Made by a program: the position numbers and the translations under genes
The notes under the pieces: model-generated
Databases searched by the model: none
What the model was told of the DNA's origin: nothing
What the model saw: only the letters and a program-made list of their open reading frames with translations
Shown here: positions 1 to 64,000 of the stretch, in pieces
Numbering within the stretch: position 1 is the first letter of the stretch
Layout of the letters: the number at the start of each line of letters is the position of its first letter
DNA from: Puffinus mauretanicus
Lineage: Eukaryota; Chordata; Aves; Procellariiformes; Procellariidae
Length of the DNA stretch: 64,000 nucleotides
Reading direction: 5' to 3'
Assembly: GCA_023333565.1 (NCBI GenBank)
Contig: JAJKFH010000115.1
Location: 3,596,001-3,660,000 of the forward strand

Positions 1-2136
1 TAACGTTTGTCAAACAATTTGATGAATTATGCCATAATAATCATTTGCATGAGCTTAGGTTGCTGGATTTCTTATTTGTTGAAGTGTAACAACCAATTCA
101 GTATCATACAACAGACAATTATGGCAGTCTCTGGTGCAAAACTTTAATCAGGGACACCAAAAGCAGGGGAAGACAAAATAGTGTTGAGGGAGTGAGTTGG
201 CTCACTTTGTAATACAGAAAAGATAATGAGAAGTTTAATTTGTATGATGTATTTACTGTTTTTAAGATGACACAATTAGAACAAAATATTACTATAAAAG
301 GACAGATTCAAATGTATGATGCTGAAGAAAGAAATCTGTGGCTATGTTTTTTTCAAAAGGTGTACAAGACTTATTCCATTCCAAAGGTAAGTCAGGGGGA
401 ATACGTGCCTAGCTTCTTTATTTTGTCTTTGAAAACACCACCTGTACCTCAACCACAAAATCAAGAGTTTCATTGCCATACAGTCATGAATCTGAGCAGT
501 GAGCATTGCTGTGATTTGCCTTCTCCCTCTAGGAGCTCTGAACATCCTCTTATAAAATCATAAAGTCCTGATTACACAATTTTTGGGTTTTTGTTTTTTC
601 CTTGGTGAGTATTTGCTTCAGTAATCATTAATGAGACTTTGATCAACATCCGCTGTTATTTTTTACCGCTGATTCTATGAAGATGATCCTTTACCTTTGG
701 TTGCAGGAACTGTAATTTGCATCAATGCAGCAAGCTACCTCTCCATAAGTTAACCCCACACTGGCAATGTAGGAACAATATGTACTCATCTGCCTAAATA
801 ATGTCTCAGGATACCCACAAGATTTTGTTAACTGGGTCAATCCCAATTGCATTCCAAATCAAGATACAGAGTTCAATCCCTGGGTTTTCCACAGATTTCT
901 TTTGTGAAACCAAGGAAACAGTTTCATTCTGTCAGTTCAACAGTCCTTCATCAGCAAATGGGAGGGATAATATCCTCCTCTTCTCTGTTGACTATTTTCT
1001 TATTAAAGTTATACTACAACTACAGCAACTGAACACATAAACTGGCTGATACACAGCTAGTCTTACAATAGTATTGATGGCATTATTGCCATTATTAGAG
1101 TAACTGCATTGGAAGACTTCATTCTTTGGAACTGTCAGTCAAGAACTTTTCACCAACATTAAATTCACGTTGAAAAAATCCCTAAATATAGCAAGAATGC
1201 TGACTTCGTTCCTGAAGGAAACATGAATCTAGGCTCTTTTCTTTCACTAGGACTGCTGAAAGTAGCACAGACATTTATCATCAGCCCTGACAATATCAGA
1301 GAAAATCAATGCATCTGTAGTCTTGTTTTTGAACATCTGAGATTGCCTTTTATGAAAACAAATGGTGGACATGCTTCAAATCTTAAAAGATTTCCAGAGA
1401 TGACAACACTAGCTTATTTATTACTGAACTAATTGATTTGCTGTAAGGGTTCTAAATAGACTTAAAACTAAAGTTAAAGTCCAATATAGATAACAAACTT
1501 GAGTGGAGGAAAAAGAAGTAGACTAAAGCATAAAAATCTATGGAGGAATACAAAGATTCAGGAAGCCTTATGCAATCAATATAATAGAAAACAGAACCCC
1601 CAAGACACCCCAACATTAAAGAAACAGCTAAGGGACCCTTCTGAGACCAAATTTTGTAGCCAGTTGTGTGGGTTGACAGCTGTATGAGAGTAATATTGAA
1701 TATGTATTGTACTGAATAAAGCAATCGAATAAAGCAGTAATAAAATAATATTAAGGAACAAGAATGCAGTCTGGTAGTTGACCCATCTCCTTTCTCTTGA
1801 TCGGTAGAGGAAATGACAAGGCTTCCTCATTCTGACTTTAAAAGTTGCGTAGGCTGTGCAGATTGTTGTCCCTCACATAGCAGACTGCATCAAAAGAAAC
1901 AATGTTCAAAGTCACATTTTTGCTCTAGATATAGTTGAACCTTAATCCTGGATATTACACTGCTTGGTTCTGGAATTTAAAAATTTCAATTAGCATTTAC
2001 TGATATGATGTACAGAGAGAAAAATTACTCAGGCTTCACATTTTTTCCTAAGTTTTTACACGTAGTATTCATTTGCATATAGATATTATTTTATCAATAA
2101 ATAGGAGTTTGGAAATATTAAAGGCTTCCCTATATC

Positions 2137-2157
2137 AAAAAAAAAAAAAAAAAAAAA
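2137..2157. repeat. Poly-A tract (A)21
   Basis: An uninterrupted run of 21 A residues. It could be the tail of an old retroposed sequence, but I recognise no source sequence upstream and no flanking duplication, so it is listed only as a homopolymer. Confidence 0.9.
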
Positions 2158-5100
2158 CCAAAGAAAAACCCACAAAAAAGTTGAATAAAGACTGAAAATC
2201 GGAGTTGATACCTGAGCACCAAGACAAATTAGAGAGCTAAAAGGATAAAGGTGTTTTCAGCCTCAATTTAATTTGCCTGTGTTCACACTAAATCATTCAG
2301 GACATAGATTTTAAGTGTTGTAGACCAACTTCTAAGCTGAATCACAAGTTTATTTCGTGATTTTTTAAATCATTACTGTTAGGTGTGCATTGTAGTTTTT
2401 ATATTTCTCTGAAAATATTCATGGCCTTTTCTTTTTAACTTTATTCAGTGGGTACTAAGTGCTTCTTGGATAAATGAACATACACACTAAGAACTAATTT
2501 TATCCAGTTACTAATTTGATCCTTTCATTGCACTTACATAAATAACAGACAAAATTGTGGAGTAAAAGATTATTTATTTTTTCTTCTTTACTTACATATG
2601 GCTCACAGATATCTAATTACACCACTTCAGCTTGTGTCAAGTTTTTCCTTAAAGAATATAAACAGAACAATATAGTTCACTTTAAAAAGTAGCAGAATAT
2701 TAAAAAAAAGAATTACAGACTAATGAGAAATAAAGTTGATCAGCTTGAAAATGGCTCATGCTAAAAATAACAGAGAAAATAAAAAGCACTGTACTAGTTA
2801 TCCCAAGTAATGGAGACCTATTCTGAGTGGGCAAATTAAAAAAAAAAATTCCTCTAATCAAAGTCACTGTTAATGGTATCTAAAAGCTTTTGCCTGATTT
2901 TTGCTCTTCCTTTTCATTCCTGTTGTGGTTTCAGTCTTTTTCATATAAATGTATGTCTGATTAATGAGGCTTGGTAATTTTTTTGCATTTAAAGCATCCT
3001 TCTGCTTTCTGAAATATAGCTCTTCAAGATATTGGTTTATAATTGGATATGATTTTTTTTTTTTTAATTTATATTTGTACTTTCATTCATGGTCGGAGTG
3101 TGTTTTTCTAGTGTGGCTAATGTCTCTTTATCTGTTGTTCTTATGCTGGCTCATTGTTGATGAGATTTTCTTTTTTCATTTCTTGTGGCCTTCTTTCAAT
3201 GTAGAATACTCTCGTCTTAAAAAATATATATTTAGAAGTCCTTATAGTGAATAAATACTTATGGGTCAAATCCTCAAAAATGCTGTGGGCTTAGAAAAGA
3301 AACTCATGAAGGAGAGCTTTTTGCCAATATCCTCACTTTTCAGGGCAATTAATGCCAGGAGAGTGAAGAAACTGTGGAAGCTCTTCAGATACTACATTGC
3401 CTGAAACTACGAAGGCTCAAAACCCTGAGTATGCTAAAACTACCATTGCAATACTTAACTGGAAAATATATAGTTTCCTTTTTAAGATTTCCTAAGGTTT
3501 CCTACTTGAAAATTTTTACTTTTCTATGAAAAGGAAAAACATCATGAAACAATGAAATTTGGAAATACTACTTGGAAGTACCTTGTGGTCCCTTGTAGGA
3601 AGTAAAACTAGGGTCTCTCCTGACTTCATAAAACTCCATTCTTAATCACATTTTGTTTCCCATAAGGTATCCCAATCTTGTCTTTGAAAAAAAAGACAAA
3701 ACAGTAGATATTTTTCACAAAGGTTTTCCTTATATATTAAAAAAAGAGAGGCTTAAACAAAATATTTAGATTTCCTTAAAAACTCATGCAAAGGTGTATT
3801 TTTTAAAAGCCAGCAATCTGACCTATTTCGTGTAGTTCGAGCCTTAAGAAGATTGAACCCCAAAGTGGCACCTCTCTTTCAGAACTAGTTGGAGGTACAG
3901 ATTACCGTCTAGGTGAGAGGAATGCCAATTCTTTTTTAGGAAATAAACTACTTTACAAAGTAAAGAGTTGTAAACATTATACAGCTAGTTCACTCAGTTA
4001 TTGGAGATTTCTGAGATATGGATCCAAATTGTGCCTTCCCAAAGAAATGTCATATTTCTAAAATGAGGTTTAGTGTATGGGACACTACCATTCCCTTTTC
4101 TTAGATGCAGTTGCACTTTTCATGGAATACTCTAATATTTTCATCAGAGATCAAAATCTACAATCTAATGAATAAACCATTTACCTAACTGGACATCTGA
4201 ACTGCATGTCTTTATTTAAAGTGATAGTTAAGTGTTCCATCAAATATACAATTTCAACAAAATAAAGGGAGAGCATCCCTGTTCCAAAATATCCTAAAAC
4301 ATTCTAATTTAAGCCTTTGTGGTATTCAGACAGAGAATGGATTTGAAAGAAGAATGTGGAAGAATGTGTCTTCCACAACCTGAGTGAGTTACCAAACTAC
4401 TAGACAAAAGCCAGAAATTGGTCTAGCGCAAACGAAGTCTAGACTCTTCATTTCCATTGTCTTTTCTTCTACTGAAAGTGCCTGAAATATAATGCACAAG
4501 CCTTGTTTCATGTTAAATAAAACCTGTTTTCAATATGAAGCTAATTTATTTATGTATTCATTTCAGCAGGGGCACTCCCTTCCTGCCCAGGTTCTTCCTT
4601 CAGCTCACAAACTCATAGAAAACTGATATCCATCCCGTAATCCTAGTTAGAGGCACCAGAACTGAGAGTGGGTTTGTAGCTGTTCAGAAACTGTCAAAGT
4701 GAAATTGTTTTACAGCTTGCTGCTGCTTTGTCTCCAAGCCCGCTTGATTTTATTCTTTGCTAGCTTATAGCATGTTAAACAAAATGGCTTAACATGTTAT
4801 ACTCAGCATTTTGTCTGTTTCTCCTGTTCATTTTCACTCCCTTAATGCCCTCTCATGCTCCAGTGTCACATTTCTCACACAGCTGTGGACACAATATATT
4901 TTAATGTGCAGTAGTACACACTAATGATCACATAAGACCATTAAGATTAGAATAAGCATTAGAATATTATTTTATCTTCACAGGTTTCTGACCATTATTT
5001 CACAAGAAGAACATACAATGAAAATAGCATACTCAGATGAGGAGGGATTCCAGACAAAATGGATATGCAACAGTCTGCACCAAAAATTGAGTACTGACTT

Positions 5101-7422
5101 GAGACAAAATGTTAATTATTTTTTTCTTTTTGAAGAAAAGGATGGGTAGAGAACCAAAAAGCTCATCCCATCTGTGGTGTTCTTTTTTCTTCTGTGTTCC
5201 TAGTGAATGGAATTGAATGTCCCTGTACTGTTAGAGGTCCTTAGGGTTCAGGGCTCTTGTTTTTCCTTCCTATTCATCATTTTAGATGTTAATTCTGTAC
5301 AACTTTTATTAAAAAGTTTTGTGTTCCCTAGCAAACATAGCTGTTCAATACTGAATGTGCAAATTCAAAGAAATTAGTTAAATACCTTCACTTTTCTTCT
5401 TTTCTCCAAAAGAGATGCCCATTAAATTGGCAGTGATAGAATGATGGCACATCACATGCATACATTTATTCAGTGAAAAGATCTGGCATAGCATTTGGTG
5501 AGAAAGTAATTACAATCTATGTTAACACAATATGCATGGTATGCTACTGATTGAACATTGAGTTATGTTTGATGTCAGTCATTTCTGGATTTTTTTTCCC
5601 CTTTACTGACTGCATATATTACCAAAGTGCTGGGGGAAAAAAAAAAAAAAAGAAAATTAAAAGAAGATGGTTGGGATTTCTTTTTTTTTACAGATTGCAA
5701 CAGTTTTGTGGTTCTTTTCTTAAGATTACCCATTTGAAGGCAGGGAGAAAAAGTATTGTTAACAGTGGTAATAAGTTAAGTAATATTTAATTATTTTCTC
5801 TGGAAGATTTAAACAACAAATGCGATCTCAAGACATTATCCCAATGGAGGAGGCACCCCACTGTGAGGCACTCTAATACTTTTTTGCTTCCCAACCACCA
5901 CATGTGGCAGGGGCTTTTAGCTTTTAGCAATAATTCTCTGCATCCTGGGACCAAGGCTGGAGGGGTACCATTTCCAGCACTTCAGAATGCAATATGAGAT
6001 TTTCTCAGAATCGCTGCCTTCATACTTACTCCTTAAAAATTTTCATTATTAACAAATTTCAAAGAATGTTTCTTTACTAATAGGCACACTCTTAGCAGTG
6101 CCTGTTTATTTTATCAAGATTATTTTATCTGGTTAATTCATGATGATGAGAAAAATATCATACACACCCACTATTTTGACACTGAATAAGTTTTCAAAGT
6201 AACAATTTCAAATGATGGGAAAAAAAATGACCAAAACCTAAAGCATCTGTTGGTTTATTTCAACTGAGACCTGGTTCATACTTATTTGTAACAGATGGGA
6301 ACATTTATTACTATGTACCTTTTCAAGTTTCATGTTGTTTAGACCAACCAAATCTCTTCAGAGATTTCAAGGTTACAGTCGCTTTCTTAACTATTATCAA
6401 TACCTTTGTGGTCAGCTGATTCTCGGAGGATATGTAACGAGCTAAGAGTGAATGTACTGAAAGCTAATGCCTTTTTTATCACTGAGATAGTGACATGGTT
6501 TATGGTAACATTCACAAAATATCTCTGAAATCTGATAATACTGGATTTTTTTTTTTGTCCCTATATAAAGAGATGTGGGGTTTTTCTCCTATAAACCAGA
6601 CTTTTTTTAGAAAAACATCCTTTGGAAACTAAGAAAGTGTCTGAAACCTTAATTCTTTATGTACTTACAATAACGTGGCTTTTAAGCAACCAGCCCCAAT
6701 CCCCTACCATTTGAAAAGTCCTTCAAGACTCCTTGGCCAGTTACCATTGCTAGTTTTCCCATATAATGAGATTTCTTGTATATCACTAAACTCCATATCC
6801 CTTAAGACAGTGTTATGGGACATAGGGTTTTTTCTGCATTTTTTGCTGTAACTGGGCAGTTTTCCAAATATCTAGCAGAGTGGATTTTCAGACTTCCAGG
6901 AAAACAACTACCAAGCATATTTTCATAACAGTCCTGAACATGTGCAGAACATACAGTGAAGCTCACTGTACTTTCTCAGTTTTCACATAACATATAGTTC
7001 ATCCATCCTGTGCAGAGAACACAAGTCCCAATGCTGTGCCCAAGACATCCAAAATTCTTAAGATAAGTTTGTTTGTTTTCCAACAATTAAGATTTATGAT
7101 TATTCCTGGTACTCAAAATAAACCATGTCTAATCCAGTTGAGAATGGACATACCTGTATAAACTCAGAACTTCTAAGACACTCCTAAAAGGTGAGTTATT
7201 TATCAGGCTATTTCTCTTTGGTAACAGCAAATTGTCCAGAGTTATATACATACATTGGGGTTTGAGGTCACTGCTAGAAGATATGGAACATGAATTTGTG
7301 TTATCTTTTGACTACTTGTGCATAAGAACTTAAGTGTACTGTGGTCGACTGCCAATTACCAGCAACACTACTGTTCAAAAACCCAATTCCTCTGATCTTG
7401 CAATTCCATTTGTTAGAAAAAT

Positions 7423-7468
7423 GGGTGGTGAAGGCTAGCAAATTTGGGTGGTGAAGGCTAGCAAATTT
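7423..7468. repeat. Perfect 2 x 23 bp tandem duplication
   Basis: The 23-bp unit starting GGGTGGTGAAGGCTAGC occurs twice without mismatch, at 7423-7445 and 7446-7468. The perfect identity implies a recent slippage or duplication event and makes this a likely polymorphic site. Confidence 0.9.
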
Positions 7469-8744
7469 AACTATTTGAGCATAGTAACAGGCAGCTTTTC
7501 CTGGCACACTGCATTAGCATTGTTGTTTCTTTCCTTGTTTATTGGACAGTTTATTTCCTTCCATCATCTCCTGAATTTCCTGTTCATACACTGCTACTAT
7601 GGTGTAGCATGTCAGTGTAATATCTTCTGTCTTTCAGAACAGAATGCATTTCAGAAAGGTGTATCAGAACACCACAAATTCCAAGAGCTAGACAATTTGC
7701 GTTTTCTTGAACCAAACATGTTGTATTTATCTCTCTACTACAATTGTACTTGCCTCCCTCACTCTGGGTCCAGTGTGACACATGGCTGTTTTTCTCAGAC
7801 TTACCTTTTCCTTCAAGATATTTTTCTTACTGTTTATTCATCATTTGGTCATGACTTTAAAAAGATGGAGCCTCATTTGGTGTCCAAGGCCATATTCAAG
7901 CTGACCCCTTAAAGATACTTGATTTTAAACTCCGAATATTCTATTTCTGGATGTGGTGAACTTCAGAGGACAGTTACAAGACACCTAGCAAGAAACTAAG
8001 TACTTTATCTGAATGACCACTGACTGGAGCGTCACAAATCTTTTCTCTACCATAGATACTATCGCTCATTAATATGCTTAGAAATACTACTGAATGAGAA
8101 ATTGTTTGTTCTGCTTCCTGGGAGATTAATGCATATTTGTACTGATCAGCAATTGTTGAAATTTGGATACCTTGGCACAGTATGATACCAAATTGTCACA
8201 ATGTCTAAAAAAGGGTGACAATGGGGGAGATAAATGTATTGTATACTAGTTGTATGCTAACAGCAGTGGAACAGTCCATAACTCAAAAAGTGGCTGTAGT
8301 GCTATTAATGACTTGTGTTTTAGGTAAACTTCAGAACTTTCATGTTTCATACTTTCATTGACTAATACAGAAAGCTGTAGAATAAAGAATGGTAAATAGG
8401 GGTTTGAAAGTTTTAGCGAAAATCATGTCAATAGTCTTACTCTATTTTTAGAGCAAAGCTTTAGGTCGCACATCTTTATATACTTTTCTATAGTCTAGTG
8501 TTTTAAATATTTAAAATGTATTATGTGGTTTTCATCCCTTTGTCTTGATTTCTTAGCAAAACATACATATATTATCCTCAGCAAGGATATTCTGAAACAT
8601 CACTCCTTACGTAGTTGTGATTGCTATAGAGATCATGAACTCGTATCACCAAGGATTACTTGACCCATTAGGATCAAAGGATTCAGATTCAAGAGAGAGC
8701 TCCCAAAAAGCCAAAGGTGGTGTCTGTAATACCTAATAAACTTG

Positions 8745-9231
8745 AAAGGCATTGAGGTGCTGGAGTGTGTCCAAAGAAGGGCAACAAAGCTGGTGAAGGG
8801 CCTGGAGCACAAGTCTTATGAGGAGCGGGAACTGGGGTTGTTTAGCCTGGAGAAAAGGAGGGTCAGAGGAGACCTTATCGCTCTCTACAACTACCTGAAA
8901 GGAGGTTGTAGCGAGGTGGGTGTTGGTCTCTTCTCCCAAGTAGCAAGCAATACGACAAGAGGAAACATCCTCAAGTTGCACCAGGGGAGGTTTAGATTGG
9001 GTATTAGGAAAAAGTTCTTTACCCAAAAGGTTGTCAAGCCTTGGAACAGGCTGTCCAGGGAAGTGGTTGAGTGATCATCCCTGGAGGTATGTAAAAGATG
9101 TGTAGATGTGGTGCTTAGGGACATGGTTTAGTGGCAGACTTGGCAGTGCTAGGTCAACAGTTGGACTCAATGATCTTAAAGGTCTTTTCCAACCGAAACA
9201 ATTCTATGATTCTATGATTCTATAATTCTAA
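8745..9231 (+). mobile_element. CR1 LINE, 5'-truncated 3' end
   Basis: The + strand encodes the last part of a CR1 ORF2 protein (about 110 codons ending near 9074). It carries the block with residues [14 protein letters not shown] and the C-terminal [10 protein letters not shown] stretch also present in the CR1 at 11250-12835. The 3' UTR follows and ends at 9201-9230 in tandem copies of the CR1 octamer-type tail (ATTCTATG, ATTCTATA). Compared with the 11.3-kb copy it lacks two residues near the start of the conserved block. Severe 5' truncation is usual for CR1. No clean target duplication was found. Confidence 0.93.
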
Positions 9232-10962
9232 TTTAATCTAAACTGTTTGCAGAACAAGCCACACAAACTAGGTGCATTTGTAAACAGTAGAACAATGTTG
9301 GTCCTTTTGTGTTTTGAGCAGTATGACTATGTCAATACAGTTTGATCAGTATGTTACTGATTCATATTACTTTACTCATTCAGAAGGAAATAGCTAAAGA
9401 ACAAAATCAAAAGTAGCTAAAATCAAAGATTTTGCCTTCTATCTCATTAATATCTATATTTGTGCAAAGTGATGATAAAAATTGTCAGGCTGAGAGTGTT
9501 GATACGTTCACAAGCTACAAGACAACTAAATGATTCTCTGATATTTTCCTTGTCTTTCAAAAATAAAGGGGGGTGCAGGGTAACATGGATATGATATTTG
9601 AAATTTTTTGTGATATACAGATATTATCCAACCATTCCTGTCAAAAGTTTGATTGTCTCAGCTAGTGCTCAGCTAATTTAACCACAGTGTTAAAACTGTC
9701 AGTGGTACCCTTTGTGCAGTAATTGAATGGTGCTAAGGAGCTTCATGACCTTTAAAAATGCCAGCTCCCAACCAGGACCTGATGTAAAGTCTTTGCAAGC
9801 ACACACATCCTTCTACAAGATGTAACTGCTGCAGCTGTCACACTCAATTTTTTCTAATGTCAAACTCAGTTTGTCTTGTGTTTGGCATATTGAATTCTGT
9901 GCATACTGGTAGATGAGAAGTCTTTTTAGTTATTTCATTTAGTGGTTTTTAGAGACATAATCAAAAGCATAGTGTTGAAAAACTTCTGTCTAAAGGGTGA
10001 ACGACAATGTCTTCTTTCCGACTGCCTCCTAAGGCTTATGTATTAGTGGTCATCACCTGAAATGTCTGAGAGTTTCCACTTTCTGTTAGGATGATACTTC
10101 ACCTGAAGAATTTCAGCATTTATTTCACAACAACATGTAATGGAATAGGTTACATGGCTCCTAAAATGGTTTATGTTGCTATTATGATGAAGTTCAAGAG
10201 GGCTTTTTATGATGAAGAGGTGCTACAGTGAAAAAGATCTATTAATGATCCTATTTTATTAGTATCATATGCATATGTTTCTCTGTATGACTATATAATA
10301 AAGCAATATTTCAACACAGAGAGTAAAATACAAGGTTAGAAAAGAATATGACTCATAGGTAAAAGGAGGTGGTATTTCACACTTCAGATTCTGAGCTCAG
10401 TGAGAATTGTCTTAGGTACTTCTCAGAAACATCAAAGAAGGAGTCAATGCTTATTCTTACACATCTGACACATCTGACAAATATTATAATTCACCCTTAA
10501 GAAAGAATGAAAATAAGTATGTGTATTTAACAGCAAAATAGATTATTGAGAAAATCTTCTGGCAGCATGGGAGAGATACTGCAAAGGAAGACAGAAAAAT
10601 ATACAAACGTAAACAGAGCTAGAGAAAAAGAACTACTATTTTTCAAAATTATTTAAATAATAGATTTTTTGAGGTCTAGCTGCTGTATCCAAAAATAGTG
10701 AAAATAATATTAATCATAAACAAATTTAATTTCATTCTTCTAGTAATTTGTTTGTTTGTTTGTTTGTTTTCCTGGCTGAAAACAATGAAATATCATTAAC
10801 AATAAGAATATTTCAAATTCATTTTCTTCCCCAATCAGAAGGTAATATTTCCACAAGAGTATCTCACCAGACTTTGGGTATTCAGAATGGACTCTTCATC
10901 AAGCCTCTTCAGCTGGAGCTGTGTTATATTACCTAAAGTACTTCACTTCCATTCAGGTGAGA
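9232..10962. other. AT-rich anonymous DNA
   Basis: No gene or transposon signature found. It contains a (TTTG)n microsatellite at 10747-10769. Reading frames are short and compositionally random. Confidence 0.7.
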
Positions 10963-11249
10963 GAAGGTGTCCTGGTTCCAGCTGGGACAGAGTTAACTTT
11001 CTTCCCAGTAGCTTGGGGGGTGTGCTGTGTTTTGGGTTTGGTGTGAAAGGAGCGTTGATGGCCCATTGATGCTTTCATTGTTGCTGGGTGGTGCTTGCAC
11101 CGGGAGGGGGGAGCACAGCTGGGGTGGTGGACCCAGCTGGCCAATAGGGTATTCTCTACCATGTGACATAATACTCACTATAAAAACCAGGTGGGGGCGG
11201 GGGGGGGGCTTGGTCCCTGTTCGTGACACGCGGTCAGCGGTCGGTGAGA

Positions 11250-12835
11250 ATAGAATCATAGAATCATAGAATCATTAAGGTTGGAAAAGACCTCTAAGAT
11301 CATCAAGTCCAACCGTCAACCCAACACCACCATGCCCACTACACCATGTCCCTAAGCGCCTCATCTACACATCTTTTAAATACTGCCAGGGATGATCACT
11401 CAACCACTTCCCTGGACAGCCTGTTCCAAGGCTTGACAACCTTTTGGGTAAAGAACTTTTTCCTAATACCCAATCTAAACCTCCCCTGGTGCAACTTGAG
11501 GATGTTTCCTCTTGTCGTATTGCTTGCTACTTGGGAGAAGAGACCAACACCCACCTCACTACAACCTCCTTTCAGGTAGTTGTAGAGCGCAATGAGGTCT
11601 CCCCTCAGCCTCCTCTTCTCCAGGCTAAACAATCCCAGTTCCCTCAGCCGCTCCTCATAAGACTTGCGCTCCAGGCCCTTCACCAGCTTCATTGCCCTCC
11701 TCTGGACACGCTCCAGCACCTCAATGTCCTTCTTGTAGTGAGGGGCCCAAAACTGAACACAGGATTCGAGGTGCGGCCTCACCAGTGCCGAGTACAGGGG
11801 CACGATCACCTCCCTGCTCCTGCTGGCCACACTAGTTCTAATACAGGCCAGGATGTTGTTGGCCTTCTTGGCCACCTGGGCACACTGCCGGCTCATGTTC
11901 AGCCGACTGTCAACCAGCACCCCCAGGTGCTCCTTTTCCTCTGGGCAGCTTTCCAGCCACTCTTCCCCAAGCCTGTAGCGTTGCCTGGGGTTGTTGTGGC
12001 CGAAGTGCAGGACCCAGCACTTGGCCTTGTTGAACCTCATACAGTTGGCCTCAGCCCATCGATCCAGCGTGTCCAGGTCCCTCTGCAGAGCCTTCCTACC
12101 CTCCAGCAGATCAACACTCCTGCCCAACTTGGTGTCATCTGCAAACTTACTGAGGGAGCACTCGATCCCCTCATCTAGATCATTGATAAAGATATTGAAC
12201 AGGACCGGCCCCAAAACTGAGCCCTGGGGAACACCGCTCGTGACCAGCTGCCAACTGGATTTAACTCCGTTCACCACAACTCTCTGGGCTCGGCCGTCCA
12301 GCCAGTTTTTTACCCAGTGAAGAGTACACCTGTCTAAGCCATGAGCTGCCAGCTTCTCTAGGAGAATGCCGTGGGAGACAGTGTCAAAGGCTTTACTGAA
12401 GTCCAGGTAGACCACATCCACAGCCTTTCCCTCATCCACGAGGCGGGTCACCTGCTCATAGAAGGAGATCAGGTTGGTCAAGCAGGACCTGCCTTCCATG
12501 AACCCGTGCTGGCTGGACCTGATCCCCTGGTTCTCCTGGACATGGCTCGTGAGCACCCTCAAAACAAACCACTCCATGATCTTCCCCGGCACTGAGGTCA
12601 GCCTGACCGGCCTGTAGTTCCCCGGATCCTCCTTCCGGCCCTTCTTGTAGATGGGCGTCACATTGGCGAGCCTCCAGTCGTCCGGGACTTCCCCAGTTAA
12701 CCAGGACTGCTGGTAAATGATGGAAAGCGGCTCGGCAAGCTCCTCCGCCAGCTCCCTCAGTACCCTCGAGTGGATCCCATCCGGCCCCATAGACTTGTGT
12801 CCAGGTCGCATAGCAGGTCATTAACTTCTTCCTCT
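11250..12835 (-). mobile_element. CR1 LINE, 5'-truncated, antisense inside LTR
   Basis: On the minus strand this is the 3' portion of a CR1: ORF2 reverse transcriptase, a short 3' UTR, and the octamer tail seen on the + strand as repeated ATAGAATC at 11251-11272. It sits inside the LTR between the TATA box and the polyadenylation signal. The 4-bp string TGAG occurs at both junctions (11246-11249 and 12836-12839), as expected for a target-site duplication. The 5' end is truncated within the coding sequence. A frame change near 12795 separates the first residues from the main reading frame. Confidence 0.93.
11396..12811 (-). CDS. CR1 ORF2 reverse transcriptase domain (5'-truncated, otherwise open)
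   Basis: 471 codons on the minus strand encode the RT domain of a non-LTR retrotransposon, which copies LINE RNA at a nicked target site. Visible RT blocks in order are: the conserved NYRPV region with PGKIME just after it, the catalytic-aspartate block [23 protein letters not shown], and the FADDTK catalytic box (F-A-D-D). The CR1 C-terminal tail ending in WNRLS follows. The start is not authentic: the 5' part of ORF2, including the endonuclease, is missing, and homologous residues upstream lie in another frame beyond a small deletion near 12795. The lack of any stop across 471 codons indicates a young copy. It cannot retrotranspose by itself. A plus-strand frame at 11444-12178 is only its shadow. 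Confidence 0.92.
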
Positions 12836-13060
12836 TGAGTTGCGTTGTACATCGTCTGCTTTGTATATTCTGTTATTGTTGTTGTTCTCATTGTTATTAT
12901 TACTGTTCTACTTTGTTTTATTTCAATAATTAAACTCTTTTTATCTCAACCCGGGAGTTTTCCTACTTGTGCCCTCCCGATTCTCTCCCCCATCCCACTG
13001 GAGTGGGGGGGTGAGCGAGCGGGGTTTATTTGCTGGCTGGGGTTAAACCACGCCAGAAGG

Positions 13061-14952
13061 AAAGAGAATCATAGCCTCAGAATTAGGACAATAGTTTGAA
13101 AATAGGATATTTCAATTCCAGATTGTCATGCAATAACAATTCATTCCGAACAGACAGTATCAACAGGCACGAATACGATACTTCATCCAGAATACTTTGT
13201 TGTATATTTTTAGCACACTTTCCCTAGGAAGTGGGAGCCATGGGCTCAGATTCCATGAAGTGAGGTGATAAGTTTCTGGGTCTTTGGGTAGAGAGGAAGG
13301 AATGGCACAGAATTATAAGTTTGTTGCAAAGACCAGACTATGGAGAATAAATGTTTTCCTCCAGCAGTATTATTCAGTATTTTTTTCCATAACTATGATG
13401 AATTCTAGCACTACTGAAAATTTATTTTTCAGAAAAATTATTGCCTTTCAACAAGTTGATCTATTCAGATTCATCAGCTGACTTTGAAATATTTGGTGAT
13501 TTCTATTAGGACAAGAATCTAAAGCAGACAAATACTAACATTTTTACTTCAGGACTGAAGTAGAAGATTAAAAATTAATATTCTAAAAGAAAATAATAAT
13601 ATAATCTCCTTCAAAAATCTCAATGTACTTGATTTCCCAAGCAGAATTCAGTGGAAAATTTCCCTTATCTTTTCTCCACATAATGCCTTCTCCAAGCAAA
13701 TAGCAAAAGTACTTTACATATACCAACAGCATTTCACAAGCCTTCAAAATGCCTTACAGTCTATGCAAAAGTTTCTTAATTTTTTTCCCACCCTAGCTCT
13801 GCTCAATTATATCTGCTCAATTCTAATCTTGAAAACTACAGAAGAGCTCTTGTGTACTATTACTACTGTATTACTTTTTGTCTGTATAAGATATTGACAG
13901 ACTTACTCTTTAAAATAAAACAGATTCATGTTCACCTTTCTTCCTTACTGACAGAGGTTGAGTCTTTGAATTATGCTACCCATCAATGACCTAACCATGT
14001 TCATCCAAATGTTATTGACAGCAGTACTGTTTCTTAAAAGTATTAACACCCTCTATTGAGCTGTTTTGTGGACTGTGTTCAACCAAAAAAATATGAAATC
14101 ATGAAGTTTTTTTCAGTTTGAACAAAAAAACAAAGACTGCAAAGCATTTAGAGAAATGCTTTCAAGTTAGAAAACTATGTGACCTTTATCTAAGCAATTC
14201 GTGCCACTCTCTAGCAGTAAAAGATTTCTTTAGATAAACAGGTTTTTGGCTGAGATTTCTCAGTTGTGTTGTCCTCAGCTGGGTTAGAAATTCCTGCTTA
14301 AAGTTTCCTTGAGGAACCAACTTGTATATCTTTTGTCTTCCACATATATTTTCCTACATTACATGTATGATAGATATAGGTAGAAAAGCCAACTATGTTT
14401 ATTTTTCTCAGTTTGAAGCTAAAAGACAATTTTTTTATTATTATTTTGCCAGATTGCCTGTATATGTTCATATACCACAGTATCTTAGTGATGGTATAAA
14501 AAAGCATGTCATGCTGTAGTCAAAAGAAGGGAGGTAAACTCTGGAACTGTGCACTCAGTCTCTGATGGAAACTGAAACCTAGGTAACTAGCACCTTCTGG
14601 TTCCTTACACTTGTATTTTTCTTTATAAAACAAGGGCATGGAAGAACCTTGCTATGAGAGATACTCTACTGTACTAAATTCGTACACACAGTAAAACTTA
14701 ATCCCTAACTCAAATAATCTGTCTTCAAAATAAAGCCAACACACAAAGAGTTAAGGAACCAGAAAAAATTTGCTCAGCTAAAATCAGAGCAAATCTGAAG
14801 CACCATCAACACAGAGAGAGAGGGAATGGTGCAAGGTCACTTACAGGCAGAAAGGCAAGCAGAAGAGACCTGGATTTGGGGTTTTATTTATTCCATTTTC
14901 TGGCAAGAAAACCACATATATGATGTACATATAGGCTTTTGGTCTGTACCAA
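13061..14952. other. AT-rich anonymous DNA
   Basis: Nothing recognisable. Short frames only, no repeat signature, ordinary AT-rich composition. Confidence 0.65.
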
Positions 14953-15495
14953 TGTAATTGTTTAACCCTGCTCGCTTACTCCCCCCACCTCTGGTGGGAT
15001 GGGGGAGAGAACCAGGAGAGTAAAAGTAAGAAAACTCCTGGGTTAAGATAAGAACAGTTTAATAATTGAAATAAAATAAAGTAAAATAGTAGTAGTAATA
15101 ATATAATAATAACAATAATAATAAAAGGATATACAAAGCAAGTGATGCACAATGCAATTGCTCACCACTCTCTGACCAATGCCCAGCCAGTTGCCAAGCA
15201 GCGATTGCTGCCCCCCGGCCAACTCCCCACAGCTTATATACTGAGCATGACGTCATATGGTATGGAATACCCCTTTGGCCAGTTTGGGTCAGCTGTCCTG
15301 GCTATGCTCCCTCCCAGCGTCTTGTGCACCTGGCAGAGCATGGGAAGCTGAAAAGTCCTTGACCATGTAAACACTACTTAGCAACAACTAAAACATCAGT
15401 GTGTTATCAACATTATTCTCATACTAAATCCTAAACACAGCACTATACCAGCTACTAGGAAGAAAGTTAACTCTATTCCAGCTGAAACCAGGACA
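14953..15495 (-). mobile_element. Solo ERV LTR, minus strand
   Basis: Minus-strand copy of the same LTR superfamily. Read on the + strand it starts with the reverse complement of the U5 end (TG, then GTTTAACCC), followed by the C-rich CCCCCACC block, an AT-rich (TAA)n segment at about 15090-15128, a motif ending GAGCATGACGTCA, and the U3 start in reverse (AAACCAGGACA). Flanking 5-mers are ACCAA (14948-14952) and ACTGA (15496-15500). They differ by two transitions, so a decayed duplication is possible but unproven. Confidence 0.88.
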
Positions 15496-17642
15496 ACTGA
15501 CCTTACAGAGAAATAGCAGGTATACTAAAACCATGCACTACTATGATGGCATGTATCCAAACTTTTGGCCTGGATTCCACATCCTGAATATTCCCCTAGT
15601 TTCTTCTTTATAGCTCTCAGGGCTAGAGAACAAATAAAAGCATAAATCTCTAATGCAAAACTTGAACACTGAGAATACCTTTTTTTGATTTATTCTGACT
15701 TATTGTGGACCCAATAATCTTTATAATGTTAATAATAAGGACATGAATGTAGCTCAAATCCAAGATCCACAATGATGCAAATCATTATTTTCTATTAGGA
15801 AGTTCTTTGAAGTTGTTATTTAGTTTCATCTATATGAAAAGCCAAAAAGAAAAAGTTAGCAGTTTTACATACAGACACTTGTATAAACATCTTCTGCTAG
15901 AACAAAAAATATAAAAAATGTAGAATGAAAATCAACAGTCTGAGGTAAAGTACAGTTTGTCACAAAGCAAAACTAGTTTCTGTGCATTAACAACACAACT
16001 TTGTGAACTAACATTGAAACACAAATTATTTATATCTCTAACAGTACAGGCCTGATCAAAAACCCAATAAGGTTAATCAAAAAACACCTATAGATTTGAG
16101 TGGGTTTTGGGTCAGTCCCTTTGTTTATATAAGTAATGCTCTCATAGTTTTGTTGTTAGTCTTTGAAAGGTATTTTACATGTTATCTATCAGAAAGGTTG
16201 ATATATTAAAATTACTGGTTTCTGACATTGTAATTTAGTTTGTAGGATTTTATGAACAGTAAAATGTTGTGTTACAGCTGCTTCTTCATAAATGTCACAC
16301 TTTATACAAGATTTGCCTGCAATAAAGTGCAAATTATACTTTCTGGGCCTGTATTTTTTCATTCTGACATCTGGGAATTTAGTAAACTGTAGAACGGAAT
16401 TCTGCTTCTGTTGTTTTGCCAAGAGGCTATTGCATTGTTATTTCCCACAGCAGTGCTTGAATTCTTGTTTGCTGGACACTAGACATCACCTCTGGGAAGA
16501 AAAAAAATATATTTCTAAGAAAAGGCTTTTATATTTCAGAGTATTTTAGAAAAAAATTTGCATTCCTCCATCACCTCAGTAACGATTTTCTGTAAAATAT
16601 ACCTGGCAATCAAGAATGTCCTCTGAACATAGTCACATTGCACTGCTAGTGGTCCGAAAGCCATAGAGGTGAGAGTGGAAATACAAATTATCTGATTAAA
16701 GGGATTCTCCTTGTGGAGCTCGTAGGTAAACATCATATCCCTGAGGATTTTTTCAGAGGTGACTGCCGAGGAAAACTGCCTGCTATTGAAGACTTAGTTT
16801 CCTTGAACTTGAATTTCCTTGAAATATTGTTTCTCCTTCACAAGCTTAGACAATTTTACAGTGATTCCTACTTCAGTCCCTGTTTTACAGACTTGATTAA
16901 AAAAAATGTGTGGCTTTCTATAAGTACATCTGCAAGTAGCATTAAACCCAGTATATTCAAGCTGTGTAACAATCAAAAGTTGCTGGGTCTAGGCCCCCAG
17001 GTCACATTAACTGATATAAGACTACTGGCTGGTGCTGGGCTCCTTAGTTCTGCTCTTTTGCAGTGGGGTTAGGAAAAAAAAATTCTAAAGCTTCCAAAGA
17101 CACACCTTAAAAGATGACAAGGCAAATCCTGTGTCAGTGACAAATGGTATACAGGATAATTACCTCATGTTGCATATCTAAAATTCGAGACAAAACCCAG
17201 ACTTTTTTTGCATAATAAAGCACAAGAATTCTAAATTTTAGGATTGTCTTGAGAAAGGAATGTTTTCAACCATTCTTAATTAGAAAAATGGTGATCATCA
17301 CAGATGGCATTCATTGTACTTTTTGCACATTTTTCCTATAAGTAGTTTTCCAGAATACGGTAGCTGTCTTGAATATTATACTAAGTAATTGCAACTGCAA
17401 CAGTTGAGTATTGCATAAATCATTGCTGACTTTTGTGCAGGCAGGGCTCCAAGAGGTTTGAGCAATTCTTTGTTTGCTGTCTCAGCAAACTTTATTTCAA
17501 AATTGAGTTCTACACAAAGAGTTGTACATCTAAGATTAAAACAATTCTTCCAACTCTAGCTTTAAACAGCCAGTTTCCTGAAGCAGTCACCACCCATCCC
17601 TGAAGAAGCTAGAGACCAGTGCTAATCTGAGTTCATGAATAT
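15496..17642. other. AT-rich anonymous DNA
   Basis: No gene or repeat recognised. Frames of up to about 119 codons (16713-17072) show no motif and look random. Confidence 0.65.
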
Positions 17643-17647
17643 GAGAT

Positions 17648-18234
17648 TGTCCTGGTTTAACCCCAGCCAGCAACCAAGCACCACACAGCCACTCACTCAC
17701 TCCCCCACGGTGGGATGGGGGAGAGAATCGGAAGGGTAAAAGTGAGAAAACTCATGGGTTGAGGTAAAGACAGTTTAATGGGAAAAGCAAAAGCTGTGCA
17801 CGTGTGCACGCAAGCAAAGCAGAACAAGGAATTCATTCACTACTTCCCATCGGCAGGCAGGTGTTCAGCCATCTCCAGGAAAGCAGGGCTCCATCACACA
17901 TAACGTTTACTTGGGAAGACAAACGCCATCACTCCAAACGTCCCTCCCTTCCTTCTTCTTCCCCCAGCTTTATATGCTGAGCATGACGTCATATGGTATG
18001 GAATATCCTTCTGGTCATTTGGGGTCAGCTGTCCCAGCTGTGTCCCCTCCCAACTTCTTGTGCACCCCCAGCCTACTCACTGGTGGGGTGGTGTGAGAAG
18101 CAAAAAAGGCCTTGACTCTGTGTAAGCACTGCTCAGCAATAACGAAAACATCCTTGTATTATCAACACTGTTTTCAGCGCAAATCCAAAACATAGCCCCA
18201 TACTAGCTACTATGAAAAAGCCAAAACCAACACA
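17648..18234 (-). mobile_element. Solo ERV LTR, minus strand
   Basis: Starts TGTCCTGGTTTAACCCC on the + strand, which is the reversed U5 end, then CACTCACTCACTCCC and a GGTGGGATGGGGGAGAG block. It includes TATGCTGAGCATGACGTCA and finishes with the reversed U3 start near 18234. Flanks are GAGAT (17643-17647) and GAGGT (18235-18239), a 4-of-5 match consistent with a 5-bp target duplication carrying one transition. It is a more diverged subfamily than the provirus LTR. Confidence 0.88.
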
Positions 18235-18239
18235 GAGGT

Positions 18240-21200
18240 GAAGATGCAAAACCAAGCACACCGAAACAGGCATTGTAACTGTTTCAGAATATGAAAATGT
18301 TATGGAGGTAAAATCTTCAGTCATCTATATGGTGATTATAACTTCACATCTGTTAAAAATGCACATAGATGGGCTGTCAACAGTGATGATAAAGATGATT
18401 CTCCTGTTCTTTCCTTACAGTGTCTCATCACCAACACATTTACTATATGTGACCTGATACTGTCTGCTAAGAATTAATCTTGCTCCACTACAGAAAGTCA
18501 TTTGGGGCCACCAATCTTCACAAAAGAGTGTTAATCAACAGCATAGGTACACCAGATTCATCAGTGTTCATGTTATGCTGCAGAAAACATCATGAGACAT
18601 TTGTTTACAGCCAAGGGTATTTTTTTTTCCAGCTATTTATTTGTATTTATTTTTCTGCAACATTAAGACATGAAATTTTATGAGTTCTGAATAAAATCAT
18701 ACAGTTTTGTTTTGGAATGATATGTGGCTGATAAATTAGCATTTGCATGTGTCAGATATAGCTTGTATATTAGTAGCATCCAACTCAAATTCCTAAATTT
18801 TTTGTATCGTCCATTATGAAGGGAGGGCATAATCAAGTTGTACTCCAGTTCTAAGGCATAGAAATATTTGACAGAAAGCAACAAAGGTTACACAAGGATT
18901 GACTGAAAGTAGCTAAGCACCATAAACCCCATGGCTTTTAAACTTTCCTAGAAGTCCAGACAACATTGCTCCTACTGGATTGTATCTTGGTTTCTGTAAA
19001 GGTACAGAAAAGGAATGTTTGTGTGATTACTCAAAGTGCAAACCTTCTTATACTGCTCTGTTAATGGTCCTTAGCTGAGATATAGGAGTGAAAGCACAGT
19101 CGGACATCCAAGCCAATTTCTATATAAACAGTTCCACTGAGCAAGCCAGAGGTAATACCATCAGTAAGAATATTAATTTTTTGGTGTAGAAAAACTGGTC
19201 ATTATGTTTGAACAGAGCTCATCATCTATTTAGAGGATTTTGTTGCTATACAGGAAGAAAGAAAGTGAAGAAGAAGACAAAGGGAGGGGAAAAAAAAGCC
19301 ACCTAGCTGTCCCTCTTTTTTCATTTAAAAAAAAAAACAAAAAAACAAAAGAAAGAAAAAAAGAAATTGCAAACACCAGTAGTAACTAGTGTAAAGCCAT
19401 GTCCACAACGTCAATGTACCTCAAAACCTAACTTGGAAGAACAAACTTCCAAAATTAAAGGATAGCTGGATTCATGTCCATTTAAACTTTAAGTATCTAC
19501 TCACAGGTATAGTTCCTGATTTTGAAATAAACCAGTTTCAGGCTGTCTGATGAAAAACGTCAGCAGCATGGCATAGGTCACCACCAGTATGACCTACATT
19601 CAAACTTAATGACCTGGAGGTAAGTAGATCTTATCTCTCATCACAATCTTCAGCAGCAGAGAGAAATCTGGCAAACTGGCTTCCTGGCTTTCCTCTTTTA
19701 ACTGTCAAAATTTGTATGACAATTGCAAAATCTATAGCAATAGTAAATGACTAGACAGTATTTCCAGTAAATACCCTATCCAGTATTCCAAAAATTATTT
19801 CTCTTTCTGGAAAAGTCAGTCAAGTCAAAGTGTTTATACACTATTTTATACGCACACACAGACGCAAAAGTACACACACACAGATACACTTCAGTGAGTA
19901 GATAGAGACCTATGGACACTGTTCAGGATCATTCTTTTTTTTTAAAGAATTTAAAACACAAATGGGAGAGAGCTAGAAGGCTCTTCCAGCCTTGGCTTTG
20001 TCTCAAGTGACAAGTGATATATAAAAAACCTGTTAAGTAGTTTTTTCATTATGTTTAAGTATTTTCTAATTCTTACCAAACATCATAGTCTACTATACTT
20101 CTACTACTTTTTGTAATTAGTTCTTATTATTTATTCTAATGCACATGAACAGAGCTTTGTTAGTACTTGATTTAAGGCAGTTATAAATTTCCTGAAATAT
20201 ATATATATGTATGTATAAAAATGTTGCACTAGTCTGAAATTACAGAATTACCCATATATCAGCCCTAAAAAATACTTCCCTAATTTGAAAAGTAAATTGA
20301 ATAACTTTTGTATGAGTTGGAAAGAAAGGAATAAACATAAAAAAGTATCATAGTTTGTCAATTCTTTTAATGATTTTTATTCCTTCAATAAAGAGAGAAT
20401 AATTTATCTTGTCTGAATTTAAAAAAATAAAGAAGAAAAAATGCTTACTAAAAGAGTTGGCAGTGAATTAACTGTAATGTAACAGAGAATATTACAGCTT
20501 CTGTACCAGTCTCTTTAACATGCACCAGTGAAAGACTGCAATAAAATTTCATTTGTCTTTTACCACTACACTGGTTCCAAGTAGTCTGAATGATCTTTAT
20601 GTAAACACATAATTGATAAAGGGGATTGGAAGAAAGAGTTTTTGTTTTATTAGGTGGTTTTCCTAACTATTGCATAGAAAAAAAGCTGATTTTTTTTACC
20701 TGTAAGGTCTCACTAGAATAGGATTTCTATGGATATATGAAAACCAGCTGGAAAAAAAAATGCATCTTTTAGCTGAAAATAGATATATCAAATTAAAATA
20801 TAATATCATTAATTATTTGGTTACAGAAAATCTTCACAATCAGTTTAAAAGCACTAAACCAAAGGAACATCAAAAACAAAGGAAAAAAAAAAAAGAAATG
20901 GAAGAGAAGAATACATTAAGAATAATTATTTGCAAACTTTTAGAAATGTGTTCAATTGCTTATGGTAAAAACTTGAAAACTGACTTTCTGATACTGGTAG
21001 GAGTGTAAAGCTGGGACATACAAGTCATAACTGCAAATGTCAACCTTTAACCTTCTCAACTGAAATGACTTCAAAGTAAGTATTCACTTGACCGGTGCAT
21101 AACCTGAAAGCTAAATGGGTTGAGATCATTCTGGCTCTGAAGACCTAAAAGGGACATGCAGGTCATGCTTCAGCACTCATTTGTTAGTAAAGCTTCTTAG

Positions 21201-22854
21201 CACATGTGAAACCGTGGACACTGAAATCTTAATCTCAAAAAGAATTTTTAAAATTCCCCAAACTGGCTGAGTTTCTATGGCTCATTTACTCTGCTTCCTT
21301 GCTCTGTGCAGAGAGAGAAAGATAAGGAGAATTCATGCAGAACTGTGCTATGCTATCAAGGAAAAAGTGTCTCCCTGGAACAGACAGAATACTTTCCTTT
21401 ATGGTTTTAAAAGCCAATTGCATTTTTACACTCAATAAAAATCCCCTGCCACAGTATAGCCCCCATTAACCCCTCTATTTGGCAGAGCACTTATGCGTGG
21501 GGGCAGGAGGGCCTGGAAGGGAGATCGAAGTACGACCTAAGGCAAGTGAGATTACCTGCCTTCTTATATGAGACTGTTCTGGTGTTGGCTTCATATGTTA
21601 CTGATGCTTTGAGCTGCATTGAATTACATTGTTTGCTCCCTGACCTCTTAAGGGAAGCTGGTGGAAGTAAGAGCCTGAGAAATGGATGGGTGGCAGCATA
21701 GAGAAATCTGAGTTTGTGGGTGCAAGCCTGCAGGAATTCTGTTGTCATATTCTGTGTAACACCAATGTATGGGTACCTGAGACCACGTATTAAAAGCCAT
21801 TTGCACATCTAACACAACATTTCTCCTTCCTGAGAAAGCAAGTGTGGTTTTGGTTTTTTTACAGGCTCTTCAGGAACTAGTGGTGTAATTCCTCCCAGAG
21901 GTTCAACAGTATTTGAGCTAAGTTCTGGTTTTGATACAGCATAGCTACGTAACTTTGGCTCAGCCCTCTGAGGAAATGCTAAGTTGTGAGAAAGAGCAGT
22001 GAAGTCTATAGATCAGAGATACCCAAATAAGAAAGAGGTAAGACTGTTGAGACAGCAATAGTTAACTGCACAAGGGTTCAAGAGGAAAAGCAATGACATG
22101 AAAAGGTATAAAATCCTAAGAAAAAAACATGGAGTTATAAGATGGCAACTCAGCAACACTGAGGATGAGTCCATTCCAAGGAATAATGGAAGCTGACCCT
22201 TCCCATCAGTCTGATGATTGCTTGGACAGCAAAGACTCATCTTTAATATTAATGGCTAGGGTAATAGCTCATTACCTTTAACTACCTATTCTGTGATTTA
22301 GCCATTAAATAATTGCTTTGCAATTTAAGCTGTGCATATCCTGTTTGCAGAGGCACTTTGCTCATGTTAAATGTCTTCTGAACAAAGTGACTCAGAAAGG
22401 AAGTGTTACAGTGGTCATACATAAGCCTAAGTTGGGACAGCAAAAAGGGACACAGACCTCCCAGTGGCCCCAATTTACCAAAATCTGACAAAGCCAAAAC
22501 CAGCCAATTAGAAAAGTATCATATATACACTGTATGCGTGCAGTACCTAGCACTCCTTTACCCAATCGGTCTTTATGCACCTGACCTGAGCAGATGGAAA
22601 ACAGACATAAAACCGGGATAACTGACAGTTCATCTGTTCTTTGTCCTCAGCTTGTGCTCATGTAAGTGGCAATACAATTCGCAAGGCAAGAGGGAACAAG
22701 ATACAACACACTGAATCCTGCCACTGGAACCCGGAGCTGAATTAAAAAAGAGTGTCTGCATGCTTAGGACTATTGAAGAATCTGTCAAGGATTCAGAAAT
22801 CTTACCTGAGCCTTGAAAAGCTACTTTGGATCTAGATGACACTGAAATGAGAAA
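18240..22854. other. AT-rich anonymous DNA
   Basis: No gene recognised. It contains a purine-rich stretch at about 19250-19365, a short CA-rich segment at 19850-19885 and several A-rich runs. The 22390-22860 part is slightly richer in GC and could hold a decayed repeat, but I cannot assign it. Confidence 0.6.
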
Positions 22855-22860
22855 GAATTG

Positions 22861-23187
22861 TGTGGAGGAATCAATGTCTGAGAGTACAAGCAGTATCATA
22901 GCGTAGGTAAACAAGAAGCCGTGGGAAGATGGGAAGTGAAAGAAGCCGTGGGAAAAGGGAGGCAAGACGTGGCAGTTCACGGTTCTGAGGGCGTGACAAA
23001 AGATAAGGAAATTAGCGGAAGAGTGTCGAGATGACCTTTGCTTAGGGGATGTACCAGGGCATTCTTTGAAGTGCATACGTGGCATAATGTGAGGTATAAA
23101 AGGTGCTTGTGCTGTATAATAAAGGTCTTCCTCTTTGTCTTCGTCTTCGTTGCCTCTCAGACAGAGTCCGTGCCCTTAATCGCCACA
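22861..23187 (+). mobile_element. Solo LTR of a class II-like ERV, 327 bp
   Basis: Compact LTR beginning TGTGGAGG and ending GCCACA. It has a TATA box (TATAAAAG, 23095-23102) and an AATAAA polyadenylation signal at 23118-23123, 16 bp downstream, then a T/C-rich U5. It is flanked by the perfect 6-bp duplication GAATTG at 22855-22860 and 23188-23193. Six-base duplications are typical of class II (alpha/beta-like) retroviruses and differ from the 5 bp of the other LTRs here. A 14-bp motif, AGAAGCCGTGGGAA, occurs twice inside U3 (about 22914 and 22943). No internal sequence adjoins it. Confidence 0.85.
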
Positions 23188-23193
23188 GAATTG

Positions 23194-23639
23194 TATGCTG
23201 TCAATTGTAAGCTCCATGAAAAAGAAGGGGGAAAAAATTTCTTTTTGAAATTTGCATGTTCGTTTCCTTCTGGTAAATTTTTTGAAAAGTAGGAAGTTAA
23301 CCACTTTTCTCCAGTCATTTTACTGCTGCATGGATTTTAGGATACCAGTTCCTGAGGAAACAATGCAATAGATAAGCTTGTCTCTAATGCTCGTATATTG
23401 TTTGAGACCCACTTCATTGTATGATAGCACCAGGTTTAAATGACCCCTGTTTAATACATAACAAAATTTTGCAAATTCCCTGGGACTGCTTCTTGACTGT
23501 ATTCTAATTTCTTCAGAAAAATCTGATCCACTTGTTTTGCGTATAAATAGGAGATGACTTTTACTCTAGCCCCAGGAGTTGATCTTAACCTCTCTCAAAA
23601 AGTCTCCTCCTTATCACATTTAAAAGAACTGCAAACATT
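23194..23639. other. AT-rich anonymous DNA
   Basis: Nothing recognisable between the solo LTR and the old CR1. Confidence 0.6.
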
Positions 23640-25345
23640 AGTTACCTGAGCTATCTAATGAACTAAAATGCTGAAAGCAAGCACAAAGGAAGTGGAAATG
23701 CAGACCAGCCACAAAGGGGAACTCTAATAGCATTCTTTGGACACTTAGGCAGGATAGCAGGAAGGCCTAAGAATCTGTGACGCAATCTGTGATTGAATGT
23801 TACAGAAAAAGCTGAAATACTTATTGTCTTTTTTTACCTCAGTTTTCACAGGCAAACCTTGCTTCCAGATTTCCACATGAGGTCCTGGCATGAATTGCAA
23901 AGGAAAGGAACACCCAAAAGTGGGAGAATTAATGGTTTAGAACTACTTAGAGAAAGTGAGTACATTAAAATTCAGGGGACCAGGTGAGGTTTACCTAATG
24001 GTGCTGAAAGATAGTGAAGTTGCTGTCTCTTATCTACCAAAGCTTGTGACAATTGAGGGAGGATCCTAATCTCTGGAAGAAAGCTAAGGTTATACCCATC
24101 TTCAAAAAAGTTAAAAAGCAAGACTTTGGGAAACTGTCATTCAGTCAGCCTCACTTTACTACCTGGAAAGATCATGGAGCAGGTCCTCATGGCATCAATT
24201 TCTAAAAAAATATAAAGGACAAAAAGGCAGTTAGGAACAGTCAGCATGGGTTTACCAGAGGAAAATCATGTCTGACCAATCTGATTGCCTTCCATGATGA
24301 AATTACTGGCTGGGTGAATGAGAAGAGAGCAGACAAGGTAATACCTTTTGACACTACTAAGGCTTTTGGCTTTCTCCCACACCATTCCCATTTGGAAGCT
24401 GAGATTATAGGCTGGAAGAAGATGGTTAGGTGGGTTGAAAATTGGTTAGACCCGCAGGCTCAAAGAAGAGGAAACAATAACTTGACTATAGCTATTGATA
24501 AGCTGAATACTCCAGGGTCAATAACGGGGCTCATGTTGTTTGGTATCTTCATCAATGATCTGGATGATGTTACAGAATGCATTCTCCTCAAATCTTTGGA
24601 TGACACTAAACAGTAGAGCTTCAGTCCAGAGGGGGCCTTGAGAAACTTGTGGATCAAGGTAGAATAAACTTCAGGAAGTTCAAAATGAAGAAGTGAAAAG
24701 TTCTTCATCTGGGTCAAAGTAAATCCATGCATTAGCACAGGCTGGGAAACAACCGCTGAAAAGAGCCTAGAAGTTGTGATGAAGAGCTTGCAAATAGTGT
24801 GCTACTACGTCCCTCTTTGCAGCACCAGTGAGGGCCGCCCCTGGAACACTGTGTCCAGTTTCACCCAACAAGGGTGTTGAGAAAATGGAGAAAGTTGAGA
24901 GTTGAGGGGAGGGCTTTTAATATGGTCAGGAGCTAAGAGTTCACGGTATATAAAGGGTGTTTGAAAAAGCTGGGCTTGTTTGGTGTTTTTTTTCTGGCAA
25001 AGAAAGCGATTTAATAATAAGATAATTGAAGGTGGCTTAGAAAAATGACATAACAAAACATCTCTCGGTAGTATGGCACAGTGTTACAAAGGGCAATGTC
25101 TACTCGGCCTTCAGAGGTTTGTCTTGGACATTAGGAGAAAAGCTCTACCTTCCCTACTGGGAGAGTAGTGCAGTGCTGTAACAGGCTATGCACAGAAGCT
25201 GCAGGATCACTGTCCTTGAAGGTTTTCAGGATTTGGATAGAAAAAGTCTTGCCTGACCTGACCTAATGCTGGCCATAGGCCCACTTTGAGAGGGAGGTCA
25301 GACAAGATGTCCTCCAAGATCCCTTCTCACCTACATTTCCATTAA
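23640..25345 (+). mobile_element. Ancient CR1 LINE, heavily decayed ORF2 and 3' end
   Basis: Fragments of CR1 ORF2 appear in successive frames: an EKAE-containing linker near 23800, a residue pattern resembling VIPIFKK near 24085-24110, a segment near 24314-24616 with the block FGIFINDLDD followed by a degraded FADDTK box, and C-terminal and 3' UTR remnants to about 25345. Frames are broken many times. The octamer tail is no longer clear. The divergence indicates a much older family than the copies at 8.7 and 11.3 kb. Ends are approximate. Confidence 0.8.
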
Positions 25346-26403
25346 ATACTACAATACTCTACAGGTAAATTGAGTGACAAGTATTAGCTGTCTGCTGTAC
25401 AAAATGCAGAAAGGAGGGCAAATTGTAAACAGTGTTACTGTTCTTTTACTTATCTCCAAATGTATTTTGAAGTTGATTGCTGTCTACCAACTTGCAGATC
25501 AGAATGAAAGCTTGGTAATGACGCTGTTGGAACTAACCATTCCTGATCTGAATCTCTCCTTCTAACAGTCACGATTTCACAATATTAGATTTAGCCTTTC
25601 TACCCCACCTTCTTTTTTATAGTAACTTCCTTCATGCCTTAATCTTTTCTGACTTTATTCCGTCCTTCCAAATCAAATAATAATAGTAGAAAGTTAGCTT
25701 TGAAGCACACTGGTTTCTAAACTATTTCCTCACCACAGAAGCTTAACCTGAATGTCACAGTGTAACTCTGCAGTTAACAAAAATTTGTATATATGTGTGT
25801 ATACATTTGAAACTTGCTTGACAACAGTGAAAGCTGTATCAAGTATCCAGAAGAGCATTGGGATTTTCTCCTTTAAAATGGCAGCAGGAAAAAAAAATCT
25901 GGAATACTTATCATCCCCAAGTCTGTCAAAGTATTGAACACATGAACTTGATTCTGCAAAGCCTGACCTGTAACCTAAAGAGGCAGAAATCTGCAGGTGA
26001 GTCACCCCACAAAGTGACAATATAGTTGTCAGGCCCACTCTCCACAATATCATTGGTTACAAGCTGAAACCGACTTGCTCTGTCAGATTTTGAAGTGCTT
26101 TTGAATAGTTTCAATACTGCATTGTTAGTGCCCTTTGCAGAATAGTTTGCTATGTTGTAATTTTTTCTCCCAAATTAGATACAATTTACACTGTGATGCC
26201 TAATCCACTAGTTCTTAGACTGTTGATATGAGTTAAGAGTGATCTGTGGAGAGACAAAAAGTCACAAGATGCGAGCCTCTCCTTTTTTTAAACAATAAAC
26301 ATTTTTTTTTCCTTTTATTATATATCTTCCCTTTAGGAATGTCTCCAGTAATTGAGGGAATATTATGAGGCAAATTCTTCCAGACATGATTCACAATTCA
26401 TAA
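25346..26403. other. AT-rich anonymous DNA
   Basis: No gene or transposon recognised. Short frames only. Confidence 0.65.
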
Positions 26404-26771
26404 TGTTGTGGTTTAACCTGGCAGGCAGCCAAATACCACGCAGCCACTCACTCACTCCCCCCTCCCCCCCCGCAGTGGGATGAGGAGACAATCCAAAGGG
26501 TAAGAGTGAGAAAAACTCGTGGGTTGAGATAAAGACAGTTTAATAGAACAGAAAAGGGAAAATAATAATAATAATGATGGAATATACAAAATGAGTGATG
26601 CACAATGCAATTGCTCACCACCCGCGCTGACTGATAACCAAGTAGCGATCGGTACTTCCTGGAACACGCCTACCATTCATATACTGAGCATGACGTCACA
26701 CAGTATGGAATACCCTGTTGGCCAGCTGGGCTAGCTGTCCTGGCTGTGCTCCCTCCTAACACTTGTTTTGT

Positions 26772-26802
<31 letters not shown>

Positions 26803-26938
26803 GAGCTGAATGTCCTTGACTAGCAGGGTACTTAGCAACAACTGAAAACATCAGTGTGTTATCAACATTCTTCTCATACTAAATCCAAAACACAGCACTA
26901 GGAAGAAATTTAACTCTATCCCAGACGAAACCAGGACA
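26404..26938 (-). mobile_element. Solo ERV LTR, minus strand
   Basis: Starts with the reversed U5 end (TGTTGTGGTTTAACC), then the CACTCACTCACTCCC block, an (AAT)n segment near 26560, and the ACTGAGCATGACGTCA motif. It ends AAACCAGGACA. It aligns through its length with the LTR at 14953-15495. A (TTTTG)n expansion sits inside U3. Flanking ATAA occurs on both sides but with an offset, so the duplication is uncertain. Confidence 0.88.
26763..26799. repeat. (TTTTG)n pentanucleotide microsatellite in an LTR
   Basis: About seven units of TTTTG, replacing a segment that in the related LTR at 15.3 kb is ordinary unique U3 sequence. This is a likely length-polymorphic site. Confidence 0.88.
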
Positions 26939-29900
26939 ATAATAAAAATTTTCATACACTAATATCAAGTTACCATTTATTACCGTCATGTTTATATTTG
27001 GCCTTAAACAATAAACTGAAGGGTTACTAGCACTATCCTTCTTTCTTTATGCTAGTACAAATACTCAAGTGCTCAGCTCAAAAGCCCTAGTGAAGAAGAA
27101 CTTAATGGATAAATTGAGAATTTGCTTGCTATAGAAGGAGTAGGACATGAGAGTTTGTTATGAGGGATATGAAATTCCAATATTGTGCATTCCCTTTTTT
27201 CAAAATAAATCCAGCAAGGAAAAAAAAAGTCTAAGATCACAGTTCCTTATGAAATATTAAATAGATTAAACTTACAGAATTGTAAATCACAGTTACCTCC
27301 ATTATTCCATCTACATTTCAACCATTCTGTGTTTAAAAGAGGGCTTATTAATCTCATTAAAGCTGATGACTATGTCACTCACGTGGGCCTGAAGGCACTA
27401 CACACCCTGAAAATTGAAGTCAGCCTTCAGGACAAATTTTGAGCCAAACTGGAGTCCCATGTCTTTTACTGACTTTATTGAGTGGAGATTTTATAACAAA
27501 TATGTTTTAGAACAAATATGTATAGGAAGCCAGTTTCAATAGAAACATAGTGTATTATTTTGTGTTATCCATAAATACACTCTAAACCTGTTTAAGGATC
27601 AGATCTTACTCAAAGTCCCAGAAATTAAGTGGTAAAAACCAAAGCAAATTTTGTGAATTGATTAGATAAATAATTTTTTAAAAAGTGTAGGTTTGTCTCA
27701 TTTTATTCAGTTTTCCATTGTAATTTAACTATTTAACTTATAACTTTGTTCAAAACAATTGTACAAACTTCCCTTAAATTCACTCTTCTTCTCCAAATAA
27801 TATTCAAGACAACATTACAATCTCAGAAACAGGATCAGAAAAGTTCAGTAGAATTTAGCAACTTAGTTATGGATCTTGACAACTTAGTAAGTGAAAATCC
27901 TGAGCAGGAGGGTACCAGAAAACTTTCCCCACTTTCATCCATGCACATACAGCCCTGCAAATAAATAAATAAAAAGACATAGTTAAGGGACAGTGCAAAA
28001 TACACTCAAAAGGTCAATCCAAGAGCCATCCTTGGAGTTTACACTTTAGGCTGTGTGAAGAGAAGTTCAGCCAAGCCCTTACCAGTGCACAAAGCAGAGA
28101 ACAGGGAAAGGAAAGCTCCACTCGCTTTTCATCCCAGCACACAGGGAGGACCTCCAAGCCACTATTTTTACACTTACTTGCCTCATATGGTTCCATTCCC
28201 ATCAGCATTCCAGTGACATTTACTTGGAGTGAAGGATGAGAAACCGGGGGTAAGGAGAATGAGACATGATCCCTTGTAGGCCTACCCTCCCTTTGCCCTT
28301 AGGGGACATCCTGTGACTCCTGCAGCTGGAGACCTGCTGGTCTAGACGACATATTCCAAGTGTTGTCCTTTCTCCACTGGATACCCTAGGACTGATTTGT
28401 GCTTGAAAGGAGCTGACCTGCAATTACTACTGCTGATGTGTCCCTTAAAGCGGGAAGAGTCTATCAGTATTATTAACATAGCAAGTGATATGTGTGCTAT
28501 TTGCAACACAGCCACATACACTGGAGAGTAGCTTTTCAAAGGGAAGTCTTATCAGCTGGTGATTACTTGAAAGAGAAAAAATAACTGCTTATAATACGAA
28601 GCCAAGGGAATTAGTTTCTGACTCAGGTTAGTTGCCAGAGGAGGGGCAGAGTAAAAATGTTTGTCTTCACTTTCATTTGTGAAGTAGGACATCTCACTAA
28701 CATAGTAATTCCTTTCCTTGTCCTTTGCACACAAAAGTGTTGCTGCACAACCTAAACAAATATATAAGCACTATTGAGAAAATAATGAAATGCTAAGAAT
28801 CAATAAAAGAAACTCCCCTCTGGATGGCCACTTCCATGAATCTTACCTGTGAGGCTTCTGGAATATCCATATCAACTATTGGTCATTCAGTCTAGAATGT
28901 TACATCAATATTATTATAGTAGTTCCTATGTTTTTTTTCTTTCTTCTCAGATAAATGTTTAATGTGATCACAGTAAGGAATATAAAACTAACCAGAAGGG
29001 ATAAACTATTTGGTAAAAGTGGATTCTACATTAAAAACGGGAAGCTTTGTCATCTCTGCAGCTTGGAAGACTACCTTTTTTTTGTAGCTGACAATCCCAG
29101 AAGGTAAAAACAACTCCTGAGAGAAGAATCACTTATGATGTGATGAACATAAATGTTCAGGTAATTTTTTCAATACTGAATAAAATTATTCCAATTCCCT
29201 TTTTTTTTAAACAAAAACAAAAGCAAAAAGCATGCTTACATGCAGACAAGGATCCTCATCATTACTGGAGGAAACCAAGGTACATTTCTCTGCTAAAGTA
29301 TATTGTCTCCTAAGGGAAAATAAACATAATATATTAATAGATAGTTACCCCCATTGGGTAAAGAGTACAACTAACAGCTACAGCTGTAAAATGGTTAAGA
29401 CTGTATGTGCTTGGTTTGGTCAGAATTCAACGGCCAAATCCAGAAATATGAACAAAAATATTAAAAAAAAAAAAAAATTAAAAGTAGAGTATTGCAGCAG
29501 AGAGAGCAAATAATCAACAAAGGAATGTGTTCCTGGGAAAAGGGCTGCCCCATATCATTGTGTGCTGCCATCATCTACACAGTCTTTTGACATAATTCTT
29601 CTCACCCAATGTTGCTCACAGCTGCGCTCATAATCCCTGAGACAATGGTCTTGTCCCTGGGGCTGGAGAAACTTGTACATTTTAATCACATAAATAGAGA
29701 AAGGACTTCTTAAGAACTAAAGACCAAAAGGCTGATTCAAGTATATCGAGGCATATTGTGTGGCAGACATTGTGCATACAAATACTCAGGCTCTGTGAGG
29801 AGCTGACTGGTAGTGTCAACTCGGGAGGTGTTCAGATATCCCTGGTCAAGGTTTCTGTCTGATAGTCTGTTCAGCACGGGATAGTTAGATCGACCTCCAC

Positions 29901-29985
29901 AGCAGAGGAAAATCTCAGCTTCTTTCTCAGAATATTTCATGAGAAATATTTTTTTTCTTACGTGGTTCTAGCCTGAACGTTTGAA
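26939..29985. other. AT-rich anonymous DNA
   Basis: No gene or repeat recognised. It includes A-rich runs near 27230 and 29460. Confidence 0.65.
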
Positions 29986-29989
29986 TGTG

Positions 29990-30640
29990 TACTGGGTGCA
30001 GGTTCCCAGGTGCCGGCAGCAGCAGCGGGGGGTCTGCAGGGCGGCCCCTGCGAGGCGCGGCCGGGGCTGCCCCGGGCCGGACACAGCCGGTTCCAGCCGG
30101 CTCCAACGGCCCCAGCGCAGGGCACAGCTGAGCCCCTCAGCCGCGGGCGGGCGCCTCGGGGAGAGCCCGGGTAAGGAAGGGCAAAACGCTGCCCGGCAGC
30201 CAGGGCTGAGGGACCCGTGTGAGAACCAGCCCTGCGAGCCCCGCGGGGAGAGCAGGAGGAGGGGAGGAGGGGCTCCGGGCGCCCCAGCAGAGACGCCCCT
30301 GCGGCCCCGGGAGAGACCCCGGTGGGGCAGGGGTTTCCCTGCAGCCCGTGGGAAGGCCCCAGGCTGGAGCAGGGAAACGCGTGAGGAGGAAGGAGCGGCA
30401 GGGAGGGGCTGTTATGGACTGACCGCAGCCCCCAGTCCCCATCCCCTTGGAGGGGAGGAGGTCGAGGAATTGGGGATGAAGGAGTGAAGTTGAGCACTGG
30501 AAGAAGGGGAGGGTGAGGAGAAGGTGTTTTAGTTCTTGTCTTTTTTTCTCACCATCCAACTCTAATTTTAATTGGCAATAATTTAAATTAATATTTCCCC
30601 ACATCATGTCTCTTTTGCTCATGAGCACCACAGAATGCTA
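29990..30640 (+). mobile_element. CpG-rich block resembling a decayed ERV LTR (U3/R-U5)
   Basis: An abrupt GC- and CpG-rich island in AT-rich DNA. The first 430 bp are very GC-rich. The rest (about 30430-30630), with its GTGAAGTTGAGC motif, A/G-rich stretch, T-rich run and TTGGCAATAA...AATTAATATTTCCCC segment, resembles from memory the 3' half of a common avian ERV LTR. The open frames on both strands (up to 179 codons) are explained by GC richness. I found neither a TG start nor a CA end, so it would be a truncated copy. A CpG-island promoter is the alternative. Confidence 0.45.
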
Positions 30641-33600
30641 CTGCAAACTCCTTTCAGCCAGCCTTTAATTTCACTGAAACAACGTTGGAATCACCAAGGA
30701 TAGCAGATAAATACCAGGATCCATGCAAATGTTGAAAGACAAGGCTAAATAGATAGAAAATGCAAAAGAGAAAAATGTATGGTTAGTCCCATTCCTGGGA
30801 TCAGATGTTGAGCAGCTGTAATTCCTGTGCCCCAATGATGATTTCTGTTGTGCTGAAGTACTGTCTACATCAGTTCTGAGGATGGGAAAACATTGTTTTG
30901 TTTGGGTACTTGGCCAGCTGCTGAGAGCAAGAGAGTTCTTAGTAGGCAGAATGGGGAGCGTTAGAGAATATAGCCAAAGAAAAAAGGATGAGTGAAGGGT
31001 GAGCACGTAGTCTGAGGCAGTGAGAACTAGGAATGAATGCAATACAAAGGGAACAAGAGAAAGAAAGGTGGGCAAAGTGGTTGGAGGGGTTTTCCCTGAA
31101 CGTTACTAGAGCAGTGTTCCTATTGTCATACAGGGATGCTGCATCATACACATTAGTAGTTCAGCTCCACAGGGAACAGAAAGTTAAAGGAAACCCATCA
31201 GGATATCACAATTCAGACATGACATTTCTGTAACTGAGGGCACACAAGGGAGCAATACTACTGGTAATATATCTTTCTACTTTTGGTATTGAAGTGGCCA
31301 TATTCCTATTTCTATGCAGCTGGTTGGAGAAAGGGGAGGCTGGGAGAACTCTTTAGTTTAAGCCTGGCAAGACATTCAAACTCATCACCCGGATTTGTGC
31401 CAAGCTTCCTGACAATATTTTGTGATCACATCCCCCGAAACACATTCATGAATATATACAACATTTTCAGACAAAATATTTCCAAGTTTTTCAAGCCTGC
31501 TACCAAAGAAAACAAAATAACCCTATTAAATGTTTTCTGTCTGCCCTTATTGTTGTACAGCAACACAGTTCTCGAGCAATGCTATTTTCTCCAAACTCTG
31601 TAATGAGCCATTACCAACTTCTGTGCAGCTGCCACTGCTGCTGCCTGGCTTTTATATGAAAGAGTCATTGACAATTTACTGTTTTGCCCTGCATTTCCCA
31701 GGGCAAGAGCCCTTACAATAAAAAGATTCTGAAGCTGGCCACCTAAACTGTCCCAGGTCATCTCAGAAGCTGGCCTATTTGCAAGAAATGACTACAACAT
31801 CTGAGAATCCATTACTAGCTTATGGAAACTTTGGGGAGTTAAGAGAGCTGAATTCAGGCCTGGACTAAATCAGAGAAAAAGAAGGCACAGAGCCTGAGGA
31901 ATTAATTGCTTTATGTGTTGTTGAGATCTGAAAGTGCAGGATGAGAAGAGAGTGCACTGTAAATCCAAAGAAACTCTTGAGTATCTCGATCATTTCCCCT
32001 CAGTCCTTCACCTTTCACCACTACTCGTCATGCCTTAACTGCTTCTCCATCTTACTAGACTGCTCCCTCCTTTTTACGGGATTGGACAACTGGTAACATA
32101 TTTTGAAAGACCCCTTGCCTAGAAGCAACCCCAGTTTTTATCTACGGCACTCTGTAGCTCAGCTTTGGTGTTACCATTCATGTTCATGTTACATTATTTG
32201 CATTATGAATAACATCTGTCCTGGTGGAATTAGGGCATCTGATACTAGAGACACTGTGCAGCATCACAGCAAAAATACTATCTGAAAATAAAATATAACT
32301 ACAATTGGTTTTGTATTCATGATTTTAAAAAGTACATTTCAAACATCTAGATGTTACAACTCAGTGGGTGGGAATGTAGCTTACTTGATTTAGGGAGCTA
32401 AGACTCTGACTTGTTACAATTGTGGCAGCACAGGCAATTTTATTCTTTTATTTTTAAGCAAAACAACTGCGGTGCTTGAGGCTTTCAGCAGAGAAGTAGG
32501 AAATTTACAGGTAACCAAAAAATAATGGAGGGCTTGATCTTAGGTGGTTGTGGTTTGCAGGAGTGAAGAGAGAACAGAAAAACCTGATGATGCATTAATG
32601 ACAGCTCCACTGCATAGCCTCTAAATGTCCTGCCTATCAGCCAAAATAAGACCCATACGACAGGAGCAGAAAGTAAACAGATCGTTTGTGATTTTTGTTT
32701 ATCTTTAAATCCTTAGGAGGAGCTGAGTTCATACAGTGGTGAATGTTTAGACAAGAACAGTATTTCCACAATGAACACTGCAAAGATGCAAGGAGTTCTA
32801 TATGTATGTTAACTCTAAATGAACCTGCTCAGGACTAGAAGCAGCCTAGATGTAGAAGCACTGAGCATTGCTCAGGCAAATTTACCTTGCTTCTTAAGTA
32901 ACTTAGCTCCTTCATAGCAAGTCAGAAATGTAAACTGCAAACGTGTAGAGATAGTAGTATGAGAAGATCATCATTTGACCCATATCTTTTATTCTTAGTT
33001 TACTTATTGCTCCCCTTGTCTTGCCCTGTTACTCAGAAAGAGGACCTATAAAACAGACTATATGTTCAGCATATACCACAGTACTGAGGTATGAACAGGC
33101 AAGTGACCATTTCTAATGTCATTTTCTTAATATAATGCACAAAAACTCTCAGGTTAAAGTAATGTTGCCCAGGGGATACATCTAATTTTTAACAATTCCA
33201 TTTAATAGCAGCTAAGCACATGTTAAATGGAACACTTTCACCCATGTCCTTTGCCTTTATTTCTATAGGCAAGATCAAATCAGTCACTAGGATTCTGAAG
33301 TGCTTGGATTGAACATATTTCTACTTTCACACAATATATCAGGCATCAAATCTGGTCTTTAGACCAGAACAATAACCAATTTTACTTGTTTCTAAGACTT
33401 CTGAAGTTTATCTTACCATAGATATTCCGATGTGTATTTTAGTTTTATGCTGCTTAGCAGTGAATTTCTTCAGTTGTGGAAAAGTGGTCAAAGACGTCAG
33501 TTAACCTGCTTATATGGCCTGATCGAAGGAGGTGAAATGTTTTGGTTTTCTTGTGACTGATGATAGGTATGGTCCTAAAAAATTTTTAGGTAGTGGGAAT

Positions 33601-36600
33601 TCAAATGTAAATTAAGACAGTCTAAAACAGATTCACTTTATATTCAGGCAACAAATGTTGCCTAAAATGTTATCTGATTTACTGATGGCATGGCTGCTCA
33701 TTTAAAGGTAAGAAAAATGAAATGGAGAATATAATGGGAGATGTATGCCCAAGAGAATAACTAATATCCACAATCACTTCAACAAACACATGGTCATATA
33801 TAGAATGAACCATCAAACTGCGACCAGGGTTAGTCACAAGATCAAAAACTGAACTATGATTTCTCCTCTCATTCAGATTCTTCATGATGCACCAGTGGCT
33901 CAGGATATTACAATCACTATATTGAGGAGGTATAGATCTTCTGAGTGAATGGGTATATGTGTGCTTTCAGTTGTTCTCTCATTCACACAGTCACTCAAAA
34001 CCAAAGTCACCCAGGAGTGAAAATGGTGCAAGCTACACATGGTATTCTGGCTTTCCGTTAGGTTTTTCTGCACTTTTGAAAAGTGCTTTGCCATCCATTA
34101 TCCCAAATTTCTTTTAATATACAGCACAATTTAATCAGGACTGTGAATCTAAAAGTTACTTTTTTAGAATTTAGTGATAGGTTCTTTATTTCTGAGTGGT
34201 TCTATTACACTTCTTTCACTTACATCAAAATAAAAAGCTAAAATAGCAATTTCACACTTACTCTGTTTTTAAAAACAACCACTGAGATATGTTTAGCTGT
34301 TGTATTCTCTTTCTGTAATTATTTCAATACTCCTTAAACACCTGGTATTTAGAAGGTTGATTTTTATATTTTTTAATTACATTTTCCTCTAGGAGAGATG
34401 AAAAAAAAGTTTGGAAGAGAAAGACAGCATTGACCACTTCAAGATCTTAGCAAGTCTCATAATGCAAGTAAAAAGAAAATGGATTCTTTAGAGGTCTGTC
34501 TTGTGGGGAATAGAACAATTATGATTCCTCTTTGAATAAAAGAAGGCATTACATTTTTTTTAGCTGAATAATAAGACAATAAAGTCTTGGTATGGATTAA
34601 TCTGTTGGAATACAATGTTGTTTCTACTTGGAGGATATTTTGATAAAATATTTATGCGGTCAGGTTGTTTTGGCAGAAGGGGTTTTGATAGTAAGGGATG
34701 AAAAATGGAGAAACTAAAGCAGGCTTCCACTGAGGAAGAGAGAGCAAAGAGAAAGAGAGAGATTAAAGAGAAAAGGGAAAAAGGGGAATCATACTGTATT
34801 CTGGAAAAGAAAAAAAAAAAAGTAGAAATTATGTGCAGAGAGATAAAGATGAGGGAATGAGTTATAAGAAGTGAGTAAAGGATAGGAAAACCAGCAAGGG
34901 ATAAGGATATGAAATTCAATGAAGTTAACATAGTACACATTGAAGCGGCAACACTGAGGGAGATACGAACAAATATATAATGTGGGTTTTTCCTGACAGT
35001 TTTCTGGTCTTTAATGTGAAGGAGTTCTGTAAGTGCAAGGAAAGGTGATATTGGAAATTATCAGTTTGTCAAAACAAGTTTTTTAAAGGAAAAAAAAAGG
35101 ATTAAAAAGTCAAGACACAAAACGTAGTTAATTATAAAGAGAATCAGCCATATCTATGGAAAAAAGGCAAAGACAGGAGTGAATTTAAAGAAAAGAAGAC
35201 ACCAGTACTGCTGTATCAAAACCAAAGAACAGTGAGAAATCAAGTGCAATGGAAGTCTATGTAAAACCATCTCTTAAATGTGTAGGGGACAGGGTTTCAG
35301 AGTAGTGTTTCCATTTTGACAAATGCCACATTGGCATTGTTTAGTAAAAGGAAAGGCTACAGATGAAATTATGTGACTTTCTAAACTTGGATCCAAATAT
35401 TTTATGATAACCTGATTTTTGTTTTCCTCAGCAAAAGCTTTTAGAAAATGTTACTGAAAAAAAAAAAAAGTTGTTCAAAAGATGGCTCAGTGGGTAATGC
35501 AGAAAGAACTTAACTGACTGTCCAGAAGGACCAAGCAATGTTTATCAAAGATGAGGTCAAGTGTACACTCCTGTTGGAGCGTAGGAAAGCTAAAAGAAGA
35601 CAGACCTAGGAAGTACACAACTAATGATGCTACCACATAGAAAGTGAACTGATCATATACCAGGTTGAGTAAAGAATAAGACAATGCATGAGAGAGTGCA
35701 GTCAATATAAAGCAGAGAGGTGACTGGAGGAGGAAAAGGATTAACACAGTACATTCTGCAAGAGGAGAAGGCAGAGTGGAAAGGAAGAAAGTGAAATAAA
35801 TTCAAGCAAACAGGAACAAGACAAAGGAACTTCTCTAACTCTGGGCAATGAGAGGGAAAAACAAAGATCTTTGTAAAGAAGAGCAACTATTGCCTTGTTT
35901 GCATTAAGGCTTTCTTATCATGATTTTCTTGGGTTTCAACAAGTGGAACTTGTCACAAGGATACAGCTTTGGTGACATTTCAAAAGCATGAGACTTGTAG
36001 TCAGATATCGGTCCTGCCACAAATTCCACCATATACTTCCTGTGTGACTTTAATTTCACTGTAGAGGCTCCATGAGAAATTCAATTAAATTTTATGAAGT
36101 GCTCTAAGATTCTTAGATCAAGGATGAAATAATAGTGCGATATCATTTATTGTATTTTGCTGTTTCACTGAGGCTGTGAAGGGCTGTTTAACAGTATTAT
36201 TTCTTGCTTGGAAAAGAGCTCGCTCATAGGCTTCATAATGTGTGAACAGAAGAAGCAGGTGGGACAAGTTGGCAGCAGGGTTAGCCACATGGAACAATGA
36301 TCACATTTTAAAGTATAAATACAAGATAATTAAAATCAGCACAAATTTTACCAGACACTATAATTATTGGTTGGAAATCACCAATTATGTTCTTGTCTGT
36401 AAAAGGAAAAATTAGGTAAACAGCAATACAGGTATTGCAAAGCAGATATTCCTAAGGAACCGAGGACCAAATTTTACTCATATTTATATTCCTGTGATTT
36501 AAACAATATTGAAGACAAAAATAAAGCTCAGTTTTACCTTAGCATAACTTAGCCAGGACTTACTGTCCTGTTCACTCTTTCCTCTTCTCACAGCCACAAA

Positions 36601-37709
36601 TGTCTCAGGATTTTTGAGAACTAAAATTGGCTATCTTCTTTTAATTTTTGAAGATGGCTATCCCAAGAAGAGGTTTAGTATAAAATTCCACAAGAATGGG
36701 GAGGATACTTCTACACTATCTTTAGCTGAAGTGAGACAGTGTAAAGTTGGCTGCATTTTCCATGTGTTTAACACTTTTTAAATCAGTAGTTAATAACATG
36801 AAGTAAAAAAAAATCTTTTAAAATGCTGTCACTTTGCAGCTAGGAAACCATAATATATCATACATGTGTGACCTAAAAACTGCATTTCCCTTTGTCCTAT
36901 CACTGACCTTATAAATATGCATTCATATCTATTCAGCACTAAGCACTCGTGGTTAGAATTAATATTAGTACATATTTAGAACTCATTAAACAAGTGCAAA
37001 AATTAGAGACGTTTGTTATAAAGACTATAGCTTAAAAATGACTTCAGTTGTAAGGCAGAAATATTCAGGGGCTGGCAGTGAAAACCTGCACCCTGTAGGT
37101 ATTTTTAGAATTATGTTAATTTGACAGTTAGCCATTTTTTCCTGCATCTATAGTTTAATAATGTTTTAAATTTAATAAGTAAACATTCTGATTAGAAATA
37201 TATCATGATCTATATTTCCTCACGGTTTCAGAATTTCATTCTTCAGTGTATATATTAAACAACTATGTAATGTTGAAAGAAGGGTAGATAGATCCTGCTA
37301 GATACATACCTAGTCAAGGTGATACAGTCAAGTTGACATCAAACACATAGAAGACAGAGCTGAAAATAAAACAAGCCAATAATCACTTTCATCCACATTT
37401 CTATAAATATACATGTATAAAATAAGTGAAAATGTATTTTTGTGCTAATTTAACTAACATGAAGGAAAATCCTATTTCTGCCTGTGATGTGTAGGTATCG
37501 GAAAATGCAGAAAGTCAAAATACATGTTGTTTTCTCCTTATAGACTTTAACTTTTGTGAAACATAGTGACTAATATCATTATAAGGATTTTACCTTAGAT
37601 TATTAACTATGTAGTTAGTTAAAATAAAAGGACGTCCCTTTATTCCATACAGCCAGGCTTACTTATCCGCTTGTTTCTGCTAGTTATGAAGCAAAGGAAA
37701 AGGTATGAG
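30641..37709. other. AT-rich anonymous DNA with strand-asymmetric purine tracts
   Basis: No gene recognised. The + strand is unusually purine-rich at about 34680-35300 and 35690-35890, with GAAAGAGAGAG-type runs near 34740-34800 and an A-tract at about 34808. This creates pyrimidine-rich, leucine/serine/phenylalanine-rich shadow frames on the minus strand (such as 34560-34940), which I do not consider genes. Confidence 0.6.
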
Positions 37710-37877
37710 GTATGCCCTGAGTCGCGGATGAGTGGTTTAGAGGCCACTCAAAGAATCACTGTCGAAGGTATTAGCAGAAAGTGATTTTAATAGAAATTTT
37801 TAAAAGCGTGACTTAACAGAGTTCGATGGCAAGGTTCACTCTATCACTTGCTACATGGATGAAGCATACAAAGGAAA
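37710..37877 (-). mobile_element. Fragment of a third ERV LTR family
   Basis: The sequence GAGTCGCGGATGAGTGG, then a segment with TTTTAATAG and CGTGACTTAACAGAGTTCG, resembles from memory the R-U5 part of an avian LTR family read on the minus strand. It breaks off at about 37877, where LTR sequence of the main superfamily begins. Neither terminus is identifiable. Confidence 0.5.
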
Positions 37878-38032
37878 AGAGCATGGGAACTTGAAAAGTC
37901 CTCAGCTAGTGTAAACACTACTTAGCAACAACTAAAACATCAGTGTCAACCTTATTCCCTTACTAAATCCAAAACACAGCACTATGCCAGCTATTAGGAA
38001 GAAAATTAACTCTATCCCAGCCAAAACCAGGG
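37878..38032 (-). mobile_element. ERV LTR fragment (U3 start), minus strand
   Basis: This 155-bp segment aligns closely with the last part of the minus-strand LTR at 14953-15495: the shared blocks are ACACTACTTAGCAACAACTA and CCAAAACACAGCACTAT. It ends in AAACCAGGG, close to the family's U3 terminus. It is truncated on its left side, directly joined to the preceding LTR fragment. Confidence 0.85.
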
Positions 38033-38035
38033 TAG

Positions 38036-38999
38036 TGTCTTAGAATTGAGTTGGAATGATTTATACAGAGGACGAGAACAAAAAGGTTAAGGGAGACCTT
38101 ATTGAGTCACGAGGTTCAGAGAAGACCCAGCTGGATCCAATCTTAGTCTCAGACTTGGACAACAGTTTATGTCTAATACAAAAAGGATAAGGAGACCCTC
38201 CCATTGAGTCATGAGGTTCAGAGTAGACCCAGCTAGATCTGCCCCTAGTCCCAGACTTGGTCAACGGTATATGTCTAAGGGATTGTATGTGTTTAGCAGC
38301 AGTCTAAGGTTCATTCACAATCTTAAAATAGATTATAAGATTTTAGCAGACTATATTTGCTAGCAGGTACTTCCATCAATTCACACACACGCATATGGAT
38401 TCAAAGATAGATAAATATACAAAGATATACCTGTCAAAAATCCCCTCGAATTCAGTGAAATACTCACGTCAAATGTCTTGGCATTTCTCAACAGGTGAAG
38501 GGTTGAGCCTCTAGGAGTGTTGCAGCCCAAGTCCCGTGCCAGTCGGCAACAGTCCTCCAAACATCGCAAACTCGAGAGTTTGCAAACTCTGAGGAGCGTT
38601 CCACTCAGAGGGAGATACTGAGGCACAGCCCACTGGGGTCCAGGAGAGCTCAAAGGGTCTCACTTGGGACCGCTGTTTATAGGGTCGCAAGATGATTGAC
38701 TTTAGTCATCCGTCAAAACTCTAAAGGTTTCAGTAGCAATAGTATCGTTCCACTTGAGCTACGACTCAGATAAGGGTATCAGGGGATGACAATTATCCCC
38801 GCTCTCGTCCTCCACTTGGGCCAGGCAGCGGAAGTTTCTGGTACGATCGGTACATTCCCCAACCTCAGCTATGCAAGAGTTCCTGATAGGGTAAAGGGAC
38901 ACTTCACCGCCTGACTCATTACACTAGGACCAATGTTTAATGGGTGTTTCTGAGATTGCAGAGAGGCCCAGGAGGAGCGGAGGGGAACGCACCACCACA
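38036..38999 (-). mobile_element. Serine-tRNA-family ERV solo LTR, minus strand
   Basis: About 964 bp, homologous in inverted orientation to the LTR at 42470-43562. Landmarks in minus-strand order are: the start TGTGGTGGTGC (ends 38999), TATAAAC (38675-38681) followed by AGCGGTCCCAAGTGAGACC, a GTTGAGAAATGCCAA segment, then two imperfect tandem copies of a roughly 105-bp block near the U5 end. The end at 38036 (reverse TGTC) is inferred. Flanking 5-mers GGTAG and CCCTG do not match, so no target duplication is visible. No internal retroviral sequence adjoins it. Confidence 0.82.
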
Positions 39000-40539
39000 C
39001 CCTGCACAGGACAAGAAGAAAAATCCTGTTGCAGACTTTCACCTGTGGAGTAGTCACATGGTTCACTACAAAATAAATCAACTAATTCATCTGGCTTTTT
39101 GCAAATCAATCCAATTCATCAGAACCTTTTTCTTAACTTTAAATAAATGCTAAACCGTTTGACAATTTAACTGTGCCCTGTAGGCTATTTGCAACTAGTT
39201 TGTTATGGCTTTTGGCTAATCATTACTCATGCTGTGACTACTCATTGAAATGTACACTTCTGTTGCTGTACCTGGATTACTCAGGCTGCTCAGACTGGGA
39301 AGTAGAAGTAAGAAATAATTTCTGAAATTTTAGTAATCAGTGCTAAAATTTCACCTAACTTCAGATTCAAAAACATTTTAAAAATACATCCTTAATCATC
39401 TTAATACAGAAGCGTATCAAATACTAGAGCTCTGTAAATAGCAGAATATAAAGCATATAAAATCATCCGTGCATAAAGATGATTTGCTATTTCATTTCCT
39501 CTTAGCCTATAATCCCTTATCAGTAATATAACCATACACAGGCTACATAATATATATAGCTGTATAGCTATATAATTATTATGTGATTTTGCGTAGGGCA
39601 TTCTTCATCTGCTCAGCTGCTTGCAGCTAATGGGCTGTAGCAATCCTTTAACAAAGTGTTTGGAACTAACCCTCCTACCAAGTATTTTCTCTCCCACCCT
39701 AATATTAAATAGCGCATGACAGCTTAGTTATGAGTGCTACTTATGGGACTGTCACAATTGAATGGTGTCCATCACGGAAGCCTTCTATAAACATCTGAAA
39801 TAGAATAGAACACTAATGTTGAAGACTACAAACACTAGAATGCATCTGGCTTGTAATATAACCTTTCCTTTAAAAATAATATTGAACATAAATTGTGTGA
39901 AAGTACAAGGGCAGAACAACACCCTTGTTTGTACTATTACAGTTACTACACATTCTTGGTATTTTTAACGTACCTCTGTGAAGATGAAAAGTTACTAACC
40001 ATTGTGTCATTGAATCCACACTAACAGAATCAAAGAGAAGATCAGCTAGGAAAGCAGAATTTAGAAAAGCTTTTATAAGAAGTTGGAAGTGATACTATTG
40101 TATTTGAAGGCTTCTATATATTTATTGAAGTTTGATTTGTTTTCACCTAAATACTTCTCTCATTGTAAATAAAACATGAGTATGATTTCTGACTTTAGTT
40201 ACTCATAGATAGTTGCATCCTTAAAGGTATTATTAAAAGAATTCAAGGCCGCTTGTTACATATTTACCATAGCATACCCTTTAAGGAGCTTCCATTTGGT
40301 TTTTAATGTTTTTTAAGGTATTACCTTGAAAGCAATTTTCCCCTTTTAGTAAAAGGATATTATTTGGGTGTTATTCCCTCTGAAAAATTGTAATTCTTGA
40401 AGCAGTTCACAGAAAGCAAATGTTTAACACACTGTTGAGCTGCATTTTTTTGTTTGGTTGGCAGAAAGTATCTACAAACACAAATCAATACATGAGTCTG
40501 AGAAAAAAATCTTTTACGATCAGTTTAAAATCAGTTGGG
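39000..40539. other. AT-rich anonymous DNA
   Basis: No gene or repeat recognised. An AT-rich TATATATAGC segment lies near 39550. Confidence 0.65.
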
Positions 40540-41640
40540 TTGAGAACTGCCCTTGCTCCTCCTGGGCCCTGCACTGTCTGGGGGCTGTGGGAGCTGGGCC
40601 AGAGCTGCCTGGATGCTGCAGAGGCACTGGGTGCCATAAGGGCCTTTGGAGGAGAAAAGCGGTGGCCCACACTGGTCATTCTTTGACATGACCAGGGAAC
40701 TGGATCTAACTTCCTTGTGGGGCCTCTCCTCTGCTGGGTTTTGTGACCTTTCTAGGGACCTCACTCTTTCTTTTGGGTGGGATGCCAAACATGGCCTTTT
40801 TGGAGCTGAAGTTCCTACTCGAGGATCATGTTGCTCTGTATGTGCCTGTGTGTGTGCAGCGCAGGCCACAGTTTCCTGACATGCCTGGGAGGAGATAGGA
40901 GAAAGGCTGTGCTGAGCCCAGACTCGCAACTGCTTCCCTTGGCTGCAGGATGGAGAAGATGAGGTGGAGCATGAGGTCGGCAAAGGTGTCCCCACAGTCG
41001 GAGGCAGATGGCATGTCGCCTGCAGGGGCACAAGCCTGGTCTTGTGAAAGAAAATGGGAGAGAGCAGCTCCCAGGGAGGAGGAATCATCATCTGGGCCCA
41101 CTGGGCAATGGCCCTGGGATGCAGCTGTGGAAGCAGGACCCTGCCAAGGCTGGAAGCTTGGTGCCAGGTGATCTGGGACTGCTTCCACCATGGATGCCCC
41201 CGGGAGGCAGGATCCTTAATCCCATCTGCAACCCTGTGAAGTGAAAGTACTGTGTCCACCTCAAGAGACGAGGTGGGTGTTCTCCCTCCAGGAACAGCAG
41301 GGCCTCCAACCTTTTGTTTCCTGCCACCCCAGGAGAGGACAGCAGCTCCTTGCCCTGTGGAGATGAAGCAGTGCAGGCCATCAGCCCCACCTCCAGCTGT
41401 GTCCAGGAGGCAGAAAAAGTGAATACGTCCATGCCCTGTGGGGAGGCAGATAACGTGAGTACCCTCATGTCAAGACCTGCAGCTCCAGCTCTGTCCAAGA
41501 AGCTCCTGATCTGTGGGGGTACAGAGGACCGGTGCAAGAGCCACACCTTCAGCTACATGCAGGAGATGATAGAAGATATGAGCACTTCCATGCCCTGTGA
41601 GGAGGCAGAGGCCCATGTGTAGAACTAAAGGCAAAGGCTT
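40540..41640 (+). other. GC-rich block of unknown origin with internal coding-like repeats
   Basis: GC-rich sequence standing out sharply from its AT-rich surroundings. The longest + frame (41314-41622, 102 codons) contains two related modules with the pattern S-x3-QE-x7-TSMPC-x-EA, one near 41390-41450 and one near 41550-41610, plus a partial third (SSSLPCGDEA). Frames upstream are interrupted. A 242-codon minus frame at 40531-41259 is also open. I do not recognise a family. It could be a decayed retroposed exon of a repetitive protein, an internal part of an unfamiliar retroelement, or a chance GC-rich region. It abuts a CR1 fragment, which leaves open that it was captured or retroposed. 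Confidence 0.5.
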
Positions 41641-41759
41641 TGGTCTGGCCAGTGCCCACAGTGCTTAGCGTTGGGCAACTCCAAAGCAGCCTGACCACCT
41701 TCACTCCCCACAGCGCTAGGCCTCGATTTCCTCTCGATCTGGGGAAACTGGGGACATCT

Positions 41760-42055
41760 AGAAATGGTTTCAAGGACTAGTTGCTCCACCACCTTCCCAA
41801 GGATAGCTGTGAGATTGGCCAGCATGTAGTTCTCTGGATCTTCCTTCTTGCTCTTCTTGAAGATAAGAGTGATTTTTGCTTTCTACCAGACCTCAGTAAA
41901 TTTCCCAAGTCACCATGACTTTTCAAACATTGAGAGTGGCCTTGCAATGACGTAGTAGGCTCCCTCTGTACTTATGATGCACCTCAGCAGATTCCACAGC
42001 CTTATGCATGTCAAGTTTGTTTAAATGTTCCCTAATGTTCCTCTATTGAGAAAGA
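41760..42055 (-). mobile_element. Decayed CR1 LINE fragment, reverse transcriptase part
   Basis: Read on the minus strand, the segment encodes an RT-like series: a pattern resembling LIFKKSKKEDPENY, then LTAILGKVVEQLVLETI, matching the NYRPV...PGK-ME region of CR1 ORF2. Residues upstream (to about 42055) match the preceding CR1 linker in broken frames. Homology stops at about 41770, where the GC-rich block begins. Confidence 0.68.
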
Positions 42056-42469
42056 TAGAAGGATACAAAAATGTGTTATAAGAAAATAGCTTCATTTCAC
42101 AAAATTTCTAAAGCAATTTTTGAACTTTTTATTCCTAGAAAAATATAAGTAATTGAAATTGCCACTTTTCCTTTTAAAATGGGACAAAAATAATATCTGA
42201 GATTGCAATTTTTTTTGTGCAGGTTTTCCTGGTACCTATTATGTCCCACAGAAGTCAGTAGTTGCTGGTAGATATTTTGAAATCAGACTGTTTGTGTATA
42301 TATTTAAATATGGTTTTTATTTCATCATCTTTTTTTTTTAACAGGCTTGACAAAATGAAATGTCTTTGGTTATTGCAGTAGAAAACCAAATATGGATCAG
42401 ATCATAAGAAAATACATTTGTTTTGCAGGTTTTCGTATCATAATTCTTTTAATTTATCTTACCTACATG

Positions 42470-43562
42470 GGTGGTGGTGCATTCCTCCCCCCCTCTTTTC
42501 CTCTGGGCTATGATACAATCTCAGAACCTTCTGTTAAGCTTTAGCCATTGTGTATGCGTTGGGCGGTTAAGCGTCCCTTCGCCGTACCAAGCACTCTTGC
42601 ATGGCTAAGGTGGGGAACAACACTGATCATACCAGGGACACTAGCTACACGATCAAAGTAGGGAACAGAAACAAGAGATAATTCGTCATCTCTGACGGCT
42701 CTGAAGCATTCCCTACCTGGATCATAGCTCAAGTGGAACAATACCATGGTTACCGTGAAACAATACCATAATTACTACCCTGGACCACCTTGGATAGTAG
42801 CCAAAATGGAAATTTACTGGTGACTAAAGCCAATCATCTTGCAAACCTATAAACAGCGGTACCAAGTGAGACCTTTTGAGCTCTCCTGGACCGCCGCAGG
42901 CTGCAGCCAGAATCTCCCTCTGAGTGGGACGCCTCTCAGAGTTCGCCAACTTGAATTTGCGATACTCAGAGGATCACAGAGATTTGGGCTGAAACACTCC
43001 TCGGGGCTCAACTCTTCGCCCGTTGAGAAATGCCAAAGCATTTTATGTGAGTATTTCATGGGACCTTGAGGGGAATTTTTAACAGGTATACCTTTATAAA
43101 TTAGCTAACTCTAGTCCTTTCATTTAGCTTTGGTACCATACTCATATGATATATATACGTATTGATTGATCAAGATCTTTTTGCGCGCTTATCTGTACAG
43201 TTACTAACAAGTATAATCTGTAGTTAAGTTGTTTTAGTATTTGTAGTAACTTGACTAATTCTTTGTATAGCTGTCAAACTGATTAATGCTTAAGTATTGT
43301 TGGACGCTTAAGTTGCGGCTAAACACCCTTAAGCCTTTAGTCATAAACCATTGCCCAGGTCTGAGATTAAGGGTAAATCCAGCCACACCTAGGCTCCTCT
43401 CTGAGAAGGAGTTTAGAAAGCAAGAGGGTCTACTCTGAACCTCATGACCCAATGGGAGGGCCTTCCTATCCCTTTTTGTATTAGACACAGACCGTTGTCC
43501 ACGTCTGAGACTAAGATTGGGTCCAGTTGGATCTTCTCTGAACCTCGTGACTCAACGTGACA
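42470..43562 (+). mobile_element. Serine-tRNA-family ERV LTR (1,093 bp)
   Basis: Begins GGTGGTGGTGC (the homologous copies begin TGTGGTGGTGC or TGTAGTGGTGC, so the first T appears mutated) and ends CGTGACA at 43562, followed by ATT and the primer binding site. The TATA-type box TATAAAC is at 42848-42854 with AGCGGTACCAAGTGAGACC downstream. R-U5 carries imperfect tandem blocks with the recurring pattern GTCTGAGA(C/T)TAAG, near 43360 and 43505. The homologous minus-strand LTR lies at 38036-38999. Confidence 0.85.
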
Positions 43563-43565
43563 ATT

Positions 43566-43583
43566 TGGCATAGTCGGCAGGAT
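43566..43583 (+). other. Primer binding site, serine tRNA
   Basis: TGGCATAGTCGGCAGGAT, three bases after the LTR. It is complementary to the 3' end of vertebrate tRNA-Ser (AGA type, recalled as ending CCTGCCGACTACGCCA) except for one G-to-A difference at a CpG position. Use of tRNA-Ser is known for the class III HERV-S (HERV18) group, suggesting, not proving, a class III affiliation. Confidence 0.75.
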
Positions 43584-43785
43584 GGCAAGTAGTATCACTG
43601 ATTACTTACAAAAACATGGAATAAGTCCAAATCCCAAATTCTCAGAAGAATGGGCTCATGATAATTGGCATGATTGGAAAGCTAGTGTCCCTGGTATGAT
43701 CAGTGTTGTTCCCCACCTTAGCCATGCAAGAGTGCTTGGTACGGCCAAGGGACGCTTAACTGCCCAACTCATACACAATGGCTAA
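43582..43785 (+). pseudogene. Chimeric frame: gag N-terminus fused to antisense U3
   Basis: 67 codons. The first 33 or so (MASSITDYLQ...NWHDWK) look like the start of a retroviral Gag, since the ATG lies directly at the 3' edge of the primer site. From about 43681 the frame reads the reversed U3 and is not viral coding sequence. The identical antisense-U3 peptide also appears in the minus frame at 42541-42747, showing that the shared peptide is an artefact of the inverted LTR. The gag is thus truncated to about 100 bp with no other viral gene left. The family's full Gag is unknown to me. Confidence 0.75.
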
Positions 43786-43856
43786 ATCTTAACAGAAGGT
43801 TCTGAGATCTTATCGTAGCCCAGAGGAAAAGAGAGGGCGAGGAATGCACCACTACA
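43681..43856 (-). mobile_element. Inverted partial LTR (first 176 bp of U3)
   Basis: Reverse complement of the U3 start of the same LTR. It differs from 42470-42645 at about 11 positions by eye. The outer end (reverse of TGTAGTGGTGC) meets the ACATG duplication exactly. The inner end stops abruptly within U3 at the gag junction. Confidence 0.85.
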
Positions 43857-43861
43857 ACATG

Positions 43862-46800
43862 GAAGAAAAATCCATGTGATATATTAGATTTTAAAGCAAT
43901 AATTCTTCCAAGCACACCAGAAAAGACAAGGAGAACAGTAAGCATGTATGTATTACATTACTCCCAATTTTCATCTATAGTGTTACAGCCTATATCTGTG
44001 TTATTAATCACTAGACTATCACCATTCAGGTGTGTCTATAAGTATATGACCTTTATGTCTTGAACAAGCTGTGAACACATGATTAAAAAGCAGGAATAGA
44101 CAACTGGCCAACATTAAGGCTAAAGAAAATAAGCTAATTGTAAAGATGGAGAGACTACAATGTAACTGTCCACTAGAGCAAGGATGCTGTTTCAGGTATA
44201 GGAGCTGGCAAAAATGACATAAAATTAGTATGGTGCTGACATGATATGTACGCTCCTCCTCCAGTTCAACTTGCCCTGTATGTTTGATATTACCAGGTAC
44301 TTACATCAGACTGACAAATGAAAGTCTTTTTTTTAAGGTATGTTAGAAAAATCATGGATCTCAAAGAACAGCTGTGTTTCAAAAGATAACCTGCTTATCC
44401 CAAGCATTTTCTTCCTCAGATATCTACATATGTAAACTTTCAAATGTATGAATTACCAGTGAAGATGAAGATAAAACATAGCAAAAGTGAGTGTTAGTAA
44501 CAATAAAGACCGATGCCGTGAAAGTGCAAAATGACTAAAAACCAACACGGAAATAGATTTTAACAACAAACTGTAGATATAACACACTTTGGCTCTTACA
44601 AAACAGATCACAATTCATGTGTGATTCTGTGAATTTCTTTTTACCACGATCTTTTTACAAAAGCGGAAGTTAACATCTTTGAAAACCAGTTTAACAAATC
44701 AGTGTATTTCTGTTAAAATTATTATTGAATAAAATTGGTCAATATAACTTATTAAATACTATAATTGTCATTATTTGTATATCTTACAGTAATTAGCTCA
44801 CACTGTATTTATATTGACATGCTTTTCTTAAATGAATCTATTGCTGAATGGCATAAATAAAATCATATATATTAATGTACTTTTTCTATATAAACACTAG
44901 AATGTAATGTAATTATTATAATGTGTGGACATATGAATGCAACATTCAGAATATTCAAAATAAGGTCGTCTTAGCCTTGGCCTTCTAGGGCGGAAAAAAT
45001 GAGGCTTGTAATTGAGTGTTGTTATTGTTTTGTTTTGTTTCTTTCAAACAGTTGACCTTGAAACAGGTTGCAGGTGACTAACATTCAAGCAGAGCAACTA
45101 AACAGTAATTATCTTGTAGAAGGACTAGTGGAAAATATGATGTGACTGGTTCCAAGTAATGTTTATAACAATTTCATTGGTTTTTGAGAGAAAATAATGG
45201 GGTTTTTCAAGTATCACTTTTCTTCTAGATGGAAGAATTTTTAAATGGAAGTATCAATATAGTTGTTTTACAGGAAAATAATTTCCTTGATAACATTTTA
45301 AATAAAAATAAACAAACTCTAAATATACTCCTTACTAATCAGGATTTTCATACTTTCAGTACAATTTTTTATATGCAATCCTACATTACAACAATAAACT
45401 CCCCTGAAAACCCTTCTCACAAGGAAATGGCAAAGAGGAAAGCAGAGAAGACATTTGATTTAATTAGTGATACCATTATTGAGTTTTGGCTCCTCAGTAA
45501 TTTGAATCCTCAATATTTTCTGTAACTGAACTAATGTTTTCATGATATTAACATATTTCCTCTAATAGAAGGGTTAACTATTTTAATTATAAAATATATA
45601 TTTAATATTAATGTTTCATTTTCATAGAAGACTATATCAAATAAATGGAACAGCATAAGCTGGGTGCAATAAAAATTTTTTTACTGGTTGGTTTCTCTTT
45701 TTTTTTGGTTACTGGGTGTGCAGTCCCTTACTAAGTACACTGCAGACACTGTCTTAAGTGGAGCAGGTGCCTGCAGCTGCCAGGCTACAGTTATTAAGCT
45801 GAAAATACAGGCTTGTCCAGCAGGTCTAATGGGTATCATCAGCTGGGGAGAGTCCATGTTCAAACCAAGTCATTCTGATAACCTCCATGTGAAGATACAG
45901 AGTGATTGGTTGTCTAGAAATACACCTTTAAAAGCATTGCAGCAGTGATTCTAATGGATTTGCCATAGAGAGTTTTAGAGAGAGGTTAAAATTGCCTGTC
46001 ATTCCACAGCATTTGAAAAAGGAATGAAATCCTTTGGTAGGATGATATGGTTTCATTTAAAAATAACACTGAGCTAATGCCTTTTAAAAACATATGCCTG
46101 CAGCATTCAACTCGTTTTATACATATTAAACTTTGTAATATTTAAACTTAAGGAGGGGGAAAATTAGAAGGTGGCAAATGATTTTTTTTTTTTAATCATT
46201 TAATCATTTCATTGATCAACATCCACTCAACAAAACCAAGGCATACCTGTAGAAGGACTAGGTAGGACAACACTAAACTTAGCAGACACAACATGCGTGG
46301 AAGTTTTTTATGGAAATGTAAAAGCACTTAAACTAATAAAAATGTTGTAAGCCTTGATATAGAATCAAAATTAATAGCTTTTGTCTAGTTTTGAATAGGT
46401 TTTTGTTTTGTTTTCAACCATACCAAAGAAGTCTACTTCAGAAACATATTTTCCTATTATGTTAGATTTAATAAAATGGCTTAAAAATCTATGTGATATA
46501 ACAGAAAATAATAATCCTTCCACAAGGGGCATTCTGAATTTTCCTGTGTGACAACTTTCACAGCTGGGACTCCAGGTTGATATAAGTATGCCATAGCAGT
46601 AACAATGCAGGCTGCATTTACCCACACAAGCTCTGATCTGAAGCATATAAAGCTCAAATTTTTAAAACATAAATTTAAATGCTGCGTTGAATTGCTGTCT
46701 TTAAATGCACACATATCTTCTTTTACACACAAGAAGAGCTACACTAATATCTACAGGGATTATTCACTTGAATCCTGTTAAACCTAAATGTAAAGCATGG

Positions 46801-49434
46801 GTACAATGGTTCTCTAACAAGAAATTCATAAATAAAAGATGGCTTTCTACAAAATCCAACCAAATGAAAACTCTATCCTGCTATTGAAAGCATGTTATTC
46901 TTTATTAATTACTTTGAATTATCAGTTTCTACCCCATATTCCACAAAATTTCATTTAAATAAAAATGCCATCTTGTTTTCGTTGCAAAATTCATAACAGT
47001 TAACATTCTAACTTTATTGTCACTTTCATTAAGGATAAGTATGGTTTTCTTAAACAATAGCTGCCTTCTGTCTAAAACCATAGGAAAAAAAAATTAATAG
47101 GATATATATTTCTAAATGAAGTTAAAGTAATTTTATTTTCCAAGAGTTATGTAAAAGCTAAAATAAATCATTCCTTCTAAAACAAAAAGTCATCACAAAT
47201 CACAATCACATCCTCTGATTACAAGAAAAAATGAAGTAAAATAGGCCATAATTTGTTTTAATATTTTGTCCCAGCAGGATGAAATGAGCTGTCTTATGAA
47301 ATCAGAAGGATCCCTAATATAGATATAATGTATTATCATAAGAAAAAGAAGTACTATAAAAATAGTATATAAATAAATATATATAAAATATAAAGTAGTC
47401 ATTTGTTTTAAGTACCGGATTGTGGCATAAGAATATGTCGGAACTGAACAACTATGTAGTGTTGTATTAAGTTTTCATTCTAATCTGATGATAATTGTTG
47501 TAAATGTTGGTTCTCTGCAAAGATATCTGAAATATAGAAACTGTGATAGCAGGTTCCGTTATGACATTAATGTATCTCTTCTTAAACACAAGTATTTATC
47601 TCAATTTTGCTTTATAGCAGTTATTTCTCCTTAGTAATGATTTATGTGAACTCAAAATTATCATATTACAGAAGATTAATAGACTTACAAGGCACATTAT
47701 TTACTTCATTAAATCCTTAGTGAAATACTTAAAACACTTTGCTAGTGCTAAAATATTCTGAACATATTTTACTTCATCCAAAGATGAGAAATTGAGTCAA
47801 AAGTTGCTAACTTACACTCTTTGTCTAAACTTTTCATTCTAGTGTTCTACAATTCAATTTCATTTAAAATATTCCTACTAAAAGCCATGTCAGCTTTAAT
47901 CTTCTCTTGCTATTTTCTTTTGTTGTTGTTTCAGTAGGTTAGTTACACAACCTGTCACAGCTTAAGGCTAAGTAGAACAATTAACCAAAGTTGTATAACG
48001 AAAGGTAAATCAATAGAAATGAAAATTGTAAGAAAATATTAAGAAGATAAAGCAGAAAAAGCTGAGTCAAAAATGGTTTTTAAGTTCTTCAGAAATTAAT
48101 TTCTCAAAATAAGGAGCTAATCTCTTTCTTATTCATATTTCACTTGTTCATCCAAATGAAAATAATATTAACATCTGGAGAGTTCTGCCCCTCCACTGGA
48201 CAGAAATTTTGTTGCTGAACTGCACTACTCACTGTTAAGTTAAAAATAGACACTATGTTTAAGACTTTAGAGGATGTATTCTGTACTTGCAAGGCATTGT
48301 TCACATACTTCTTGTTTATTCTTCCTATATTATGATCTTACAGACATGTTCTGTGTCCTCATACCTTATTTTCCTGAGCTGGGACTGATACAGCCAATTC
48401 TGTTTCTGTTCCCAAGTGTACTTGTATTTGTAGAATAAAAGAAATGAGGATTCCATGAGGACTCTTTCGATATTTCACAGAAGGGTCTTTTTTTCAGAAA
48501 CAAGTCTAAGAAACACTGTATTTTAGATAAACTCTTACTTGTTTCCAGTTAGTAGGTTTATGCACAATTTTATACACAAATATGAACCAAATGAACAAAT
48601 ATGACAAATATAAGCAATATGAGCCTTACATATGAGGGGACACTTCAAATGACGAGTCAATTTTCAGTAACAGGACTGCTTCTGAGAAAAGATTTTGACC
48701 ATCTAAGTTATTAATGGTTATGAATACACCAAACCAAAGGCATGTTTCCCCTGAAAATCAGATCCCATTAAGCTTTCTCAAAGAAAATCTCTTCAAAACA
48801 TTTGTCATTTTCCAAAATTCTGATTTTTCAGTTTACTTGTCATTTGGAGACACTGGGATAGAAAATAGCAATGAAAATAGGAGAAAATCCTCAGGTAGCA
48901 GAAACAGAGAGCATATCTGTAGTGATATAGCACAGTGTAGACATTCCCATCTTTGTTTACAATTATAGCAACATACCTGCCTAAGTGACATACTACATGG
49001 TTTTAACTCAAGGCCTAAACTAGTATCTGTACTTGGGGCTGCCCAGACACAGCACATAACGTAGGTGTAGATTTACTAGGAAAGTTAGGTGCAGCTTTTG
49101 TTTCTGAGACTTCAGGGCTATGGGCTAGATATAAGAAAAATAAAGCTATGCTACTGTACAGGGACTGAAAATTATGTTACTCTCTTACTAAAATTCACCC
49201 TGCAAGTCCACCCCCTCATTTGACTCAAAAGAGGGACATGACCCTATTGCCACTTGCGTCACAGCTGAAGTCTCTTGCGATGCAGAGGTACCAGTCTGCT
49301 ACAAGCTCGTGCAAGAATCTCTGACACAGAAGTACACTGTGTCAAAAAGACATGCCCTGAATTTCAATTTCCAGGTTCTTTTGGAATATATGAAACTTCA
49401 AAAAAAGATTTAAAGCACACTACAAAGGATAAAA
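43862..49434. other. AT-rich anonymous DNA
   Basis: No gene or transposon recognised. Frames up to 98 codons (45229-45525) lack motifs. Scattered AT-rich simple stretches, such as the TATA-rich run near 47370. Confidence 0.65.
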
Positions 49435-49579
49435 GCTGAAACAACTGCAAATTGCAGTCACCCCATTAAATCTGCAGTTATCTATCACACAAGTAAATCT
49501 ACAATTACATATTGGTGTAAAGTTCTATTTACTGTTACAGTTAACTGTCCTAATTAAAATGACAGCTCTGCTGGTATTT
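49435..49579 (-). repeat. Unclassified interspersed repeat, copy 1
   Basis: A 145-bp segment that matches 51076-51223 in inverted orientation at roughly 93% by eye (about 10 substitutions plus a 3-bp indel). It contains the perfect palindrome ACAGTTAACTGT near 49535-49546. No coding potential. I do not recognise the family. Confidence 0.75.
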
Positions 49580-49944
49580 GAGAGAATAAAACACACCAAA
49601 TAAAAGTTGTGCACAATTCTATGTGCCGGGCAGCCAGATTATACTGGGGAGAAGAGGAAAAAACCAAAAGAAGAGACACAGAATACAATGAGAGGGAACA
49701 GCTGAAAAAAAAATTGTTTCTCAGCCTCTGACAGCTTTTGCCTTCTTTAGTCTACAGAATGGTACATGATAAGCAATCCTAAGAACATTTGGAGGATCAA
49801 CAGAGATATACATGCAAAAGTTGAAAATTTAAGCTTATACAATAAAATTTGGTCTAGCAAGTGGCATAGTGTGTTTCCAGTACAATAGTTTAAGTAGAGA
49901 AGAGGATGGGAAGCCATCAACATAGAAGCATTGGTCAAGGTTGT

Positions 49945-50473
49945 TGTTCTGGGTCTGGCTGGGATGGAGTTAGTTTTCTTCACAGCAGCCCATATGGTGC
50001 CGTGCTTTAGGCTGGTGACCAAAAGAGTTTTGATGTTTTAGCTATTGCTGAGCAGGGTTTACGCAGTGTCAAGGCCTTCTCTGTTTCTCACTTCGTCCCC
50101 ACAGCAAATATGTTGGGGGTGGGCAAGAGTTAGGGAGGGGACACAGCTGGGACAGCTGATCCAAACTGCCTGAAGGCGTATTCCCTGTGGCACAACATCA
50201 TGCTCAGCAATAAAAGGCGGGGGTGGGAGGAAGTGTTTCCAAAGTAGCCATTGCTCGAGGACTCACTTGAGTTTTTTTGCTTCACTTGTTTTTTGCTTCA
50301 CTTGTTTTTTTTTCTTTTCCCTTCACTTATGAAACTCTCTTTATCTTAACCTGCAAGTTTTTTTCTCACTTTTGTGAGAAAAACCCTTCCGATTCTCTCC
50401 CCCATCCCACTGAGGGGGAGTGAGCAAGCGACTGGGTGGGAGCTTACCTGCAAGCCAGGGTCAACCCAACACA
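49945..50473 (+). mobile_element. Solo ERV LTR, plus strand, diverged
   Basis: Begins TGTTCTGGGTCTGGCTGGGA and ends CAACCCAACACA. The shared landmarks of the superfamily are present in order: CATCATGCTCAGCAATAAAAG (a TATA-like region), a T-rich repeated GCTTCACTTG segment at about 50278-50310, the ATTCTCTCCCCCATCCCACTG block and a G-rich GAGTGAGCAAGCG. Flanking 5-mers GTTGT and ATTAT differ by two transitions, compatible with an old duplication. It is the most diverged of the near-complete copies. Confidence 0.85.
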
Positions 50474-50621
50474 ATTATTCAAATGATCTTTACCAAGGCT
50501 GAGGAATCAAAAATAACAGATTATAATCCCAACCCTGCGAATGTTTGATGACTTTTCATAACCTAGTCAATAAAGCTTTCTCTGCCTCTGTTTCCTACCT
50601 GCAGAGGTTTCCTTCCTAATA

Positions 50622-51485
50622 GGCAGACATCAAGCCCATCTTCAAGGAGTGCAAGAAGGAGGGTCCAGGGAACTGGAGGCTGCTAGTCAGCCTCACCCCG
50701 GCAGTGCACCCCTGCAACAAAGAAAACTAAGTACATACTGGACTGTCCTAGCAGCAAGTCAAAGAAAATGACCCTTTTCTTTCTCTTTGGCCCTTACGAG
50801 ACCACAGGTGGAACATTATGTCTCATTTTAGGCTTCCATCTACAAGAGACACATTGACATATTGGTGCAAGACCAGCAAAGGGTGACTAACGTGGTCAGT
50901 GCTCAAGCACACAACGTGGGAGGAGAGGGTGAGAGAACTGGATTTGTCCAGACTGAAGACGAGAAGATTATGGGAGCATTTCTTGTTATCTACAACTACT
51001 GAAACTGAAGACAGAGCCAGAGGTGCACCTCCAGGAAGTGCTGAAATTCTCTCACTATTAATTTTAATGTGAATTAAATACCAGCAGAGCTGTGATTTTA
51101 ATTAGGACAGCTGTTAACTATAACAGTGAATAAAACTTTATACCAATATGTAATTGTAGATTTACTTGTGTGATAGAGAACTGCAGATTTAATAGGGTGA
51201 CCGCAATTTGCAGTTCTTTCTGCTTGCCCCTCTCTGACAGGGCAAAAGGCAACAGACGCCATTTGCAACAAGGAAAATTCTGTCTAGATATTAGGAAAAT
51301 CTAAATGTAGATACTGAAGGTGGTCAAACACTGAAACAGCTGCCCAGAAAGACTGTGGAAGATCCAAACCTGATTAGACAATACTCCAAGCAACTTCATT
51401 GATGGTGTCTTCACTGTAAGTTGGGTATTGGACCACATGCCTTCCAGAAGTCCCTTCCAACCTACATTATTCTAGAATTCTAATA
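50622..51485 (+). mobile_element. Ancient CR1 LINE 3' part, interrupted by a repeat
   Basis: It starts with an RT remnant resembling KPIFKECKKEGPGNWRLL. It continues with the region equivalent to the CR1 C-terminal QRRATK...EERLRELGL block in degraded form (50850-51010). A foreign segment follows (about 51028-51238), then the CR1 3' UTR to a degraded TTCTAGAATTCTAA tail at about 51485. Internal deletions are evident near 50730. Frames are destroyed throughout. Confidence 0.75.
51076..51223 (+). repeat. Unclassified interspersed repeat, copy 2 (inside a CR1)
   Basis: 148 bp matching 49435-49579 in inverted orientation. It lies within a segment (about 51028-51238) that is absent from the expected CR1 sequence, so it appears to have inserted or been copied there. 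Weak similarity extends beyond the core on the left (ATTCTCTC). No terminal inverted repeat of its own is clear. Confidence 0.75.
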
Positions 51486-52889
51486 ACTTACATTAATCTC
51501 CAAGTGGTGTAGTGCATTGCAAAAGTAAAATTAAATGTTTTATTGAAAGTAGTTAGGAATTTCTGAATGTGAGCTACAGATCAGTGGAAGAAGAATTTTA
51601 AGAATAATTGGAAACAAATCTCAGAAGCACCTACACATATTGAAAAAGGACTGGATTACTTTCTTGAAGACTTTAATTAAAGGCTTTAACTAAGATGTTA
51701 TTTAGTTTAACCTAAACAGTTTACCGTGATTTTGTGCAGAGAAGCTTCACAAATGAACACCTAGCACGTATACGCTTGCAGTACATGATATTTCTTAATT
51801 TGGGCTCCATATATTTTCTTTGGGCTGAAAGAAACATGTTCTAAATAATTTGTCTTAGTTCAACAAATTAAGAGTACGCAAAGACTATCTGTAGATGTGA
51901 AAAGACAAAATGGGAATATTTATTAACAAAAGTGCCAGAGAAATAAATACCTTTTTCTTTGTTACTTTCCATTCACAGTATTTCTTGCAAACTTGAAAGA
52001 ACTATCATCCTTTTTGACTGTTTTGTATCTGATTCTCCATCCTAACCTTCTGTCCTGTCTCTTCCAAACAATAGAATTAAGTCATTCCATCTTACTCAAT
52101 TCACTGCTTGCATCTTGAAGAAGTCTAAAAATCCCAACTATTCCTGCTTCAGAAATATTTTCTGTTTGGAGCAGTTCTTCCCTTTGACTTCCCTGTTAAT
52201 TTTTTTCACCAGAGGAGTATTGACAAAGCACTAGAAATTGCTTTGTCTGCATATTTACAGTTTCCTCTATCCCTGTAGTCACTAAGGTGTTTTCTATTTT
52301 CATTGCCATTTTTTGGCCTGCTAAGCATGTTACAGGGGAGGGAGGGGAAGCACAATAAGTAAAAAGGCGTCAATGAAATTATTTGATTTCTTTGTTCATC
52401 AAATAATGTTACAGTCATTTCTGAGAGGAATCGAAGTTTATACATTTACCTTTGCAAAACAGCGCCTAACCATCCTGTCTTTTCCTCTAGCTTCCAAATA
52501 AACTGGAAAATAATCTCACCAGCTGTGTATATTGACTAAGGCCAGAGAGTATCTCAGATGGGGCCCACAGAATTGGATGCATCTGACAATGTACATTCAT
52601 TCCCATCATGAAACGTAAAACATCCATCATGACAAATGAGTACTTTAAGAAGGTATGTCTCACAGCAGAGAACATCTGTTGATACTTTTTTTTTTTAAAT
52701 ACATATAAAAAATGAAAGCGTGTACTCTACAGTAGATGCTCAGTTGCTCAGATTAAATATATCTTAGTAGAGTTGAAAACTCTTTATGTGAAGCACTAGA
52801 CCCACTAAAAATACCTCACTTAAGAAAAGAATTGTAAATAAATAGATACATGAAGACAAAACAGACATAATTTTATCCTCAAAATATTG
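51486..52889. other. AT-rich anonymous DNA
   Basis: No gene or repeat recognised. T-run near 52687. Confidence 0.65.
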
Positions 52890-53430
52890 TTACGGAATGG
52901 AGCCGAGAATTTATAGCTAGTCTAATTAATCTTAACAATCTAATCAAAACAAAGTTTTTATTAATTCAATTTCAATAGAACTAACACTCATAGCCCACAT
53001 TGATAATGAAAAACCTCAGTAGTAACAATAGCCTTAAAATTATTATACAGAAAGCCCTACCACCACCTACCTGTTCTCTGGTGTTATGTTCACCCTTCCT
53101 TTGTCCCTCACAGTCCTGTGGTTGGCAGCTGCAGTGTTCTTCAGCGAACCATCAGTGTCTCGAGTACTTCACCCAGGGGCGTTCTCTGCCTGTGATGGGG
53201 ACCCCTTCTTCTTCAGTCTTGGGCCCATTTAGGTTTATTTTCTTATCTTTCCTCATGGCCCACACCACCAACGGTATCACACAGCCCCAGCGCACCCCGG
53301 GGGAGGTGAGACTCACTCACCCCCAGGCAGCCAGGGCAGCCAGCACCACCTAGACCAGGCCAGCCCTGCATCCCAGACCCTGTGCCCCACAGAGCCCTGC
53401 AGCTTCTGATTGGAGTGGTAGAAATTGCAT
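52890..53430 (-). mobile_element. Possible decayed ERV LTR
   Basis: A GC-richer segment preceded by AAGTTTTTATTAATTC, which on the minus strand would supply an AATAAA-type signal. The CCTGTGGTTGGCAGCTGCAG and AGTGTCTCGAGTACTTCACCC stretches remind me of avian LTR sequence. No termini or duplication could be defined, and it has no proven relative in this window. Confidence 0.3.
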
Positions 53431-54800
53431 TCACTGGGCTATGGTAATATTGAACAACAAGGAAAAAATAAAAATCCTTCTGTTTTGAAGGAATTTTGCA
53501 AAATCAGCTATTCACTGGTATCTGTAGGTAGACCTCATGCAAAATACCTTTAATAATGCTTGCACTACATATTAATGAGAGTGTTTTCATATATAATTTA
53601 ATGATATCACTTATCTATAAACCTGTAGAATGCCATAAGTGCTACAGAAACTTTTCTCTGCACTACATTTTACAGAATCCTAAAGGCAGGTTTATCAATT
53701 GTTTTTGGTTTTATCCAAACCCCTTTAGAAATCCACATGACTTTTGCAAAAGGGAAGAAATTTTTCTGTATCTAAACATTCTGGAGTTAGTGGTAACAGG
53801 ATTATTGTTTTGAATTATATCAAACCTGCACAGTCTATGTCTTCCTATGTGGCCAAGATCTGAATTCAATTTTATATCAGCTGGGAAAAATAGTTACTTA
53901 ATCAGGACAGTATATTTCTATGTTCCCTGTGATAGCTGGGGTAACTGCAATTAGAACACATAAATCTGATTTATCAAGGCCTCACTTTCTGAGGTTTAGA
54001 TCTGTAGTGACATTTCACCTCCCTAAGCTTTGAATTATTCCAGACATCAAGAAATTAATTTTCTGAAAATTAACTGAAACTCAGAACCTGCCAACATGAG
54101 AACATTCTGCTACTTCAAATATTACCTGTACAAGGAGTAGTAGGCTAGTATGTGAATTTACACTACACTTACTTCTTTGTATAAAGCAGAGAAAGGGACT
54201 TTGCAATTATTGTGTGCCTTGCATTGTCTGAAAAATATCACTACTGAAGAGAAGTAAACATGGTGTAAATTCGTAATTTAAGTTGGTTTGGAAGAAATGG
54301 CCTGGCAGACAAGCAGAAGTATGAATTTAAATTTAGTTAAAACATTACCAGTGTCAGTTTGTACACTTTTATTTTCACTACTATCACATGTAACTATTCA
54401 GTTTAAGCTCATAAGAACACTTTGTGAGAGTTAGTCATACCAATAATATTTTCTGTATCACAGATAATGAATTTGTTTGAGAACCTTATTAAGGGAATTT
54501 TTTGCTTCACCTTCCTTCTTTACAAATACAAAAATACAAAACCTTCTCAAGACTCAGGCTGCCCAAATTAATGATGAAGTTTCTTCTAATATTATTTCTG
54601 GACAATCATTCTTCTAGTATGGATGTTCTTCAGGCTGGTTTGTGAGCTGTGTAGGAGAGCAGAGTAGAGCTAATAATTTTTATAGGATTGTGGCTATTTT
54701 TAATGATGGTTGTTCTCAGTTTGTCATCTATGCAGAAAGAAAAATATGATATTAATCAGTCCAATTGTAGTGATAGTATTATTTCATATAGGTTTTCAAG
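53431..54800. other. AT-rich anonymous DNA
   Basis: No gene or repeat recognised up to the provirus insertion site. Confidence 0.65.
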
Positions 54801-55027
54801 TACAATGTCCTGGTTCTGGCTGGGACAGGGTTAACTTTCTTCCCAGTAGCTTGGGGGGTGTGCTGTGTTTTGGGCTCGGTGTGAAAGGAGCGTTGATGGC
54901 CCATTGATGGCCCATTGATGCTTTGGCTGTTGCTGGGTGATGCTTGCACCGGGAGGGGGGAGCACATCCGGGGTGGTGGACCCAGCTGGCCAATGGGGTA
55001 TTCTATACCATGTGACATCATGCTCAG

Positions 55028-55035
55028 TATAAAAA
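55028..55035 (+). promoter_or_regulatory. LTR TATA box
   Basis: TATAAAAA, preceded by a CATGCTCAG motif conserved in the 3' LTR (61159-61166) and the 11-kb solo LTR (11179-11186). It would direct transcription from the U3/R border a few tens of bases downstream. Confidence 0.8.
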
Positions 55036-55183
55036 CCAGGTGTGTGGGGGGGCTCGCCCCTGTTCGTGACACGCGGTCGGCGGTCGGTGAGCAGTTGCGT
55101 TGTGCATTGCCTGCTTTGTGTATTCTGTTATTGTTGTTGTTCTCATTGTTATTATTACTGTTCTACTTAGTTTTATTTCAGTT

Positions 55184-55189
55184 ATTAAA
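55184..55189 (+). terminator. LTR polyadenylation signal ATTAAA
   Basis: ATTAAA about 150 bp after the TATA box, repeated in the 3' LTR at 61316-61321, where it would act on the viral transcript. Both sites are followed by T-rich sequence. The assignment rests on position and on conservation between LTR copies. Confidence 0.65.
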
Positions 55190-55325
55190 CTATTTTTATC
55201 TGAACCCCGGAGCTTTCCTACTTGTGCCCTCCCGATTCTCTCCCCCATCCCACCGGGGGGGGGTGATCAAGCGGCTGCGTGGAGTTTATTTTTGCTGGCT
55301 GGGGTTAGACCACGACAGTCCTTTT

Positions 55326-55343
55326 TGGCGCCCAACGTGGGGC
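55326..55343 (+). other. Primer binding site, lysine tRNA
   Basis: TGGCGCCCAACGTGGGGC, eight bases after the LTR end, a perfect complement to the 3' end of vertebrate tRNA-Lys(1,2), the primer used by several betaretroviruses such as MPMV. The 18-base match is complete, so priming specificity appears intact. Confidence 0.9.
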
Positions 55344-55412
55344 TCGGAGGGTTGAGGTAACGACAGATTATTTAGAGCATATTAAGGAATTTATATCTGG
55401 TAACATATTAAT

Positions 55413-57332
55413 TTGTTCTGCACCATGCTCTTGTTTTTACTGTACCTGTTAAAAATTGGAATTGTGTTTTGTAGTCTGTTGTGCTCTGCCGTGATTAATG
55501 ATGTTTTGCCTGGGAGATTTGTTACTAAAACGCTGGCATTGGGGGTTATTTGGTATTTGGGATTCGTAATGAAGCTGTTTCTGCATTTCGGGTACCACCT
55601 CATGGAGACCATTAGCAATTATACCTTTTCCTCCGAGAGATTTTTTATGGAGGAAATAGAGAATGGCACCCTCGCTACCTTTCTCTATGATGTCATCTCC
55701 TTTGTTAAAATAACTTGCCAGTACATTGAACATCCATGGGTAGTTAAGATACATCTATTGGTACTGCTTGGGAATATTGTTGTGGTTTCATCCAAGGTTA
55801 GTAAGCAATTCAAGAATGTCATCCAGAGATCTGCCCCAAGGCTGGATAGTTACGAGTGGCAGGGCGAGTGGGATAGCATGGGCAAATGCCTAGGGCGATG
55901 GGCACCCCCAGTGTTCTGGAACTTTACCCCTGAACAAGTGCAGAACCCTGAAAAATTAGTAGAATATTTGGAAGAAGTATGCTGTCACCCTGGCCATTCT
56001 AGGGAGACGCAAATCACTACAATGTGCTGGGGCCTGGCCCACGCCTACGGAGCCCTGTTTAACACCACTCAGAACCCCCAAGGGGAAGGAAAGGTCTCTG
56101 CAGCTGATGACAAAGCAACAGGCCCTGTGGCTACTCCTCCCCCCACAGCAAGCACAGCGGCTCCCTCACCCCCCAGGGCAGGCACGGCAGCTACTCCGCC
56201 CCCTGCGACAGAGACCCAACCCGTGCCGGTATCAGTCGCCCCTATACAAAAAAGAAAATGCACAAGAAAATCAGCTCGTCTAGTAAGGGATGAAGATGAA
56301 CCAGGGCCATCACGAGAACAGGAGGAGGAGGAGGCAGAACCCGTAAATGAGATGGTGACCACCCGATCCCTATCTCTGGGTGAGCTGCGAGATATGCGAA
56401 AAGACTTCAGCCGTCGTCCAGGCGAGCACATTGTCACCTGGCTGCTCCGATGCTGGGATAACGGGGCCAGTAGCCTGGAATTAGAGGGTAGGGAAGCCAA
56501 GCAGCTGGGATCCCTTTCTAGGGAAGGGGGCATTGACAAAGCAATTGGACAAGGGGCACAAGTCCTCAGCCTCTGGAGGCGACTCCTGTCAGGTGTGAAG
56601 GAAAGATATCCCTTCAAGGAAGATGTTATATGCCACCCAGGCAAGTGGACCACCATGGAGAGAGGTATCCAGTACCTGAGGGAATTGGCTGTGCTGGAGG
56701 TGATTTATGATGACCTGAACAACGAGCAGTTATCCAAAGACCCAGATGAAGTCAAATGCACCCGACCCATGTGGCGGAAGTTTGTACGGAGCGCACCAGA
56801 GTCACATGCAAGCTCATTGGCAATAATGACCTGGAGAGATGGAGAGGAACAAACAGTGGATGAACTGGCTGGCCAACTCCGGCAATATGAAGAAAGTCTC
56901 TCTTCCTCCCTATGGGCCTGTGTCTCTGCTGTGGAGAAACTGTCTCAGGAGGTCCAGCAACTCAAAGAGGATATGTCCTGCTCCCCACCTGCACGGGCCA
57001 GTGTCTCAGCCATTAGGAGCAAGTGTCCCTCTGCTCAAGAGAGGAGATATCGTGGATACACACCCCGGGGCACCCTGTGGTTTTACCTGCGTGACCACGG
57101 AGAGGACATGAGGAAGTGGGATGCAAAACCTACCTCAGTCCTACAGGCACGGGTACATGAGTTGCAAGGGAAAACAACCACAAAAGGGGGTTCTTCCAGG
57201 AAAACTGCTGCTACAGTCTCCAGTGAGTTCCCCAGACAGAGTAGAAGGGCTGATTCCACTTCTGACCTTAACAAAGGGACTTCTGATTCATACTTACAAG
57301 AAGTGGATAGCGAATATGATGACCAGGACTAG
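55413..57332 (+). CDS. gag: ERV Gag polyprotein, 639 aa, with N-terminal membrane segments
   Basis: Structural polyprotein expected to assemble the virus-like particle. It opens with an unusual hydrophobic region: predicted membrane segments at about residues 5-31, 37-58 and 110-127, with N-glycosylation sequons at N69 and N84 between them. Next come a WAPPVFW-containing domain (150-220), a low-complexity Pro/Ala/Thr linker (235-275), a basic cluster KRKCTRKSAR (280-289) and an acidic run around 292-309. The capsid-like region (315-520) contains WLLRCWD at 343-349 and ends in a short heptad-like stretch (505-520). The C-terminus is basic then Ser/Asp-rich. There is no CCHC zinc knuckle, as in ERV-L and foamy-type Gags. 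The frame is uninterrupted from the first Met and ends at a UAG in frame with pol. A minus frame at 56069-56656 is a shadow. Confidence 0.88.
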   Translation: MFCTMLLFLLYLLKIGIVFCSLLCSAVINDVLPGRFVTKTLALGVIWYLGFVMKLFLHFGYHLMETISNYTFSSERFFMEEIENGTLATFLYDVISFVKITCQYIEHPWVVKIHLLVLLGNIVVVSSKVSKQFKNVIQRSAPRLDSYEWQGEWDSMGKCLGRWAPPVFWNFTPEQVQNPEKLVEYLEEVCCHPGHSRETQITTMCWGLAHAYGALFNTTQNPQGEGKVSAADDKATGPVATPPPTASTAAPSPPRAGTAATPPPATETQPVPVSVAPIQKRKCTRKSARLVRDEDEPGPSREQEEEEAEPVNEMVTTRSLSLGELRDMRKDFSRRPGEHIVTWLLRCWDNGASSLELEGREAKQLGSLSREGGIDKAIGQGAQVLSLWRRLLSGVKERYPFKEDVICHPGKWTTMERGIQYLRELAVLEVIYDDLNNEQLSKDPDEVKCTRPMWRKFVRSAPESHASSLAIMTWRDGEEQTVDELAGQLRQYEESLSSSLWACVSAVEKLSQEVQQLKEDMSCSPPARASVSAIRSKCPSAQERRYRGYTPRGTLWFYLRDHGEDMRKWDAKPTSVLQARVHELQGKTTTKGGSSRKTAATVSSEFPRQSRRADSTSDLNKGTSDSYLQEVDSEYDDQD

Positions 57333-57360
57333 AGGGGCCCTGCCTCCAGCCTGGTGGAGG
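57330..57360 (+). promoter_or_regulatory. Candidate gag-pol UAG readthrough signal with hairpin
   Basis: UAG (57330-57332) separates gag from pol in the same frame. Ten bases downstream, CCTCCA (57343-57348) and TGGAGG (57355-57360) form a perfect 6-bp stem around a 6-base loop, GCCTGG. A UAG followed by a purine, a short spacer and RNA structure is the arrangement used by gammaretroviruses, where the structure is a pseudoknot. The function here is inferred. The UAG could instead be an inactivating mutation of a continuous frame. Confidence 0.6.
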
Positions 57361-60300
57361 AAAGGGACAACCGGGTTTACTGGACTGTGTGGATTCGATG
57401 GCCTGGCACATCAGAGCCACAGGAGTATAAGGCTCTCGTAGACACTGGTGCACAGTGTACCCTGATGCCATCAAGCTATAAAGAGGTAGAACCCATTTGT
57501 ATTTCTGGAGTGACAGGGGGATCCCAAGAGTTAACTGTATTGGAGGCCGAAGTGAGCCTAACCGGGAATGAGTGGCAGAAGCACCCCATTGTGACTGGCC
57601 CAGAGGCTCCGTGCATCCTTGGCACAGACTACCTCAGGAGAGGGTACCCAAAAGGGTACCGGTGGGCTTTTGGTATAGCTGCCCTGGAGATGGAGGAAAT
57701 TAAACAGCTGTCCACCTTGCCCAGTCTCTCAGAGGACCCTTCTGTTGTGGGGTTGTTGAGGGTTGAAGAACAGCAGGTACCAATCGCTACCACAACAGTG
57801 CACCGGCAACAATATCGCACCAACCGAGACTCCCTGATCCCCATCCATGAGCTGATTCGTCGACTGGAGAACCAAGGAGTGATCAGCAAGACTCGCTCAC
57901 CCTTCAACAGTCCCATATGGCCAGTGCGAAAGTCCAATGGAGAGTGGAGACTAACAGTAGACTACCGTGGCCTGAACGAAGTCACGCCGCCACTGAGTGC
58001 TGCCGTGCCGGACATGCTGGAACTTCAATACGAACTGGAGTCAAAGGCAGCCAAGTGGTACGCCACCATTGATATCGCTAATGCGTTCTTCTCCATCCCT
58101 TTGGCAGCAGAGTGCAGGCCACAGTTTGCTTTCACTTGGAGGGGTGTCCAGTACACCTGGAACCGACTGCCCCAGGGGTGGAAACACAGCCCTACCATTT
58201 GCCATGGACTGATCCACACCGCACTGGAACAGGGTGAGGCTCCAGAACACCTGCAGTACATTGATGACATCATCATGTGGGGCAACACAGCAGAGGAAGT
58301 TTTTGAGAAAGGGGAGAGAATAGTCCAAATCCTTCTGAAGGCCGGTTTTGCCATAAAACAAAGTAAGGTCAAGGGACCTGCACAGGAGATCCAGTTTTTA
58401 GGAATAAAATGGCAAGATGGACGTTGTCAGATCCCAACAGATGTGATGAATAAAGTAACAGCCATGTCTCCACCAACTAACAAAAAGGAAACGCAAGCTT
58501 TCTTAGGCATTGTGGGTTTTTGGAGAATGCATATTCCAAATTACAGTCAGATCGTAAGCCCTCTCTATCACGTGACCAGGAAGAAGAACGACTTCAAATG
58601 GGGCCCTGAGCAACGACAAGCCTTTGAACAAATTAAACAGGAGATAGTTCATGCAGTAGCCCTTGGGCCAGTCCGGGCAGGACAAGATGTAAGGAATGTG
58701 CTCTACACCGCAGCCGGGGAGAATGGCCCCACCTGGAGCCTCTGGCAGAAAGCACCAGGGGAGACTCGAGGTCGACCCTTAGGGTTCTGGAGTCGGGGAT
58801 ACAGAGGATCCGAGGCCCGCTACACTCCAACTGAGAAGGAGATATTGGCAGCATATGAAGGGATTCGAGCTGCTTCGGAAGTGGTTGGTACTGAAGCACA
58901 GCTCCTCCTGGCACCCCGACTGCCGGTGCTGGGCTGGATGTTCAAAGGGAGCGTCCCCTCTACACATCATGCAACTGATGCTATGTGGAGTAAGTGGGTC
59001 GCATTGATCACACAACGGGCCCGAATAGGAAACCCCAGTCGCCCAGGAATCTTGGAGGTGATCACGAACTGGCCAGAAGGCAAAGATTTTGGAATATCCC
59101 CAGAGGAGGAAGTGACACGTGCTGAAGAGGCCCCACCATATAACAAACTACCAGAAAATGAGAAGCAATATGCCTTGTTCACTGATGGGTCCTGTCGCCT
59201 TGTGGGAAAGCATCGGAGATGGAAGGCTGCGGTATGGAGTCCTATACGCCAAGTTGCAGAAACTGCTGAAGGAGAAGGTGAATCGAGTCAGTTCGCAGAG
59301 GTGAAAGCCATCCAGCTGGCCTTGGACATTGCTGAACGAGAAAAATGGCCAGTACTTTATCTCTATACTGACTCATGGATGGTGGCAAATGCCCTGTGGG
59401 GATGGTTGCAGCAGTGGAAGCAGAACAACTGGCAGCGCAGAGGTAAACCCATCTGGGCTGCCGCATTGTGGCAAGATATTGCTGCCCGGGTAGAGAACCT
59501 GACTGTAAAAGTATGTCACGTAGATGCTCACGTACCCAAGAGTCAGGCCAGTGAAGAGCACCAAAACAACCAGCAGGTGGACCAGGCTGCCAAGATTGAA
59601 GTGGCTCAGGTGGATCTGGACTGGCAATATAAAGGTGAATTATTTATAGCTCGGTGGGCCCATGACACTTCAGGCCACCAAGGGAGAGATGCAACATATA
59701 GATGGGCTCGTGATCGAGGGGTGGACTTGACCATGGACACTATTGCACAAGTTATCCACGAATGTGAAACGTGCGCTGCAGTCAAGCAAGCCAAGCGAGT
59801 AAAGCCTCTTTGGTATGGAGGACGATGGTTGAAGTATAAATATGGAGAAGCTTGGCAGATTGATTATATCACAGTCCCACAAACCCGACAGGGCAAGCGC
59901 TATGTGCTCACCATGGTAGAAGTAACCACAGGATGGCTGGAAACATATCCTGTGCCCCATGCCACCGCCTGGAACACCATCCTGGGCCTTGAAAAACAAG
60001 TCCTATGGCGACATGGCACCCCAGAAAGAATTGAGTCAGACAACGGGACTCACTTCCGAAACACCTTCATAGACACCTGGGCCAAAGAGCATGGCATTGA
60101 GTGGGTCTATCACATCCCCTACCATGCACCAGCCTCCGGAAAAATTGAACGATACAATGGGCTGTTAAAGACAACACTGAGGGCAATGGGTGGTGGGACA
60201 TTCAAGCATTGGGACACACATTTAGCAAAGGCCACCTGGTTAGTCAACACTAGGGGATCTGTCACTCAAGCTGGCCCTGCCCAATCCAAACCCTTACGTA

Positions 60301-60440
60301 CTGTAGAGGGGGATAAAGTCCCTGTCGTGCATATGAGAAATATGCTGGGGAAGACGTCTGGGTTGCTCCTGCCTCTGGCAAGGGAAAACCCATCCGTGGG
60401 ATTGCTTTTGCTCAGGGACCTGGGTGCACTTGGTGGGTGA
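57333..60440 (+). CDS. pol: ERV Pol: protease, reverse transcriptase, RNase H, integrase (C-terminus frameshifted)
   Basis: Open from just after the gag UAG, in the same frame. Residues below are counted from the GTG codon at 57354, used only as a reference point. Protease: ALVDTGAQ (D30-T31-G32) and ILGTDYL near 88-94. RT: LTVDYRGLN (200-208), ATIDIANAFF (237-246), LPQGWKHSP (272-280), catalytic YIDD (302-305). RNase H: D611, E649, D673 and D743. Integrase: HHCC zinc site H770/H775/C804/C807 and catalytic D837, D896, E932 with 35 residues between the last two. All key residues are present. No dUTPase domain is evident. A one-base loss at about 60354-60360 changes frame, so the final residues to 60440 are not native. 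Expression would need UAG suppression. Confidence 0.92.
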   Translation, partial: RGPASSLVEERDNRVYWTVWIRWPGTSEPQEYKALVDTGAQCTLMPSSYKEVEPICISGVTGGSQELTVLEAEVSLTGNEWQKHPIVTGPEAPCILGTDYLRRGYPKGYRWAFGIAALEMEEIKQLSTLPSLSEDPSVVGLLRVEEQQVPIATTTVHRQQYRTNRDSLIPIHELIRRLENQGVISKTRSPFNSPIWPVRKSNGEWRLTVDYRGLNEVTPPLSAAVPDMLELQYELESKAAKWYATIDIANAFFSIPLAAECRPQFAFTWRGVQYTWNRLPQGWKHSPTICHGLIHTALEQGEAPEHLQYIDDIIMWGNTAEEVFEKGERIVQILLKAGFAIKQSKVKGPAQEIQFLGIKWQDGRCQIPTDVMNKVTAMSPPTNKKETQAFLGIVGFWRMHIPNYSQIVSPLYHVTRKKNDFKWGPEQRQAFEQIKQEIVHAVALGPVRAGQDVRNVLYTAAGENGPTWSLWQKAPGETRGRPLGFWSRGYRGSEARYTPTEKEILAAYEGIRAASEVVGTEAQLLLAPRLPVLGWMFKGSVPSTHHATDAMWSKWVALITQRARIGNPSRPGILEVITNWPEGKDFGISPEEEVTRAEEAPPYNKLPENEKQYALFTDGSCRLVGKHRRWKAAVWSPIRQVAETAEGEGESSQFAEVKAIQLALDIAEREKWPVLYLYTDSWMVANALWGWLQQWKQNNWQRRGKPIWAAALWQDIAARVENLTVKVCHVDAHVPKSQASEEHQNNQQVDQAAKIEVAQVDLDWQYKGELFIARWAHDTSGHQGRDATYRWARDRGVDLTMDTIAQVIHECETCAAVKQAKRVKPLWYGGRWLKYKYGEAWQIDYITVPQTRQGKRYVLTMVEVTTGWLETYPVPHATAWNTILGLEKQVLWRHGTPERIESDNGTHFRNTFIDTWAKEHGIEWVYHIPYHAPASGKIERYNGLLKTTLRAMGGGTFKHWDTHLAKATWLVNTRGSVTQAGPAQSKPLRTVEGDKVPVVHMRNMLGKTSGLLLPLARENPSVGLLLLRDLGALGG

Positions 60441-60508
60441 TGAGAAAGGATGGGGAAGTCCGGTGTGTACCTCAAGGGGATTTAATTTTGGGTGAAAATA
60501 GCCAATGA
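60354..60508 (+). pseudogene. Out-of-frame integrase C-terminal remnant
   Basis: After the frameshift the coding-like signal continues in another frame to a TGA at 60506-60508. The segment is rich in Gly, Trp and basic residues, contains WWVMRKDGEV and CVPQGDL, and resembles the SH3-like C-terminal domain that follows the DDE core of retroviral integrases. Its coherence indicates that one small indel, not general decay, broke the gene. Confidence 0.7.
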
Positions 60509-60940
60509 ACTGAATTGTATGATGTTAGTTATTACATAGTACTGTATGTCATCACTTCTATGGTTACCATATGCCATATTAACAGTATTACAGTAAGAAT
60601 CACCCAGATTAATGTAGGAGGAACTCCGATGAAACTGAGCAAGGTGCAACGATGATAGAACCGGACGAGCGCCCAGAACTGGCCTCCGCATGCAAGAGCC
60701 CAACACCACACACCATCTCTCCTGCCCTGCAAGACTGTTATGACAGATGGAACCCGAAGTCATGGACTAAATGAACTCAACGGACGTTTTAGAGGGATGG
60801 CCCATGGACTAAGGGAATGATATCTCTGTGTGTGTGTATATATATCAAAAGGCAGGAAAAGTAGCGGTGACTAATTGGAATGTATTGGAAAATGTGAGAC
60901 CTGGGCATGATGTAGATGGTATAGAATAAGGGGTGGATAT
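60509..60940 (+). other. Untranslated 3' region of the provirus, no env
   Basis: 432 bp with no frame resembling an envelope protein and no splice-like remnant. It contains a TG/TA microsatellite at about 60828-60846 and ends in a purine-rich AATAAGGGGTGGA directly before the 3' LTR, the likely polypurine tract that primes plus-strand synthesis. Either the lineage never had env, as in ERV-L, or it was lost without trace. Confidence 0.8.
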
Positions 60941-61449
60941 TGTCCTGGTTCCAGCTGGGACAGGGTTAACTTTCTTCCCAGTAGCTTGGGGGGTGTGCTG
61001 TATTTTGGGTTCGGTGTGAAGGGAGTGTTGATGGCCCATCGATGCTTTGGCTGTTGCTGGGTGATGCTTGCACCGGGAGGGGGGAAGGGGGAGCACATCC
61101 GGGGTGCTGGACCCAGCTGGCCAATGGGGTATTCTATACCATGTGACATCATGCTCAGTATAAAAACCAGGTGTGGGGGGGGGCTCGCCCCCCGTTCGTG
61201 ACACGCGGTTGGCGGTCGGTGAGCAGTTGTGTTGTACATTGCCTGCTTTGTGTATTCTGTTATTGTTGTTGTTCTCATTGTTATTATTACTGTTCTACTT
61301 ATTTTTATTTCAATTATTAAACTATTTTTATCTCAACCCGGGAGCTTTCCTACTTGTGCCCTCCCGATTCTCTCCCCCATCCCACCGGGGGGGGGTGATC
61401 GAGCGGCTGCGTGGAGTTTATTTTTGCTGGCTGGGGTTAAACCACGACA
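60941..61449 (+). repeat. 3' LTR of the provirus
   Basis: 509 bp from TGTCCTGG to ACGACA, followed by the TACAA duplication. It lacks the 5' LTR's GATGGCCCATT duplication but carries a small G/A-rich insertion after the CACCGGGAGG motif. TATA box at 61159-61166 and ATTAAA at 61316-61321. Confidence 0.95.
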
Positions 61450-61454
61450 TACAA

Positions 61455-64000
61455 TAAGCATGTAAGGAGGATAGTCCTGGCACAGACCAGAAGTTGCTCC
61501 AGACCAGCACTTGCTGTTTACAGAACCCTGTAGGAATTTCCTTATCTTCTTTCAGAAAAAGCAACAGTTTCTTAGTGGTCTCCCAGTTTTCAACAATTTG
61601 TAGCTCAGGGATATACTTAGCAAGAGATAGCACTTTTATATATAAAACCCCCAAAAGATTTCTCTTCCATGAGCTCTCCTAGTCTCCCTTATAATCAGGT
61701 ACTTTCTAGCATCTAGAACAGGAATCCCTTACACCAACTACTTTTTGTATGCTAAAACATCTCCTAGAACATAAATTATTAACAAGGACCTCTACGGCTT
61801 CCATCAAGAGGTCTTAAGACCTCATGCAATTTGCACAGTGCAATAAAATTGCATTAAGTCTAGTTTGGAAAGGACAGAAAAAAAAAACATGTTTTGTGTG
61901 ATGGCATTAGACTGAAACATTGGACATGCTGTTTCCAAATTTAACTGCAGACTTCTAGGTATTGTTGGACTAAACATTTATTCTCTGATTGCACCATTCT
62001 CTCTCCATAAAAAGGCTATTCATCTTGTGTGCTTTGCTTGCTAACAGTTTAGGCGGGTATTTACTTTTGGAATGGAATACGCTTGTATTCCATCTTCTGC
62101 AGTGTCTAGAGGTACAGAATTGTATTGTGAAGTTTCTGTGACACCATGCAAAACCAACAGCCTAGGAACATATTTCTTGTGAAGAAGTAGAGGAGAGAGG
62201 AAGATTTAGAATCAACATAGCATTAGCCTTCTTTTACTGTCGTGAGACTTGCCAACTCCTGCTTTTCATAACAGTAATTTAGCTTTTCTTAAACAGAATC
62301 ACAGGTAATGGTGAAATACAGTCGGGAGCACTCATTTCTTAACAGAAATGAAATTTTACTTGCATAGGACACAGAATTCTATCATGATAAATTGCGGTGC
62401 TTTTACTAAGCCATTATGTACTTTTATGACTGTGGTTTGTGATAGTAAATCCTGTTGAAAAACAAAACCAAAACAAGCACAGACCACAAATTCTGTATAC
62501 TTTGAAGAAAAACACATTTTCATGTATGGGAATCTTTTCCTAAACATAAAGCATCTCAAAATTATTTTCCAATAAAATTCAAAAGAAAGAAACCAGTGAG
62601 ACAAAAATATTAAACATTCTAACATCATTAGCATGAAGGGAATAATATAAAATATTCTATTAAAAAAAGTTATGCCATGCAATTAACAAAAAAAACCCCT
62701 TAACTACAGCCAATATACATAAAAGTGTACTGGGCAGTACACAAAGAATGTTGAATGAGTCTTAAATATTAGACTTTTATAGTCATGATGACTATAAAAT
62801 GTTATCGCTAACTGTACAATTAACTTAGAACTTCTAAGTATCATGCAATGAACTTATGATATGAATTCTAAAATCTAGGGTTTTTTAATTTCAACAAAAG
62901 ATTATTTTCTTAAGAGCACATGGTTCTGTCTGTATTAGGGATGGTGAGAATATTTTCAACCATACAGTGGATATGACAGAAAATATCAGTTTGGTGTTCC
63001 CAAAGTTTTATGGAAGAACTCATGAATGATACCTCGTGTGTTTTGGAGGTCCTTGCTACATAGATCCTACAGAAGAATTGAAATAAACATAAACAAAAAA
63101 ATATAAACTACACATGATAAAATCACTCATGTACACACATTTCTACCTTGATTGAAAATATTGAACAATACATAAAATGTTAAATAATACTCTGTATTGA
63201 TAATTAATCAGGTGAACCACATTAACTAAAAGAATGAAGTACCTCAGGGAAATCTTTTAACGGCTGGTAGTCATGTAAATATGACTTTTTTCTATTACTG
63301 ATAGAAGACCCCAGGCTCTGCACTGCCTGTAAGCTATTAACATAGAGATTAAAAATTACGGATGGTTGAAAAAACTAAAAGTGATGAAAGTTTTCCCAGA
63401 ATATTGATGGGTTTTGTTTCACTTTCAGTTGCTACTTTTTCCTACAGAAGGATAATACTTTTCACCATGACTCCTGAAGAAACCATCTATCCATCTGATT
63501 GTGCCATCCTACTCTGTTTTTTGTTCACTGGCCAATTCAAAGCAACTTAAAAACAAGCATAAAGTTTCATAAATATTTTTTTTCCATTAAAAGTCTTCTT
63601 TAGTCAAGAAAATGCTTGTGTGATTACTTATTTCTGCTGTGCTCATATAGGTTTACCTTGACTGTCAGATTGGCAGTCATTTTTAACATTTCATGAAAAT
63701 GTTTAAATCATGTCTAACTGGTATTGTTCTATAAATGACTTCGCTATGGCTCCTAATGTTAATATCAATATATTTTAAAATGCCTTTTATTACTATAGAT
63801 AAAGCTGAAAGATAACGATACAGAGGAAAACCAAACATGGGAATGATTATTGCTTGTTTTAGGCATCAGGACATAGTCTTTCTGGAAATCTTAAGCATTA
63901 TATTTTAGTCATACTATATATTTTGATTATGCTAGATTATACAATACGAAGCAAGAAAAAATAAACCCTATCAATTTTAAGCAGAGAGGTGCTTGCTAAT
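61455..64000. other. AT-rich anonymous DNA
   Basis: No gene or repeat recognised to the end of the window. Frames up to 108 codons (minus 62356-62682) lack motifs. Confidence 0.65.

Follow-up and report, generated by a model that had tools for sequence, protein, structure and literature searches.

A single insertion of an abundant endogenous retrovirus (ERV) family occupies positions 42470–43856 of the window, the 64,000-nucleotide stretch of Puffinus mauretanicus DNA analysed here; one target duplication spans the whole element, and a U3 terminus lies at each outer edge. The structure, whose arms, edges and junction were mapped, was read from an assembled contig (the genome assembly comprises 1.21 Gb in 2,370 contigs). 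The left target-site duplication, ACATG at 42465..42469, adjoins the U3 start of a 1,093-bp LTR on the plus strand (42470..43562), which terminates in CGTGACA. The LTR is followed by proviral 5′ internal sequence on the plus strand (43563..43683), consisting of a primer-binding-site (PBS)-like stretch and a leader or putative gag start, and then by a 177-nt U3 arm on the minus strand (43680..43856), whose outer end is the family U3 start and adjoins the right ACATG (43857..43861). The inverted arm repeats the plus-strand U3 stretch at 42470..42646, and 1,033 nt of other sequence lie between the two U3 arms. At the junction, the four nucleotides AGCT (43680..43683) are common to the internal sequence and the inverted U3.

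The U3 end of the family was matched 1,046 times with at most one mismatch on both strands of the 1.21-Gb genome, as against 55 matches for a control pattern. The element was searched against the genome, 40 of 1,651 candidates were scored, and 27 solo LTRs were taken with their flanks. The LTR start was defined independently from these solo LTRs at other genome sites as TGTGGTGGTGCATTCC (with variants); the LTR terminates near ATTCGTGACA, measures 1,301–1,329 bp in copies delimited by duplications, and begins with TG and ends with CA in most copies. An exact 5-bp duplication flanks 18 of 22 scorable solo LTRs, four lack any duplication, and none has one of 4 or 6 bp; among the five solo LTRs that the script left unscored, one (L014) has an exact 5-bp duplication. 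Two of the 18 (L019 and L021) share one duplication and look like one solo LTR present on two contigs (C2243 and C217), either as a duplicated segment or as an uncollapsed haplotype. Hitchcock and Kronos are abundant avian repeats according to the available portions of three articles (PMC4992247, PMC2329609, PMC4540587); two of these portions term Hitchcock an LTR element, and that of PMC4992247 classes it as undefined. They resemble the present family in being abundant avian repeats, a likeness of description.

When the family start is mapped onto the window, its left copy lies at 42470, where the first T is now G, and its right copy at 43856, where it is inverted (TGTAGTGGTGC) with its TG intact and facing outward on the minus strand. 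ACATG therefore stands directly against U3 termini on both sides, and its 5 bp are the length of the family duplication. Equal 5-mers would arise by chance with a frequency of 0.0012 as estimated from composition and 0.0016 as estimated from local 5-mers. The original prediction had described an ACATG duplication abutting two outward U3 ends, the right one carrying 176 bp of inverted U3; both termini do fall at the family LTR start at the coordinates predicted, and the arm measures 177 nt with the four shared nucleotides AGCT included. Because the right end of a normal provirus is U5, a U3 at the right duplication does not derive from ordinary provirus decay. U3 termini at both edges, a 5-bp duplication of family length and one unique internal junction together give good support to U3/U3 integration, and we regard the concerted integration of a U3/U3 pair as very probable from these features. 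The prediction that integrase had joined a U3–U3 molecule is well supported by the same three observations.

The internal junction at 43680 joins PBS-proximal internal sequence to the inverted U3 at U3 position 174–177. Relatives read GGAAAGC-TGTGG at this point; with GTAGCT-AGTGTCC in the inverted U3 and GGAAAGCT-AGTGTCC in the window, AGCT belongs to both partners; at least four shared bases are expected arithmetically at about 1.6% (0.016) of random joins. A 20-mer over the junction has one match in the 1.21-Gb genome at 0–1 mismatches. At 2–3 mismatches it has 53 other matches, compared with 28 for a reversed control; of two of the 53 that were inspected, L070 is without similarity to the element and L069, which lacks an LTR, matches only over 24 nt at the junction. 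Inverted-segment circles and autointegration of retroviral DNA were reportedly described by Shoemaker in 1980 and by Lee and Coffin in 1990, and they share with the window element the presence of inverted viral sequence before integration. In autointegration an LTR terminus becomes linked to internal viral DNA, whereas the window junction is formed by a point inside U3 and not by the U3 end, and an autointegration product was rejected for this reason. A related older LTR lies on the minus strand at 38078–38998, roughly 3.5 kb to the left of the element, with 67–91% identity in pieces; it was rejected as donor of the inverted arm (considered at 38.08–39.00 kb) because it is only 67% identical in U3.

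The left LTR had been predicted to be complete, and this did not hold. Its 1,093 bp, compared with the 1,301–1,329 bp of other copies, and a jump in sequence at 43555..43558 on the plus strand, from CTCAA(CG) to (CG)TGACA with CG common to both flanks, mark it as incomplete, with about 223 nt of the 3′ (R/U5) part gone. All 27 solo LTRs continue with different sequence at this point, as seen in their first 10 nt; the missing stretch is measurable in 23 of them and amounts to 174–271 nt (223 nt in 11). The R/U5 join of the window was found in none of the 27 solo LTRs and in none of 29 proviral loci compared over 30 nt upstream, and a deletion inherited as a subfamily trait was rejected on these grounds. 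A 16-mer over the deletion point has 21 matches in the genome, fewer than the 76 of its control, and no LTR was present at seven of the 20 other matches that were fetched. Elsewhere in the LTR, TATAAA at 42848..42853 on the plus strand is a possible TATA box that would set U3 at about 400 bp; a second TATAAA occurs at 43095. A 32-nt direct repeat (43426–43457 and 43529–43560, 81% identical, 103 nt apart) lies beside the R/U5 deletion point.

Three nucleotides after the LTR end, a PBS-like stretch beginning with TGG (43566..43583, plus strand) may match tRNA-Ser. The internal sequence is present at 88–97% identity in 29 other fetched loci (40 of 69 candidates were scored, and 30 loci including the window were fetched). 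In one of these, L031, internal sequence of 96% identity is joined to the same LTR family (90% over 1,089 nt), so it is the 5′ internal sequence that belongs to this family. Inspected by eye, 28 of the other 29 loci run past the junction point into a common, different sequence; the remaining one (L057) stops earlier. The predicted gag fragment of about 100 bp is thus confirmed as genuine proviral 5′ internal sequence by its presence at 29 loci, but its assignment to gag is not, as the 33-codon open frame in it has no Pfam match. In one relative (L067), the 3 kb that follow the internal sequence contain eight open pieces, and a search of these for pol gave no Pfam match at E 0.01. Three proviral loci on different contigs (L037, L038 and L039) are identical in the short stretches compared around the primer site and junction, as are L032 and L034; these are recent copies or assembly duplicates.

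The left and right arms differ at 11 of 176 sites (93.75% identity), a degree of divergence close to that among copies of the family, in which two solo LTRs are on average 92.8% identical. Mean identity to the solo LTRs is 93.7% for the left arm and 92.5% for the right arm; 11 of 27 solo LTRs equal or exceed the right arm in identity to the left arm, and two of 27 equal the left arm in identity to the right arm. The right arm is therefore barely closer to the left arm than to solo LTRs, and a single parental RNA or molecule is not demonstrated. At site 160 the two arms have in common a base found in 22% of the 27 solo LTRs. Near-private substitutions were counted at sites 11–176, leaving out the first 10 sites, and number two in the left arm, three in the right arm, and one to nine (median three) in 26 solo LTRs (the 27 minus one duplicate), which suggests that the arms are of like age. 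Judged from these comparisons, the arm divergence fits one event in a star-like burst. The avian substitution rate is near 2e-9 per site per year, at which the 6% between the arms would correspond very roughly to 16 million years.

The inverted U3 was found only at the window among 57 family loci (27 solo LTRs and 30 PBS loci including the window, with flanks of up to about 1.5 kb). Given this and the uniqueness of the junction 20-mer at 0–1 mismatches, a multiplied family of elements with the same structure is not supported. By eye, no outward-facing U3 pair within 12 kb was found among the 100 exact U3-end matches listed, a weak test since it would miss the window element itself, whose right end has a mismatch. 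It seems doubtful that the family integrase accepts U3/U3 germ-line DNA often enough to generate a recurrent, transposon-like class of insertions; such a class, if real, would be a fossil record of plus-strand strand-crossing errors that could be counted genome by genome.

As for how the U3/U3 molecule arose, we favor, with modest confidence, a strand-crossing template switch in plus-strand synthesis followed by normal concerted integration, the likeliest route but an unproven one. Faulty reverse transcription would yield retroviral DNA with U3 at both ends: plus-strand synthesis would cross to the opposite strand at AGCT, moving from sense U3 to 5′-end DNA of the plus strand or, equivalently, from such 5′-end DNA to the U3 of a different plus strand, and would then run out at an end generated by polypurine-tract priming. 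The product would have the order U3, R/U5, PBS, internal sequence, inverted U3; during the same synthesis a further slip may have produced the R/U5 deletion, whose flanks share two bases. Integrase would insert both ends of this U3/U3 DNA together, in a single normal concerted reaction that leaves ACATG duplicated. This template-switch route is preferred because it accounts for both U3 termini being exact, for the microhomology at the join and for another slip-like deletion within so short an element; the R/U5 deletion could also be a later, unrelated event. The original prediction had plus-strand DNA begin at the polypurine tract, copy U3 and switch template onto sense gag, which requires a plus-strand DNA template already carrying U3. 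That proposal agrees with the 4 nt of microhomology and with an exact U3 end on each side but is not separable from end-joining or a two-DNA intasome, and nothing in the sequence separates a polymerase switch from microhomology end-joining.

The same outer anatomy would result if the element combined the left ends of two viral DNAs, either as broken linear DNAs that were end-joined before integration or through an intasome that paired their U3 ends, with host repair at AGCT. The 4-nt microhomology also suits alternative end-joining, and the arms do not clearly come from one parent; however, each DNA must have been cut close to its left end, one no more than about 1.4 kb and the other no more than about 0.2 kb from the U3 terminus, and we consider an origin from two DNAs possible but less likely than a template switch. 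An improbable source is a larger U3–U3 insertion, such as a long head-to-head inverted dimer, that lost an unstable center and retained a deletion scar at 43680: long inverted repeats are prone to deletion, the scar has microhomology, and a second deletion is present in the same element, but an extra step is required, and in this one genome no longer version was seen. Two independent insertions in opposite orientation, followed by deletion of the intervening host DNA and of their inner parts, are very unlikely even in a family this common (1,046 U3-end matches against 55), as the outer 5-mers at the U3 termini must agree by chance (0.0012–0.0016) and no outward-facing pair was seen in the weak test described above. 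The least credible explanation is an assembly or fold-back read artefact, for although the structure was read from assembled sequence, the 11 differences in 176 sites between the arms make a fold-back unlikely, 1,033 nt of different sequence separate the arms, the left flank does not recur in inverted form past the right arm, and an artefact would not be expected to produce a target duplication.

The element looks like a further example of a rare kind of accident already reported in humans, and not a new kind. Avian integrases pair U3/U3 donors in concerted integration in the test tube; an integrase would have used two U3 ends at the present element too, which differs in being fixed in a germ line. 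Judged by its title, a 2002 report by Hughes and Coffin (Genomics 80:453) concerns an ERV-related element resembling a DNA transposon; that element, which resides in the human genome, is reported to carry LTR sequence in inverted orientation at its termini and to be flanked by a target duplication. A literature search on inverted-LTR proviruses and U3–U3 integration found no paper, most subscription journals being outside the search, and we do not claim absence from print. The available portion of PMC5618025 contains nothing on inverted joins. HERV-K124, at human chr4:161579938-161582439, has truncated, inverted LTR pieces, one of them at its far end; in the available portion of that report the authors propose LTR inversion with template switching, term LTR inversion rare, and point to Hughes and Coffin 2002 (PMC3625200). 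Its table row there (968, 1171, 78, 206 and 78 bp; PMC3625200) is read here as 5′ LTR, internal sequence, inverted LTR, internal sequence and inverted LTR. An HML-2 survey places the locus at 4q32.1, and the available part of its main text does not contain 'inverted' or 'inversion' (PMC3228705). HERV-K124 differs from the window element in belonging to the HERV-K family and in carrying not one but two inverted pieces along with an additional internal one, and the two are compared by inverted LTR layout, not by an exact U3 end or target-site duplication.

If the U3/U3 reading is true, integrase in the natural germ line does not need a U3 plus U5 pair, and two U3 ends give an accurate 5-bp staggered insertion; if the template-switch route is also true, the element is a surviving product of viral DNA synthesis that erred by crossing strands. 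Inverted-ended insertions of this type resemble DNA transposons, and a repeat annotation program looking for LTRs paired in direct orientation would probably list the element as a solo LTR plus a fragment.

Other retroelements are present in the window. A provirus-like element at 54806–61449 is bounded by 0.5-kb direct repeats (54806–55317 and 60941–61449, 92.7% identical) and encloses open frames of 639 aa, with no Pfam match, and 1,028 aa, with reverse transcriptase (RT), RNase H and integrase. Pieces of the repeat at 54.8 kb recur at 10968–11248 and 12838–13055 with about 87–89% identity, and between them lies a 471-aa minus-strand frame with an RT domain (11396–12811); the segment 10968–13055 may represent the insertion of an RT-encoding element into an LTR.
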